A program made the translations under genes and the position numbers. Positions 1 to 64,000 of a DNA stretch of 64,000 nucleotides are shown one piece after another. Origin of the DNA: Branchiostoma floridae. Taxonomy: Eukaryota > Chordata > Leptocardii > Amphioxiformes > Branchiostomatidae. The stretch's first letter is position 1. Each line of letters starts with the position of its first letter. The notes beneath the pieces are model-generated. The model worked only from the letters and a program-made list of their open reading frames with translations, made no database searches and was not told the origin of the DNA. Location of the stretch: assembly GCF_000003815.2 (NCBI RefSeq), contig NC_049981.1, forward strand, positions 23,480,273 through 23,544,272. The letters run 5' to 3'.

Positions 1-1060
1 AGAATTCTGTTATTTGGATTATAAAAATGTACATGTTGAGTACTGACTTCCTGAGTATCAGAATTATTCTATGACCATGCTTTTTTAGAAATCTTTTTTT
101 CAATTCTTTATATGAATGTTAACTGTGAAAAATAACATGATCTCTTTGAAAAAGCAATGTGCACACTGCAATATTTATTATACTTTTATTTTTTATGAGA
201 GAGGGGGCAACACATTGCCAAAGCCTAAACCATGCAATCAGAGATGGCAGACTTCACCCCATTCACATAGGTCAGAAACACACACAGACCACCAAAAAGA
301 TGGCAACCAAGAAGACATTATCCACACTGCAATTACTATCTATCTGAATCCTGATGCATTCCTGGTCATACAAAAATTGCACCTGGTTCCAGAAAAACTG
401 AAATATCCCTTTTCATAAAATTAGAAATCAAAAGTAACCAGAAAATATTATGGTTACAGAGTAGACTAACAAATATGCAAAACTACATAGTCATGTTGCT
501 GGATGCCTATAATATAAAACTGAATGTCATTTTAATGTACAAAATGCTGACATCAGCCTATGAATCTACTGAATATGAAACATTCTCTATATTCTTACCA
601 AATCAGACTTTCTGACCGATTGTGTTTTGTTTTGTTTGGCGTTTTACTGTATGTCTGGGACACAAGAGGTTTGTAATAAATGAATCGGAAAGTCAACATG
701 CATCGACCCACCCACCCACCATGACCCCGAAAAAAATGCATTTCCCTACGTCACAAACTGTGTGGGTTTAAAGCCTATCGGGCAACGTAAACCATGACAT
801 ATTGGTGCGTATATATTAGGATATTCTTTGTGGGTTTATGTATCATTTTTATCGGTAAGACTGGGATGTATTTTTCCGTGTGTCCGGTAGCATGCCACAC
901 ATGATGATCGGCGTGTCTCTCAGTCTCAGGCAGGCGCCAAAAAAAATGACGACACGCCATGGTAAATTTCGACCCACAAAATCTGTTCCCTTCTGTCGTT
1001 CAGCGACCCATTCTAGACACCTGTTGGTCAGATTTCTACCGGGATAATGTCTGTTCTTAC
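1..1060. other. Intron or flank of the leftmost gene; no exon recognised
   Basis: This stretch follows the donor site of the minus-strand exon at 1061-1255, so it is probably the first intron of that gene. Open frames here are short, low in complexity and without recognisable domains. I see no convincing exon, RNA gene or mobile element. Confidence 0.4.
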
Positions 1061-1255
1061 CTCAGAAACTTCTCCTTCCTCGCTGCCGGACAAATCAGCC
1101 ATCAAATCGTCCTGCATGGCAGCGGCTAGCACAGCATGGGGATCGGCGAGCTTGGTGAAGGTAACGTTCAGGGGCTCGACTTTGGACCCAGAATTCCCCT
1201 CATTCTTCGCCATCTGTTCGGGTTCCCCTTCTACATTTTGTATGTCATGCTGCAT
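1061..1255 (-). CDS. First coding exon of an unrecognised gene leaving the window to the left
   Basis: On the minus strand an ATG at 1255-1253 opens a 65-codon frame ending exactly at a strong splice donor (TCTGAG|GTAAGAAC, intron from 1060), so the exon closes in phase 0. An in-frame TGA lies 18 bases upstream of this ATG, which supports it as the start. A second ATG at 1213, opening MAKNEG, is also possible. The peptide is hydrophilic and acidic at its end (motifs TKLADPHAVLAAAMQDDL and GSEEGEVSE), with no signal peptide or membrane segment, as in many nuclear or cytosolic proteins. I do not recognise the family. The moderately CpG-containing sequence at 1256-1400 is the likely promoter. 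The rest of the gene lies beyond position 1 or in exons I could not identify. Confidence 0.55.
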
Positions 1256-2576
1256 CTTCCGCGTTCTGCTTCACATAGGCACGTTTTCTGTCTTTCTGGC
1301 AGTGCTAGTGAAAGAAATAATAGTGGAAATGTCGTGAGAGGCTGTCACCTCAGTCGCTACTCTCCGCCATTATGAAATGTGACTGACCCGGATGTAAGCT
1401 AACCGCGGGAAAACGACAGAAGACAAATTCACCCATATATAAGAAATATAACGACTTTCTGTGTACTAATAAAATTTTAAAAAATCATCAAACAATGATA
1501 TAAAGTACATTTTGGCTTCTGGTTAAGAAATATTTTTTTTCTATTCCGTAAATACTGTTTTTCAATGCTAGTCCTACTTTCGGGTACATTTGGCAGCGGC
1601 CAATAGCAGACTTTGCATGCCGACACTTACCACGTGACTGTTAATTGGGGATCTGAAGAAAGTGAGAAATGGGATGGGCAAAAAAAAGAAATGATCCTTG
1701 CATTCGTACATGGCCCTAATCTCCGGGCAGCTGTACCGGTGGCATAAGTTAGTCAAAACTGGCCAGCCAAAGGGAGTCAGTCAGACTCTTTTGGGCTTGC
1801 TATAAAGTTGGCCAGCTTTGATACTATAAAGAGATTAGACCGCAATAAATCAAATAATAGAGTTTAACCTGGCCCTGATATTTGTATAAATAATCATATG
1901 CCATTGTTCATAATCTGTATGGTTTCTTGCAAAAAGAAAAAAAACTTCGAACTTATAATTATTATTCGACCCATTACTGTCAAGCCAAATCAAGGAGGTT
2001 CAACCTCCTTGACCAAATGTAGGTCAAGCTAAGCCTTTTGTCAAGTTTTGAACAGTTCATCCTGTTTCTTTTCGAGATCGATGGTCAGATCTTTAAAATC
2101 CATCTGCATCTGATCATTAATAGTAGTACTGACTATTTGATTCCTCAAACGTATGTAGGCTGGTTTGGTTCCTGTGGCGCACCCACCTCAGTGCGCATGC
2201 TTAGTTAGTTTTAATCGAAGTGCTACTTAGTTAAAAATCTTGCACTCCACTAAAACTTTGTCAAAGTCTCAAACAAAATCAAGGGGCTCAACTCTCACCA
2301 CTCTGTTCCAAGAGCTATCTAACGTTTACTACCGAAACAAGAAATCTTTTTAAAAAAGCTGTGCCTTGCCGCGTGGTAGGAATATCGTCAGGGAAAAGTA
2401 GGTCGGCTGAAAAAAAAAAAAAAACGTAACTGTTACCTAAACATGCACTCTTGTAAATGCAGACCAAAAAGTCCCAAAGGTGGGTTTTGACGGTTCTGGT
2501 CGCAAGACGAAAATATTCTTACATCAAATGGATGTTATAAAAAAGGTAAAAGGACAATTGGAAAAAGAAACTTTCC

Positions 2577-2648
2577 GTCCATGGAATTCGAACCGGGGTT
2601 GAAACTTTCGCGGGACAACGCACTAACCACTAAGCCATGCCCAACACT
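2577..2648 (-). repeat. tRNA-derived SINE head (pseudo-tRNA)
   Basis: Read on the minus strand, the segment has an A-box-like motif (TGGCTTAGTGG) and a B-box-like motif (GGTTCGAATTC) at about the spacing of a tRNA gene. The T-stem cannot pair properly, so this is a tRNA-derived SINE head or decayed tRNA rather than a working tRNA. Confidence 0.5.
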
Positions 2649-4585
2649 CACCATGCGAGGTTGTATTAACAGGTACCCAAATGTAGGGTATAACTAGAAT
2701 AACGTCCGTTCATTCCAACATTCAAAGATTCTAATGTCTAATCTTCCGAAAAATGTCTAATCAACTGTTATTTGTGTGAAAAGTTTGTAATGAGACGAGA
2801 GCCCAGCAAAATAATGTCGGGAAAGGCATGTTACAAGCTCTGATTGGCAACAAAACACAAACCTGATGTAAGATTCGACTCACACCGGAGTTTCTTAGGC
2901 ATGCGTTCTTAAATGCGGCGCATATAGAATATGCATTGCAAGCAAAAAGTTATTGCTTGCCGCAGGACTAGGGTTGATATTTGAAATATAACAAAATGAT
3001 CCTAAATATTATCTATTGCGACTTCTCGTGTGACGTTTTGAGCTGGCGCTCTCCTAAACTCACGTTAGCGTTTTGCTGCGGTCTCAGAAGGTCTCTCCAA
3101 CGTTTTGAGGACGTCATGGCTACTTATATATTCACATACAATTTATTAGCCTGATTCGGGAATAATTTCATCTTTATGAATAGCTAATGCATTTTTTTTG
3201 CGAGATAATGCACTTGATTTTATGCCACTCAAAATGAATTTGGAATTTTACCATACAAACGCTTCATTCATTCAATGTAACCAAATATTAAATGCTTTTA
3301 GAACCGACCGCAAACAGAAACAAATACGTAAAATGGACGGTTTAAAATTCAACGAGGATGTACCATTGTCTGTCTAAGCCGTCAAACTTGTCCATGAGAA
3401 AGGCGATTTGGAAGGGCCTTTGAAAGGGTCTTTGGATGAGCAAGGTTAACAGGTCCGTCCATGGAACCATGGAAGAAACCTGGCGTAAAGCCTCGCCGCC
3501 CTCGGCGGCAAGGCAAAAATCATGAACAGAACACAATATATCAAACCTGATGTTCCGTCACAGTACCGCAGAAAACCGCTAGGATGTCCTTTGTCGACTT
3601 GGCCTGTGTTTTGAATTCCCGACCCCGACTCAATAACTACACGTACGTACCGAATATCCAACGGTGAGGATACATCCACAAAATTCACCGAAAACATAAT
3701 CTTCTTGGCGAATGTAAACATCAAAAACACGTCCTTCTAGCTGGAGCCGTACCCCTAAGAAAATCCAAATTATACAATTCGTGAGAGCTACTTATTGGTC
3801 ACACGCGATTCGACGGATTCGCCTCCAAATGACACCGATCATACACTGAGATTTATTCTGTTTCTCCGGTCACTGTCAGCTCAAATCACACTTTGGCTCC
3901 GGTGCACCAATCAACACGGATAATGAGATCCACAGGGACACATTTCATGTCTGTGAACAGAAGGGCCGTAGGCGCTAGGAGACTTGCTGGCAATAAAACA
4001 TTAAACGGAAGGGTCCGTGACCGTACCGTGACACGCCGTACGATCATCGTACGATCAGAAACTCGGGGGCACCTTGGGTCACAGGCCGTGTAGTGTGTTC
4101 TGCAATATCAGCCGTCTTGTCATAACGGAAATTCGGAAAAGCTGTCTTCCGAGTGTCGGTGTTTTATCTTAATGTCACGGAGCGCGTTACCTGAGGTGAA
4201 TTTGACCGCACAATAATTTCAGATGTGCACGTGCCCCGTTTCCCGGCTGAGGCGGCGACTGTGTGTTTGACTGAATTGTTATAAATCATACTTTTAAATA
4301 ATGGTTCATATATCATTCATAAAGTTCCAAGTCATACAAATCTAACGTTATTCGCGCAATGGTCTCCTTGATGAAGGACAGAGGGCAGAGGATCCTTGGC
4401 CCGTCAACATGACAAATATACACGATTAAAGCCCGGAGTCATACTAAAATGTCATCGCCTTTGGAAGTGATACGAGATGAAACCTTAGGGAAGAAATGTC
4501 AGGGGTTGCTGGTCTCTTTAATATAGGGTTACATATTTCATTTTAGACATAAGGAACGCTAATTTTCGTCTTCCATCATAGATTG

Positions 4586-4655
4586 GAACTCGCTGGCTTT
4601 CGAGTCAGTGCAGACACTATGAACTCGCTGGCTTTCGAGTCAGTGCAGACACTAT
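4586..4655. repeat. Exact 35-base tandem duplication
   Basis: Two adjacent identical 35-base units begin GAACTCGCTGG and end GACACTAT; a third unit would start with GAAC but breaks off. The exact identity suggests a recent local duplication or an assembly artefact. Confidence 0.9.
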
Positions 4656-6277
4656 GAACCAAGTCAAGACGATTGAGATGAGATGCATGAGGTGTCAATC
4701 CAGAATTTTTGTTTGGCCCATTTCGGCTTTTTTTTTCAATGAATATATACTAGACCCGAAATACCATGCTATAGTCAAATCTACGTTTTGTCTTTACCTT
4801 GTCCAGATGTAGAATTTTGAAATAAAGGTCCTTTAACTAAAGTAAAAGCTATATCGTCATGTTGATACCAATGATCTTCCCGACTATATGGACGGTCACT
4901 GCAGAATTAAACGCCCCCGCCAGGAGGCGTGTTTCAACTGTAATTTGCAGTCTGACTGGCCTTGACCAGGCCTTGACCGGAAAGGGCCTGAAAATGTCGA
5001 ACTATTGATCAGTCACTGTTAGATAACCATATGCATAATTGATGATGTTACCATGCGACGGTCCTCTCTCACAAAACAATGTTTTATGACCTAAGTCGTA
5101 TAATGATGTTTTCGGGGACGGAGGAAGAGAACATGTCCAGTGTTCTTCGAGTCGTCGCAGGTAAAATCACATTTCCCCGTCGCATCATCACAGAAAAGAC
5201 GTGTCTACTGTTCCAATTTTTATTTTGTCACAGGAAAGAGATTGAGAGCCGTTATTAAACCTCCAGGAAGAACATCTGATAGGTAAGGTTCGTGGATCAG
5301 TATTATTGGTTGGCACGGTAAAGGCCACAGTGAGGGTTTTGAGTCAGTGAGCCAACGTTAACGTTGTTCCGCTGTGTCTAAGCCACGCTATTGAATGGCA
5401 GAACCCATCCTTGTCCTTCCACTGCATCTTACTTCTCCAACCAAAGTCAAGTACCCAGTATAATTAACACCGGATGGAATGAGGGAAGTCGTGTAAAGTG
5501 CTCATAACATTATCGGTTGAGCTCATCAAGAAATGAAATAGAAGGTAAGTGGTAAACAACGATTTTATTGAAGTGAAATGAGGCATGGGTCATTATGACT
5601 TTTGTAATGAAAAAGAAATCTTGTAAGATATCAGCTTGCCAGTTTCTGACGTAAAGCATGTTTGCTGACAATTTTTCTTCTTACATTACAACCAAGTAAT
5701 GACGTTCAAGCCGCGTTAGAGGGAGCATATCATGCAACCTTAAGCTTGGGCCAGCGGCTCTCAAACTTTCAAAAAGTGCTGACCTACAATTGGGCGCCAC
5801 CAGGTGGTAGAATAAAAAGAATGGCCGAAAGGACACCTGGCGTAAGACCTGAAATGTACCCCCCCCCCCCGGGCCCATCTTTCAGAACTAGAACAAAAAA
5901 ACGTAGTAAATGGTACTCAAACTTGTTTCCCAAAGTCAGGACATAGAACGTTACCTGCCCATTGCCGCATTGCCGTCCGATTTGTTCAAACGCCGTCAAA
6001 GCCAAATGTCTAACGATTATCTAACTAGCATGGGACCGAAAATTTCACCTTGAAAAATGATAATCGCAAGTAGGCGCGGCTGTACTTTCTCTCCACGTGT
6101 CCAAAGGTGCCTTTAATAGCATGTTTTTAACGTTGCAACATTGGATGACCCTTGAAGACTTTAAATAAATAGGTTGACCTGTTCATATTGTCGATCACTT
6201 GACGTGACTTCCGTTCCTTCTACCGAGGCCTGTGTCAAACCTTTACTTTGATTTGCACGAAAAAAGAACCCAACAGT

Positions 6278-6374
6278 CCATGGCATCCCAACTCTTGTCG
6301 ATATAAACCGTTATGATAAAGTGTGTAACACAATATTATAACGGTTTATATCGACAAGAGTTGGGATGCCATGG
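6278..6374. repeat. Perfect 37-base-arm hairpin element
   Basis: The left arm (6278-6314, starting CCATGGCATCCC) and right arm (6338-6374, ending GGGATGCCATGG) are perfect reverse complements around a 23-base loop. It may be a foldback MITE or a templated inverted duplication. It lies about 1 kb upstream of the OGDH start codon. Confidence 0.9.
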
Positions 6375-6639
6375 TCCGGTCGGGCCTAAAACGCCATTCG
6401 ACCGTAGCGAGGTCTTACTGAGATTTGAGTTTATCCTTGCGCCTATCGCAACTATCTCGCAATGAGTGCAATCATATACGGTCTGCCCACGTCAAAACAT
6501 CAATTTCATATCAATTTTCTTCGCGCTGGATCTCCATTCGCTTGTTAATCTCCTTGTACTACTTGTAGTATCTTTTTTCTATACAAACAAAAAACATTTA
6601 ATTAGAAATTTTTTTTTCTCTAAACCAAAAACATCATTG

Positions 6640-6861
6640 CTCTAAACTGTGAAACGTAATAAAGGTGCGGTATTTTTTCAAAGGAATCTCTGACGTCATG
6701 GGCAACGCCCCTTCCGCGGGTCACCTGTCATGCGCAGTTCAGGAATTTATGACGTCACCAGAATCCCCTCACAGAGGTCATCTCGTACGGCCCTGTTGCG
6801 CTACCTGCACTAACCTCCAAGAAATCTTGTCTTTACACCGCTTTAAGACTCTTTTCTGAAG
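6640..6861 (+). promoter_or_regulatory. Candidate 5' noncoding exon and promoter region of OGDH
   Basis: A good donor (CTGAAG|GTAAGATG) follows 6861, and the preceding sequence has no long frame that fits OGDH. A usable acceptor (TTTCCACAG) ends at 7302, before the OGDH start codon at 7338, so this could be an untranslated first exon. The alternative is transcription starting directly at about 7250-7330. Only transcript data can decide. Confidence 0.3.
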
Positions 6862-7337
6862 GTAAGATGCACGAAGACGATTTCACAGTTATCTATGCTC
6901 GTGTGTGAACGATTTTTGAGCAGCTGTTGGCACATCGCTCGGGCGATGACAAGCTTTTTTTAGTAAGTTGTCAGACGATATGGATCCGATTTCATCATGT
7001 TTTACTGCGCGCGGTTTTTTCCTTACTTGAGATGAGGTGAGGAACTCGAGCACAACAAGGAACGGGTTCTCTTCATACACGTTGATTTTTGTACAAATCT
7101 TAATCAACTTCGGCCAAGTTCAATGTAAAGCAGATCCACACTACGAGGCTATTGTCATACCTTTGACCCTGCTTTTGACATTGTTTTGCAGGTTGCCGAG
7201 AGGACGGTGAAAGTGAAGCTGCCCTCCCCCTTTGAGAGTCCGGTTTTCAAGAAAAATAACATATTCCCTTGAGGAATATTCGACGAGTGAAAGTTTCCAC
7301 AGCACGTGGTGTGCCAAACACACACATCTAAGACATT

Positions 7338-7553
7338 ATGTACACCTTAAGGACGTTTTGGACTAGTGGGCCCAAGTTGGCCCGCGGTGTACTTAGCCAA
7401 GGTGTGCCGGCGGCGCTGAGAGGTACCCCCGCCCAGCCTGCCCGGCTCCTGACCACCTCAGTACAACAGGAATCGTTCCTGAACGGGAGCAGCTCTAACT
7501 ATGTGGAGGAGATGTACTTAGCCTGGCTGGATAACCCCAAGAGTGTTCACAAG
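7338..7553 (+). CDS. OGDH: OGDH coding exon 1: mitochondrial presequence and E2/E3-binding start
   Basis: The first 40 or so residues are rich in Arg, Ser and Ala with almost no acidic residues, typical of a matrix-targeting presequence. The family motif that follows ([20 protein letters not shown]) is the conserved N-terminal segment. An in-frame TAA only 6 bases before the ATG (7329-7331) fixes the start codon. Confidence 0.95.
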
Positions 7554-10500
7554 GTAAGCACACGGTTATATCTAGTGGTTGACCTTGACCTCATTGTATC
7601 AGCAATGTAAATACAGAACACAATGCAGTGTATTACATGTCACTCAAGGTTACCTGGTACCTACCTTGCTGCAGCAGGCATGTTCGCTAGAGGGATGGGA
7701 CAGAAGGTGATACGGAATACCCCATATTTCAGCGAAAAATGTGCCAGAAGTTGAGAATTCGGTGTCTTGAAACTAATGTCTTTTGTTTGAGTACAATTGA
7801 TAATGATGGGCATGATGTGGGTGCAAATTGTTAGACTGAATCCCTTGTCATACCGTAAAATCTAGACTGGTCCAGAATGACTGCAGCCTTGAAAGGCTTG
7901 ATACCATCCTCGGTAGCAACTGCTGGCTCAATCGTTACCTTTGGTAACCACGGAAAAATTGAGCCAGCAGTTACTCGGATGGTACCCAGGCTAGAGTAAC
8001 TGCATTAAGAGCATCACCAGGGCATAGATATTGTTACATAATGTGGAACATGGGGGAATCTTTTTTACTTCACTGCAAGGGTGTGAAGAATTGTTTTTGG
8101 CTTGACTGTGCATGCGTATCTGTGTTTGTGTGAGGGGTGAAATCCCCCTCTCTAGTCACCTTTTCCTATTGGCTGATAATATTATGAGGGCATAAATATT
8201 GTTACATAAATGTGAAACATTCATCCTCTTTTAGATAGGAGTGAATCTTTTTTACTTCACTTCAAGGATGTGAAGAATTTTTATTTGGGTTTGACAGTGT
8301 GTGCGCATGTTTGTTTGTGTGTGAGTATAGTTTCTGCATTACAATTTCTGTATGTTCTCCCAGGGGCTGTGAAGTCTGCAATCTGTTATTGTTTTTTCCT
8401 ATTGGCTAATACTGCTGTTCAGATTTGCCTCAATGCTCCAGCCAAGCACACTGGTTCTCCCCCCACTCTTATTGACAATATGTACCTTATCTAGATCTCA
8501 CCTGAGACTGAAATGTAACCATCAATTGGACACCTCCCCCAATATTCTATTCTACAATATGTAGGTGAGAAAACAAGGAGGTCTTTGTTCAGGCAGGTAC
8601 AGAGAGTCCTTGTACTACCAACCTAATCAGGCCAAAAATACATGAATTGACAATCACATGATGTAGTACTGTTTCAATAGCATCTGACCCAATTCATATA
8701 CTTCGTCTACATATTCTATGATATAGAGCGTTCGTGTATACATTAAATTCAGTAAGTTTAATCAACAAGGGTCTTTGAAATCCTGTTATTTATGGCGTCA
8801 TTATGGAATTTTTAGACTGTCCAAAGAGAACAATTGTTTGGAAATACTGAGTAAACGCCCAGGACGTCAGAAGACCAGCTACCTGATTTACGTCCAGAAC
8901 CTGCGGGGGGATGCGGAAGGTGACTTGAGCCCTGACGCTATTGCTGCATGGCTGCGGACAGACAGTCATGGATGAAACTTGTGATTCACTGCTCCACAGC
9001 TGACTGCTGATGATCAGGGCTCGAAATACTTTTTTCTGCATACCTCATTACCTGCACTGGTGCAGGTTACATTGAAAATTACCTGCACCAGACAAATTTC
9101 ACCTGCACCACCCTGAATTTAGGAAGCATGGATCGTATTAAAATTGTTGAGGAATCATTTTTTTGTGTTATACTTTATAGGTGGTACACGTACACCTACA
9201 TTTTAGGACATATACGTATAAAACCCAGTACATGTTCCAGTGCAGGTTAGGTGCAGGTAGACACCAGAAATACCTGCACAGCTCCAATTTTACCTGCACT
9301 AACCTGCATATGCAGGTGATATTTTGAGCCCTGAATGATGAAACTACATTTGAGTGCTGTACAGTATTTACCGTTACAAGCTCCTAAAGTGGTCATAGAT
9401 GTAACCATATGTTAAACGGAAAAAAAACTAGATTGTTTGTTGTCCTGTACCACTAAATGCTAACTGTTTATTTTTCGTAGCTTTCTAATTGTTACGTGTA
9501 TAAACAAAAAGCCATTAAGTTGGCAAGGTGATCTTGTGGTTAGGGTTGTTGACTTAGCAGGCTCCAATGTTGTGTCCTTGGGAAATGCACTTCACACCTA
9601 TTTCCTCACTTCACTCAGGTGAAAATGAGTGCCTGCATGTAGCTGCAGATAGGGACGTCCTCTTGGATGGGATGTACTCAAAGCTGGAGGTCCCATGTTT
9701 GAGGAGAGACACACTTTCATCACATAAAATAAATATCCTACCACTCAAACACTCACTATCTGGTTTATTTGTTTTGCAAAGCAAAAAAAGACCCATTGTT
9801 TATGTTCAAAAGCAGAGGGTGATCTTTACAAATGTGCAAAAGATATAAACTTGTATGAAATTCATATGAGTTTTTTTATTAATCTCACCAAATGCATACT
9901 GGCTCTAAACCTATGTATTTATGACTACAAGCTAGTAGAAGCTCATTACCCACCCCTCCCAAAGTAAAGCAAAACAAAAACAACAAAAGATTTTGATAAA
10001 CTTCTGCATGTCGAGCCTAAGTATGTAAAGGCCAGAAGCCTAAGTATGTAAAGGCCAGAAGAAAAATGGCTGATGAAGCTGCAATCTACATGTCCATATG
10101 TCCTAATTGGCACTGTGCCGTATATGATTTATACAGACATATATGCACCTCTGCCAAGTACCAGATTTAGATGTACAATGTAGACATGATGCAGTGTCAG
10201 CTGTAGTGTCAACAGAGGAATGGTGGCTTGTGGTTAATTTTGTTCACCCAAGGGATTTTAGTACTTTGCACCAATTTTGTCACCTGACTCATGATCAGGT
10301 GTAAATAAGCAGTACTTAGCTTCAGTAAGTGACGTTCCTCGGATAGGACATTGAAGAGAGATCACATATTTGAGAAGAGCCACACCTTGAGCACATAAAA
10401 GAACCCACCACCCTTATCAAGAATAGTATGGATCCATCCCGGTGTGAGTGGATCAAATTAATCTGTCCGGATATGCAGTTTGTAGTTGTACCTTAGTGTG

Positions 10501-13500
10501 TTACACCAAGAGGCAGTAATTACAATGTATGCAATCCAAACAAACAATTTGGTTTGAACAAATTTAAAGCTTTTATAATGTACTCTTTTAAGCCCTCCCT
10601 ATGCCTTTTCTTGTAACAGGTTACATGGATGTGTCCATCAGCCTAGCCACATAGTAATTAGCTTCGCCAAGAAGCTTATGTTTTTGCCGACTTGGGTCTG
10701 TATGTAGGTCAACAGGATATAACTCGAGAAATTGTGGATGGAACTTTTTTATTTTTTGCAGGTGTGTAGCGGTTGTTTAAAGGCATGCCTAGTTCGAAAA
10801 TGGGTTACCTGGCGTTTTCCTATGGTACATTAGCGAGCTTGGTATTTTTTTTGGTGTTTTTTCGGGAGGCATAAGTCAAAATGTAGCTGGGCGATTTCCA
10901 CGATATTTGGCAGGTCTGTAGCGGCTGTGGAAAGGATTGCCATGTGCGAGAATGGTTTAGCTACCTTTTACCTATGGTGCTGTAGCTGGCTTTGTATGTA
11001 AGTGCGTTTGTCTGTAAGCAAGATAACTCGAGATGTTCTTGATGGATGTTAATGATATTTGGTTGATAGGTAGGGGACACAGAAAGGAAGGTCAAGTTCG
11101 ATAATGGGCCTCCTGGCAAATTGTTTTGGTACTGCAAGTGAGCATCAAAGTTTGCGCCTAAATTTTCCAGAAGTGCCAGGTTCGTGATTTTTTACTGGTG
11201 GATAGCTGTTGGTACTAGGAGTCAATGGTCTAATTTTGGGCCCCCTAGCAGCTTGTTTGGAATTGCAGTGGGTGTTATATTTCGTAACTTTTTAGATGGA
11301 TAACTCCTGAGGGGATTGATGGATATTTTTTGTTTTTGGTAGGTAGGTACTTTGGATGATTATCAACATAATGAGATGCAAATTATATAAATCACTCTGT
11401 ATTTAATATAATTACTTAGGGAAACTTCTATAACGGTTGAAAAATACTTGTGACGGAGTCACCTGAAAGGACTTGAATCGACCCATAGATGTCTAAAAAT
11501 AGAGAAGAAGTATGTCAAAGGAGCCAGTGGAAGCAGGGGCTCCCTGATAAACAGACGTTGTCTTGGAAGCATGAAATTCTGATTGACCAGGGATGTTACT
11601 AGGTCATCCGTGTACTATTCCGCCAGGATGGAGTCTGGTAGAGACTACTGGCTGAAAAATGCCTATAAATGGTCATGGTTCATGTTAGCAAAATACAAAG
11701 CCTGACCGTGTCCAACACGTATCTATAAAATTAAGCAATTAAATAGCTTGCTGAATTGATGTCAATACGACGGCACACAGCAAAGGATTCATAGCAGTTG
11801 AAATATAACATATCTATATACAAGTGTTGCTTATATCTATATACAGATCAACAATAAAAGCAACACTATATCATGGGAACGGTAAAAATGTAGTAGAGGG
11901 AACTTGACGAATATCACTTGATATAAAGATGTAGAGCTAATATCTACGAGACACTTCAGGTGTATTTTCTTATGATGGACTGCAAGGAAACTTGGTGTTC
12001 CATGTGCCAGTAACACTACATGGGTCTAAACAAACGAATAAGTACTATGTAAAGTCAGTAATATAACATAATTGAACAATGACGGCTTGTAACACATAGT
12101 ACTTACATCTGTGAACTAGGTTAAAACAACAAGTGACCAAGTGCTGGGACAAGACAAACCCAACATGTTGAAGAACAGCACTTAGGTCAAAAGGGTCACC
12201 GTCAATTATCCACGCATTCCTCAACTCTTAACAGAGATGTCATGTTGTAAGGGAAAGGTCGGCTAGAAAGAACTGACATCATTGCGAGAAATACAAATCG
12301 CCAAAGGTGACAGGCGGCTGTCATCGGACAGTCGCAGAAATCATAACCTTGGACTCTGTAAAATACCTCTGACTTAACTCGCGACTGCAAAACTTTACTT
12401 TCTATTTTCATGAGATTGAAACAAACGTTCACCAAGGCGGGGGTCGTAGCAATCCTTACATATGGCCCTTAGATGACCCTTGGTGAGTTAAAAAGTTCCG
12501 TAAATTGGAAGGAACAACTGTTACAGTGGCCGGGGTTTGGTGAGTGACGAATGCAATTATCGGCGTGACTTCCTGTGGTTTCCAGGTTTCCAAGACCTAC
12601 CCACATACCAAATATCACTTCAATCCATTCAGCCGGTCTTCAATTTGCTGGTTTCTACATACATACATACATACATACATACATACATACAAACGCTACC
12701 CAAAACATAACCAGCTCTCCGAAAGTAATTATGACAACACAAAATAGAACAGTAACCTCATACCTGTACAAATTGTTCTGATTATGCAAAGACATTCATT
12801 CACATCGCCAAAACATTTGCTGCATTATGTACACCGACAGAATAGACTAATCTACTCACAATGTTCATAATCCAACCAACCACTACATGATGTGACTAGA
12901 TAACATATGGACTTATACACATTAATCATTCAAAAAGAACTATCTTCCATAGAAATTGTTTATTTGGCGAAGATATGTGTTCGAGGAACTCTAGTTAGAA
13001 GTTGAACCCAACAAGTGTGTCCCTAGCCTGACTAAAATCAAGCCCCTAGCGGCCGGCCCTACAATTGCCGCCACCCGTAGGAGCTTGATGTCAGGTCCGT
13101 CTAAACCTCGCGGATATTGTCGGCAGTGGGCCTCCATATATGGTGCTAATGAGATGCAAAAGTCACGCGCGCCCGCCGCCGGCATGGCACCCAGCGGAGC
13201 CGGTTGCTACGGGCCTGTCGGTCGCTACGCAATGATGGATGTCGGCCGGCTTTTGATGTGCCAAAAAGTTTCGTTTCAAGAAATCAAGGAAATAAAACAT
13301 ATATTTAAATGGAAAGTTTGTCGTCATTTCTTTTACAAAATGCAGTGAAAGCATGCTGACGCAAACAACACAAATTCGTTACGAGCTGAGCTGCATGTTT
13401 ACACAATCGTATTTATCAATATTATTCTACGCTACGATTTAGAAGTTTGTCCATAAAATATACAAAACAGTTACGAAGTTCACGTTGTGCTACGATGTTA

Positions 13501-16500
13501 CACAAGAAAATGTCCGCGTCATCTTAGCGTGCAGACAACAACAGCAAAAATGGCGTCGCAGAAAAAAATACAAAGCCACTACGGAATATTTGGTGTAAAT
13601 CTACGAATTTCTAGGCAGAAATACAGTCAAATTCATAGCGTCAAAGCGCAATATGTAAGGCACCTACATTTTGACCTACGAACAATTCGGAATCAAACCC
13701 TCATTACAAAAATCCGCCGCCACCCAAGCGTACAAACAACAACAATCAAGTTTCAAAATGGCGCCGACCGTGCGCCGCATGGTTCTCACAAAATTATTTC
13801 TGCGGCGCCGCATCGAGGTCGGCAACCTTCAAGTCTGGCGATGTTTTTATGCGTGAAAATTTTGCGATCTTGTTCGTTCCATGGCGGGCGACTTCTTCCA
13901 GAAACGTCTTTTTGATCGAATGCGTGGCCGATTCGAGATTCGCTGATGTCCCTCACAAGTTTTCGCTACCAAATTTCGCAATCTTGGTCCTGCTTCCGGA
14001 GTATGGTGGTGGTTCCCGCTACGTTTTTTCTCGCTGTTCGCCGCCTGTATGGCTTTCTCGGCTTCCTTATTCACGACAGCAGTATCAAGTGGGCTGTTGT
14101 CGTCGTTGGGTCGGCTATGTCCGCCAAAATTAAGCGGGCCGCCGGCCGGCCAGAGTCGGCGGTCGTCAAGCGCGTTTTGAAATCACCGCGTCGGTACAGT
14201 AGTTGTTTATTATTCAGAACCACACGCAGCGCCGGCGTGTATGTTATTTCTAGTCATGTATTTTTCGGACTTTAGACATGTAAACGACCGAGGGTTTTGG
14301 TAATATTCATGCTATTTTTTCACACATCCGACTGAAAATTTAGCGCCTCCTTCACAACGCTAAAATTAAGTGACGCGAGTTACTCCATTTTCCACAAAAC
14401 GCTATAATTTCCAGACGCGAGAATTTCAAGAATTACAGTATTTGATCGTCTCTTCCTGAAGCGGCTTCAGGGGCCAGGGACTCCCAAAGTCCGCACACAC
14501 CGTCTGCAGGACGTTCCGAAACTCTGGTGTTGTGCTGTCCGTCGCCATTTTTCTGAGAACTGCACGCGGGGGATCGATCAAGTTTCCTATCCCCGCCTAC
14601 TACTCCGCCCGGCCTGGCGCCGGGGATCACGTGATGGCTGGGCGGTTACCATAGTAATTCCTATCCTGGCTTCCTATTGGTGACTCCAGAAACTGGAATG
14701 GTCCGCGCGGCTTAGAACTGTTCTGCCACAAGCTCTCGGGGGGAGGGGGTCATTAAGCCCAGCCGGCGAGAGCTTGTGTAAACACAGGCTAGTGTGTCCC
14801 TGGCTTTATTATAAGCGGTGTAATTTGATTTCAATGCCAACAAAGAAGTAACTCCTTTCTGGTTCCCACGTACTTGACCTAGGCATATTTACATGCCGGC
14901 CTGCACGTTAGCACCTTTACAAATATGGCAGCTTCATGCGTCTTTCTATTACTTACTGTATTGTACTAGTATCCCCCTAGCAATGCATCTGCAAACTGCA
15001 GATAATCTTGTGAAGCAATACAGTCAATGACATATACAAAATGCTAGTGGTTTCAATACATATGGTATTTCCTCAAAGCACTTGCAAAATGTGTAAAAAT
15101 CATTTACAAATAAAATCTTTTACAGTAGCTTTAAATGATTCTTACACATTTTGCAATAAAAGTGTTTTGAGGAAATACCATGTGTTATGAAACCACTAGT
15201 ATTTTGTGTATGTCATTGACTCAGAGGTTTAAAGTGGTTAAAACCGTTAATGATCGCAATTTCATAATCATTTGGAGAAGGTATGGCACCGTTGAATTTT
15301 CGATGGTCAGCCTTTGTCCAAATGTCTCGGTCACATACAGCGCATGATTGTCGTACAAAACAGGGCATTCTTACGATAGTCATACATGTGCCTACATACT
15401 GTGTCTTCTTGGTACAATTTGATGGACAAGGCTGTCTTAGATCCTTGACGGCCTTTGATGAATATGACTGTGCTGTAAGTCTTATGTAACTGAAGTTATT
15501 GTCACGCCGCAGTCCTGGGATGTGTTCTTCCGGAACGCACAACGTGGCGCCGCGCCCGGAGAGGCGTACCAGTCCCCGCCCCCCATGGCGGCCATGATGC
15601 CCGTGCAGCCGGTGGCGTGGCCCATGATGCCGCTACCTGCGGCGCCCGCCGTGACCTCGGAACAGATAAGCGGGAAGGTCATCGATGACCACCTCGCTGT
15701 TCAGGCCATCATCAGGTCATATCAGGTCAGTTAAGGGTCCTCTATATACATGAAAGTATATAATAATCTTTATGAACTATTTTGTCATATGAGCCAAAGA
15801 ATACACCACATTTGAACATTTGACTATTTCTGGACTCACATTTGAACTTGAACTTTGAACGTTATTAAAGCACCACATTACAGGCACATGGGTAAGCCTG
15901 AATTGTGTTGGTGTGTACACATACAGCAGATCATTACAAGTTTTGCTTTTTATATTAGGTTAGAATTCCAACAACAGTTGAAAACAAGTGCAGTTGAATA
16001 GACTAGAGCATACTCATCCACACAGTACCATCCACATTTTGTTGCTCCGTGTAACATATTGATACCATTTTAGAATCTTGTAAGTTTTGATTATGTATGG
16101 CATTGTTTAATACCAACACATCATTTTTGTAACAGTGTTACTATTACTAGTTCACCTTTATCTGTGGTGTAACCTACATGTACTTGTATATGATTATAAT
16201 GTCAGAATTTAGGGATACCAAGTCAATGAACAGTGGTTTAAAAGTGCAATAGACTCTAGTTTGAAATGTATTGCAATTGGAAACCACCGTCCATCAACTT
16301 GGTATTCCTAATACATGTAGGTTACTTGCAGATAAAGGTGAACTTATTATACGCATTTTGATAGTAAGACAATTGCTCTAATACAAGACAATCGCTAAAT
16401 CTGAAAAATCAGAGGAGAACCATTTTGAGATCTGCAGTTTACAGTTCTTGTAATATTGCCAACCTTAATGTGTATGTTTGAGGGTTTCAATTGTTCTGTA

Positions 16501-19500
16501 GATTTTCAGTATGTGAATACAAACATATAACATTTAGACAGTACTAGTAGATGAGTTAGCTGACATGACATGTCCTCAGGATCCCAGTGTAGGACAGGAG
16601 TTAGGCAGCAGTGATGAGATGAGGACCAGGATAGAAACAGTTGTACCTCACCAGAGAATGCATGCCATGATTAGGGCCTACCAGGTGAGACTGGGTCACA
16701 GGCATAGGAGTCACCTGAATGGCTGTAATCCAGTTGTCAGTTTGTTTGTTGAACAGTTAGTTTGTCAACAGTTTGTATAGGGTTTTTACTTGTTTCAAGC
16801 TCAATATGTTTCCCCTTGAGTTGTGAATACTCTACAAGTGGAAGACCCTGTGTTCTACCATGTTGAGGTTAAGTTTCAAAGTTTTTTTTTAACAAAAGCT
16901 GTTTTATTGAACAGTTGAACTTGAACATTGCATTCAGATGAAATATTTCTTTGTTTTGAAGCTGGTTTTCACTTAATATACACAATTAGATTTCAGTACT
17001 TCACCAATGTCTAGCTTCTATTTGTAACTCCAATTACTGTTCATTGTTTTGTAATGCAGTTTTTGATGTTATGAATTGAAATATACTTATTCTTGTTTAA
17101 TCCAAAAAATGTTTATGTTTGAAGTTATTAGATTCTAGCACTTTTCTACAATCAAGGACAGTTGTCAGCATAGACCTTGTTCCAGTCTTACTGTTGCACA
17201 TTATCATTTTAAAGCAGATGTACACAGAAATTCTTTATGTGATGATGATGAGTTTTTTCATGAGAATCATTGATGTACATTGTATTTTTATTTCTGCACA
17301 GTTATTGTTGATGTAAGGGCTTCTTACACAGACATTGCATATGTGATGGTCCTATGCAAGAATAAAGAATTTTTGTGATGCTTTGACAGATCCGTGGTCA
17401 CCAATGTGCCAAGCTGGATCCCCTGGGTATCATGGAGGCAGACCTGGACACCTCTACCCCGCGGGAACTCACGCTGCCGTACTATCGCTTCAGCGAGGAG
17501 GACCTGGATCGCACGTTTGTGTTACCCCAAACTACCTTCATCGGAGGTGGCAATACCTCCCTCCCTCTGAGAGACATCATACAGAGATTAGAGGTGTGTA
17601 TTAAAGAAACAGTAAGTCTAGCGTATGTTATGTTAAAAGGGGTGTTGGGGTAAGGGTCCAATGGTTATTATAGTGAAATACTTACCTCTTAAATGACAAG
17701 TACAATCACAATTAAAGTTGTAATTATCATAATAATAATTGTATAATCATGCCCAAGTGCCTTTAGATACAAAAAGCATTATGAGGAAATGATGCTAGGC
17801 TTAAATATCATTAGACGAATTTACAGTTTTTCTGTCATGTCGTTGACATTTTTTTCTGACACCACAGGAAACGTACTGCCAAACCATCGGCCTGGAGTAC
17901 ATGCACATCAACGACCGGGAAAAGTGTGACTGGATCCGGCAGAAGTTTGAGATCCCAGGGATCATGTCCATGTCCAACGAGACCAAGAGACTGACGCTGG
18001 CGCGCCTGGTCAGATCAACAAGGTGGGATGATATGCATAGCGGGTTTTAGGGCTCAGAATTCATTGTAGGGAATAGGTGCACTGGTGAACCCTACCCCCT
18101 CGACAGATAAACGTTTTGTCTGAAATTTTGTAGCAAAGGTAAAATTTTTAGACAAAAAATAGAGCTTTTATAATTTTTTTCACACCAAATATTTTAAGTT
18201 GTGATTTTTATGCAGTACATCATAATCATATGTAATGGGAAAATTACAATAGTCATTTGCTCTTTTATCTATTTTTTGGGTGGAGCCTTTTTAACAAGAC
18301 CTTGATACTTTGCATGTTTGCAGATTTGAACAGTTCCTGGCCACCAAGTACCCTGCCGAGAAGCGGTTTGGGCTGGAGGGCTGCGAGGTTCTCATCCCCG
18401 CCCTGAAGACCATCATCGATCGCTGCACGGAACAGGGCGCCGAGAGCTTCGTCATGGGCATGCCACATAGAGGACGTCTCAATGTTCTCGCCAATGTTGT
18501 TCGTAAAGACTTGGACCAGATCTTGTGTCAGTTTGATTCCAGTCTGGAGGCCGATGACGAGGTATATATATGATGATATGTACAAAAGCTGCATCTAGCA
18601 TTGTAGTTTTTGAAAAGGTGCATTTTGATTAGATTATGTCTATCTTGTCCTCTCAATGACACGGATGTCAAGGGACTTGGTACTAGGTGATGATTGTAAA
18701 ACAAAAAAATTATTTTAAAACCCTGCCGTTGGGTGCCATTTTTCTCCTCCCTTCTTGTGTTTAATGTCTTGCTTAGTGTCATGCCTGTCCTTTTAAAATA
18801 CTCTGATATCATCCTTCTTTTCCATTGCCTACTCCTTTTTTTCCCTCCCTGGACAGTTCCTTTTCTGTTACTTTTGGCTAGTCCGAATGACTGTAAAGTG
18901 TGACCATATTACCACTTTTCTTTTCCGTGCTGTTGTTGTTACTTTTGTTCATAAAAGATCTGGTAGTCACACAGTCTTTAAGTACAATAAAAAAAAGCAA
19001 TAAATCAACAAATTGTACACAAACACCTCCTACAGGGTTCTGGTGACGTGAAGTACCACCTGGGCTGCTCCCACATGCGACTGAACCGCACCACCAACAA
19101 GTCCATCAAACTGGCGCTGGTGGCCAACCCCTCCCATCTGGAGGCCGTTGACCCCGTGGTGCAGGGAAAGACACGGGCGGAGCAGTACTACAGGGGGGAC
19201 ATTGAGGGCAAGAAGGTTCACTTTTTTCTTTTTCTTGAAAAAGTTGCATGGGTCATTGCAATGGAGAAGAGCATGGTGTGGAGGGATGTGTGGATTTGTC
19301 CCCTTCCAAGGTGTGGAGTTTTAGAGAATTCTAAGTTAAATGGGATTATTCTAAGGCATCTTGAGGGGAAAATTACCCAGTATAATTATATAATTCCCTA
19401 GTCAACATGAATTTTATGCTTGTCAGAGAGCCTGCCAGGGACATGAGGGCCTCTTAAGAGACAAAACAGTACAATCTCGGTCTGGCAGAATTGCAATTAC

Positions 19501-22500
19501 AAAGCTAAGTTCCAAAGCTAAGTTCGAAATTCTGATCATGTAATACAGGAAAGGTTTTATCAATTAGATGTCAAAAATAATGCTGCATACTAGTGGACTA
19601 TCGGTACGGTAGTACCTTTACATCCATTACCTTACACAAATATCTAGGTATACCAGTCCACACACAGACAAAAGTTAGGTGCACATCTCCAATTTTGGGT
19701 GCGCAAAAGTACATAATTATATTTATGCACCCAGTAACTAAACATGCTTCATGTTGGGCCCATGTAACATATGCAACTGTCTTTCCTTTTGATTAGGTGA
19801 TGAGTATTCTGATGCATGGAGATGCGGCGTTTGCTGGGCAGGGAGTTGTGTTCGAGACCTTCCATCTGAGCGATCTTCCCGCGTACACCACCCACGGAAC
19901 CATTCACGTGGTGGTCAACAACCAGATCGGTTTCACCACCGATCCTCGCTTCTCGCGCTCGTCGACATACTGCACAGATGTGGCGAAGGTAATGTAATGA
20001 CATAAACAGGAAACATGCAAACAATTGCACTTAATGTTGTAAAAGGGGAAAGACTAGTGGGATTTAACTTAGGGTAGGAAGAAGTTTGCAGTTGAAATGA
20101 AGGTGTAGGCAGAAAGATGCAAAACAAAACTTTTTAACAGAAACTCCTTTTCACTCCTACTGCAAAACTACATCCCTGCAAAAATAGATGAATTAGCTAC
20201 ACCTTCAAAATGTCCATGCTGTGAAAACAAGTACCAGATTGTATGACTTTAATCATCAAGGACTTTCCATGTGTCATTGAATCTAGTTTGTTCACATTCG
20301 ATGTACAATTTCATACAATGTACTTATACATGCCTACATTGTAGGTGGTGGAAGCGCCCATTTTCCACGTCAACGCGGACGACCCGGAGGCAGTGGCCCA
20401 CGTCTGTAACGTCGCAGCTGATTGGAGGTCTGAGTTTGAGAAGGATGTGGTGATAGACCTGGTATGACATACTGCTTCAATGTTCTATCTTTCAAAATAG
20501 TTGCATCGGGTTGGTAGAATATAGGATATAGGAGAATTCTTTTTACACAATTAAGTACTTAGTAAAACATTGCTTACATTTTAATGTCTCTCAGATGCCT
20601 TCGTCAGAGCTTCTAGCGTGTAAAAAGAATTATCCTATATCCTATGTTCTATCTTTGTTGCAGTTAGAATGTCTTGATCTGCCATATACATGTACTATGT
20701 ATATTTTGCTTCAGCTGTCTTAACAGGTACTGACAGTAAACTCCAGAATGAAAATCATCTTTAATGATGGTTTTGTAGTCTAGCATAAGCAAACCGTAGT
20801 AAAGCTGCATTGTTCTATCGGCAATCAAAAAAGGGGCATGCATAATTCTAAGCGTAACAGTATTCCAAGCTGACATGTTCCTATCCACCCTTTTGTCAGG
20901 TATGTTACCGGCGCGGCGGGCACAATGAGATGGATGAGCCCATGTTCACCCAGCCACTGATGTACAAGCAGATCGGGAAGCAGCCCACCGTGCTGAGACA
21001 GTACGCTGAGAAGCTCATCTCAGAGGGCGTGGTCACACAGGAAGAGTATGAGGTCAGTACACATCTTTGAGCATCCTTAATACGTGTTTTGACTTCTGTG
21101 CATTATAGTCATACTATGGAATTGTGGTCATTTTCCTGCCTTGTGAGACAGACATGTTGTCAATCATCCTTTGCACACCTTTTGGTATATACCCTTAAAG
21201 TACAATGTATAAACATATAGTGTCGGTGCAATCCCCATTTCCATAGCTCTTTGACCACACAGGCCACTATAGCTGAAAGCTACATGTAGTTCATTGGTAG
21301 TGGGTTGTGTTTAACTCCTGTACTTTTTATCGTGAGTGAGAAAGATACTGCTAACAGTGACACAAAGAGCAGCATGTTATCCTTGCTGTTTTGTACGTTT
21401 TTATGTTGACTGGGTGAGGCAGATGAGCACAAGCAAGGTCAGAGTAGGAATGAAATGATGGAAATTAAAATCATGATCTCTATGAAAAAAGCCTGTGAGA
21501 AACTTTCTAGTTTGACTTTTCGCTTTTCTGACGGATTGTGACTGTTTCCATTTTAGGAGGAAGTTTCCAAGTATGACAAGATTTGTGAGGAGGCGTATCA
21601 GCAGGCCAGGGAGGAGAAGATTCTGTCAATCAAACACTGGCTGGACTCACCATGGACAGGTTTGTATATACAATGTTAGAGCAGATTAGATCTTCCGCCA
21701 CTGTTCAGTACACATGCACAGAGCGAGTCCTTGGGGACATAGGATGCTTATGCAAGTTGAGTCTGGAAGTAGGTACAACAAAATGTACTTAATCTTGTAA
21801 CTGATTGAGCAAGGAAAAAAGAAAGAAAAGGAATAAGAAGACGATAAGTTCATTTGTGGTATTACCTGAAAAGATGTGCAGTGAGTGATGTACAGCTACC
21901 TTATCGAAATTACTTAGATGCTAGGTGTAAGTTTATAAGTTTGTGTTGTTTATAAGTTTGTGGAAGGACTGTCAATGTTTTCAGGTGCTATGAAACCAAG
22001 TCATTCATTACCAATCCCTATTAGCAAGGGCCTAATTTCTGTATGTTTACAATACCTTGTAAAATATAGTTTAATGGGGTTTGCGGATTCTTGGAGACCT
22101 GGTCCTGGCAGATGATGATGATGCGGGATTCTTGTTTTTCAGATTTCTTCAAGGACAAGACACGTGACTCGATGATGGTGTGCGAGTCGACAGGAGTGGG
22201 CGAGGACATCCTGACCCACGTGGGGACGTTCATGGGCAGCCCTCCCCCCGACCCCAAGTTCACCATCCACGGGGGCGTGAAGCGCATCCTGCGTCAGCGC
22301 GCCACCATGGTGAAGGAGCGCTGGGTGGACTGGGCGATGGCGGAGGCCATGGCATTCGGCTCCCTCATGCACTCCGGCTTCCACGTCAGACTGAGCGGAC
22401 AGGATGTGGAGAGAGGCACCTTCAGGTGGATGTCTGACTGTTCAATCAGAGCAAAATTTTGATCTTAGCCCAAAAGTATTTCATAGTGATTGTGTGTGTG

Positions 22501-25500
22501 ACTATAAACATGTTGACTGAATAAAGACTCACCTTATTTTCTTGCATAGAATATGCACCCCAATTAAAATAATCACCCCTGATTGGTGGAAATCTCAGAC
22601 AGATTTGTGAAACTGAAAGGTAAAATGGACAAACTCAAATAAAGTATGCACCCCTTCTCAACCAATTTTGAACTTGACAAATTCAAATATTATGTTATAA
22701 AAGTTATTTTGCATAAATGCCACTGTCATTGGCTTGTGAATTGTAAATTGCTTGCTGCAACTTAAAGAATTACTGAGAATGACCTGGTCGAACAAATTTG
22801 ATCATGAAAGATGATCATGATTCTTTTTACCCATGTTTTTCCTTCACATCTCCAGCCAGCGCCATCACGTGCTGCACGACCAGAACCGTGACAAGGTGTT
22901 CTGGACCCCGCTGGACAACCTGTGGCCAGACCAGGCACCGTACACCGTCTGTAACAGCTCGCTATCCGAGTATGCTGTCATGGGTGAGCGCCACTATACA
23001 TACTATATAAGACACTTAATGTGAAAATCATATATATCAGGGCTCAAAATCCTTTTTTCTGCATACCTTCACTGGTGCAGGTAACATTGAAAATTACCTG
23101 CACCAGATAAATTTTGCAAGCACCACTCTGAATTTAGGAATTATGGACCAGGTAAGTGCATGTCCTACCCCACTTGTCCGATAGCGCAAGTAAGATTTTT
23201 TCCATGACTGAGATTTGACATACTTGTTATCTTTCACAGTCATGTCATCAAGCATTAGTCAACACGGAAAAAGCAAAGCCAATAATAAAACTTAAGACTT
23301 CCTTTGATGGAAGTGACAATACCTCTAGACAAATGTCATTTAAGTCTCGGGCAAGTGGAAAGTTGGTTTGGGCAAGTAAATCTTTTATGTAGTTGCCTGA
23401 CAGGACAAGTGATTTTTTGAAAACTTGTTCAACCTTGCTGCACTAATCACCATTGTACAAAATGATTATCCTTATTTCTGTTGCAGGCTTTGAGTTGGGA
23501 TACAGCATGAGTAACCCCAATGCCCTAGTCCTGTGGGAGGCTCAGTTTGGGGACTTCTCCAACACTGCCCAGTGCATCATCGACCAGTTCATCAGCAGTG
23601 GGCAGGCCAAGTGGGTCCGGCAGACTGGCATCACCCTGCTCCTACCCCATGGGTATGAGGGAATGGTACGTCCCAACTTCACTGTTCTTGGTTGATTGTA
23701 TTTAAAGGCTGTCACTGTTATCTGCTATGTGCAGATTTAAGTGTAAACTTTTGAAAAGAACAACCCAGACACTAATAATGAAATCCTGTGATTCGACAAG
23801 GATTTTCTCAGATCATGACCCCAAAAAATAATAAAATAATGCCCTGGTGTAACAGGCCAAAATGTACCAGATTGTACCTGGGTATATCCTAACAAGGGGT
23901 ACATTCTGGCTTATTACATCGATACACTTTATATTTACCCTTTTACTACTAAAAATAAGCAAGTTCTCTTGTAACTTGTGATGAGCTACATATTTATACC
24001 CAAACTATTTTTCACTCCCAAAATGTGTTGTGTTGTTGCTGTAGGGCCCTGAACACTCCAGTGCCCGTATGGAGCGCTTCCTGCAGATGAGTACAGAAGA
24101 TCCAGATCTTTACCCGGTAGGTTAAAATAAAGAAAGTCTCAATGTCTGTATAGATTACAGTACATATGCACCGCATACAGGTATGTCACAACTTTTCATG
24201 AAGTCATTTTGGGAAAAGTCATGCATGTGTTCTTCAAATATTGTACAATGCCCTGTAACAAATGTAACTGAAAGCAACTGCATCAAAATGTATGATTATT
24301 GCAGTCAGTGTTATCTCCAGCCTGAAATTTTTTTCCGTCACCTGGATGTTAAACGGAATTTCTGCTCATCTGTGTTGGTAAATTCCATATTGAAAAACTT
24401 AAAATTTATGGTGAGTCCCTTCTTTGTGTTGGAACAAAGTTTAAACTTTTTCAATATCAAATGCATCTGTGCTGAATTTCTGGAGATCTTTGCAAAATTT
24501 CATTTGTTAAATTTCTCTACATGCCAATTTTTGTCTGTCACAGAGGATGAAATGGGCAAAATTTTTGTCCGTCCCCAGCTGCAAAATTTTGTCAAAGGAC
24601 AGAAGGTAAGGATGCTGGCTATAGAACCCAGCTGATTACAGTATTTTTTTTTTGTCTTTGCAGGAAATCGATGAGCGGTTTGAGATCCGTCAGCTGTTTG
24701 ACCACAACTGGATCGTCGCTAACTGCACCACTCCGGCCAACTACTTCCACCTGCTGCGCCGACAGGTGCTGCTGCCCTTCAGGAAGCCTGTGAGTACACA
24801 AACGTCCCTACGTTTTCCCTTCATGGTGTTCTTTCAGCTGGTTGTGATGACGCCAAAGAGTCTGCTGTGACATCTAACCAGACATAGCAAACATCTAGTA
24901 ATCATGTATATGTAAAGTGATTATATTAGTGTTACTCAGATGTCCCAAAGTTTGCCCTTCATGCTGTACTTTCTCTGTACTTCCAGCTGGTTGTGATGAC
25001 GCCAAAGAGCCTGCTGCGACATCCGGAGGCGCGCTCGTCGTTTGACGACATGCTTCCCGGCACCACGTTCCAGCGTCTGATCCCGGACTTGGGCCCGGCT
25101 GGGCAGAACCACGAGCAGGTGCAGCGCCTCATCTTCTGCACAGGGAAAGTCTACTACGACCTGACCAAGGTACGGAAACACAAAATCTTCTGCAGTCAAG
25201 CTCAAAGTGTAATGCTCAGGGTTATAGCTAGGATTTTGTCATAGGGGGTCCAAATTTCGTGATGAGTCACGGTAAGTGATATAGACACGACTACTGTAGG
25301 TAGGTCTGGGGGAACCGTAGTTTCCAGGAGTTTTCAATAATTTGCATTCTAAGGTATCCTGAGTGGCAAAATTACTGTCAGAGAGGTCACAGTAGAAGAC
25401 TGTTACCACAGATGACCTGGTGGCATCCCTGGTCAATCAGAATTTCATGCTTGTCAGTGGGTCTGCTCCCCATTGTATATAATCTAGTGCATCCTATTTC

Positions 25501-28192
25501 ATGTTATTTTAAGGAAAGCCCCTCCACGTAACCCTGGATGCTTGCCTGGCTAAAAGCCTGGTAATGCTGGAGATGAATTTTGAAATATTAATTTATTCTC
25601 CTGATGTTCTTTTCTTTCACAGGAGAGGAAGGCTCGTGATCTGGATGACAAAATTGCGATTGTTCGCATTGAGCAGGTAATGTATTTGGGGAGGGGGTTT
25701 AGATCTGCCACAAGCGTAACATCACCTTGGAGTAATCAACAAAGTGGTGAACTTCATCTTATTACTATAGGTATAAAGGGTCGCAATGATGTTGGTAGTT
25801 AAATAAGAGTACACAGCTAAAACTTTGTTTTATCAATTAGACCCAATATGTAAGTCTTCAGTGTCACATTAAACTGTCCAGCTGCTTCAGAATTCAGATG
25901 ACAGATGACCTTATGAACATGTAACAGCTGGTCAAAAATGCCAAGATATATATACCACCTGCTATCTCTGTCATCTTATTACATTATAATGTTATAAAAT
26001 CATCATTGTATTTTATTACAAAATAACAAGAACATGTAATAAACTTGTGGAATCTTTTCAAAACACACAAACGCTAATCTTTTCTGCAAAATGATATAAT
26101 GATTCCAAAATTTATGAGATAATTCATGTCATGTAATCAAAAGAGTGAGATTATACTATACTATACTATACATATCTATACATATGATCCATGTTGGTAA
26201 GGCTGTTCCGTGTGTTCCAGATCTCTCCCTTCCCATTTGACATGGTGAAGCAGCAGTGTGACCTGTACCCCAACGCTGACCTGGTGTGGGCTCAGGAGGA
26301 GCACAAGAACATGGGTGCCTGGAACTACATCCAGCCTCGCATCCGCACCACTGTGAACAGGGAGCGCCACGTCAGGTAGGGCTGCAGGGAGCCAGGGCTT
26401 TTACGGTCAGATACATATGTATTATGTATTTGCGACGTTACAGTCCAACAAGTTTAACAGGTTTCAATGGGCTTGATTTCTGTATTTGAAAAAAGTTGTT
26501 GCAATTGATATCATAATCATATTAGGATCAAAAGGACCAAAAATTCAAGAAGTTGTATTTTTTAATGGTATCTAATATATAAACACATGGAGAGGAACAA
26601 TACATAAATGTAACGATGGTTTTCAAAGTATTGTACTAATTAATGAATTGTTACTGATCAAGAAAATTGCTTCACGTCTGAATTCAGATTTTAATCATAA
26701 TTGATTATGATTTTTCTTTTCCATTGCTTAGTCCGATTCACACAAGCTGCAGCTCTTCAGTAGTACCAAATTTGTGCAGAGATAGTATCGAGTTTCTAAG
26801 CGAAGTTTGTATTGCAGGCTTTTCTGTCAGCTTAAACCCAAGACAATTTCGTTAAGTGCACGCGCATTTATGCTAACACAGCGCTCTCCAAAAGGTGGAG
26901 ACAAAAGATGTATCCAAGATGATGATAATTCGTTGCTCTAGAACTCTCTGCTTTAGACTTCTCTCTTCTTTGCTTTGCACCACCATCCTCACTACTATTC
27001 CTGCCACTTTTCCTTTCACTGATCACTGGCTTCTAACTTACTCCCTTTTATAGAGCGTTTTCACATGACGTCACCACTGTATCCATTGCCACTAAGTCTT
27101 GTATTTCATTGAGTCATACATTATCTACATGTAGCTGAAGTGTTTTATAGCTCTTTGAAATAATCTAATATTGAATTACTACAGCTAAAAGAAGATAATA
27201 TGAACACTTGAAAGCAGTGAAACTCGGAAACGTTGTAAACGCAAATCAAAGACACCAACTTATCAGTGCCTGCCTGCTTTATCAGTGTACGGATGGTTAA
27301 GTGAAAACGCTCTATAATCTTTCACATCATGGGAACATCAGGTTAATGTTTAATTTCTCACGCATGCCTCCTCCCCCTCTCTGTTGGTGTACCGTAACTG
27401 TAGCTACGCAGGTCGTGCGTCTGCTGCCGCCGCGGCCACAGGAGCTAAACAAAGCCACCAGCAGGAGCTGACCAGGCTGCTGCAGCATGCCATGAACCTT
27501 GACAATCATGTAGCCCTTTGGCAAAGCCAACCCAGGAGAAACCTCACCGGCTAGGCTGATCTCTGAGTCAGTGCACGGTCCGTTTGTGTCACCTATACCT
27601 AACCTCCTGTCCTCCTACTAACCATCCTGAACTGATTCAGACACCGATTTAGAAGCTGTTATTGGCACAGCCTCGAGTGAAGCCACTCTTTATTGCACTT
27701 GGATTCCAATGGTGTGAGATATCTCAGTTTCCAGTCTGTGTGGCATTTTTTGTTCAAGAGTCTTTAGAATCTCTTGCCAGCTATTGCCTGTCATTGTACT
27801 TGTGCTGAACTTGTGAAATGTTGTGACAGTTGAAGAAGAAACTGCCACAGATGCTGGCTTTATATCATGTTTAATGAAAAATAACACCTGATTCAGAGAT
27901 TATAATAAAATAACATAGCTCAAATTCTGTTTACACACAGCCATTTGTGATTCTTATTTTAGGATTGTAAAGCTGTAGGCAAAAGGAGGCTTGACCATAA
28001 AGCCACTTACTTAGGAAGGTATTTTTCTGAGATGTCATTAGAACTGAGATGCTCCCAGGTTGATCACTATCCTTAACAACCACACAAATCATTGGAAATC
28101 TCATCATCATTACCCCTCTTTTGATATTCCTGTCATCACTGTGCATATGTGTGCTTTAGCCTTTAGTTCTGAGAGTGGTTTGCTTTGGTTTT

Positions 28193-28230
<38 letters not shown>

Positions 28231-29771
28231 AAGACTTTGCAGCCGTATCACAGTAAAAGTTTTCAAAAGTAGGGTTTCTTACAGCAAAGCTGCCAAGCTA
28301 AAGACAGGTTCATAGTTCAATGTTTGTTTGTTTATTTTCAAACCCCTGGGTGGCCTATTCAGTTTAGATAAACTGATTTTCAATAGGGCCTAGTTTCACA
28401 TACAAGGAAATAAAAGCATATTACAAAGAAAATAGATAGACATACATGTACACATCGGAACATATAAGTACAAATGAAACAAGAAATGTCATTCCTTCCT
28501 TTTTGCCCTCCTTCTCCAAGTAACATCGGAACACAATCGTGGTATACTGTTTTCTGCTTTTGGCTTTTTGCAATTAGCAAAAAGAAAAAAACAATGGTAT
28601 GGTATGTCAGAAAACCTATTTCAAAGATCCCAGGAACATAAATCTCACTGTGTATTTGTTGTGGAGTTTTTTTGCAATATTTGTGAACAATAGATATGTT
28701 GTACATGTAGCAGTTGTATAATTAGCCAAAGCTAATGTAAGTAAATTGTAACTAAGCTCTTTTGGGTCTGACTACTACATTTATAACTTTGCTATAAAAA
28801 AAGTATAAGGCACGAGATATACAATCATCACATATATTAGTAGAATCCAGTCTGTTTTGATTTGGCCTTTAGAAACTACAGTATATTGGCCTTCTGTTTG
28901 TAAGCATTTACATGAATCAAGATGTTGGTACCTTAGTTGTACAAGTACAACAAGGCCCCCACAATATATTTCAAGAATTGTGTTTGGACCATATCTGTTT
29001 TCTTGCCATAAGGCCACACCAATTTAATTTCTTGTTTCACGGATTCGCTCGCTCCAATTTTTTGGAAAAAAAAACAAAAATAAAAATTACCACTCAGCAA
29101 ATTTTCACCATTAATGAAACTATTGACCAACTTTCTGATGTAGCAAATTGGCCTTTATATTATAAATTGTGGGTATTATTATTGCAGTTATATTTTTCAT
29201 TCATGAAAAATGGGACAAACATAAAAACTGACACTACTTTTGTAATTTTCAATGAACAGGTGCTGTTACTGTACAGTAATAGTGTTTTTGTACCTTTTTC
29301 AAGCTGAAAACTTTTTATTCTTTATGTTTTGGATGAGCCCTTACCTTTACCCCAACCATTTTACAATTTTTATTTTCATTTCGCCCTCTCGCTCCATATT
29401 TTTTATGAAAAAATCCGTGAACCAAGAAATTAAATTGGTGTGGCCTAAGGTGGTATCAGAAAAAGTAGTAAGAGCAAGGTTGCCGTAGTAACAGAATACA
29501 TGCAAGTAGCAGTAGCAAGATAAGAAGATAAGATAAAAGAAGATAAAAAAAGACTTGTGTGTAACAGTTTTGTCAAAGATGCTTCTTGTGTTTTACAGAA
29601 TTCTGACTTGTACTGTTTCCCCATTGTGACAGATACTGTGGCCGACATGGTGCAGCGGCGTCCGCAGCTGGAAACAAGTTCAAACATACCAATGAGCAGA
29701 ACAATTTTGTCAACCAAGCCACCGACCTCGCCTGGAAAGAACCGGTCTGGGTCGGACCCACCTCAGAATGA
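7338..29771 (+). CDS. OGDH: 2-oxoglutarate dehydrogenase E1 component (OGDH/OGDHL type), multi-exon
   Basis: This is the thiamine-diphosphate-dependent E1 subunit of the mitochondrial oxoglutarate dehydrogenase complex (TCA cycle). It decarboxylates 2-oxoglutarate and transfers succinyl to the E2 lipoyl group. Coding exons are 7338-7553, 15513-15725, 17390-17593, 17868-18022, 18324-18561, 19036-19215, 19797-19988, 20345-20461, 20900-21052, 21557-21659, 22143-22425, 22856-22983, 23487-23665, 24045-24116, 24664-24789, 24987-25169, 25623-25676 and 26221-26375, then one terminal exon, 27404-27554 or 29633-29771. All junctions are GT-AG and all phases match, giving about 1033 or 1029 residues; human OGDH is about 1023. 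Visible landmarks are an Arg-rich N-terminal presequence, [62 protein letters not shown] and [19 protein letters not shown] across the exon 13/14 junction. Exon 6 has a weak donor (AAG|GTTCAC). OGDH and OGDHL probably split in vertebrates, so this is best called pre-duplication OGDH/OGDHL. Confidence 0.97.
7902..7984. repeat. Short hairpin element
   Basis: The left arm (from 7902, TACCATCC...GGCTCAAT) and right arm (ATTGAGCC...GGATGGTA to 7984) are near-perfect inverted repeats with a loop of about 25 bases. It has the shape of a foldback MITE and lies in OGDH intron 1. Confidence 0.8.
9015..9333. mobile_element. hAT-like non-autonomous element (MITE)
   Basis: The termini are inverted repeats, CAGGGCTCGAAAT on the left and ATTTTGAGCCCTG on the right, enclosing about 320 bases rich in repeated ACCTGCACC/GGTGCAGGT motifs. 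The CAGGG start fits hAT elements. I could not see a clean 8-base target duplication. A truncated relative lies in OGDH intron 12. Confidence 0.7.
9521..9760 (+). repeat. tRNA-derived SINE copy, internally deleted
   Basis: The start (GGCAAGGTGATCTTGTGGTTA) and the later blocks around CACACCTATTTCCTCAC and GTGAAAATGAGTG match the element at 31787-32060. Part of the tRNA-like head, including the B box, is missing here. Confidence 0.6.
10019..10065. repeat. Short tandem duplication, about 23-base unit
   Basis: The unit GCCTAAGTATGTAAAGGCCA occurs twice in direct succession in OGDH intron 1. Confidence 0.85.
10260..10480 (+). repeat. SINE-related fragment
   Basis: It shares the tail of the SINE at 9521-9760: GAGAAGAGCCACACCTTGAG and ATAAAAGAACCCACCACC resemble that copy and the one at 31787. 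The tRNA-like head is not visible. Confidence 0.45.
10680..11340 (+). repeat. Degenerate tandem repeat, about 150-base unit
   Basis: About four diverged units follow each other, starting near 10756, 10911, 11062 and 11200. Each has a GG-TGTAGCGG-TGT-like block, then TTCGAAAATGGG-like, then AACTCGAGA...GATGGA. The units have lost about a third of their identity, so this is an old array in OGDH intron 1. Confidence 0.6.
11535..11610 (-). repeat. Dispersed repeat family member (inverted copy)
   Basis: The reverse complement contains CATCCCTGGTCAATCAGAA followed by TTTCATGCTT, nearly identical to a plus-strand copy near 25408-25465 and similar to one near 19398-19445. All three sit in introns of the same OGDH gene. 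Family unknown. Confidence 0.65.
12657..12692 (+). repeat. (CATA)n microsatellite
   Basis: About nine tandem CATA/TACA units in OGDH intron 1. Confidence 0.9.
13000..14800. other. GC- and CpG-rich block inside OGDH intron 1
   Basis: Base composition is clearly richer in G+C and CpG than the surrounding AT-rich intron, with GGCCGGC and GGCGCCG motifs. Several overlapping open frames up to 142 codons occur on both strands, as expected from composition alone. None has a recognisable domain. An alternative promoter or an unannotated mobile element are both possible. The end near 14727-14815 resembles a dispersed repeat also seen in the EPDR introns (near 49029 and 55118). Confidence 0.4.
15023..15220. 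mobile_element. Hairpin MITE, about 198 bases
   Basis: The outer arms GTCAATGACATATACAAAAT and its near-perfect reverse complement ATTTTGTGTATGTCATTGAC bound a foldback element whose arms pair over most of their length. It lies just upstream of OGDH exon 2. Confidence 0.8.
16149..16344. mobile_element. Hairpin MITE in OGDH intron 2
   Basis: Perfect 16-base ends AGTTCACCTTTATCTG and CAGATAAAGGTGAACT enclose imperfectly self-complementary DNA, including GGTGTAACCTACATGTA facing TACATGTAGGTTAC and GGATACCAAGT facing ACTTGGTATTCC. This is typical of a foldback element. Confidence 0.8.
16580..16684 (+). CDS. OGDH: Candidate OGDH cassette exon (2b), 35 codons
   Basis: An open, phase-0 stretch is framed by a good acceptor (TGTCCTCAG) and a good donor (CAG|GTGAGACT). 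Adding it between exons 2 and 3 would keep the reading frame. Its last residues (HAMIRAYQ) mirror the end of exon 2 (VQAIIRSYQ), the conserved boundary just before the GH-x-A-K-LDPLG motif. It may therefore be a diverged duplicate of the end of exon 2, used as a cassette or alternative exon. The rest of its sequence is not recognisable. Exon use needs RNA evidence. Confidence 0.5.
18324..18561 (+). CDS. OGDH: OGDH exon 5: start of the ThDP-binding catalytic region
   Basis: It encodes [19 protein letters not shown] and [19 protein letters not shown]. These are signature segments of the E1o catalytic core, including the His-Arg-Gly-Arg turn that lines the active site in this family. Confidence 0.95.
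19388..19445 (+). repeat. Dispersed repeat family member in OGDH intron 6
   Basis: TTCCCTAGTCAACATGAATT followed by TTATGCTTGTCAGAGAGCCT is a diverged relative of the units near 11535 (inverted) and 25408. Confidence 0.5.
19797..19988 (+). CDS. OGDH: OGDH exon 7: ThDP/Mg-binding motif
   Basis: It encodes [10 protein letters not shown] followed by [14 protein letters not shown]. This is the GD-A...NN thiamine-diphosphate/Mg motif of 2-oxo-acid dehydrogenase E1 proteins, with the Asp and both Asn residues present. Confidence 0.97.
20521..20645. mobile_element. Hairpin MITE in OGDH intron 8
   Basis: The arms starting ATAGGATATAGGAGAATTCT and ending ATTATCCTATATCCTAT are inverted repeats about 28 bases long with one mismatch zone, around a loop of about 70 bases. 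Confidence 0.8.
23038..23150. mobile_element. Truncated hAT-like MITE
   Basis: It starts CAGGGCTCAAAAT and continues with a CACTGGTGCAGGTAACATTG block closely matching the left half of the element at 9015-9333. It breaks off near 23150. It lies in OGDH intron 12. Confidence 0.7.
24838..24870 (+). pseudogene. Partial duplicate of the OGDH exon 16 start with in-frame stop (decoy or poison exon)
   Basis: A pyrimidine tract with acceptor (TTCTTTCAG) is followed by 30 bases nearly identical to the start of exon 16 at 24987: [10 protein letters not shown] in frame, then TGA where exon 16 has CGA (Arg). The similarity extends into the upstream intron (CCCTTCATG...TTTC), so a segment of about 149 bases spanning the acceptor was tandemly duplicated and one copy decayed. 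Splicing to this acceptor would give a premature stop. Confidence 0.8.
25408..25465 (+). repeat. Dispersed repeat family member in OGDH intron 16
   Basis: GATGACCTGGTGGCATCCCT followed by GGTCAATCAGAATTTCATGC matches the inverted unit near 11535. Confidence 0.65.
27049..27316. mobile_element. MITE with 16-base terminal inverted repeats
   Basis: Perfect inverted termini TATAGAGCGTTTTCAC and GTGAAAACGCTCTATA bound about 268 non-coding bases just before the first OGDH terminal exon. TA at the ends would fit a Tc1/mariner-type target duplication, but the superfamily is inferred. Confidence 0.8.
27404..27554 (+). CDS. OGDH: OGDH terminal exon version A
   Basis: The acceptor TAACTGTAG joins exon 18 in the correct phase (AG|C gives Ser). 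The frame reads [16 protein letters not shown], then [13 protein letters not shown] and a tail ending QPRRNLTG before TAG. The YAGR...A-A-TG-K and ELTRLL parts match the usual OGDH C-terminus. A poly(A) signal at 27904-27909 would end this transcript. The basic tail after the LLQHAMNL block is longer than in the human enzyme. Confidence 0.85.
27904..27909 (+). promoter_or_regulatory. Poly(A) signal AATAAA for OGDH terminal exon A
   Basis: A canonical hexamer about 350 bases after the terminal exon A stop codon and before terminal exon B, so choosing it would exclude exon B. Confidence 0.55.
28194..28228 (+). repeat. (TG)n microsatellite
   Basis: About 17 TG units between the two alternative OGDH terminal exons. 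TG/GT repeats can influence splicing, but no effect is shown here. Confidence 0.9.
29012..29445. mobile_element. Harbinger-like MITE with TAA target duplication
   Basis: Terminal inverted repeats of about 35 bases start GGCCACACCAATTTAATTTC and end in the reverse complement, at GGTGTGGCC. TAA flanks the element directly on both sides (29009-29011 and 29446-29448), as PIF/Harbinger elements produce. The interior of about 360 bases is AT-rich and non-coding. Confidence 0.8.
29633..29771 (+). CDS. OGDH: OGDH terminal exon version B
   Basis: The acceptor ATTGTGACAG joins exon 18 in the same phase as version A (AG|A gives Arg). The frame reads [19 protein letters not shown] and then an Asn/Gln-rich stretch to [12 protein letters not shown] before TGA. 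The Y-x-GR...AAA-A-x-G-x-K core aligns with version A and with the family C-terminus, so the two are homologous duplicated last exons. Confidence 0.75.
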
Positions 29772-31620
29772 ACATTACATACTCTTGTCCCAGACCATTC
29801 TTAGTGTAGTTTCCGACTGATTTTTGTATGACTAGTTTATAGACATATATAGACATAAAGAAACAGCAGGTTTGTAATCTGTAAGGCAGGTACTCAGTTT
29901 TTAATCCCAGGTTGCCAGGTAAATCTCAATGCTCTTTCAAGTGTGCTATTTTGAAGTGAACTTTTGCCATTTGGTGCATCTTTGGTATGATATTTTGACC
30001 ACATTTACTGCTGTTTTGTTTCTCAGCAGAATGCACAATAGATGGGGAAAATGTAGCACAAAGTACAAACTAATTACAAATGATGGTTTCTCTGAGAATA
30101 CATAAAAATATTAAAATAGTTGACCATTGTATCTGGTGTACTAGGAGGGACACTTGTAACAAACAGCTTGGATGATGAAGGTTTCTCCTGTGCTTTCAAT
30201 ATTGGAATGTTTCACAGTAAAAACTAAAAGGGAGCAAGGAAGGGACAGTCTATAAATGACAAATGCACTATGTAAAATAGGTACATTGCCTTGTTGCGAT
30301 GTGAAATGATATGAAGGCTATATACAAGTTTTATTACAAGATAGGACAAACCACACAAACTTGCCACGACGTATAGCAGTCACGTACTTTTACTTTTGCT
30401 TGTACAGAAATAAAGACACCTAATACGGACAAAATGATAGATAGCAAATTAAGGTAAGGGGGGTCCAATTCCGAAAAGTGTGGATGCAGTTCTTGGTTAA
30501 TCTTGTTGAATTTTGTTGATATTGAGTCTGCATGTTTGGAATTTGTTGTTGAACATTTCAGTAAGTTGGTTTTATCTTAAACTTGTGTTCTTTTGTACAA
30601 AGTATAAACTGTGTATAAAAGTATTGTAGTCCCACAGTAGAAAAGTTGCCGGATGCTAAAGACACACAGAAATTTACTTTATGCAGATTGCATGAAAATA
30701 ATTCTTGCTTCACCAACCACAGTCTTAAGACAATGACTGCATATTTATGACTTAGAAATAAACCATTGGTAAGTTCAGTGGTGAACCTTACTGCATTGTG
30801 GGGCTTGAAATTGTAGTAATATATCGGGAATGGTCTGGACTTTTCCATTGTATGTTGCTTTAAAGAAGAGAGAGACTTTGATTAAAGATTATTGTAATAT
30901 TTTTTTCTGGTGCTGTTTCTTACTGAAGAAGGGCTCTTTATGGTATTATGATGCTCATAAGTATGTTTTTGTACTTCTACAGGTAATCTGGCACTCTCAC
31001 ATTCGTAGTTGTTGGAATTCTGGGAGACTTGCTACCTATTAGATTGTACTGTTTTAAAAAAAGAGGTTAAACTGAACAGAAGTACAACACAATCATACAG
31101 AGGAATAGATCATATATGTCATTTTACTTAATGATTCCCTTAGGTCATGTTTCAAATTTTTGAAACAGAGGAATGCTTCCTATAAAAGGCATTCAACACA
31201 TTGTTATTTGTAAAGGTAAATGTAAAAATAGCCTACTAGACAATCAGACACTATCAATACATGATACATGTTGTATGTCACTGTACCATGTTTCTCCTTA
31301 ACTTGTCACTACATGCAACAGAACTGTATACACTTCAGATTTCTTCACTTTGTACAGAAGATATTCAGACTCAACTTCTGAAAAAGTTTTTTTTCAGCGA
31401 TTCAGTGTTTGGCTGACCAGTCCCACTCACAAAGTTTGTGGCACAGTTTTATAGTACAGACGGTAGAGATTGCAATCAGGCAGAATCACCAGTCTTGCCA
31501 GGAGACATCCGATCAGAGTCCCCTGCAACAGAGACTCTGATCTTTACAGGTAGTATCAGCTATTCGGTAGATAACAGTCTCAATCCTGACGTGTAGCCAT
31601 ACTTCGCCATGTTTGCTGTA
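29772..31620. other. OGDH 3' flank and intergenic DNA
   Basis: AT-rich sequence that probably holds the 3' untranslated region of the longer OGDH transcript. An AATAAA at 30409-30414 is a candidate poly(A) signal. The open frames at 30558-31042 overlap on both strands and show no domains. The 3' untranslated region of the minus-strand UPF0728 gene also lies at the right end. Confidence 0.5.
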
Positions 31621-32776
31621 TTAATATGCCGTCTGTACTGCCTGCAATGCTTCTGCGCATAGTGGGTCCAACTTGCCATCTCCACCTACAGTATGTCAGA
31701 CATAAACATGACACCTATTGTATCTAAAGAATGTTAGGTTAGAACAAAACTTCACACAATGTCATACAAAATATACCAACACTGTGATGGCAAGGTAGTC
31801 TTGTGGTTAAGGTTTGTTAATTAATTAAGAATCTGAAGGCTGTGGGTTTTGATCCCTGGCAAGCCCCAATGTTGTGCCTAGAGGAATCGAAACACATTTT
31901 ACACCTATCTGTTCACTCAGGTCAAAATGAGTGTCTAGCTATGATTGGATCACCTGGAGTACGTCAAAGAGCCCACCACACATGAAACAGAGTGGGGGAC
32001 TATTCCGATGTAGCAAAATCAAATCTTACAGTCTGGTTGTAAGCAACCTTGCGCTTTCTGTACAAAACTGGTGTGTTAATTTACTGATTCTGTGAAACAA
32101 ACAAAACGAAAATGTGATGGCTTACCAAAGTCCAGTTCTGTGATGTTGCATGTGTAGACTGTTTCTCCATTCACGATGAGTTCCACCACATTCCAGTCTT
32201 CAATTTGCTTCAGTTCTACTTCATGTCCATCTGCCTTCAACACAGCTGTAAGATACAAGAAATTGATCATGACGACCTCATACCTCTGGGAAACATTTTT
32301 TTGCGAATTTCTTATACATATGTAGCATAATGCCATAGCCCTATGTTAATGATTCTCCCCCTCCCTAATTCAATGGTCATTTTTAGGGGACAGTCTGCTA
32401 ACTGTCCATGGACTATATCATTTAATATTTGCCTCAAAGAAGCCGCGGCCTAATGCAAAAGAAGCCCGTCAACAGTCACTGGAGGCTAGTATCAAGGTGG
32501 CTTTTCAAAACATTTGGTTTCTGCTCATGGCATATGTGCAAGGGGAGCTAAACGTTGTATGTATTAGCTTAGTTACCGAATGAGTTACCTACGCTCTAAA
32601 GTAATAAATTCATGTATCTTACACAGTTACAGTGCAGTGACAGATAATGGAATATTTGCCTAACATTACTAATGTACATTACCTTGCAAACCGTCTAGTC
32701 TGTCTTCTCTGTACTCCACTGTACCACACGCCTCGTACTTTCCGTACCGTATCGTCACCTTCGCGTTCGCTGGCAT
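31621..32776 (-). CDS. C10orf53: UPF0728 family protein (C10orf53 homologue), three exons
   Basis: Coding exons on the minus strand are 32776-32683, 32245-32126 and 31685-31621, all with GT-AG junctions and matching phases, giving 92 residues. The product opens MPANAKVTIRYGKYEACGTV, continues ADGHEVELKQIEDWNVVELI and ends GDGKLDPLCAEALQAVQTAY. From memory these match the small UPF0728 family (human C10orf53) in length, order and invariant motifs (IEDWNVVEL, GGDGKLDPLC). There is no signal peptide or membrane segment. The biochemical function of the family is unknown to me. It lies tail-to-tail with OGDH, and I recall the same neighbour relation for C10orf53 and OGDHL in human. Confidence 0.92.
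31787..32060 (+). repeat. tRNA-derived SINE
   Basis: The head has an A-box-like segment (GTAGTCTTGTGGTTAAGG) and a B-box-like segment (GGGTTTTGATCCC, near 31845-31857). The tail shares blocks with the copies at 9521 and 10260 (CACACCTAT...GTTCACTCAGGT and AAAATGAGTG). It lies in intron 2 of the UPF0728 gene. Confidence 0.65.
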
Positions 32777-33225
32777 GATGATAGCTGCTCAGAATCTAGC
32801 AATATATTCAAGAACAAGCGACGTTGAACCCGGAAGTAAGTTCTCTTCACTCAATTATTGTAACGCAGTCGTTTTATATTGCACAAGTTACATGGCAATT
32901 ATTTCATCAATTTTTCTTGCTGAATATTTAATATGAGGCAAAATGGGTGGTTGTCATTCCACATAAAATCGTTTCTTTTCAGTTTCTTGTACACCTTGTA
33001 GTCTTTGTTTAGTGTTGCTAAGGGGAAGGGCGCATGCGTAAAGTGAAGCATGATGGGTAATTTCCCTTGACCCCAGCTGACCTTGTGAGAACATTCTGGC
33101 TACGTCAAAGCACCGTGAGAACCTGAGTGACAACTTCGAGATCCTCCGAGCCCCTTATTTGGCGTTTTTTCAAGCTGACAACGGTTTCATGTGGTAGATT
33201 TATCATCAACCACATTTCCTATCAG
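32777..33225. promoter_or_regulatory. Divergent promoter region between the UPF0728 and LAMP-like genes
   Basis: The minus-strand UPF0728 start codon lies at 32776, and a strong plus-strand donor (TATCAG|GTGAGTTG) follows 33225, suggesting a noncoding first exon of the LAMP-like gene. The 450 bases between could serve as a shared promoter. No TATA box is evident. Confidence 0.35.
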
Positions 33226-34604
33226 GTGAGTTGACTGACAACCGTTCATCTACGAGGAAAACGGGGCGAGAGGGAGGGGGGCGCTTACGTTTCGGTTTGC
33301 TGTGGCGCCAGGCCAGGACAGGAGGCGGCCGGCCGTGTGTTTTGCCTCGTGACAAGTCGTATAGTACCGCAACACGGGCACACACCTGTGAGAATTTGGT
33401 CTGGTCCATTCACGACAAAACACCTCATGTGCGGCACTTAGGAAAATGGCGGCTCGATTTGCCGATTCAAAATTCCTGCGAAATCTTGCCTCTCAAACAT
33501 GTCCAAACATGTGCCGTCAATTGCGTTTTATGTGGAAAGCTTAGAGGGGCGTAAAAGGAAGGCACCATATCTTTCTCTGGCGAAAACTTGTAGAAAATTG
33601 GCCAAAACAGAGGCACTTTCATGATACGTTCCCCATTTTTGTATGTCGTAACTTTGAGATAATTTAGAAAAAATTCTCCAAGTCTTAACAAAAATCAGAT
33701 TAATATCACAGGTAGGTAGATTTGTTACGAATATGACGCCGAAAACCTTAAGTTCGTAAGTCTTGGAGAAAATGAGAGAGAGGTCCAAGAGTGAAGTCAG
33801 TCCATAGGCGGTAGGCCAAGGTATTGTTGTCGGATCGCCCGGGCTGAACTGCCGGGGTTGGTGTTCCGAGTGTGACCCGACATTTGAGTACGTTGTACCC
33901 GGGATTGCACGAGTGGGTGCCGAATGTTCCGACGGAGATTTCCGACGGATGCAGAAGGTACCCGAAGTGCGATTTACCGACAAACACCGACTGTCGGCAC
34001 GCACTCGGCATGCGTTGCACACGTAACCAAAAGACCACGTGACCCCACCAACTACTCACAGGGCATATGTGGTAAGTGTGCCCGTGCGCAAGGATGTGGT
34101 GTCATGATCTCATGGTGTAACATATGGCATGATTTTGATAATGGCAACACGGCTATTCGGCAGTAAATTACGACTTCACGTGCATACATGCGTGGGGTGG
34201 AACTTCTGCATTTTTGGGACACGCCCTCGCACAAAGGGGCAGTTTCTTTGTTATGGCTCGAAAAGCAGAAGTGATGTTAGAATAGGGCCTCAAGGAAGTG
34301 GAAATAACCTTGTTCAAAGCAAAAGATGTTGCAGCCTGAACTGAAACCGAAAATATTACATAACTCTAATTCCTGCCAGGTGAAATGTAGCATGAAACAT
34401 GATGTCACGACGGTCAATTAAGTTCGGATCACAAGATGCATGAACAGATGTATGAATAATTATTAGTATGATGTAACTATTTTTGCATGGTGAAAGGTGT
34501 AGAGACAAATCTCACAACTAGCAAATTTTAGAATTTACTATTTCTATCAGCAGTTTCTTCATAATTGCAATGTTACTAAACTTGCTTAATGTTTTAAATT
34601 TCAG
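33226..34604 (+). other. Probable 5' UTR intron of the LAMP-like gene
   Basis: The stretch runs from the donor after 33225 to an acceptor (TTAAATTTCAG) ending at 34604, ahead of the LAMP-like start codon. Open frames at 33528-34166 occur on both strands in GC-rich sequence and show no domain. I see no gene here. Confidence 0.4.
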
Positions 34605-34724
34605 TTTCTACAGATAGAAGTGACTGACTTACTGTGTAGGTTGAACAACAGACCCAACTACATTCACACGTACATGTAAACCAGGAGAACCTAACAGCCA
34701 GGGGACCAAACACCACACCACAGC

Positions 34725-36770
34725 ATGCGGAACCTGACAATCTGCCCAGTTCTCCTTCTCCTGTGCCTGGCAGGAGCCATCGCTCAGGTGGAAATCCCCA
34801 CTTTTCTCCCGACGTCAGACACCACGGCGCGACCCACCACCCGGGAAAGCCCGCTTCTCAACGCAAACGATGACCCTACTGTACTACAAGGTAGTCTGAA
34901 GTATCCAAATGGCACAGCCTGCCTGCTGTATAAGATGGGACTCGCTGTCCAAATTCTTTACGGAACCACAGATTCAAGGATAGGAGTAGCCAGGTTTGCC
35001 CTTCCCACTGATACTACGGTTGGCGGATTCTGTGGCGTAACCGCCGCTATGCTACAGTTTGCCTTCAACAACGGGACCTACAATGTGTCGCTTGAGTTCA
35101 CTAACGATGGCAAACAGTTCGAAGTGTCTGCCGCCTCTGTTGGATGGGTGTTTGACTCGACAAACTTCCCAAACGCATCCCTCCAAGGTAAAAGTGCTGC
35201 TCAGAATAACACACAAGGAGACTTGGGGTTGTTTTACGCTCCACTTGGGCAGTCGTACCTTTGTCGATCGGAGGACTCCAAAGAGATAAGTGTTGATGTC
35301 ACTCTGTTCTTCATCGAGGTGCAGGTCCAGCCCTTCGATGTGACAGCGGGAAAATTTGGACAGCCTCTGGAGTGCAAGAAGGACATGCCGACCACACCGG
35401 CTCCTACAACAAAGGTCCCAACAACGCCAGCCATGAACACGACAACCGCACCCAACACCACATTGGCTCCCACAACAACAGCTTCACCTATCATGAACAC
35501 CACAACAGTCCCTGGGACCACTGCCAGCCCACCTACCCACCGTGGGAAGTGGCACGTCCGCAGCGAAAACGACACCTGCCTGCTCGCTTACATGGCCGTC
35601 AGGTTTGAAGCACATTACCTGACAAATGATGGCAGCAATGGAACTGCGGCAGTGTGGTTGCCTACTGACGCAACAGCAGACGGCTCCTGCTCTGAACACA
35701 ACAGTGTGATCGAACTGAGGTCGGACGTGTCAAACTTGACCATCAACTTCCTGAAGGCGGCAGGAAGTACGTCCTGGAGTGCATCCTCCATTTTCTTCTC
35801 CTACAGAGAACTTCCAGCCTTCTTCATAGACACAGCCAACCCTGGCCAGCAGCATATTGTTCGAGTTGACCACATCAACATGTTTATGACTGGCACGGGA
35901 CAATCCTACAAATGTGACACAGAGATATCCGTACCCCTGAAAGATGGCGTCACCCTCAAACTCAGCCAGCTTCAGGTGCAGGCATTCGACGTACAACATG
36001 GCGACTTTGGAACACCCAAAAGGTGTCCAGCTGACCTCCCCCCTACCCCCGCCCCGACCATGACCCCCTTGTGTCCCCACCTGCCTCCCCCAGGGAAGTG
36101 GGTGGTGAAAGATGCAAAGGGTAACCCCTGTCTCCTGGCTGACATGGCACTACAGCTCCGATCACGTTACATCACTGCTGACAACGCCACAACGGTAGGG
36201 TGCATTGGCATACCAACTAACGCCGACGTTACTGGCGTCTGTGGACAGAATACATCCCAGCTCAGTCTTTCCTTTCACGCTGGAGAGTTCAACATAACCT
36301 TCACGTTTTCGGAGTCGCCTCAGAATTCGTCCAATCCAGGCAGCGGGGACAAGTTCGGTGTGTCACAGGTTTCTGTCGAGTACTTCATCAACGACATATG
36401 GTTTCCCTCTGCCCAACAGCAGGGCCAAAGGGTGAAGATCACCACTCCAAACATGGAGATATTTGAGGCACGTGTTGGCCAATCGTATCAGTGCATGAGG
36501 CAGACCAACGTCACCCTAAACAAGGATGTCACTCTCTTCACGCAAGACCTGCACCTCCAGCCATTCTCAGTCAGCGGGTACGGTTTTGCAAAATCCTACG
36601 TCTGCCCCGAGGACCCGACCCCAGAACCGTCCTGGAAGGCCAACATCGTGCCGATGGCAGTAGGCTGTGCACTCGGAGCTTTTGTGATCGTCGTGACACT
36701 GGGAACATATATCGTGTACAGGCGCAGGCAGAAAAGAATGGCAGGATACTCCCTTCTCTCTACAACGTGA
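34725..36770 (+). CDS. LAMP-family lysosomal membrane glycoprotein with three lumenal domains, intronless
   Basis: The 681-residue frame has an in-frame TAA upstream (34692) and no internal intron. A signal peptide (residues 1-20, leucine-rich, cut near AIAQ) is followed by three LAMP lumenal domains. Each has four cysteines with exactly 37-residue loops: C66/C103 and C180/C217; C285/C322 and C397/C434; C469/C506 and C590/C627. Pro/Thr-rich hinges lie at about 222-273 and 436-457. There are many N-glycosylation sites, one membrane span at about 640-664, and a short basic tail with the sorting motif GYSLL (674-678), like the GYxxΦ signal of LAMPs. Domain 3 region has two extra cysteines (C450, C493). 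LAMP1/2 have two domains and several introns, so both the third domain and the lack of introns are unusual. Expected role: lysosomal membrane coat. Confidence 0.9.
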   Translation: MRNLTICPVLLLLCLAGAIAQVEIPTFLPTSDTTARPTTRESPLLNANDDPTVLQGSLKYPNGTACLLYKMGLAVQILYGTTDSRIGVARFALPTDTTVGGFCGVTAAMLQFAFNNGTYNVSLEFTNDGKQFEVSAASVGWVFDSTNFPNASLQGKSAAQNNTQGDLGLFYAPLGQSYLCRSEDSKEISVDVTLFFIEVQVQPFDVTAGKFGQPLECKKDMPTTPAPTTKVPTTPAMNTTTAPNTTLAPTTTASPIMNTTTVPGTTASPPTHRGKWHVRSENDTCLLAYMAVRFEAHYLTNDGSNGTAAVWLPTDATADGSCSEHNSVIELRSDVSNLTINFLKAAGSTSWSASSIFFSYRELPAFFIDTANPGQQHIVRVDHINMFMTGTGQSYKCDTEISVPLKDGVTLKLSQLQVQAFDVQHGDFGTPKRCPADLPPTPAPTMTPLCPHLPPPGKWVVKDAKGNPCLLADMALQLRSRYITADNATTVGCIGIPTNADVTGVCGQNTSQLSLSFHAGEFNITFTFSESPQNSSNPGSGDKFGVSQVSVEYFINDIWFPSAQQQGQRVKITTPNMEIFEARVGQSYQCMRQTNVTLNKDVTLFTQDLHLQPFSVSGYGFAKSYVCPEDPTPEPSWKANIVPMAVGCALGAFVIVVTLGTYIVYRRRQKRMAGYSLLSTT

Positions 36771-38640
36771 GAGAAGTGCAAGAAATTGCCAAGAATACTA
36801 ATGCTACTTTCTGCATGTAAACTTTATGATCTTTCTTGACTGCCTTTGAAAAGTTTGATGATAATGCATGTAACTACTAGTAGTATAGGGGATGGAAATA
36901 CACTTTTATAAGCATATATTAGGCAGATATGTAGTATATGAATGGTGTTGATATGATATAATACTAGTATCTGTTACACAGTGGTTTATGCTGCCCCATC
37001 ATGTCCAACGATTCTTTTGATTTTAAGAGATGATTGTGAGGTGTTATTCTGCAAATCATGTTTTGACTCAGTTGTCTAAGGCAAAATGTTGTATTTGAGC
37101 CAACTTATGCCCTTCAAAGTGTCATTTCTTTAATAAATAAAGAGTGCAAGCTGATATTAAGTGAATCTATATTAGGGAGTGAGATAGATAAGATCACTGT
37201 AATGTTTGAATGTGGAATTCAAAAGTTAAAATAGTGCTATGACCCGTTTTGCTTACCTTAACATATTATGTTTATCATCACAGAAGGTTATTATTGTTTT
37301 TGCTGTGAGTTATTTCTTCTTCTTCTTTCTTCTCCAAACAACAAGGTCAATATGACTGGTCATGTGCTGGTAACCATGCGTATGGATGTTTGAGCAAAAA
37401 TATAATAGAGTAGTAGTTTGCAAGGCTAGACTATGTGAATGTAAACATTAATTTGCTTGCAGTTATTTAGTTAGATCCCATTGAGTTAGATCCCATTTCC
37501 TTAAATGTTGTGCATCAGGTTTGTATTCAAGATGACACTTAAACAGTGCAGAAATGAAAACGATACCAAATATTACTTTTTGCTAGTCAGCAAAAGAGCT
37601 TTGCTATACCACTGTAATGTGAATGTATGTTTCATAGACAATGTGCTGAGCTGAGGAGCTGTTTTTTTGTGAAAAATAGATTGTGCTGTTATATCATAGT
37701 ATACACCACAATGTGTATGTTTCATAGACTTTTAGTGGAATGGGAGCAAAAAGCCTCGTATTAGAGGAATGGAGAAAAGAAATAGCCAAATAGAGCTAGG
37801 AGTTTGAATTGGTTTTGAACCTGGAAGTGAAACTTTACAAGAGAAGTATTTAACTTCAGTTGTAATTACTCTTGATACAAATGCATATAGCTGTACTGTC
37901 TACAAGTTTTGTTTTTGGAGTACTAGATATCATAACTTTCTTTAGGTCACTGCAAGGAGCTTTCATCAACTTGGTCACTGCACATGTAACATTGTTTTAG
38001 TGTGAAGCTGTTGTGTTCAAATGCTTAGTTTTTGTAAATATTTTGAGAGAACTCTATTTCCTGGTTTGTAGAATGGAACGTTGTACATACAGAGAATACT
38101 TTTACTGTTTATCATGTCTAAAATGAGGACGTGAAATGTATATAACTTGAAATGGTTTGTCTTATTGATACTGATATTGACTGGCTGTCTGTATTCAACT
38201 TTCCTTTTATTGGTACACTTATAGATATAGGCGTCTGGAAATAGATGAAAGAAATTGTGTATCAGAAAAAGTAGTCTTGCACATGACCTGAATACATATT
38301 TGGTCACGTTGAATATATTGTCAAAATATAATATAATAAAGAAAAGACAGGTTATTAGATCAAGTGGCAAAACAGTAAGATTAGATTGTAAAAGTATATT
38401 TTACTTATTGATGGTATCTTTGCTGTCTCTACCTGTGTTAGGGTGGTACATGTAAATGATGCAGTGAAAGAGAGCTTCAAATACAAAGAAAATATATGTG
38501 TATGGAACTATTTTAGAAATTAGGGTGCCATAAAAAGGTAATACACTGTACATGTATATTGAAGCCAAACATGGTTGAGAAGCAATATTTCCCATGAATG
38601 AAGTATTGTGTTAGCAGCACTGGTGTGTGGTTGAAATAAA
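36771..38640 (+). other. 3' flank of the LAMP-like gene with poly(A) signals
   Basis: Overlapping AATAAATAAA at 37132-37141 is the likeliest poly(A) signal, and another AATAAA lies at 38635-38640. The sequence is AT-rich and holds no convincing coding region. Confidence 0.6.
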
Positions 38641-38904
38641 ATATGGTTGGTTGAAAATACCAGACTGAGTGCTTTTATCCCTTCTTCAAGGAGCATACCT
38701 AAGGGTTAGTATGTGAAAATTGGAGAGAAAAAGTAATGTTTGTCAGAGTAAGCCATTTGAGTCTGCAGTAAAAACTTGTTACCATCCACTGTTTCTACCG
38801 AGAAAAACTTGGATGGAGTGTGTTAGGAAGGACATGAAGGTGTGCGGTCTCACGGGGGTTGACCCACTAGACAGAGCCGTATGGAAACATGGTGTGAAGA
38901 CTAG

Positions 38905-39160
38905 CCAGCTGCTGCCTACCCCTGTGTCAGGGACTCCAGCAGCAGTATAATCAAACCATGGATAGTGAGTGAGTGTAGGGTAGAGCCCATCACTCTCCTT
39001 TCACTGCCACTGCCTTCCTCCTCCTCAACTGAAGTAAGGTGACCATTTTTACTTCTGGGTGGAGTGAGAAAAGTTGTTAAGTGCCTTTTCCAAGGACATA
39101 ACATCTACACAGGGATCAAACTGGCAACCTCTGGATCTTATGGTCTCGCAGCAATCGGTA
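38905..39160 (-). repeat. SINE-related fragment (inverted)
   Basis: AAGTGCCTTTTCCAAGGACA and GGGATCAAACTGGCAACCTC (the reverse complement of a B-box-like region) match the general layout of the SINEs in the EPDR introns. The A-box part is eroded. Confidence 0.45.
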
Positions 39161-39919
39161 TGAGTGACAATAAACTCAAATCTACTGAGGCTAAATAAGG
39201 GACACAATTAAGGACACTTGCTTGAAGGACATAGAAGCTTGAAACAAGTTTATAATTCTGAATACAAACTTGACAGTCAAAATATTACATCTCTTGGAGT
39301 AAAGATAACATTATTAAGATATTTCTCTGTACTATATACACCACTAGAACGAGGCATTGAAATTGTGACAATTTTTCCTTGTCTCTTGCATTTAATTTAT
39401 GACAGACTGGCAACAAGGTTTGATCCTACACTTACAGTATGCACTGTCTGAAAATAGAACGTAGAGAGAGGTAGCACATGAAGAAAACTGTGCTATTCAA
39501 CTTCAATCTCTAAAAGGATGTAGAGGTTCCTTTTCTCTCAACAGATGTGCACATAACAAGGCACTATCCATACTTACACGAACACAGAACATTAATTTGG
39601 AAAATTTGTTTTTGAAAAACAATCCTAAAACTTTGTTCCAAACAGATACATTACATATCCATGGCTAGTAACAGTAAAACGTGATACAAGTATGTGCAAT
39701 TTTTGAAAAACAAATAGTGCATGTATGACAAAGTGTATCTTTAAAAATTAGTCCAATAACAGATTACCAAGTTTACAGATCACAGTAGAGACAATATAAA
39801 CATAAACATAAGCCCTGACAATGTTGGCTGAAAGAATGGTTTAAGTTACAACAGTTAACTCTTAGGTTTTGGTCCTGTGCCCAAACTAGAACATGTTAAA
39901 GTAAGGAAGGCAAAACGGG
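39161..39919. other. Intergenic DNA and 3' end of the NME5-type gene
   Basis: AT-rich sequence between the SINE fragment and the NME5-type stop codon. It presumably includes that gene's 3' untranslated region. Nothing else was recognised. Confidence 0.5.
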
Positions 39920-42767
39920 CTACTCGGGTTCTTGGATGATCGGCTGCCTTATCTTGGGTTTGTTGGGGTTGTTCTCAATCATCCAGTCTGCAAGCCAAGT
40001 CTGCAATGAAAATAATAGAAATATTGTTAATCTAGATCTGAAAATTTACCAGTAATAGACTCATCCAGTTCAACTTACAAAGATTTCAGCGTCCTGAATG
40101 GATCATTGTTAGCCAATCTGGGGGCAGAATTTCATCTGCATTTAGCTGTTAAACATTGGGCAGATTTCTTTTAAGTAAACTTTTCAGATTATAGTCATGT
40201 TTTATCATCCAAGGATAGTGCATCATATGACTAAAACTTTGTACCTGATTGGCCACACCAAATCCAATCAAAGACAATAGTATATCATCAACATATTTGA
40301 TAAGCTTTAAGTGTTTTCAGCCAAATACATGTAGGGAAAAGGGGGGGGGGATACTGGGAATAAAACTCAGGACTCTTACCACAGGGTCTTCTGGTTTCTG
40401 TTTGCAGAGTTCCGTCAGTCCCCCGAGGAGGGTGGGGTTCACGTGCCGTGCCAGGTAGTCCCGCGCTGCCTGGCCTGCTGGGATAGGTTCTATCACACCT
40501 ACAAAAAACAAGATATTCCAAATTCAGCAAGGAGCAAAGATAGAGACAGCAGTACATACACAATCCCAATTAAGTGTACTACAATAGAAAGAGCTAAATC
40601 TGTAAATACCTTCCTGCAATTCTGTTTAATTTCATTCATATTTATTTTGTAAGGATCTGGCAATTATGTGGCACAATCAGCACTCTGCTTTCCTTCCATT
40701 ATGTATGTTAAAATTTATCAGAGCTACTATGGAGTATCAGAATAGCACTAAGTAATATACATAGATATCACTAACTTTGCATAATCAATGCCAGCATCAA
40801 TGAAGGTAGCAGGTACTAACAGTCCAGTTACATGTACATGTTGGTGTCCCTTTTTGCATTCCGATGGACCTCAGCTAAAGCATGCTGCAATTTGGTGTTT
40901 CATCAACTGGTTATTTGAGAGAGTAAGAAGATCATCTTTAAGTGTACAGAAATGAGCTATGATGATTCACTTACATATACAAATAGGTACACCATCATGG
41001 CTGTGGACACTGTGGTTGATGTCACTGAAAAAATGCTCTTCAGTAACAGTATAGTGGATGCTAGCATGACGTCTATACTCACTGTCTGGGAACATGAAGC
41101 GAACCTCCCTCTCCGATGACGAATAACTGTCACTACCATGCACAGCGTTCCTCTGGTCATCTGTTCCGTAGATTGCACGTAGACTACAGTTGGAAATAAA
41201 AAGTCAGACATGCTCAATCCTATGCTCAATCCTGGGCAATATTGTGCTATGGTATACAAAGCCATCAAAGCTTTGGTATTAACTAGATACATAGGCAGTG
41301 ATGGCAGACCTCATCCGTCTATGTCAAGCACACACATGCATGCTACAAACTTAACTTCACTTCCATGTTGTTTAGGAAAAATCAAGTCTCTGAAGCCATA
41401 CTCTGTAGCACAGTAAGATGGCATACCCATGACTGAAAGCTGCGGGTGCCACATTTTTGTCTTCTGTGTAAATGTATTTACTTTTGCAACTTGGTTAAAA
41501 TACTCTATTACATGGTAGGAGGGAAAGGGATAATTCGTAGTATTTGCGACTCACTGTGGAAACAATTCCGTAGTATGTTACGTATTACAAACGCAAAGGT
41601 CATACTTTGCGGTCAGAGTATAAAACCACTGTGAACACTTCAATGTTTATATTGTTTCATGCTCTTGGTGCCATATCCAGTAGCCTGGATACCAGACCCA
41701 AAATGATCTCAAAAATTTTTGAGATCAACTGGGGTCTGGATCCAGGCTACATATTAATTAGTACATAATATCCATTGGAAGAATGCATACTGAACCATTC
41801 ACTTAAACAATGCGTACCTGTCGGGATGTGTCTCCCTGGCCTTGTACGTGTTGGTGGGTCCGATCAGGTCTCTCCAGTAGCCTATACACTTGTCCCGTGC
41901 CAGGACCATGGCCACAATGGGCCCACTGCTCATGTACCCCACCAGACTGGGGAAGAACATCTTCCCGTAGTGTTCCGCGTAGAAGTCACTGGCCTGCTCT
42001 GGGGTTAGGTGGACTTTTCTTTTCTGTACAGGGAAGAATTGAAGCAAAGAGTGAATATTTTGGAGCTAATAATTATTCCGCCATAAAGTGTACTTGAAAA
42101 GGGCATATCAAATCAAGGACCTGCATACTACTACTAGTACCATCTTCAGTCGAGGGAGGATTAGACTCCTGTAGTAAACTGATCTTGTCAATTCAGGTCA
42201 GCCTAGGCATGCTCATACATCAGATGGCTCCAGTATTTGTCTAGTTGGTTTTTGAATTGGTTTACTGTGCTACTAGTACTATGTGACATTATGTCTTTGA
42301 TCAAATATAATCTTTATGAATTCAGATTAACTATTTTGTGATGTGTATGCACCCATAGTAATAAAATCTTGAAGAAAGAGCCTTGACTTTTCCCTACCTT
42401 CTGTCTCTATTTTGTTTTCGTCGTTAGACTTATGTAACCTCAAAATATTTCTTGTACTACAAGTTGTAGGTGACAAATTATACAACCTCAAAATATTTCT
42501 TGTAGGTGACCTTAAACATATACCAAACTGTATAAGTAATACATTATATTTTCATGGGGCCTTGGAATGTCTTATATGTCTTATATATCACCTAATCAAC
42601 CGTTTAGGATCATTTTATACCTGTAGAATGGTGAACCCAGATCTCAGGATAATATCTTCTATCTCCTCAGCCTTGTCGATGGCATCTGGCTTGATGAGTG
42701 CCAAAGTCCGCTCCACATAGATCTGGGGAGGGTCCATGGACACTTCTAGCTGATCCTGGGCCTGCAT
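39920..42767 (-). CDS. NME5: NME5-type nucleoside diphosphate kinase homologue with Dpy-30-like tail
   Basis: Coding exons on the minus strand are 42767-42621, 42023-41818, 41183-41083, 40498-40380 and 40000-39920, all GT-AG with matching phases, giving 217 residues; from memory human NME5 is about 212. The NDK domain runs from PPQIYVERTLALIKPDAI through YGKMFFPSLVGYMSSGP, THPDSLRAIYGTDD and NAVHGSD, where the His matches the catalytic histidine of NDP kinases. It is followed by FMFPDSVIEPIPAGQAARDY and a Dpy-30-like segment (YLARHVNPTLLGGLTELCKQ, then KPEDPVTWLADWMIENNPNK). This domain order is diagnostic of NME5, a sperm and motile-cilium (radial spoke-associated) family with doubtful kinase activity. 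It is convergent with the LAMP-like gene. Confidence 0.95.
41680..41750. mobile_element. Short palindromic MITE
   Basis: A 71-base foldback starts GTAGCCTGGATACCAGACCC and ends with the near reverse complement GGGTCTGGATCCAGGCTAC. The centre is itself palindromic (GATCTCAAAAATTTTTGAGATC with small imperfections). It lies in intron 2 of the NME5-type gene. Confidence 0.85.
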
Positions 42768-43622
42768 TGCGCCTTTAGACGTGCTAGGCTGGGTCGTTGT
42801 TGTCTCGCTAAGGCGGGGAAAGTTTCAGGGAAGGAGGGTTAGTGTACTGTACATCAACACAGCGTACCCCGTTGCTAGGACTGGAGAACTCTGTTTGGGA
42901 CAGATTCTGGCACATACCAACACTCAAACAAGGGAGAAATGTATCATTTCAGATAACCATACAGTAAAATTTCAATCTATTCTTACTTCTACTAAATAAT
43001 ATTTTATTTTTTATATTCAATAATATAAAAGATAGCTGAGGTATGTTTGAAAACATATTTCTAATGGGAGTTTTGTGCCCCCTACCATAATTTTGGTATT
43101 TCCCAATAGTGTTCTGCGCAAGTTCAGTGGGCCATATTTCCCATCATGCTTTGCATAGTACTTTGGGGTTACTCGAGGTCAGGTGGTCGACCCGGCCCTG
43201 TGGAAATGGAATCTGTTGCAGAAAATTAGCTATATCGTCTTCTTCTTCTTCTTCTTCGTATAACGTCCAACTTCAAGTGGTTGAAGGCTCTGGACGTGGT
43301 TACGGGTCGTTTGGCTTTGGGTGGTCGCTTTTCTATACTTTACAGTTTGCTTTGTGTTTGTATGGGTGTATGGGTGTGTAGCCAGAGTAGCAAGGGCAGG
43401 GGCGCTAATCCCTGTCCGCCTCCCTGCAGCTATCGGGCATATCAATGTTCAATATATTTTGATGACGAAAGAAATGTATGTATGCCGTGGTTACCATTTA
43501 CGGATTTTCTTTCGGGTGACACGTTACCTGATTTTTCTTCTCACTTCCACGAGATAATTTTCGCGTTATACTCCTTGTTAGGCCACAGCAAGTAAATCTT
43601 ATGAATGACATCCCATGCAGAG
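42768..43622. other. Upstream region of the NME5-type gene up to the assembly gap
   Basis: It contains the presumed NME5 promoter and 5' untranslated region, a (TTC)n stretch at about 43237-43257, and a GC-richer segment with short overlapping frames. No further gene is supported. Confidence 0.5.
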
Positions 43623-43722
43623 NNNNNNNNNNNNNNNNNNNNNNNNNNNNNNNNNNNNNNNNNNNNNNNNNNNNNNNNNNNNNNNNNNNNNNNNNNNNNN
43701 NNNNNNNNNNNNNNNNNNNNNN
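43623..43722. other. Assembly gap (100 N)
   Basis: Exactly 100 undetermined bases, the usual placeholder for a gap of unknown size. Confidence 0.99.
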
Positions 43723-43805
43723 AAAAAAGATGGCTAAATTATCAAAATAAACACCATAAACGTCACGTTTATGGTGTTTATTTTGATAATTTAGCCATCT
43801 TTTTT
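43723..43805. repeat. Perfect 41-base-arm palindrome abutting the gap
   Basis: The left arm (43723-43763, AAAAAAGATGGCTAAATT...) and right arm (43765-43805) are perfect reverse complements with a single-base centre (C at 43764). It may be a MITE end, a chimeric read or a fold-back that stopped the assembly. Confidence 0.95.
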
Positions 43806-46800
43806 TTTTTACCCATTCTTTTGCGCTATCTCATAACAAGATTCGAAGTGACAAAAGTGGCATCACAATTCACAAGGCATTCATTCTTGTATGAAAGAAG
43901 CAATGAACAGATGTGTATTAAAAGTGATACTAGTGCGGTACACTGGTATCACTTGCCAAGCGGACAACTACATTCATGGATTCCATATTGGTGGCAGTCT
44001 ACAACTATCCAAGTTTCACTTCTGCAACTATATTCATGGCCACCTTCCAAGCATGATTATTAGGTTACAACACAACATATTTGACCATCCCCGAAGAGGA
44101 AATTTTGCTTTCTGAAATCAGGCGAAAATCAATGGGCGCGTTGATGTCATCCAAAAAATTTACTTGCTGTGGCCTTAAGGTTTCCAAACCATACATAGAT
44201 ATTATGCATAGATGCAAATATTTTCACGCAACTTATTCCGTAGGCGAAAATTTAGTAAACAACTGACCACTAAAAAATGAAAAACACGACCGAGCTGAAC
44301 CCTACGTGCCCCATATCTGCTTGGAGGACAAACAAAAGAACTATACGGCTTCATGTTGGAGATAGGTCTAGTCGTACAGATCTCAAACAAATCATGACAA
44401 ATATACATGCGGGATGACAAACTCCTTGACAATGTTGCTCATTAGAGGTGCCGGGTAGGAACTCGTGGTCTAAACCACCTGTAAACGCTAGTAAGTATTT
44501 GAACGGCTTGGCTGCAAGTGGGCCCTAGCGACAAGATATATTCTTCAAAATAATTTAGAACACAACAGCTTGTTCCCACAACATTTCAGTGAGGTTGGCA
44601 ACACTAAAATCCGCCGCTGGTGTATGAAGCCAGTACTTTTACAAGAGTTGTTGTACTTCACTGGCGTGCTACGAATTCATTCTCAGAACCGTGGTCGGCC
44701 CTATAATATAAGAGGAAAGTCACCTTTCATTAACAAGCTAAACACGCCATCACAAACGTATACATTTTATCAGTGTGATGAACTTAAGTGCTTGGCATCA
44801 ACATCAAGTTGAAAACTAGGGTTCTAGGATCCGTGAAAATGATTATTAGGCACTTTAATGAATAATTATGACGCGTGTATATAGTTTTATGGGCTTATGG
44901 AGTTGAATAGTCTTATGAAAAGCATGCTTTCATCATATCTAAGTCGGGACGGCCTAGGGTTTGTTTGTTTAGATAAAATCTTCCTTGTTGCTAGTCTACC
45001 GTGAAAACTGCTTACTCTCCTCTCTATCATGATAGCCCAGATCTAACTCCTAACAAATACCAATGGGTCAGTTATCTAGTTGGCATGTACTTATAGTGTG
45101 CAAACTATGAATCGTTTTCTTTGGCTTTCCATTGGCTTTGTGTACATATAATTCAATCAAATCTGCACACAACGGCAATTTTACCCTTACCGACACTACA
45201 CAAGGCCCACAACAAACTTCTTACCTTGTTATATTGCTCATTGTATCCATCTTGCCGGACTTGTTATGTGTGGGGACGTGTGTTTCCAACCAAACACTCC
45301 TATCCAAACTGGGATTTTGGCAACCAGTCTGGACGTTTATACAAGCCGGTAAGACAAGTTTTGGTCTCAAACAGGTGTTGTCTTGGAGACCATTGAGCGG
45401 CGGGGAACGAGGTGGTCGGGTAGGATTCACTACTGCAACGCCCTTAGCAGGAGGAAAGATGTCACTGTTCTGTATCAGGGTACCAACTGAAGCAAATATT
45501 TGAGCGAAATAGATCTTCCACCAGCTCAACACCCAAACTGCACAATTTACTATATTTTCTATTAACTTAAAAAGTGAGTGCGGATTAGTTTGTTTCCTAA
45601 ACGTTGCAAAAACGGTAAAATACCATTCCTTCACTGTAATTCTGTAGCAGTAATCTTCCCTGCTATTAAGAAAGACCTATTGCCAGGAGGCAATGTTACT
45701 CACAGGCGACTCGGTTTACGTTTTCTATTCACGACGTTTAGTCAATAAGATTATTGAGTTACTGGTGACATTTTAGAAGGGACTCTATTGTTGCAAGCTT
45801 TATGGTGGCCATTCCTGTTTACCCTGTGGCTCAAATCAAAACATGATTGGACGGCTAACCTGGTCACTATTCTCTCCGAGGGTTGCATTCCCGGCACTGT
45901 AATATATTCTATCACCACCTGGTCTTCTAATCCTACCGGGTGGTTTTAACTCTTGAATTCAATTAATAGTAAAAGCTGGGAGGCGGGCCTCAGTGTGTAC
46001 TGTCCGAGCTTATCATGAGGTTCGGCTCCGGGTAATGTGTTTTTGTTGGGGTTCTATCAGTTTGACGTGTTTTCTTCATGTCCACCGGCGACCAAATGGC
46101 CTCGAAGAAAACGGGGCAGCATAGAAAAGGCACGACAAGCGACAAACGACGAGCCCGAACTTCAGAGTAGGTGTGTTGGGGGACGGCCTAACGGGGCTAT
46201 TCTCCAAGCAGAGGTTGGGTAGAGGGGTAGTGGCCGGTAATTTTACCGTATGATACTGGCCGGCTCGCCCTCCTGAGGGGAGAGTGCCGGTAAAAATCTA
46301 GTCTCTACAAGACTCCATAGGTCGCTAGAAAAACCCGATGATAGAAATGGAACAAACAGATGAGTAAGTCGGCCATAGAAGTACAGTCGGCTAGGGAACA
46401 GCGCGCGACCCCGGTCACTTCTAATAATCCCCCTTGACCCCGAACCTCTGCTTGAAAAATACGATGGGGTTTCCTCAAGGGCACATGGATGTTGGACCTG
46501 GTGCCGAACAGCTGACCTGTATGCGTCCCGGCAAAAGTATGGATTCCAGGTTACAAACGACTGGCCACTACTGGTTTGGTGCTAAAATGCAACAAATTAC
46601 ACGTATGGTCATCGCATGTAGTACGTGCAAGCATTATCAGCTTTCCTCCAACTGGCCTGGAAGTTTATACTTTATAAATTAATTTAATTCATGGTTAGCT
46701 CAACCTTAAATGTATAGTTATTGGCAAAGGTCAAGGTCTCGTAGGCCGACCTCGGTACGGCAGCAGGACGTCCGGTTTTCGTATCGTTTATCCTGGACTT

Positions 46801-46880
46801 GCTGCGGTCTTGTACGTTCATACAAGTAGATGTACATGTAACTGGACTCGGAACATCGTCCCAATCTTACATCGGATTCC
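43806..46880. other. Intergenic DNA between the gap and the EPDR cluster, no gene recognised
   Basis: Several open frames of 60-137 codons occur (for example at 45132-45503 plus and 45221-45634 minus). They overlap on opposite strands and show no domain, signal peptide or exon pattern I can support. A GC-richer part near 46000-46450 may be a decayed mobile element. Confidence 0.45.
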
Positions 46881-47153
46881 TTCCCTTCGTCTACAGATCT
46901 TATCCAGAATTTTTTTACAACTCTCGAGTCCCTTGTCCTTAGATGCCCGGTGTCAAATTAAAGAGGTCGTGCAAAGCTGACATCATTCACTCAGCGATAA
47001 CATGTGACAAAACTACTCTGTAAACTGAGCCACAATCACGCGACGCGCACAGGAGTGCTTGTATATATGTTAGTGCTTCAAGTGTAAACAAACGGTGACT
47101 CATTCCCTTTTTAACCACCTTGCTCATACTCAGCAGGACAAGACCCGGGCAGG

Positions 47154-47160
47154 TATAAAA
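47154..47160 (+). promoter_or_regulatory. TATA box of EPDR copy 1
   Basis: TATAAAA lies 86-92 bases upstream of the start codon within a block conserved in copy 2 (CAGGTATAAAAACACCGTGT). A focused start site near 47185 is expected. Confidence 0.7.
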
Positions 47161-47245
47161 ACACCGTGTGGCCAAAGTGGTCAGATTTTCCTGCCAGTGA
47201 CAGACCAGACCTATAACAGGCACGAGAGGGACACAACAGAGGAAT

Positions 47246-50200
47246 ATGCCGATCATTGTTGTAATCGCAGGTAAGAGTAGAGTTATATGTGGGAAGCGGA
47301 GGGAACAAGGTGGACAGTGAAAAACAACATCATTGTTCACATATATATACTACGTGACTTCGGAAGTTACATTCGGAGAGTGTTTTCTTTTACCATTCGT
47401 TCGTCTTTATGACTATACCGAATACTATGTATTTCAATATGTAGATAATAGTCATATCATGATTATAATTGACATATAGGATGAAAACGATCTTTGTATT
47501 GTATTGTTTATGCAATCTATTTCACATGGGAACATATCGCCCGTAGTACTGGCGTTTTAAATGTGAACCTGGGGGGAAGTCCCAGACATAAGCGATCAAT
47601 ATAAAAAAGACAAATGGAAAACAAATCATACTGAAATTATAAAACTAACATCATACTTTATAGGGTTGCTGTTGTTGTATTGCTCCATAACCAAGTAACC
47701 TTGTGTATCCAGTCCGTGGACTGGGGGCTCTATGGCAGTAGTTTGACCTGAGTTGACCCGGGCGGAGGAGAGATCCTGTAGCACCAAGAAAGCCCGACCA
47801 ACCCACTAGTAGACTGGATATCAGGTTATGACCAAATTATTGTTTGTTTCCGTGTCTTATGTTATGGCCTGAAGCCTTACTTGTGGTGGTGTGTGCGGAG
47901 AATGTGGACGTCCCGCCCCGCTGTTGCTTCGCTAAGACATGGGAGGGCACGATGGCGACAGCGCAGACTGCCGGGTCGCAAGGTCAGTTCCATATGTATG
48001 GGTAATAATTAACAAAGTTCTTCGCACAAAATTAGCTTTTAATCACCTGCCAACGTGACCGCCTGTCACTTCCCTCTGGACACTACCGACTGGCTTTACT
48101 TCGTACTGTAGCTAGGTGTCGCTGCTTCAGTGTGAATAATGCGGGCCTAAACGTGACTGAGTTTGTGCCTCCCCTCATCACGTGCACGTTGAAGTGGATT
48201 TTCTTGATCCATACAACTGTATAATACGTCCTTGCGCGGTTGCTCTATTGCTTTTCAAAACTTGCTTTTGTTGAAGACATTGCGTACACTCTATGCAGTT
48301 ACTATTAAGTCTCATGATGTGTTCAAAATCGCCATGCACGTTTCAAGCCAAAATAGATAATGATCAACAACAATTACACACAGACAAATTTCTGTGGTAA
48401 CAATACATGTACCTCCAAACACATGTCAGAAATTCTAGCGCAAGCTAAATCATGCCATTTAAGCTTCTTTTTTCTACATGTGCGTTAGGTTCAATGACAA
48501 CGTCCATGATGGTAATGTCCTACGATATCTCCATTAAGAAATTCGCCCTGCAAGAGATGAACAACAAGTTTAGGGTTGTTGCAGACTACAACAAGGTATT
48601 TTATGAATGAATGAATGAATGAATGAATGAATGAATGAATGAATGAATGAATGAATGAATGAATGAATGAATGAATGAATGAATGAATGAATGAATGAAT
48701 GAATGAATGAATGAATGAATGAATGAATGAATGAATGAATGAATGAATGAAGAAATGACTGGCTGATCTGACTGAATGGGTGGATGGATGGATAGATGGA
48801 TGAACTTGGCCCCGAGTACTGACTTATGACTGACTGACTGACTGAATGAATGGATGTTGTACGATCGTCGATTGATCTCGCAGATTGAGGGTATTGTTAG
48901 GATATGCTGTGCATCTGTCGTACAAAATTCAGCTGTCTTGTTACTGAACATTGTCAAGAATGAAATGGGGAAACCATCTATCGATTATTTTGTTCAATGA
49001 TGTAAGGCGTACCGGGGAGGTGGTTATCAACCCTAGCCCGACGAGAGATTGGATGTGTAAACACAGGCTAATGACACTGTCTCTAGACTCTCTACCAATT
49101 GCAATAAAAGCATTCAATGTGCTATTTAATTACGCCGCCAGAGCACCCAGTACGTCATCACACCTGACGGGAAGTGCACAACTTCAAAGCTGCCGAGTGA
49201 GATGCTGACTTGCATTCCTGGTAAGGACCTGGTCGTACGGTCATCCTACAACCTTAGTGAGGGAATGATTCTTGTAACAGCCGTTAGTGTGTGTTATCTT
49301 CTTACGGAACAGGACTTCTTGGATTCAAAGCAGTACGGCGATCAACGATGAATGTGATCTCACCGTAAGTTAGCATACAGTGCAATTGAACTCAACATTA
49401 TGAAAAGGTACTGAACATGAATAGCTTTTTGAGACTGTAGCTACAGGGTTGGTATCCACTGTTTCTAGTGCGCGGCATTCCTTCCACCGCCTTTTACTTC
49501 CCCAACCGAACCAATGTCACACCTTGGTGGACTGAGTGAAGTCATGCTATGTGCCTTTCCCAAGGGTACAATTGCAACGCCTTACGAACGTTATATTCCT
49601 GCTTTCCCTGATTATAACTTATAACCAGGGAAAGCAGGAATCGAACTTGACCTCTTGATCTCGTGTCCACTAGCTTAGCCACTTGGCACCACCACAATAC
49701 TCTATTCACAGATACCAGGCTTGAAATTCATGAGGAGAAGAAATATATAGAAACTGATCTGTATTTAGACATTTGAAAAACGTTTACGATTATCATGTGA
49801 CCTGTAAACAACCATATGGTGTGCTAGTACTTACAACGCATTCCTTCATGTTTCAGACACCGCCACGTTCATAGAGACAGTCGTGTACGGCGGGCCACAC
49901 GGCATGGTGCTGGACAAGTGGGCATTGAAGTTAACGGAACCGGGGCCCTTAGATGTGTACCTGGCCGTCACTAGGGATACGTGCGTCTTCGTCAACGAAG
50001 TGATCATGGGTACGATAAGTGGAGGTACGTCAAGCCATGGTCGTTGCATCGTAGTTTGGTTGAAGCGTTTAGCTTCAGTCTGATTTGAATAAATGAGAGT
50101 ACACGTGGTAACTGTCGCCAATACAAAGATATATGGTAAACAGTTGCCGGTTCTGTTCGAAATTTGTATCCTGAAGCATCAAGTATTAGAAACTTACGGT

Positions 50201-51047
50201 CACAAAAGCATCATGCATTGAATTAATTGGACATGTATACTGTACGTATCATTCACACACCAGTATACACACGCACCCACTTGTAATGTCTCACAGTAGA
50301 GATTCAAGGGCAATTGCTATAGGACAGATTGGAATCGGGACAAAGGACGATACTCAATTCTGCTGTACATTTAGTACAGTGCGATAGAATCTATTTTGCT
50401 TTGATTGCGATTGGGATCTGTCCTAGGACAATTTACAATTCTACTAATACGGATTGGTATCCATATATACTTGCCTTGAACGTAAGGTATACGTAATAGA
50501 ATTGTCTTTTATTCACACAACTGGATATTTCCAGGACCGTTATGGCAAGCCATTGAGTTCTCCAACATCACTTACGCTATCAAGGACCCGTCTGTGTTTA
50601 ACGTCCCCAGTCCGCCCTGTCCGGCTGATCAGGATCTGGTAGGTGTATTATTGTCAAGTATCAATGAAACAATTTTCATCATATCACCATCTTTCTCCGC
50701 TTCCTTGGTCATTTCCATGCACTACTCCATGTACTCATCTATCAAAGCCCTCAAAAGATTCAATGATAACTTCATTTCACAGATGCATAGTCACAATTGT
50801 ATAAAGATACTCTACACGGTACATGGGTTAATTAATCCTTTGAGCACAATCATGTATTTCTGACTATTTGCGAATTTGGCTGAAATTAAGTACGAGGCTG
50901 TCTATAATCCATGTTAGTTCTTCCTGTTTCTATTCAGTGCATCTTTCATGAGCTGAGCACTGCCAGATACATGTTCATCATACATTTATCAAATCTTTTA
51001 TATAGAACATGGTGACGGGGAAAACTTCATTCTTCATGGGTCTGTGA
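47246..51047 (+). CDS. Ependymin-related protein, copy 1 (open throughout)
   Basis: Exons are 47246-47270, 47875-47982, 48489-48595, 49142-49220, 49857-50024, 50535-50638 and 51006-51047. All are GT-AG with consistent phases, giving 210 residues. The first two exons form a signal peptide (MPIIVVIAALLVVVCAENV, cut near CAEN). The mature part has PPRCCFAKTWEG, SYDISIKKFALQEMNNKF, YVITPDGKC, TATFIETVVYGGPHGMVLDK, VTRDTCVFVNEV and FSNITYAIKDPSVFNVPSPP. The cysteine pattern (CC, C, C, C, C) and motif order fit the ependymin-related (EPDR/MERP) family of secreted or lysosomal proteins with a hydrophobic ligand pocket; FSNIT is a likely N-glycosylation site. AATAAA at 51237-51242 is the probable poly(A) signal. 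It is the only copy of the three with no visible disabling change. Confidence 0.88.
48604..48750 (+). repeat. (TGAA)n microsatellite, about 36 units
   Basis: A nearly pure tetranucleotide array starts 9 bases after EPDR copy 1 exon 3. The matching place in copy 2 (54640-54664) has only about four units, so the array expanded after the duplication. Confidence 0.97.
49460..49698 (-). repeat. tRNA-derived SINE in EPDR copy 1 intron 4
   Basis: The minus strand has an A-box-like TGGCTAAGCTAGTGG and a B-box-like AGTTCGATTCC (reverse complement at about 49634-49650). The same insertion lies in copy 2 intron 4, so it predates the duplication. Confidence 0.7.
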
Positions 51048-51479
51048 GTCAGAGGCGGCACGGCAAGACATGTACTCCATTCTGGATGTACTATGGAAGC
51101 ATGCAGCATTGCGGTATTTCATGGTTGACAAAGTATGTGTATACCTGCTGGGAACATAGGCTAGTAGAAAATGCACCTAAAAGTTGTAAAAAGGTGGTCA
51201 CTTGATATGAAGTGACGCTTGCTAGTTCTATTCTCAAATAAACACTTTATTAGGAACTTGATGAGAACGGCTCTGACTCTTGTTTTTATGTCAAGATAGG
51301 TCGAATTAGCTAATCTGTGCAAGTAGAGGCTGGTGGAAAATCGTTAGTTTTTTTCTATATGCCTAGTTTTTTTTCCGCAGCCCTCTCCGTACATTAGGGG
51401 ATGCGGAAAGGAACGAGGCATATGGCAAGAAGGTAACAATTTCCCCCACCAACCCCTGCTTGTAGATGAGCAAATATAT

Positions 51480-53062
51480 GATTAAAAAAAATGTTGTTTA
51501 GAGTCAACAAAATTGCCCATTATTTAAAAATATCAATAATTATACACATTGTGGCATTTACATGTACAACTTCATGACTAAATGACTACAGCAGATACAT
51601 AAGTATAGAAGTTAACAATTGGCTCTCTAAATCCTGGACGTTGCGTTGTTACATTTACAATTCTATGTACATCTCCGACTACAACAGATACATAAATATA
51701 AAACTTTACAATTGGCTCTCGACTTCCTAGACACTTACATCACTTTGAAACGACTAACAATTATACCTTAATCATACTATAGCAGTCTATGTTTTACAGC
51801 ATGGAACATGGGGTATACCGGTAAGCATTGCTAATGGCGGTGCAGAAAAGGTAATATTTGGCCTGTAGGATACACCTGTTCAATGTTTTATTGTTTTGAA
51901 GGTGGGACAAGTGACCATAAATAATGTCTTTGTTGGTGAGACCTACGGGATTCTGATTTTATTTTTTCCACCTGTCAGTGAACTCTTTCCAGAAAGTTTT
52001 GGGGGTGTGGCATTCCGCGAATAGATGTACTATTGTCTGCTTTTCTTCGCAATATGGGCATTGGTCAGAGTCTTTAATTTTTTCCTTTTTTAAATATGCA
52101 TTGGTGGTCAAGAACCAGTGTATAATTTTGTACTGAAAGTACTGCATTTTGGATTCTTGTGAGCATATGTATGGTAGCATATAGACTTTTTTATGTCCTC
52201 CTCATCCTGTAAACATCGAATAATTTCATCTTGCGTTGAAGGTGGTTTCACTATTTTATTTACGAAGAGCTGATATAATTGTTTGCATTTGTAGCTGCGT
52301 GACGATCTGACATAGGATTTACTATTTAAGAGGTTTATTAACGCTCTTTTCCACCCGGGAGGAATTATTAATAAAGGAGTAAAGACCATAATATCTGAGG
52401 ATGTCGGACGCATTGAATTCAAATCCGAATTCCCTCATAATAGCTTTTGGAGTTAGAATATTTCCCTCTTCATCAATAATGTCTTATACATTTCCTTCCA
52501 AAAAACAGATTTTCTTTCTTGTAATAATAAAATGTACTGATTATTCCATAAAAACTCTTGTTTAATTTCCATTGAAGTTTGAGGGCGATGTGAGTTCAAT
52601 TCTTCCCAGGCTTCAAGTATCTTTATGTAAAAGGTAGGCATATTTCCAAGTTTCAGAGTTTTAATTGAAAAGTTGCCTTTAAAGATGAAAGCTCCTCCAA
52701 ACTGGAGGAAGTGGGACTCTAACGCTTGTGTCGTGCAGATTCTCTCTACCCAGCTAGCTCGTAATGCCTTAACCATGCTAGCAAAATCCATCATTTTTAA
52801 ATTCGGTGGTGTTGCAAGAACAGAGCAGTTGTAAATTAGTTTTGAAACAGCAAGGCACTTATATATGAGTATTCTCTCTATTAGAGTTAAGTTTCTTCCT
52901 GACCAAACTTTAAGTAGGTTATCCATTTTCGTGAAATTTCATCAAAATCTAGTTCTTCGCATTTTTCCTTGTCCTAAGTGTACACCTATACACTTAATTG
53001 GTTTGTCTGGCCAGTGAACATCAAGTGGTTTGTCTTTTCGTTCTTTATATTCTTATATCTTC
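51480..53062 (-). mobile_element. 5'-truncated LINE (Tx1/L1-like reverse transcriptase C-terminus)
   Basis: The minus-strand frames at 52926-52453 and 52422-51959 encode the end of a non-LTR reverse transcriptase (NLLKVWSGRNLTLIERILI) and a zinc-knuckle region (CPYCEEKQTIVHLFAECHT). A frameshift near 52440, a frameshift near 52950 and a stop near 51957 show it is dead. The likely 3' untranslated part (lower coordinates) holds a diverged repeat of about 60 bases, at 51585-51645 and 51677-51735. ATATAT flanks both ends (51474-51479 and 53063-53068) as the target duplication. Copy 2 keeps the empty site near 57681-57700. Confidence 0.8.
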
Positions 53063-53091
53063 ATATATAAATGTAATACTAGTAAATGCGC

Positions 53092-53205
53092 GTCTGATCA
53101 GGACAACAGTCTGGTAGCAATAGGTTTATCATTGTCATAGTATCAATCTTTTCTATGGAGTTTGTAACAAAAGGGATATTGTACTTTGAATGTTACAAAC
53201 CTCCA
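53092..53205 (+). pseudogene. Fragment of a further EPDR copy (end of exon 6 and start of intron 6)
   Basis: GATCAGGACAACAGTCTGGTAG matches the end of exon 6 and donor of EPDR copy 3 (CAGGACAACAATCTGGTAG at 60504-60520), including the extra Asp-Asn-Asn codons absent from copies 1 and 2. The next 90 bases or so (TTTGTAACAAAAGGGATATT) match copy 3 intron 6. It directly precedes duplication unit 2, so it probably marks an unequal-crossover junction. Confidence 0.8.
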
Positions 53206-53478
53206 CTTAATTGAGATCTTATCCAGAATTTTTTTTACACCTCTTGAGTTGAATTGAATTGTCCTTAGATGCCCGGTGTCAAATCAAAGAGGTCGTGGAA
53301 AGCTTACATCATTCAGTCCACGATAACATGTGACAAAACTACTCTGTAAACTGAGCCACGATCACGAGACACACGCATGCGTGTTTGTATCATGTTAGTG
53401 CTTCAAGTGTAAACAAACGGTGACTTATTCCCTTTTTGGGGTCGATGCTCATACTCAGCAGGACAAGATCCAGGCAGG

Positions 53479-53485
53479 TATAAAA
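53479..53485 (+). promoter_or_regulatory. TATA box of EPDR copy 2
   Basis: TATAAAA in the same conserved block as copy 1, about 90 bases before the start codon. The promoter looks intact even though the coding region is frameshifted. Confidence 0.7.
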
Positions 53486-54910
53486 ACACCGTGTGGCCAA
53501 AGCTGGTCAGATTTTCCTGTGACAGACCAGACCTATAACGTTACGGGCACGAGAGGGACACAACAAGGGAATATGCGGATCACTGTTGTAATCGCAGGTA
53601 AGCGTAGTGGTAGGCATGAAGCAGAGGGAACAAGGTGGGCAGTGAAAAACAACAACATCATTGTTCACATGCGACGTGAGGAAGTTACATTCGGAGAGTG
53701 TTTTTTTTTTACCATTCGTACGTCTTTATGACTATATTGCTTGGATACTTATCTTCCAGTAAGTAGATAATATTCATATCATGATTATGAGTAGCAGTTT
53801 TACTACCGAACTACCATAGTTGACCCGGGCGGCGGAGAGATCCTGTAACACCGAAGGGAGCCCACTCAATCCACGATAGACTCGGGATATCAGGTTATGA
53901 CCAAATTATTGTTTGTTTCCGTGTCTTATGTTATGTCCTGAAGCCTTACTTGTGGTGGTGTGTGCGGAGAATGTGGACGTCCCGCCCCGCTGTTGCTTCG
54001 CTAAGACATGGGAGGGCATGATGGTGACAGCGCAGACTGGGCCGCAAGGTCAGTTCCATAATGATTAACAAAGTTATTCGTACTAGCATTTAATCACCTG
54101 CCGACGTGACCGCCTGTCACTTCCCTCTGGACACTACCGACTGGCTTTACTTCGTACTGCAGCTAGGTGTCGCTGCTCCAGTATGAAGAAGAAGGTCCAA
54201 AACGTGACTGAGTTTGTACCTCCCCCCATCACGGTTCAATCGGCTGGAGTAGATTTCCCGATCCATACAACTGTATATATAGTCTTAGTCATACGCGGTT
54301 GTTGTATTGCTTTTCAGAACTCGCTTTTGTTGAAGCTATTGCGCACACTCTATGCTGTTACTAAGTCTCACGATATGTTCAAAATCGCCAGGCGCATGTT
54401 TCGAGCCAAAATAACTAATGATAAACAACAATTACACACAGACAAATTTCAGTGGTAACAGTACCTCTAACCACATGTCAGAAATTCTAGCCCATACTAA
54501 ATCGTGTCCCTTTTTTTACACGTCCGTTAGGCTCAATGACAACGTCCACGATGGTTATGTCCTACGATATCTCTATCAAGAAAGTCGCTATGCAAGAGAT
54601 CCACAACAAGTTTAGGGTTGTTGGAGACTACAACAAGGTATGATATGAATGAACGAATGAATGACGGAATACTGGCTGATCTGACTAAATGGATGGGTGG
54701 GTGGATTGATGGATAGATGGATACTGACGAATGAATGGCTGCACTGACTGACTTACTGACTGAATGGATGGATGTTGCACGATCGTCGTTTGATCGCAGA
54801 TTGAGGGTATTGTTAGGATATGTTGTGCATCTGAAACAATCTATGATGTATAAAGGCAGTTAGCCTGACTATATCCCGACAGTTCCCCCCCCCCCCAGGT
54901 GGTTATCAGT

Positions 54911-55118
54911 TTTAATAATATAACTTTATTGCACAACAATTGTACAAGGTGCAAAGTATGGCATCTACATAACTACAGTTCTATAGCTTAACGTAAGGTT
55001 TATCTAACTAATACAGGAGTTGTAGTATGGGATAAGGTTTCTTACAATCGTTGGAGGCTTTTACAATCATTGAAGGAATTTCTAAATTCTACACATTCTT
55101 TGATATACTTTCAACCCT
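54911..55118 (-). mobile_element. Insertion in EPDR copy 2 intron 4, probable retroelement 3' end
   Basis: Copy 1 reads GGTTATCAACCCTAGCC; copy 2 has about 205 extra bases splitting this word. The insert begins TTTTAATAATATAACTTTAT and contains TTGTACAAGGTGCAAAGTAT, a block that recurs in copy 2 intron 6 (near 56934). It looks like the 3' end of a retroelement in reverse orientation. The family is not identified. Confidence 0.55.
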
Positions 55119-55574
55119 AGCCAGCGAGAGATTGTGTACAGGCTAAAAAGACACTATCTCTACCGATTGCAATAAAACTATTCAATGTGCTTAACTCAGA
55201 TGACCCAGTACGTCATCACACCTGACGGGAAGTGCACAACTTTAAAGCAACCGAGTGAGATGCTGGGTTGCATTCCTGGTAAGGGCCCGGTCGTACCCGT
55301 GGGCGTACGATCGAAAACCTAAGTGAGAGCATTCTTAATGATCCTGTAAGCAGCTTTTAGTGTGTCAAAAAATTCAGCTATACCCTAACGAAACATGCTG
55401 TCTTAGCTTCAACGCCGTACGGCCGGCGGCTTACGACTTCGGAATGTGTATGATCTGACCGTAAGTTGGCATACAGTGCGATTGAAGTCAACATTCTGAA
55501 AAGGTACTGAACATGAATAGCTTTTTGAGACTGTAGCTACAGGGTTGGTATCCACTGTATCTAGTGCGCGGTAT

Positions 55575-55775
55575 TCCTGCCACCGCCTTTTACTTCCCCA
55601 ACCGAACCAATTTCACCCCTTCGTGGAGTGAGTAAAGTCATGCTTTTGAGTAAAGTGCCTTTCCCAATGATACAATTGCAACGTCTTACGAACATTATAA
55701 CCAGCTGGAAAAGCAGGAATCGAACTTGTGACCTCTTGGTCTCGTGTCCACTAGCCTATCCGCATGGCACCACCG
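55575..55775 (-). repeat. tRNA-derived SINE in EPDR copy 2 intron 4
   Basis: The duplicate of the SINE at 49460-49698 at the equivalent position, with the same box-like motifs (AAGCAGGAATCGAACTTG on the plus strand). It lacks the small inverted insertion seen in copy 1. Confidence 0.7.
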
Positions 55776-57941
55776 CAATATTCTATTCACAGTTCACACA
55801 TATATAAAAGACTTGAAATTCATAAGAGAAGAAATAAAAATGATCTGTATTTAGGCATTTAAAATGTTTTAGATTATCATGCCAACAAGTAGACGACGTG
55901 CTAGTACTTAAACACTTTCCTTTATGTTTCAGACAACGCCACGTTCATAGAGACAGTTGTGTACGGCGGGCCACACGGCATGGTGCTGGACAAGTGGGCG
56001 CTGAAGATAATGGGACTGGAGCCCTTAGATGTGTACCTGGCCGTCACCAGAGACACGTGCGTCGTCGTGAACGAGGTGATCATGGGTACGATAAGTTCAG
56101 GTATGTTAGCCTTGTTCGTTGCATCGTAGTTTGGTCGAAGAGTTAAGCTTCAGTCTGATTTGACTAAATGAGGATACACGTGGTAACTGTCGCCAAGACA
56201 AATTTAAAGATATATGGTAAACATTTCCGGGTTCTTTTCGAACTTCGTATCAAGCGTTAGAAACTTAGCATCAAGTGTTAGAAACTTACGGTCACACAAG
56301 CGTCAGGTATTGAATTAATTGGACATGTATTTCGTACATATCATTCACACACCAGTATACACACGCAGACACAGATACACGCACGCACACGCTGCACACA
56401 CGCACACACTTGTAATGTCTCACAGTAGAGACTGGGCTTCAGGACAATTGCTATAGGACAGATTGGAATCGGGACAAAGGACAATACTCAATTCTGCTAT
56501 ACATTAGTACAGTGCGATAGAATCTATTTTGCTTTGATTGCGATCTGTCCTAGGACAATTTACAATTCTACTAATACGGATTGGTATTCATATATACTTG
56601 CCTTGAACGTAAGGTATACGTAATAGAATTGTCTTTTACTCACTCCACTGCATATTTCCAGGACCGTTATGGCAAGCCATTGAGTTCTCCAACATCACTT
56701 ACGCAAGGACCCGTCTGTGTTTAACGTGCCCAGTCCGCCCTGTCCGGCTGAGCAGGATCTGGTAGGTGTATTATTGTCAAGTATCAATACAATGAACAGA
56801 TCGCTTACAGAGCTAGAGACTAGTCTGTTAACTGTCATCATATCACCATCTTCCTCCGCTTTCTTGGTCATTTCCATGCACCACTCATCTATCAAAGCCG
56901 TCAAATAATTCAATGATAATTTCATTGCAGAAAAATTGTACAAGGCGCAAAGTATGACATCTACAGTTGCATACCTACAATTCTATAAAGCTAATCTCCA
57001 TGATACATGAGTTAAGTAATCCTTTGAACACAATCATGTATTATTTCTGACTATTTGCGAATTTGGTTGAAAGTAAGTATGTCACTTCTTTCTGTTTCTA
57101 TTCAGTGCATCGTTCATGAGCTGAGCACTAGCAGACAGCCATTTCCGTGAATGATTTTTTGGCAAGGCATTATTCTTACTTCTGAGCTTACATGACATTT
57201 ATCAATTATTTTATAGAACATGGTGACGGGGAAAACTTCGTTCTTCGTGGGTCTGTGAGTCAGAGGTGGCACCACAAGGAAGTAACTCAATCATACATGA
57301 TGTTTGAAAGCATGCGGTAATGCGGAATTTTAATGTTGCCAAAGTATGTATACTTGCTGGGAATATAGGTAGTAGAGGAATGCACCTAAAAGTTGTAAAA
57401 TGTGGTCACTTGGTTTGAAATGATGCGTTAGTTCTATTCTCAAATAAACGCTTTACTAGGAACTTGAAGAGTATGGCTGTGATTCTTGTTTTCATGTCAA
57501 GATAGGTCGAATTAGCTAATCTGTGCAAGCAGAGGTTGGTGGAAAATTTTTTACCTTCTTTCATAAGCTTCGTTTTCTTTCCGCACCCCCTTCCGTACAT
57601 ATGTTTGGTGGTGCGGAAAGGAAACGAGGCATATGACAAAAAGGTAATAATTTTCCCCACCATCCTCTGCTTGCAGATGAGCAAATATATAAATGTAATA
57701 CTAGTACAGTAAATGCGTGCCGTAACAGCAGTTCCAAAACATAAACGTACGATGCCAGCCGTCCCCTCTCCAATCTGATTGAAGACAGCAGGACCAGAGC
57801 CGCAGACAGCACGGTGCAAAAAAGGGTCACTCCAGAGTCCAGCCCCAGATCACCTGTTCCGAGTAGAAAAACAGGTTCTGGGCATAGCTGATTCCACTCT
57901 GGCGACACTTGCCAAAGGTGTGAATGCGACATATAGGCAAC

Positions 57942-60714
57942 ATGCGAATCTTCGTTGCATTAGCAGGTAAGGCTTTGAGGTGGTTTTCTCTCAAATCCAT
58001 TCACTCTCACCAAGGAGCTTTTATCTTGCTCTCACTGTGGGTTCAGGTCTAGGAAGGTGGAAGAGTAGACATTTCAGCAAATAAAGATTACACTCTAGGT
58101 CTGATACGCTCTGATAAGCCTGGTGTATTTCTTCCCAACGCTACGAATGATAACCATTTCAGTGGTTTCCCTTACCAATTGGGAGGCTGCTGTACGAGTA
58201 TGGAAGACGCAAACGGCGATGGCGATCCTGAATAATACTAGTCTCTTAAGCTGTCGTTTTCCCAACGCTACGAATCTGACTACGAATGGTTGAAGAGTAT
58301 TTGGTTTAATATGTCTGATCAGATTTATAGCTCGTAATTCCATAGTTGTGTAACCAAACACGTTACCCAGGGTACATGGGACGTATTTTTACCTACGTAA
58401 AAAAAACGGAGGCATTGGTTTTCGGTTTGTTTGCTTGTTTTGATGTGTGTTCGAGTTTGTTCCTAACTGCATGGGTCCAAGTTTGTTCCCGGAATGAGTT
58501 TTAAGTTAAGACTGGGAGGTACGGAGGTTGGAATGATCTGCATCCGAATTTCTAAAAATAATGCAGAATGTAAACATTGGTTCATGGCCAAAAAATAATG
58601 AACAGAGCAGTAATGTTTGAAATGGACATGTTTGTGTTATCTTTTGTCAAGAAATTCACTCTATGTGTGTAGCCATACTGTTGGTGATATGTGCAGACAT
58701 CCCGCCCCGCTGCTGTTTCCCTAAGGTATGGGAGGGCATGATGGCGACTGTTCAGATCGACTCGTCAGGTAAGCCAGGCTTAATTACCCTGTTCTCATTT
58801 TTCTGTTTCAGTACCACACGTTAGGCACAACAAGCTTGTTTTGTTTGAATTCTTGTCAATACCTATACATTAGATAACCAAACTCGTAGAAATGTTGAAC
58901 CTCATAAAAGGTTAACAATGGTGATGTTTCATGTGAACACGAATACGCTTGGCAAAAAAACAATAGGACAGCATCACTTGAATATGACATTAACATCATC
59001 GTTATTAAGCTCGGGATCTCATCGTTATTAAAGGTGATTTAGAAATCATGCAGAAAAGCCGAAAATCGTGAAATTGACAGTGATCACGCTAAGAAAAGCC
59101 TTGTTGTGATTTTTTTTGCAGGCATGAAGTCTTCTCTTATGTCAGCCTCGTACGATTTCTCTGTGGACAGATTCGCCCTGCAGGACGTTGATATGAAGTA
59201 CAGGATTCACTAAGACTTCACTAAGGTATGGAAGCTAGCTCAGTATAACATGCGGCAGTATGGCATGTACAGCATATAAAGAGATAAAATGAAGTGATAG
59301 AAAGAAGGAAGAAAGAAAGAAAGAAAGAAAGAAGGAAGGAAAGAAAGAAGTAATAAAGAATGAGAGGGGATGGGAGGAAGGAAGAGGAAGGAGCGAGGGA
59401 GGAAGAAAAATAAGGAAGGAATGTATAAAGGAAAAATGAGGTAGGGAAGGACAGGGTGTCAATATCCGTAGAGTATTGTGCGAATGCAATTACATCTGTA
59501 CGAATATGATCAATTCACTACTTGTGTTGTATTAGATGATCCAGTACGCCATCACATCTGAGGGGCTGTGTACTGCTTCAAAAGTGCCGAATAAGGAACT
59601 GAACTGCATTCCGGGTAGGTGGGGGAATTTTGTTGTGCCTGGTTATCGCAGGTAGAGGTGACAGTTGACAAAGCTCTTATCCATTGAAAGAATCTTGAGG
59701 AAAAAAGTGAGTATGACCCCACAATGTTTTAAGATCATTTGGCCCTTCTGCATCAAAATTTTCACCGTTACATGTAATGCTAACAGAATAACGAATTGTA
59801 TGGAAAAGATCGAATCTTTTTCACTTTCTGTGTTCTGTTGTATTTCAGTCACACTTTTATACGTTTTGTATGATATTCCCAGTGTGAAAGTGAAGGATAT
59901 ACATATCCTATTTAGGTCGCAGTGAGAGCGCATCGCATCGCATTTGAAAGGGGGGCTAAACACTCCGTTGTGTACATTTGTTATCCAGTGACCAAAGCAT
60001 GTTGTTCATGTTCCAGCTAACGCCACGTTTGTGGGCTCTGTTGTGTACGGCGGTCCGGGCGGCATGGTGCTGGACAAGTGGAGTTATAAAGTACACTACC
60101 CACCCGTCACCGCGGTCATCACCGTCACTAGGGACACCTGTGTCTACGTCAGCGAAGTGGGCTCGGGGACATTCTCCGGAAGTACGTTCCAGATATTGTT
60201 AAACTAACACTTAAATGGAGTTACACGACCCTATACCTCCACTAAAACTCTTATCTCAATCGCTATGTGTACACTTGTGTCGAATTGGTACAATTATGTC
60301 AAATAATGTCCTCAACCAAAGTTACAAGTGACAGAAAAACTAAACACATCTCCTCAACTATCTACATACATGTGTGTGTTAGTTATGCCTTGTTTCCTTA
60401 CTCCCAGCACCGTTCTATCGGTCCGATGAGTTCTCCAACATCACTTACGCGATCAAGGACCCGTCTGTGTTTAACGTGCCCAGTCCGCCCTGTCCGGCTG
60501 AGCAGGACAACAATCTGGTAGGTTATCATGATCATAGTATCAAGTTTTGAATTTGTAACAAAAGGGATATTGTACTTTGATATTACAAAAACATGCGAAA
60601 TTTTGAGATATTTCAGATTCTGCACAATACACCACCATCAAAAACAACAATAACATCTGCCTTGTTTCATAGGTCATGGCAAAAGGACAGACATCACTCT
60701 TGACATTTGCTTGA
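57942..60714 (+). pseudogene. Ependymin-related gene, copy 3, with in-frame stop in exon 3
   Basis: Exons are 57942-57966, 58673-58768, 59122-59225, 59536-59614, 60017-60181, 60408-60517 and 60673-60714, all GT-AG with the same phases as copies 1 and 2. The product would be about 205 residues: signal peptide (MRIFVALAAILLVICAD), PPRCCFPKVWEGMMA, SYDFSVDRFALQDVDMKYR, then TAA at 59211-59213 where copies 1 and 2 have Ala and Gly. Downstream exons stay open (NATFVGSVVYGGPGGMVLDK, VTRDTCVYVSEV, FNVPSPPCPAEQDNNL). It is clearly more diverged than the other two. No TATA box is seen near its start. Pseudogene, null allele or assembly error are the options. Confidence 0.8.
59290..59450 (+). repeat. 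Purine-rich (GAAA/GGAA) low-complexity tract
   Basis: A long run of almost pure A and G directly after exon 3 of EPDR copy 3, in the same intron that holds the TGAA array in copy 1. Confidence 0.9.
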
Positions 60715-61784
60715 TGGGTTTCTGATAAAGAGGATGCGGCGGAAATGTGAGTCACGTGCCAGTCACGCACGTGCCAGTCACGCGCTCTCATCGTGGATAA
60801 GCGCTCTCATCGTGGATAAGTGTTCACTTCTCCATCACCATCATCATTCTTCCCTCTGTAGATGTATCCTCTGATCACCAGGGCTCTAACTAACGACTCA
60901 GATCACAGCAGCCCGCTCTGTGTGTTGGCGCCACGCGTCTTCGTCTCTAAAAATTGATGAATACTACATCTCAGACATGTAACGTTACTCAAAAGCACGG
61001 CGACTAGATTGATACTAGGCTCAGATAATCAAATGTTTCCAAACTCCCGTAGTTTCTTTTTAATCTCAAGATGCAAAAACTTAGACCAAACATCTTTTTG
61101 TCAAATGTTGGAAACGTATCTTCTTCGATAACATAAAAATTGTAATGATTATGGTGTTTCTTTCGTAAAGAGATATTACAGACAACAGTTTCACAGAACA
61201 ATGTCTGAATGGCGTTGTGTTAAGTTTGATTGTCAATTAGAAGTTATACAGTAACAGATAATCTATACAGAGTAATGACTAAATTTCATAATGGTGACAC
61301 ATTATTTCTTCTGAGATATTGTTAAAATTCTTAGATATGTCTTCTACACGTCGGGTATACATTGAATTCAATGATCCCCTAAAACCATTCCATTTATATA
61401 TTAAAATCAATTAGTTGTTGATTATTACGTTACCATGGAATATCTTATTCACTAACGTATTATACTTCAAATATCTATATAAAACTAATAAACAACTCAC
61501 ACAGATGAAACAAAGTTTTGCAGACGTTCATACAATGTATGTATGTACCCTTTAAAACAGGTCTTGAAATTCGGTGGAAATTTGAAACTACGAATTCGAA
61601 CATTTGAGTTGTTAGGTACATGCCTTTTCAATCCAATCCTTTTACAACGTCTCATGACAATTCAGCATCTTAGAAGCCATCGATGCAGTACGTCAATATA
61701 ACTTGAGAAATGCATGCAAATGAATATACATTTTGCATATTCAATTATCATTGGGGGGGGGGGGGGCGACTACTATATCTTCTT

Positions 61785-62012
61785 TGCCAGGGGCTGAATT
61801 GCGAGAACATTAGTTGAAGGGCTAAGTCGGAAGTGTCCGGAGCAAGCGGCTGCCATTCGTTGCTCAGGTGACCTCAATTGAACGATAACCCTGAGTGATG
61901 AAATTTGTACAGTACCTTCCCAAAATCGGGGCATTGGGGTTAGGGGTTTGAACCCAGAACCTCTTGATTTTGGGTCAAACACTGAAACCATTACGCTGCA
62001 CGGTACCACGCT
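61785..62012 (-). repeat. tRNA-derived SINE
   Basis: The minus strand has GTACCGTGCAGCGTAATGG (A-box region) and GGTTCAAACCCC (B box), near the plus-strand GGGGTTTGAACCC. It resembles the SINE family in the EPDR introns in layout. Confidence 0.65.
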
Positions 62013-62080
62013 TTTCTTGCATATTCTCCAAACTTGTCCCACTCCCTTTCGTATCTCTGCAAGGTGCGTATTGTTAGCCT

Positions 62081-62219
62081 CTACCAGGCTCCACGGATCA
62101 TTGGACCAATAGACGAGCCAACAGTATGCTGGGGAGTCCGCAGTCCAAAGGAGTTATTTTCTTACTACTGACTCTGTCCAATTTCTGCTATTAGACCACC
62201 AATCCGCGGAGCCTGGTAG
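62081..62219. mobile_element. Hairpin MITE, about 139 bases
   Basis: The inverted ends CTACCAGGCTCCACGGAT and ATCCGCGGAGCCTGGTAG (one mismatch) enclose partly self-complementary DNA (CATTGGACC facing the CCACCAAT region). Confidence 0.85.
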
Positions 62220-63650
62220 AATCCGTATTGTAACTATTTCATGTGGTAGGGGGTGGGGGTGGGGCGAGGTAACGAGAAACCGACGTCATTTGTTCGCGGG
62301 CAGCCCTTGTATCGACTTTGGAGGTCACCTCTATTATAGTAGACCGGCTGGCGAACAAATGGGTCGGTAGGGGGCGTGGTCTGGCTCCCTTCTCCTATTC
62401 GTCATGCACAATCACGACTGTCAATAGACGCTGGGATAAATGGTACTGACCAGGGAAACTCGATATCAGCTCCGCGGTGCGGGTAACCCAAACCTGGAGA
62501 CGCCTGGCAAACTTCTTAAAGCGACGCTTAAGATGTTTTAAAGCCAGGAAGTCCCCAGTTTTAAAGGCTCGGAAGTTAAGAATAGCGTGTGGGAGAGGCG
62601 AAGGTTTGGAGGGGGTGTGCCGAGGGAGGACTTATCCGAGGTAAGCCTTCACAGTTGCACTCTGGCATAGACGGGAGTTTTACATCGTGTTGTGTTTACA
62701 TTTTTGACAGCTGAACTAAGTATAGCATTAGACGGGGTGAGGGTCGCTCTGTTATGTGCTTAATTATTGTAGCCATAGAGGTAAAAGCCTTGTATACATC
62801 TACGGAACTCTTCTAATGCGAAAAGCAGGGAGGATATGCCATAAATTTAGCTAGATATGGCCAAATATGTCAAAACGTAACCCTACCAAGGTTGGACTCA
62901 CTGGAAAGTATAAAAGGCACCTGCCCTCCAGTCGTGATGACGCAGGTCGATATATTTAGGTCCAGACTTTTCGTGACCACACGTAGGAATACCACGGCTA
63001 TCTTATCTGGGCGCGCCTTTCAAGCAATTTCAAGGACGTATATATAGGAATGATCTAAACAAAATCTAGACCTTGCTGACCGATGATAATACAATAATCT
63101 GTGATTTACGGTATCCAAAGTCTGAACACCAGTACTCAGTGGCACCAGTACTCAGTGGCACGTAGTGAGAAAGCGCAATGATCGCAGTCACCGCACTCAC
63201 TCGTGATGGCATTCAGAGTGGAGTAGGAGATATTTCTGGGTTGTTAGCAATCTATTTCGGAAGCACTTTACTGACGTCAAACGCAATCCCACCTCTTCCG
63301 CATAGCTATGTGCTTGAGGATTGTACCAGTAAATGGATACACCGTGCTAACAATGAAAAATGGCTGGCATCTTAGTTAACGCATCACTTGTGTTTGTTAG
63401 GAGGCTTAACCCTTAATCTGAAATGTATAAGCTTAGAATATTCAAGTTTTCCTAAGGGCTTTATGCAGAACCAACACCGCTGCAACCGGACAGCTTGTGT
63501 TACAAATATAACGTCACCTGATTTCACACAACAGTGATGAAGAAGCCGGTCGCCGTTGTATGTATGTGGTTACGATAGTACGCCAAACAGATCTCTGGTA
63601 GCTAGGATAAAAGAATAAAACATTATGACGTAACTTTGCTGTGAAAGCCG

Positions 63651-63701
63651 TTCTAGAACACGTCGTCATCGACGAACAGTTGATGACGATGTGTGTTCTA
63701 A
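63651..63701. repeat. Imperfect hairpin
   Basis: TAGAACACGTCGTCATCGAC pairs with TTGATGACGATGTGTGTTCTA across a short loop. It may be a MITE remnant. Confidence 0.6.
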
Positions 63702-64000
63702 TGAGGCCTCGCGCTCGCGTGACATCAGATCAGTGTGAATTGTTACTTTGCAAATGAAAGAATCGAGTTCGTGCGTGAGCCCTAAGTAGTTCGCCACAAA
63801 ACTACTGGAGGTAGAGCTCTGAGAGACGTGTTCAGCCCACCTCTAAAAGTCCGATTTTCGTGCCATCACAAAGGACAGCTTATTCAGATTCACGCTCAAT
63901 TACGTCACAAGAGATAAAGCACCCTGATATATGACATCGTCATCATTATCATCAGTCGGTGAATGTCCATCACAAGTGGAATTGTGACGAAACAAGTCGA

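Follow-up and report, generated by a model that had tools for sequence, protein, structure and literature searches.

A putative pair of homologous alternative last coding exons in amphioxus OGDH

It is known that vertebrate OGDH contains mutually exclusive internal exons 4a and 4b, which act as a Ca2+ switch (PMC7969005). Of 236 tandem duplicated exon substitution events counted in human genes, 77 are C-terminal (PMC9741552). In two Branchiostoma species, exon duplications have been described in the G-alpha genes preGNAS, preGNAI and preGNAQ (PMC5896119), and Drosophila pip, cited as a UTR example, has eight tandem terminal exon clusters (PMC9013439). Terminal exons duplicated in tandem form an established class, and OGDH is an unusual place for a pair of them.

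We analysed a window (the whole stretch of DNA studied, 64,000 nucleotides) of the Branchiostoma floridae genome, where the OGDH gene ends with two candidate alternative last coding exons, 19A and 19B, encoding tails A and B. As in the vertebrate 4a/4b case (PMC7969005), an exon is duplicated in the same gene and E1o isoforms are the predicted outcome; however, the vertebrate exons are internal and affect Ca2+ sensitivity, whereas here, judging from the sequence, it is the last coding exon that is duplicated and the C-terminus that is swapped. We rejected the possibility that 19A and 19B are themselves the 4a/4b pair, as they encode the C-terminus and not the DADLD Ca2+ segment. Exon 3 of the gene encodes IMEADLDTS, with EADLD where vertebrate 4b has DADLD, and no second match to this exon was found in the window below E 0.3 (tblastn). 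The human C-terminal substitutions (PMC9741552) also involve homologous coding exons at the 3' end, of which each mRNA carries one, but those are annotated events, whereas the OGDH pair is known from sequence alone; OGDH does not occur in the main text of that paper. The cephalochordate G-alpha duplications (PMC5896119) concern other genes, and the protein likeness of the preGNAS copies is 80-81%, compared to 13 of 32 identical residues in the core of tails A and B. The pip exons (PMC9013439) are likewise tandem, homologous, terminal and chosen singly, but they are a UTR example and not part of a TCA-cycle enzyme. The earlier note on this DNA was not aware of any C-terminal isoform pair described for OGDH, and our searches agree with it: no such pair was found among the matches listed from the open-licence literature or in passages of a paper on Drosophila OGDH (PMC10323237), and OGDH has no occurrences in a paper on human mutually exclusive exons (PMC5740500).

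The complete OGDH (E1o) coding region occupies positions 7338-29771 on the + strand. The 18 shared coding exons were located by eye using GT-AG sites and the reading frame, and then checked by a script. The exons of the model are as follows.

7338..7553, + strand: OGDH coding exon 1, ATG start at 7338, ends NPKSVHK
15513..15725, + strand: OGDH exon 2, SWDVFFRN...IIRSYQ
17390-17593, + strand: OGDH exon 3, GT-AG, open frame
17868-18022, + strand: OGDH exon 4, GT-AG, open frame
18324-18561, + strand: OGDH exon 5, GT-AG, open frame
19036-19215, + strand: OGDH exon 6, GT-AG, open frame
19797-19988, + strand: OGDH exon 7, GT-AG, open frame
20345-20461, + strand: OGDH exon 8, GT-AG, open frame
20900-21052, + strand: OGDH exon 9, GT-AG, open frame
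21557-21659, + strand: OGDH exon 10, GT-AG, open frame
22143-22425, + strand: OGDH exon 11, GT-AG, open frame
22856-22983, + strand: OGDH exon 12, GT-AG, open frame
23487-23665, + strand: OGDH exon 13, GT-AG, open frame
24045-24116, + strand: OGDH exon 14, GT-AG, open frame
24664-24789, + strand: OGDH exon 15, GT-AG, open frame
24987-25169, + strand: OGDH exon 16, GT-AG, open frame
25623-25676, + strand: OGDH exon 17, GT-AG, open frame
26221..26375, + strand: OGDH exon 18, donor CACGTCAG/gtaggg common to 19A and 19B (splice site, frame)
27404..27554, + strand: exon 19A, proximal last coding exon, 49-residue tail, AG acceptor, stop TAG at 27552-27554
29633..29771, + strand: exon 19B, distal last coding exon, 45-residue tail, AG acceptor, stop TGA at 29769-29771

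The introns are GT-AG throughout, and the spliced product is one open frame with a single terminal stop in either version, of 1033 amino acids with 19A and 1029 with 19B. The last 176 amino acids of the B isoform match the human OGDH chain 7wgr_A with E 3.2e-66. Intron 15 contains, after an AG, a broken piece of exon 16 (24838-24873); it covers the first 12 codons of the exon, matches 11 of the 12 residues and contains an in-frame stop, and by its look is a failed exon duplication, a plain relic.

The earlier note had proposed two terminal exons that follow exon 18 in the same phase and have their own stops, and a script verified the coordinates, phase and stops. Two codon bases are left over at the end of exon 18 (26375); AG precedes both 27404 and 29633, and each exon restores the frame. 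The two isoforms are identical over 983 residues and first differ at residue 984, the junction and tail start reading HVS-YAGR via 19A and HVR-YCGR via 19B. 19A and 19B are neighbouring homologous exons that share the acceptor phase and remain open up to stops of their own. As the stop lies inside A, the two would be alternatives for the protein end. The E1o core that the note had described as common to both tails is indeed present, although the pattern as written was one residue short; the corrected form is Y-x-G-R-x-x-A-A-A-x-A-[TA]-G-x-K-x-x-H.

The homology of the two exons is evident from searches of the whole window by tblastn. Tail A retrieved exon 19B with E 4e-4 (next best 0.34), tail B retrieved exon 19A with E 3e-4 (next best 0.39), and the human OGDH tail retrieved 19A with E 1.2e-7 and 19B with E 2.6e-5 and nothing besides them below E 0.5. 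The likeness between A and B in this search spans 39 residues with 14 identities (35.9%). We also considered whether the window contains the tail a third time and rejected this, as below E 0.3 A, B and the human tail retrieved nothing beyond these two copies (tblastn).

Both isoforms belong to the E1o C-terminal domain family (Pfam PF16870, gathering cut-off 27). The whole-protein score was 156.6 bits without a tail and increased to 191.2 on adding A and to 188.2 on adding B, and the match covered positions 1-151 of the 151 in the profile with A and 1-150 with B, while without a tail it ended at 113. Either tail also added bits on the three NCBIfam E1o models TIGR00239, PRK09404 and PRK12270, with B ahead on the first (159.4 vs. 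151.1) and A ahead on the second and third. Taken alone, tail A matched human OGDH in PDB with E 0.0021, and tail B had no match in PDB up to E 10. Identity to the human tail is 19/32 for A and 15/32 for B, and at position 12 B is without the threonine present in 89% of bacterial tails (from the best 80 of 591 loci). Given this threonine, the larger distance from human and the lack of a PDB match alone, B is the more derived of the two tails.

These observations are most probably explained by an ancient event in which the last coding exon of OGDH was duplicated in tandem and both copies were retained as functional alternatives. Exon 18 would be joined to 19A, with cleavage and polyadenylation within the following 2 kb, or, alternatively, it would skip 19A and be joined to 19B; the two mRNAs would then yield E1o proteins differing in the last 45-49 residues and in the junction residue. 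Both transcripts are presumably made. In such pairs, the proximal acceptor together with its 3' end usually competes with onward splicing to the distal acceptor, and the choice between 19A and 19B would presumably be a splicing/polyadenylation competition of this kind. The candidate poly(A) signals are the following.

27904..27909, + strand: AATAAA, candidate poly(A) signal downstream of 19A, a motif no commoner than chance
30409..30414, + strand: AATAAA, candidate poly(A) signal downstream of 19B, a motif no commoner than chance
30757, + strand: AATAAA, second candidate after 19B, a motif no commoner than chance

The AATAAA motif for the poly(A) signal ascribed earlier to the first exon is present at 27904, but it is weak evidence, as AATAAA is seen five times in 27401-31200 compared to 3.4 expected. 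With a matrix built from the other 17 acceptors of the gene, the acceptors of A and B scored 7.4 and 8.0, respectively; both values lie within the span of the leave-one-out scores of those 17, from -4.0 to 15.8. The region 26400-31000 contains 276 AG sites, of which six outscored the acceptor of B, and that of A ranked eighth; hence acceptor scores do not single out 19A and 19B.

Two inverted repeats are situated near these exons. One, at 29011-29446 between 19A and 19B, has 35-nt arms, 97% complementary and 366 nt apart, and looks like a small terminal-inverted-repeat element. The other, at 27048-27317 in intron 18 just upstream of 19A, has 22-nt arms (91%) 226 nt apart, and is perhaps a small mobile element, or else a hairpin affecting the acceptor choice.

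Alternative last exons can act via their 3' UTRs. One exon of the pair could be the standard ending, with the other serving as a minor 3' end for adjusting the enzyme level and not for making a distinct protein. We consider this unlikely, as a purely regulatory end needs no full E1o C-terminal domain, and the domain is complete with both A and B.

Still less likely, only one of the exons is used, the other being a remnant of an old duplication that has dropped out of splicing. B is the copy further from human and the one with no PDB match alone, and the same gene does hold a plain relic, the exon 16 piece with its in-frame stop. On the other hand, B is similar to A on both the Pfam profile and the profile of bacterial SucA tails (best 80 of 591 loci). 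The latter set consists mostly of Alphaproteobacteria, as seen from the titles; a tail was obtained by pattern from 65 of these 80 loci and not from the other 15, and 55 distinct tails formed the profile once the rows had been cut to 32 residues and those that were short, contained X or were identical to another had been removed. On this profile (best 80 of 591 loci) A scored 32.2 bits, B 33.6 and the human tail 46.0, and we rejected chance likeness of B, since none of its 5000 shuffles exceeded 12.1 bits. All eight columns conserved in at least 90% of the 55 bacterial tails (best 80 of 591 loci) are present in A, B and human.

We then compared these values with simulated neutral decay, in which one copy was held unchanged and the sites were treated as independent. 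Decay of A retained on average 1.85 of the eight conserved columns, and all eight, which B retains, in none of 5000 runs (columns from the best 80 of 591 loci). At the distance separating the copies, 2775 of 4000 decays from A contained a stop, 13 of 4000 retained an equal number of identities, and none of 4000 attained the bacterial-profile score of B (best 80 of 591 loci). For decay from B the respective numbers were 2776, 2 and 0 of 4000, the last one for the score of A (same best 80 of 591 loci). Even at half the distance, the score of the other copy on the profile from the best 80 of 591 loci was attained in 0/4000 runs from A and 1/4000 from B. Thus, a neutral relic was rejected, as decays of the same distance mostly hold stops and lose both the conserved columns and the profile score.

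The differences between A and B are also distributed unevenly among codon positions: 13, 11 and 24 of 32 at the first, second and third positions, respectively (third vs. first and second, Fisher p 0.001; chi-square over three positions, 0.047), and 9 of the 13 residues common to A and B are encoded by different codons. As the third positions are near saturation, the duplication should be old. We infer that A and B have been selected for the same domain over much of their separate history, this reading of purifying selection coming from the profiles and from the comparison of A and B within one sequence. Hence the duplication giving two possible C-termini, as suggested in the earlier note, is the best reading of the exon pair, given the homology, phase, coding look and constraint. 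An assembly or haplotype artefact, with A and B being two alleles or parts of a second gene joined in error, is hardly credible: one 100-base N gap in the window (43623) does indicate a scaffold, but it is the sole gap and lies outside the OGDH gene, 48 of 96 aligned coding bases differ between the copies, with third positions near saturation, which is far above the allelic level, and sensitive tblastn (E < 0.1) revealed no duplicate of any other OGDH exon in the window apart from the broken exon 16 piece.

If the duplicated last exons are indeed both in use, OGDH isoforms would have arisen by exon duplication at a second place, separate from the vertebrate Ca2+ switch. Moreover, the same eight tail residues are found from bacteria (best 80 of 591 loci) to human, and two selected versions in one gene would form a natural experiment on the function of the tail.

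As for this function, E1o is the least active, rate-limiting component of its complex (PMC7969005), and Lys959 of human E1o cross-links to the lipoyl domain of E2o (PMC10003691). The C-terminal cross-links of the E1o homologue E1a with E2o differ from those of E1o (PMC10003691), so the cross-link argument may suit E1a more than E1o. The human E1o structure in the same paper is without the first 128 residues (PMC10003691), and we take it to be 7wgr_A. This chain has 895 residues, and its tail begins at 857. With the offset of the chain and a human E1o presequence that we assume to be 40 residues long for the numbering, Lys959 corresponds to tail position 15. Both tails have a lysine there (GAK in A, GNK in B), while much of the remaining tail differs, and the swapped exon spans the whole 955-975 stretch in human E1o numbering. 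One may speculate that the tail swap tunes the contact of E1o with E2o, although this is a guess.

There may also be a further alternative OGDH exon, which is much less secure than 19A and 19B.

16580..16684, + strand: exon 2', possible alternative exon, 35 codons, phase 0-0, ends MHAMIRAYQ/gtgaga

Its acceptor scored 4.1, its donor is CAG/gtgaga, and its end, MIRAYQ, resembles the end of exon 2, IIRSYQ. The frame is kept both when exon 2' replaces exon 2 and when it stands beside it. We compared the two with a short helix profile of a segment obtained from 63 of 80 bacterial SucA loci (the best 80 of 591; 62 distinct). On this profile (best 80 of 591 loci) exon 2' scored 6.9 bits and exon 2 5.8 bits, exon 2' was the first among 1385 open 22-mers before GT in the window, and the own score was attained by 6/3000 shuffles of exon 2' and 21/3000 of exon 2. 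Exons 2 and 2' do not match each other by tblastn at E 1.

Two peptides, YVEEM and LENPKSVHKSWDIF, are protected upon complex formation and are assigned to hE2o in the source (PMC10003691). The protein encoded by OGDH exons 1-2 contains YVEEM and a 14-residue counterpart of LENPKSVHKSWDIF, and hence we take both peptides for E1o. Exon 2' adjoins the NPKSVHK-SWDVFF stretch. A modular E1o, where the N-terminal segment from exon 2' and the tail from 19A or 19B would jointly determine, depending on tissue or stage, how E2o is engaged or which of the two complexes, oxoglutarate or oxoadipate, is chosen, is a doubtful extension of the model.

Downstream of OGDH, a long open frame on the + strand at 34695-36767 encodes a lysosomal membrane protein of LAMP-like type (PF01299, 220 bits, in three stretches).
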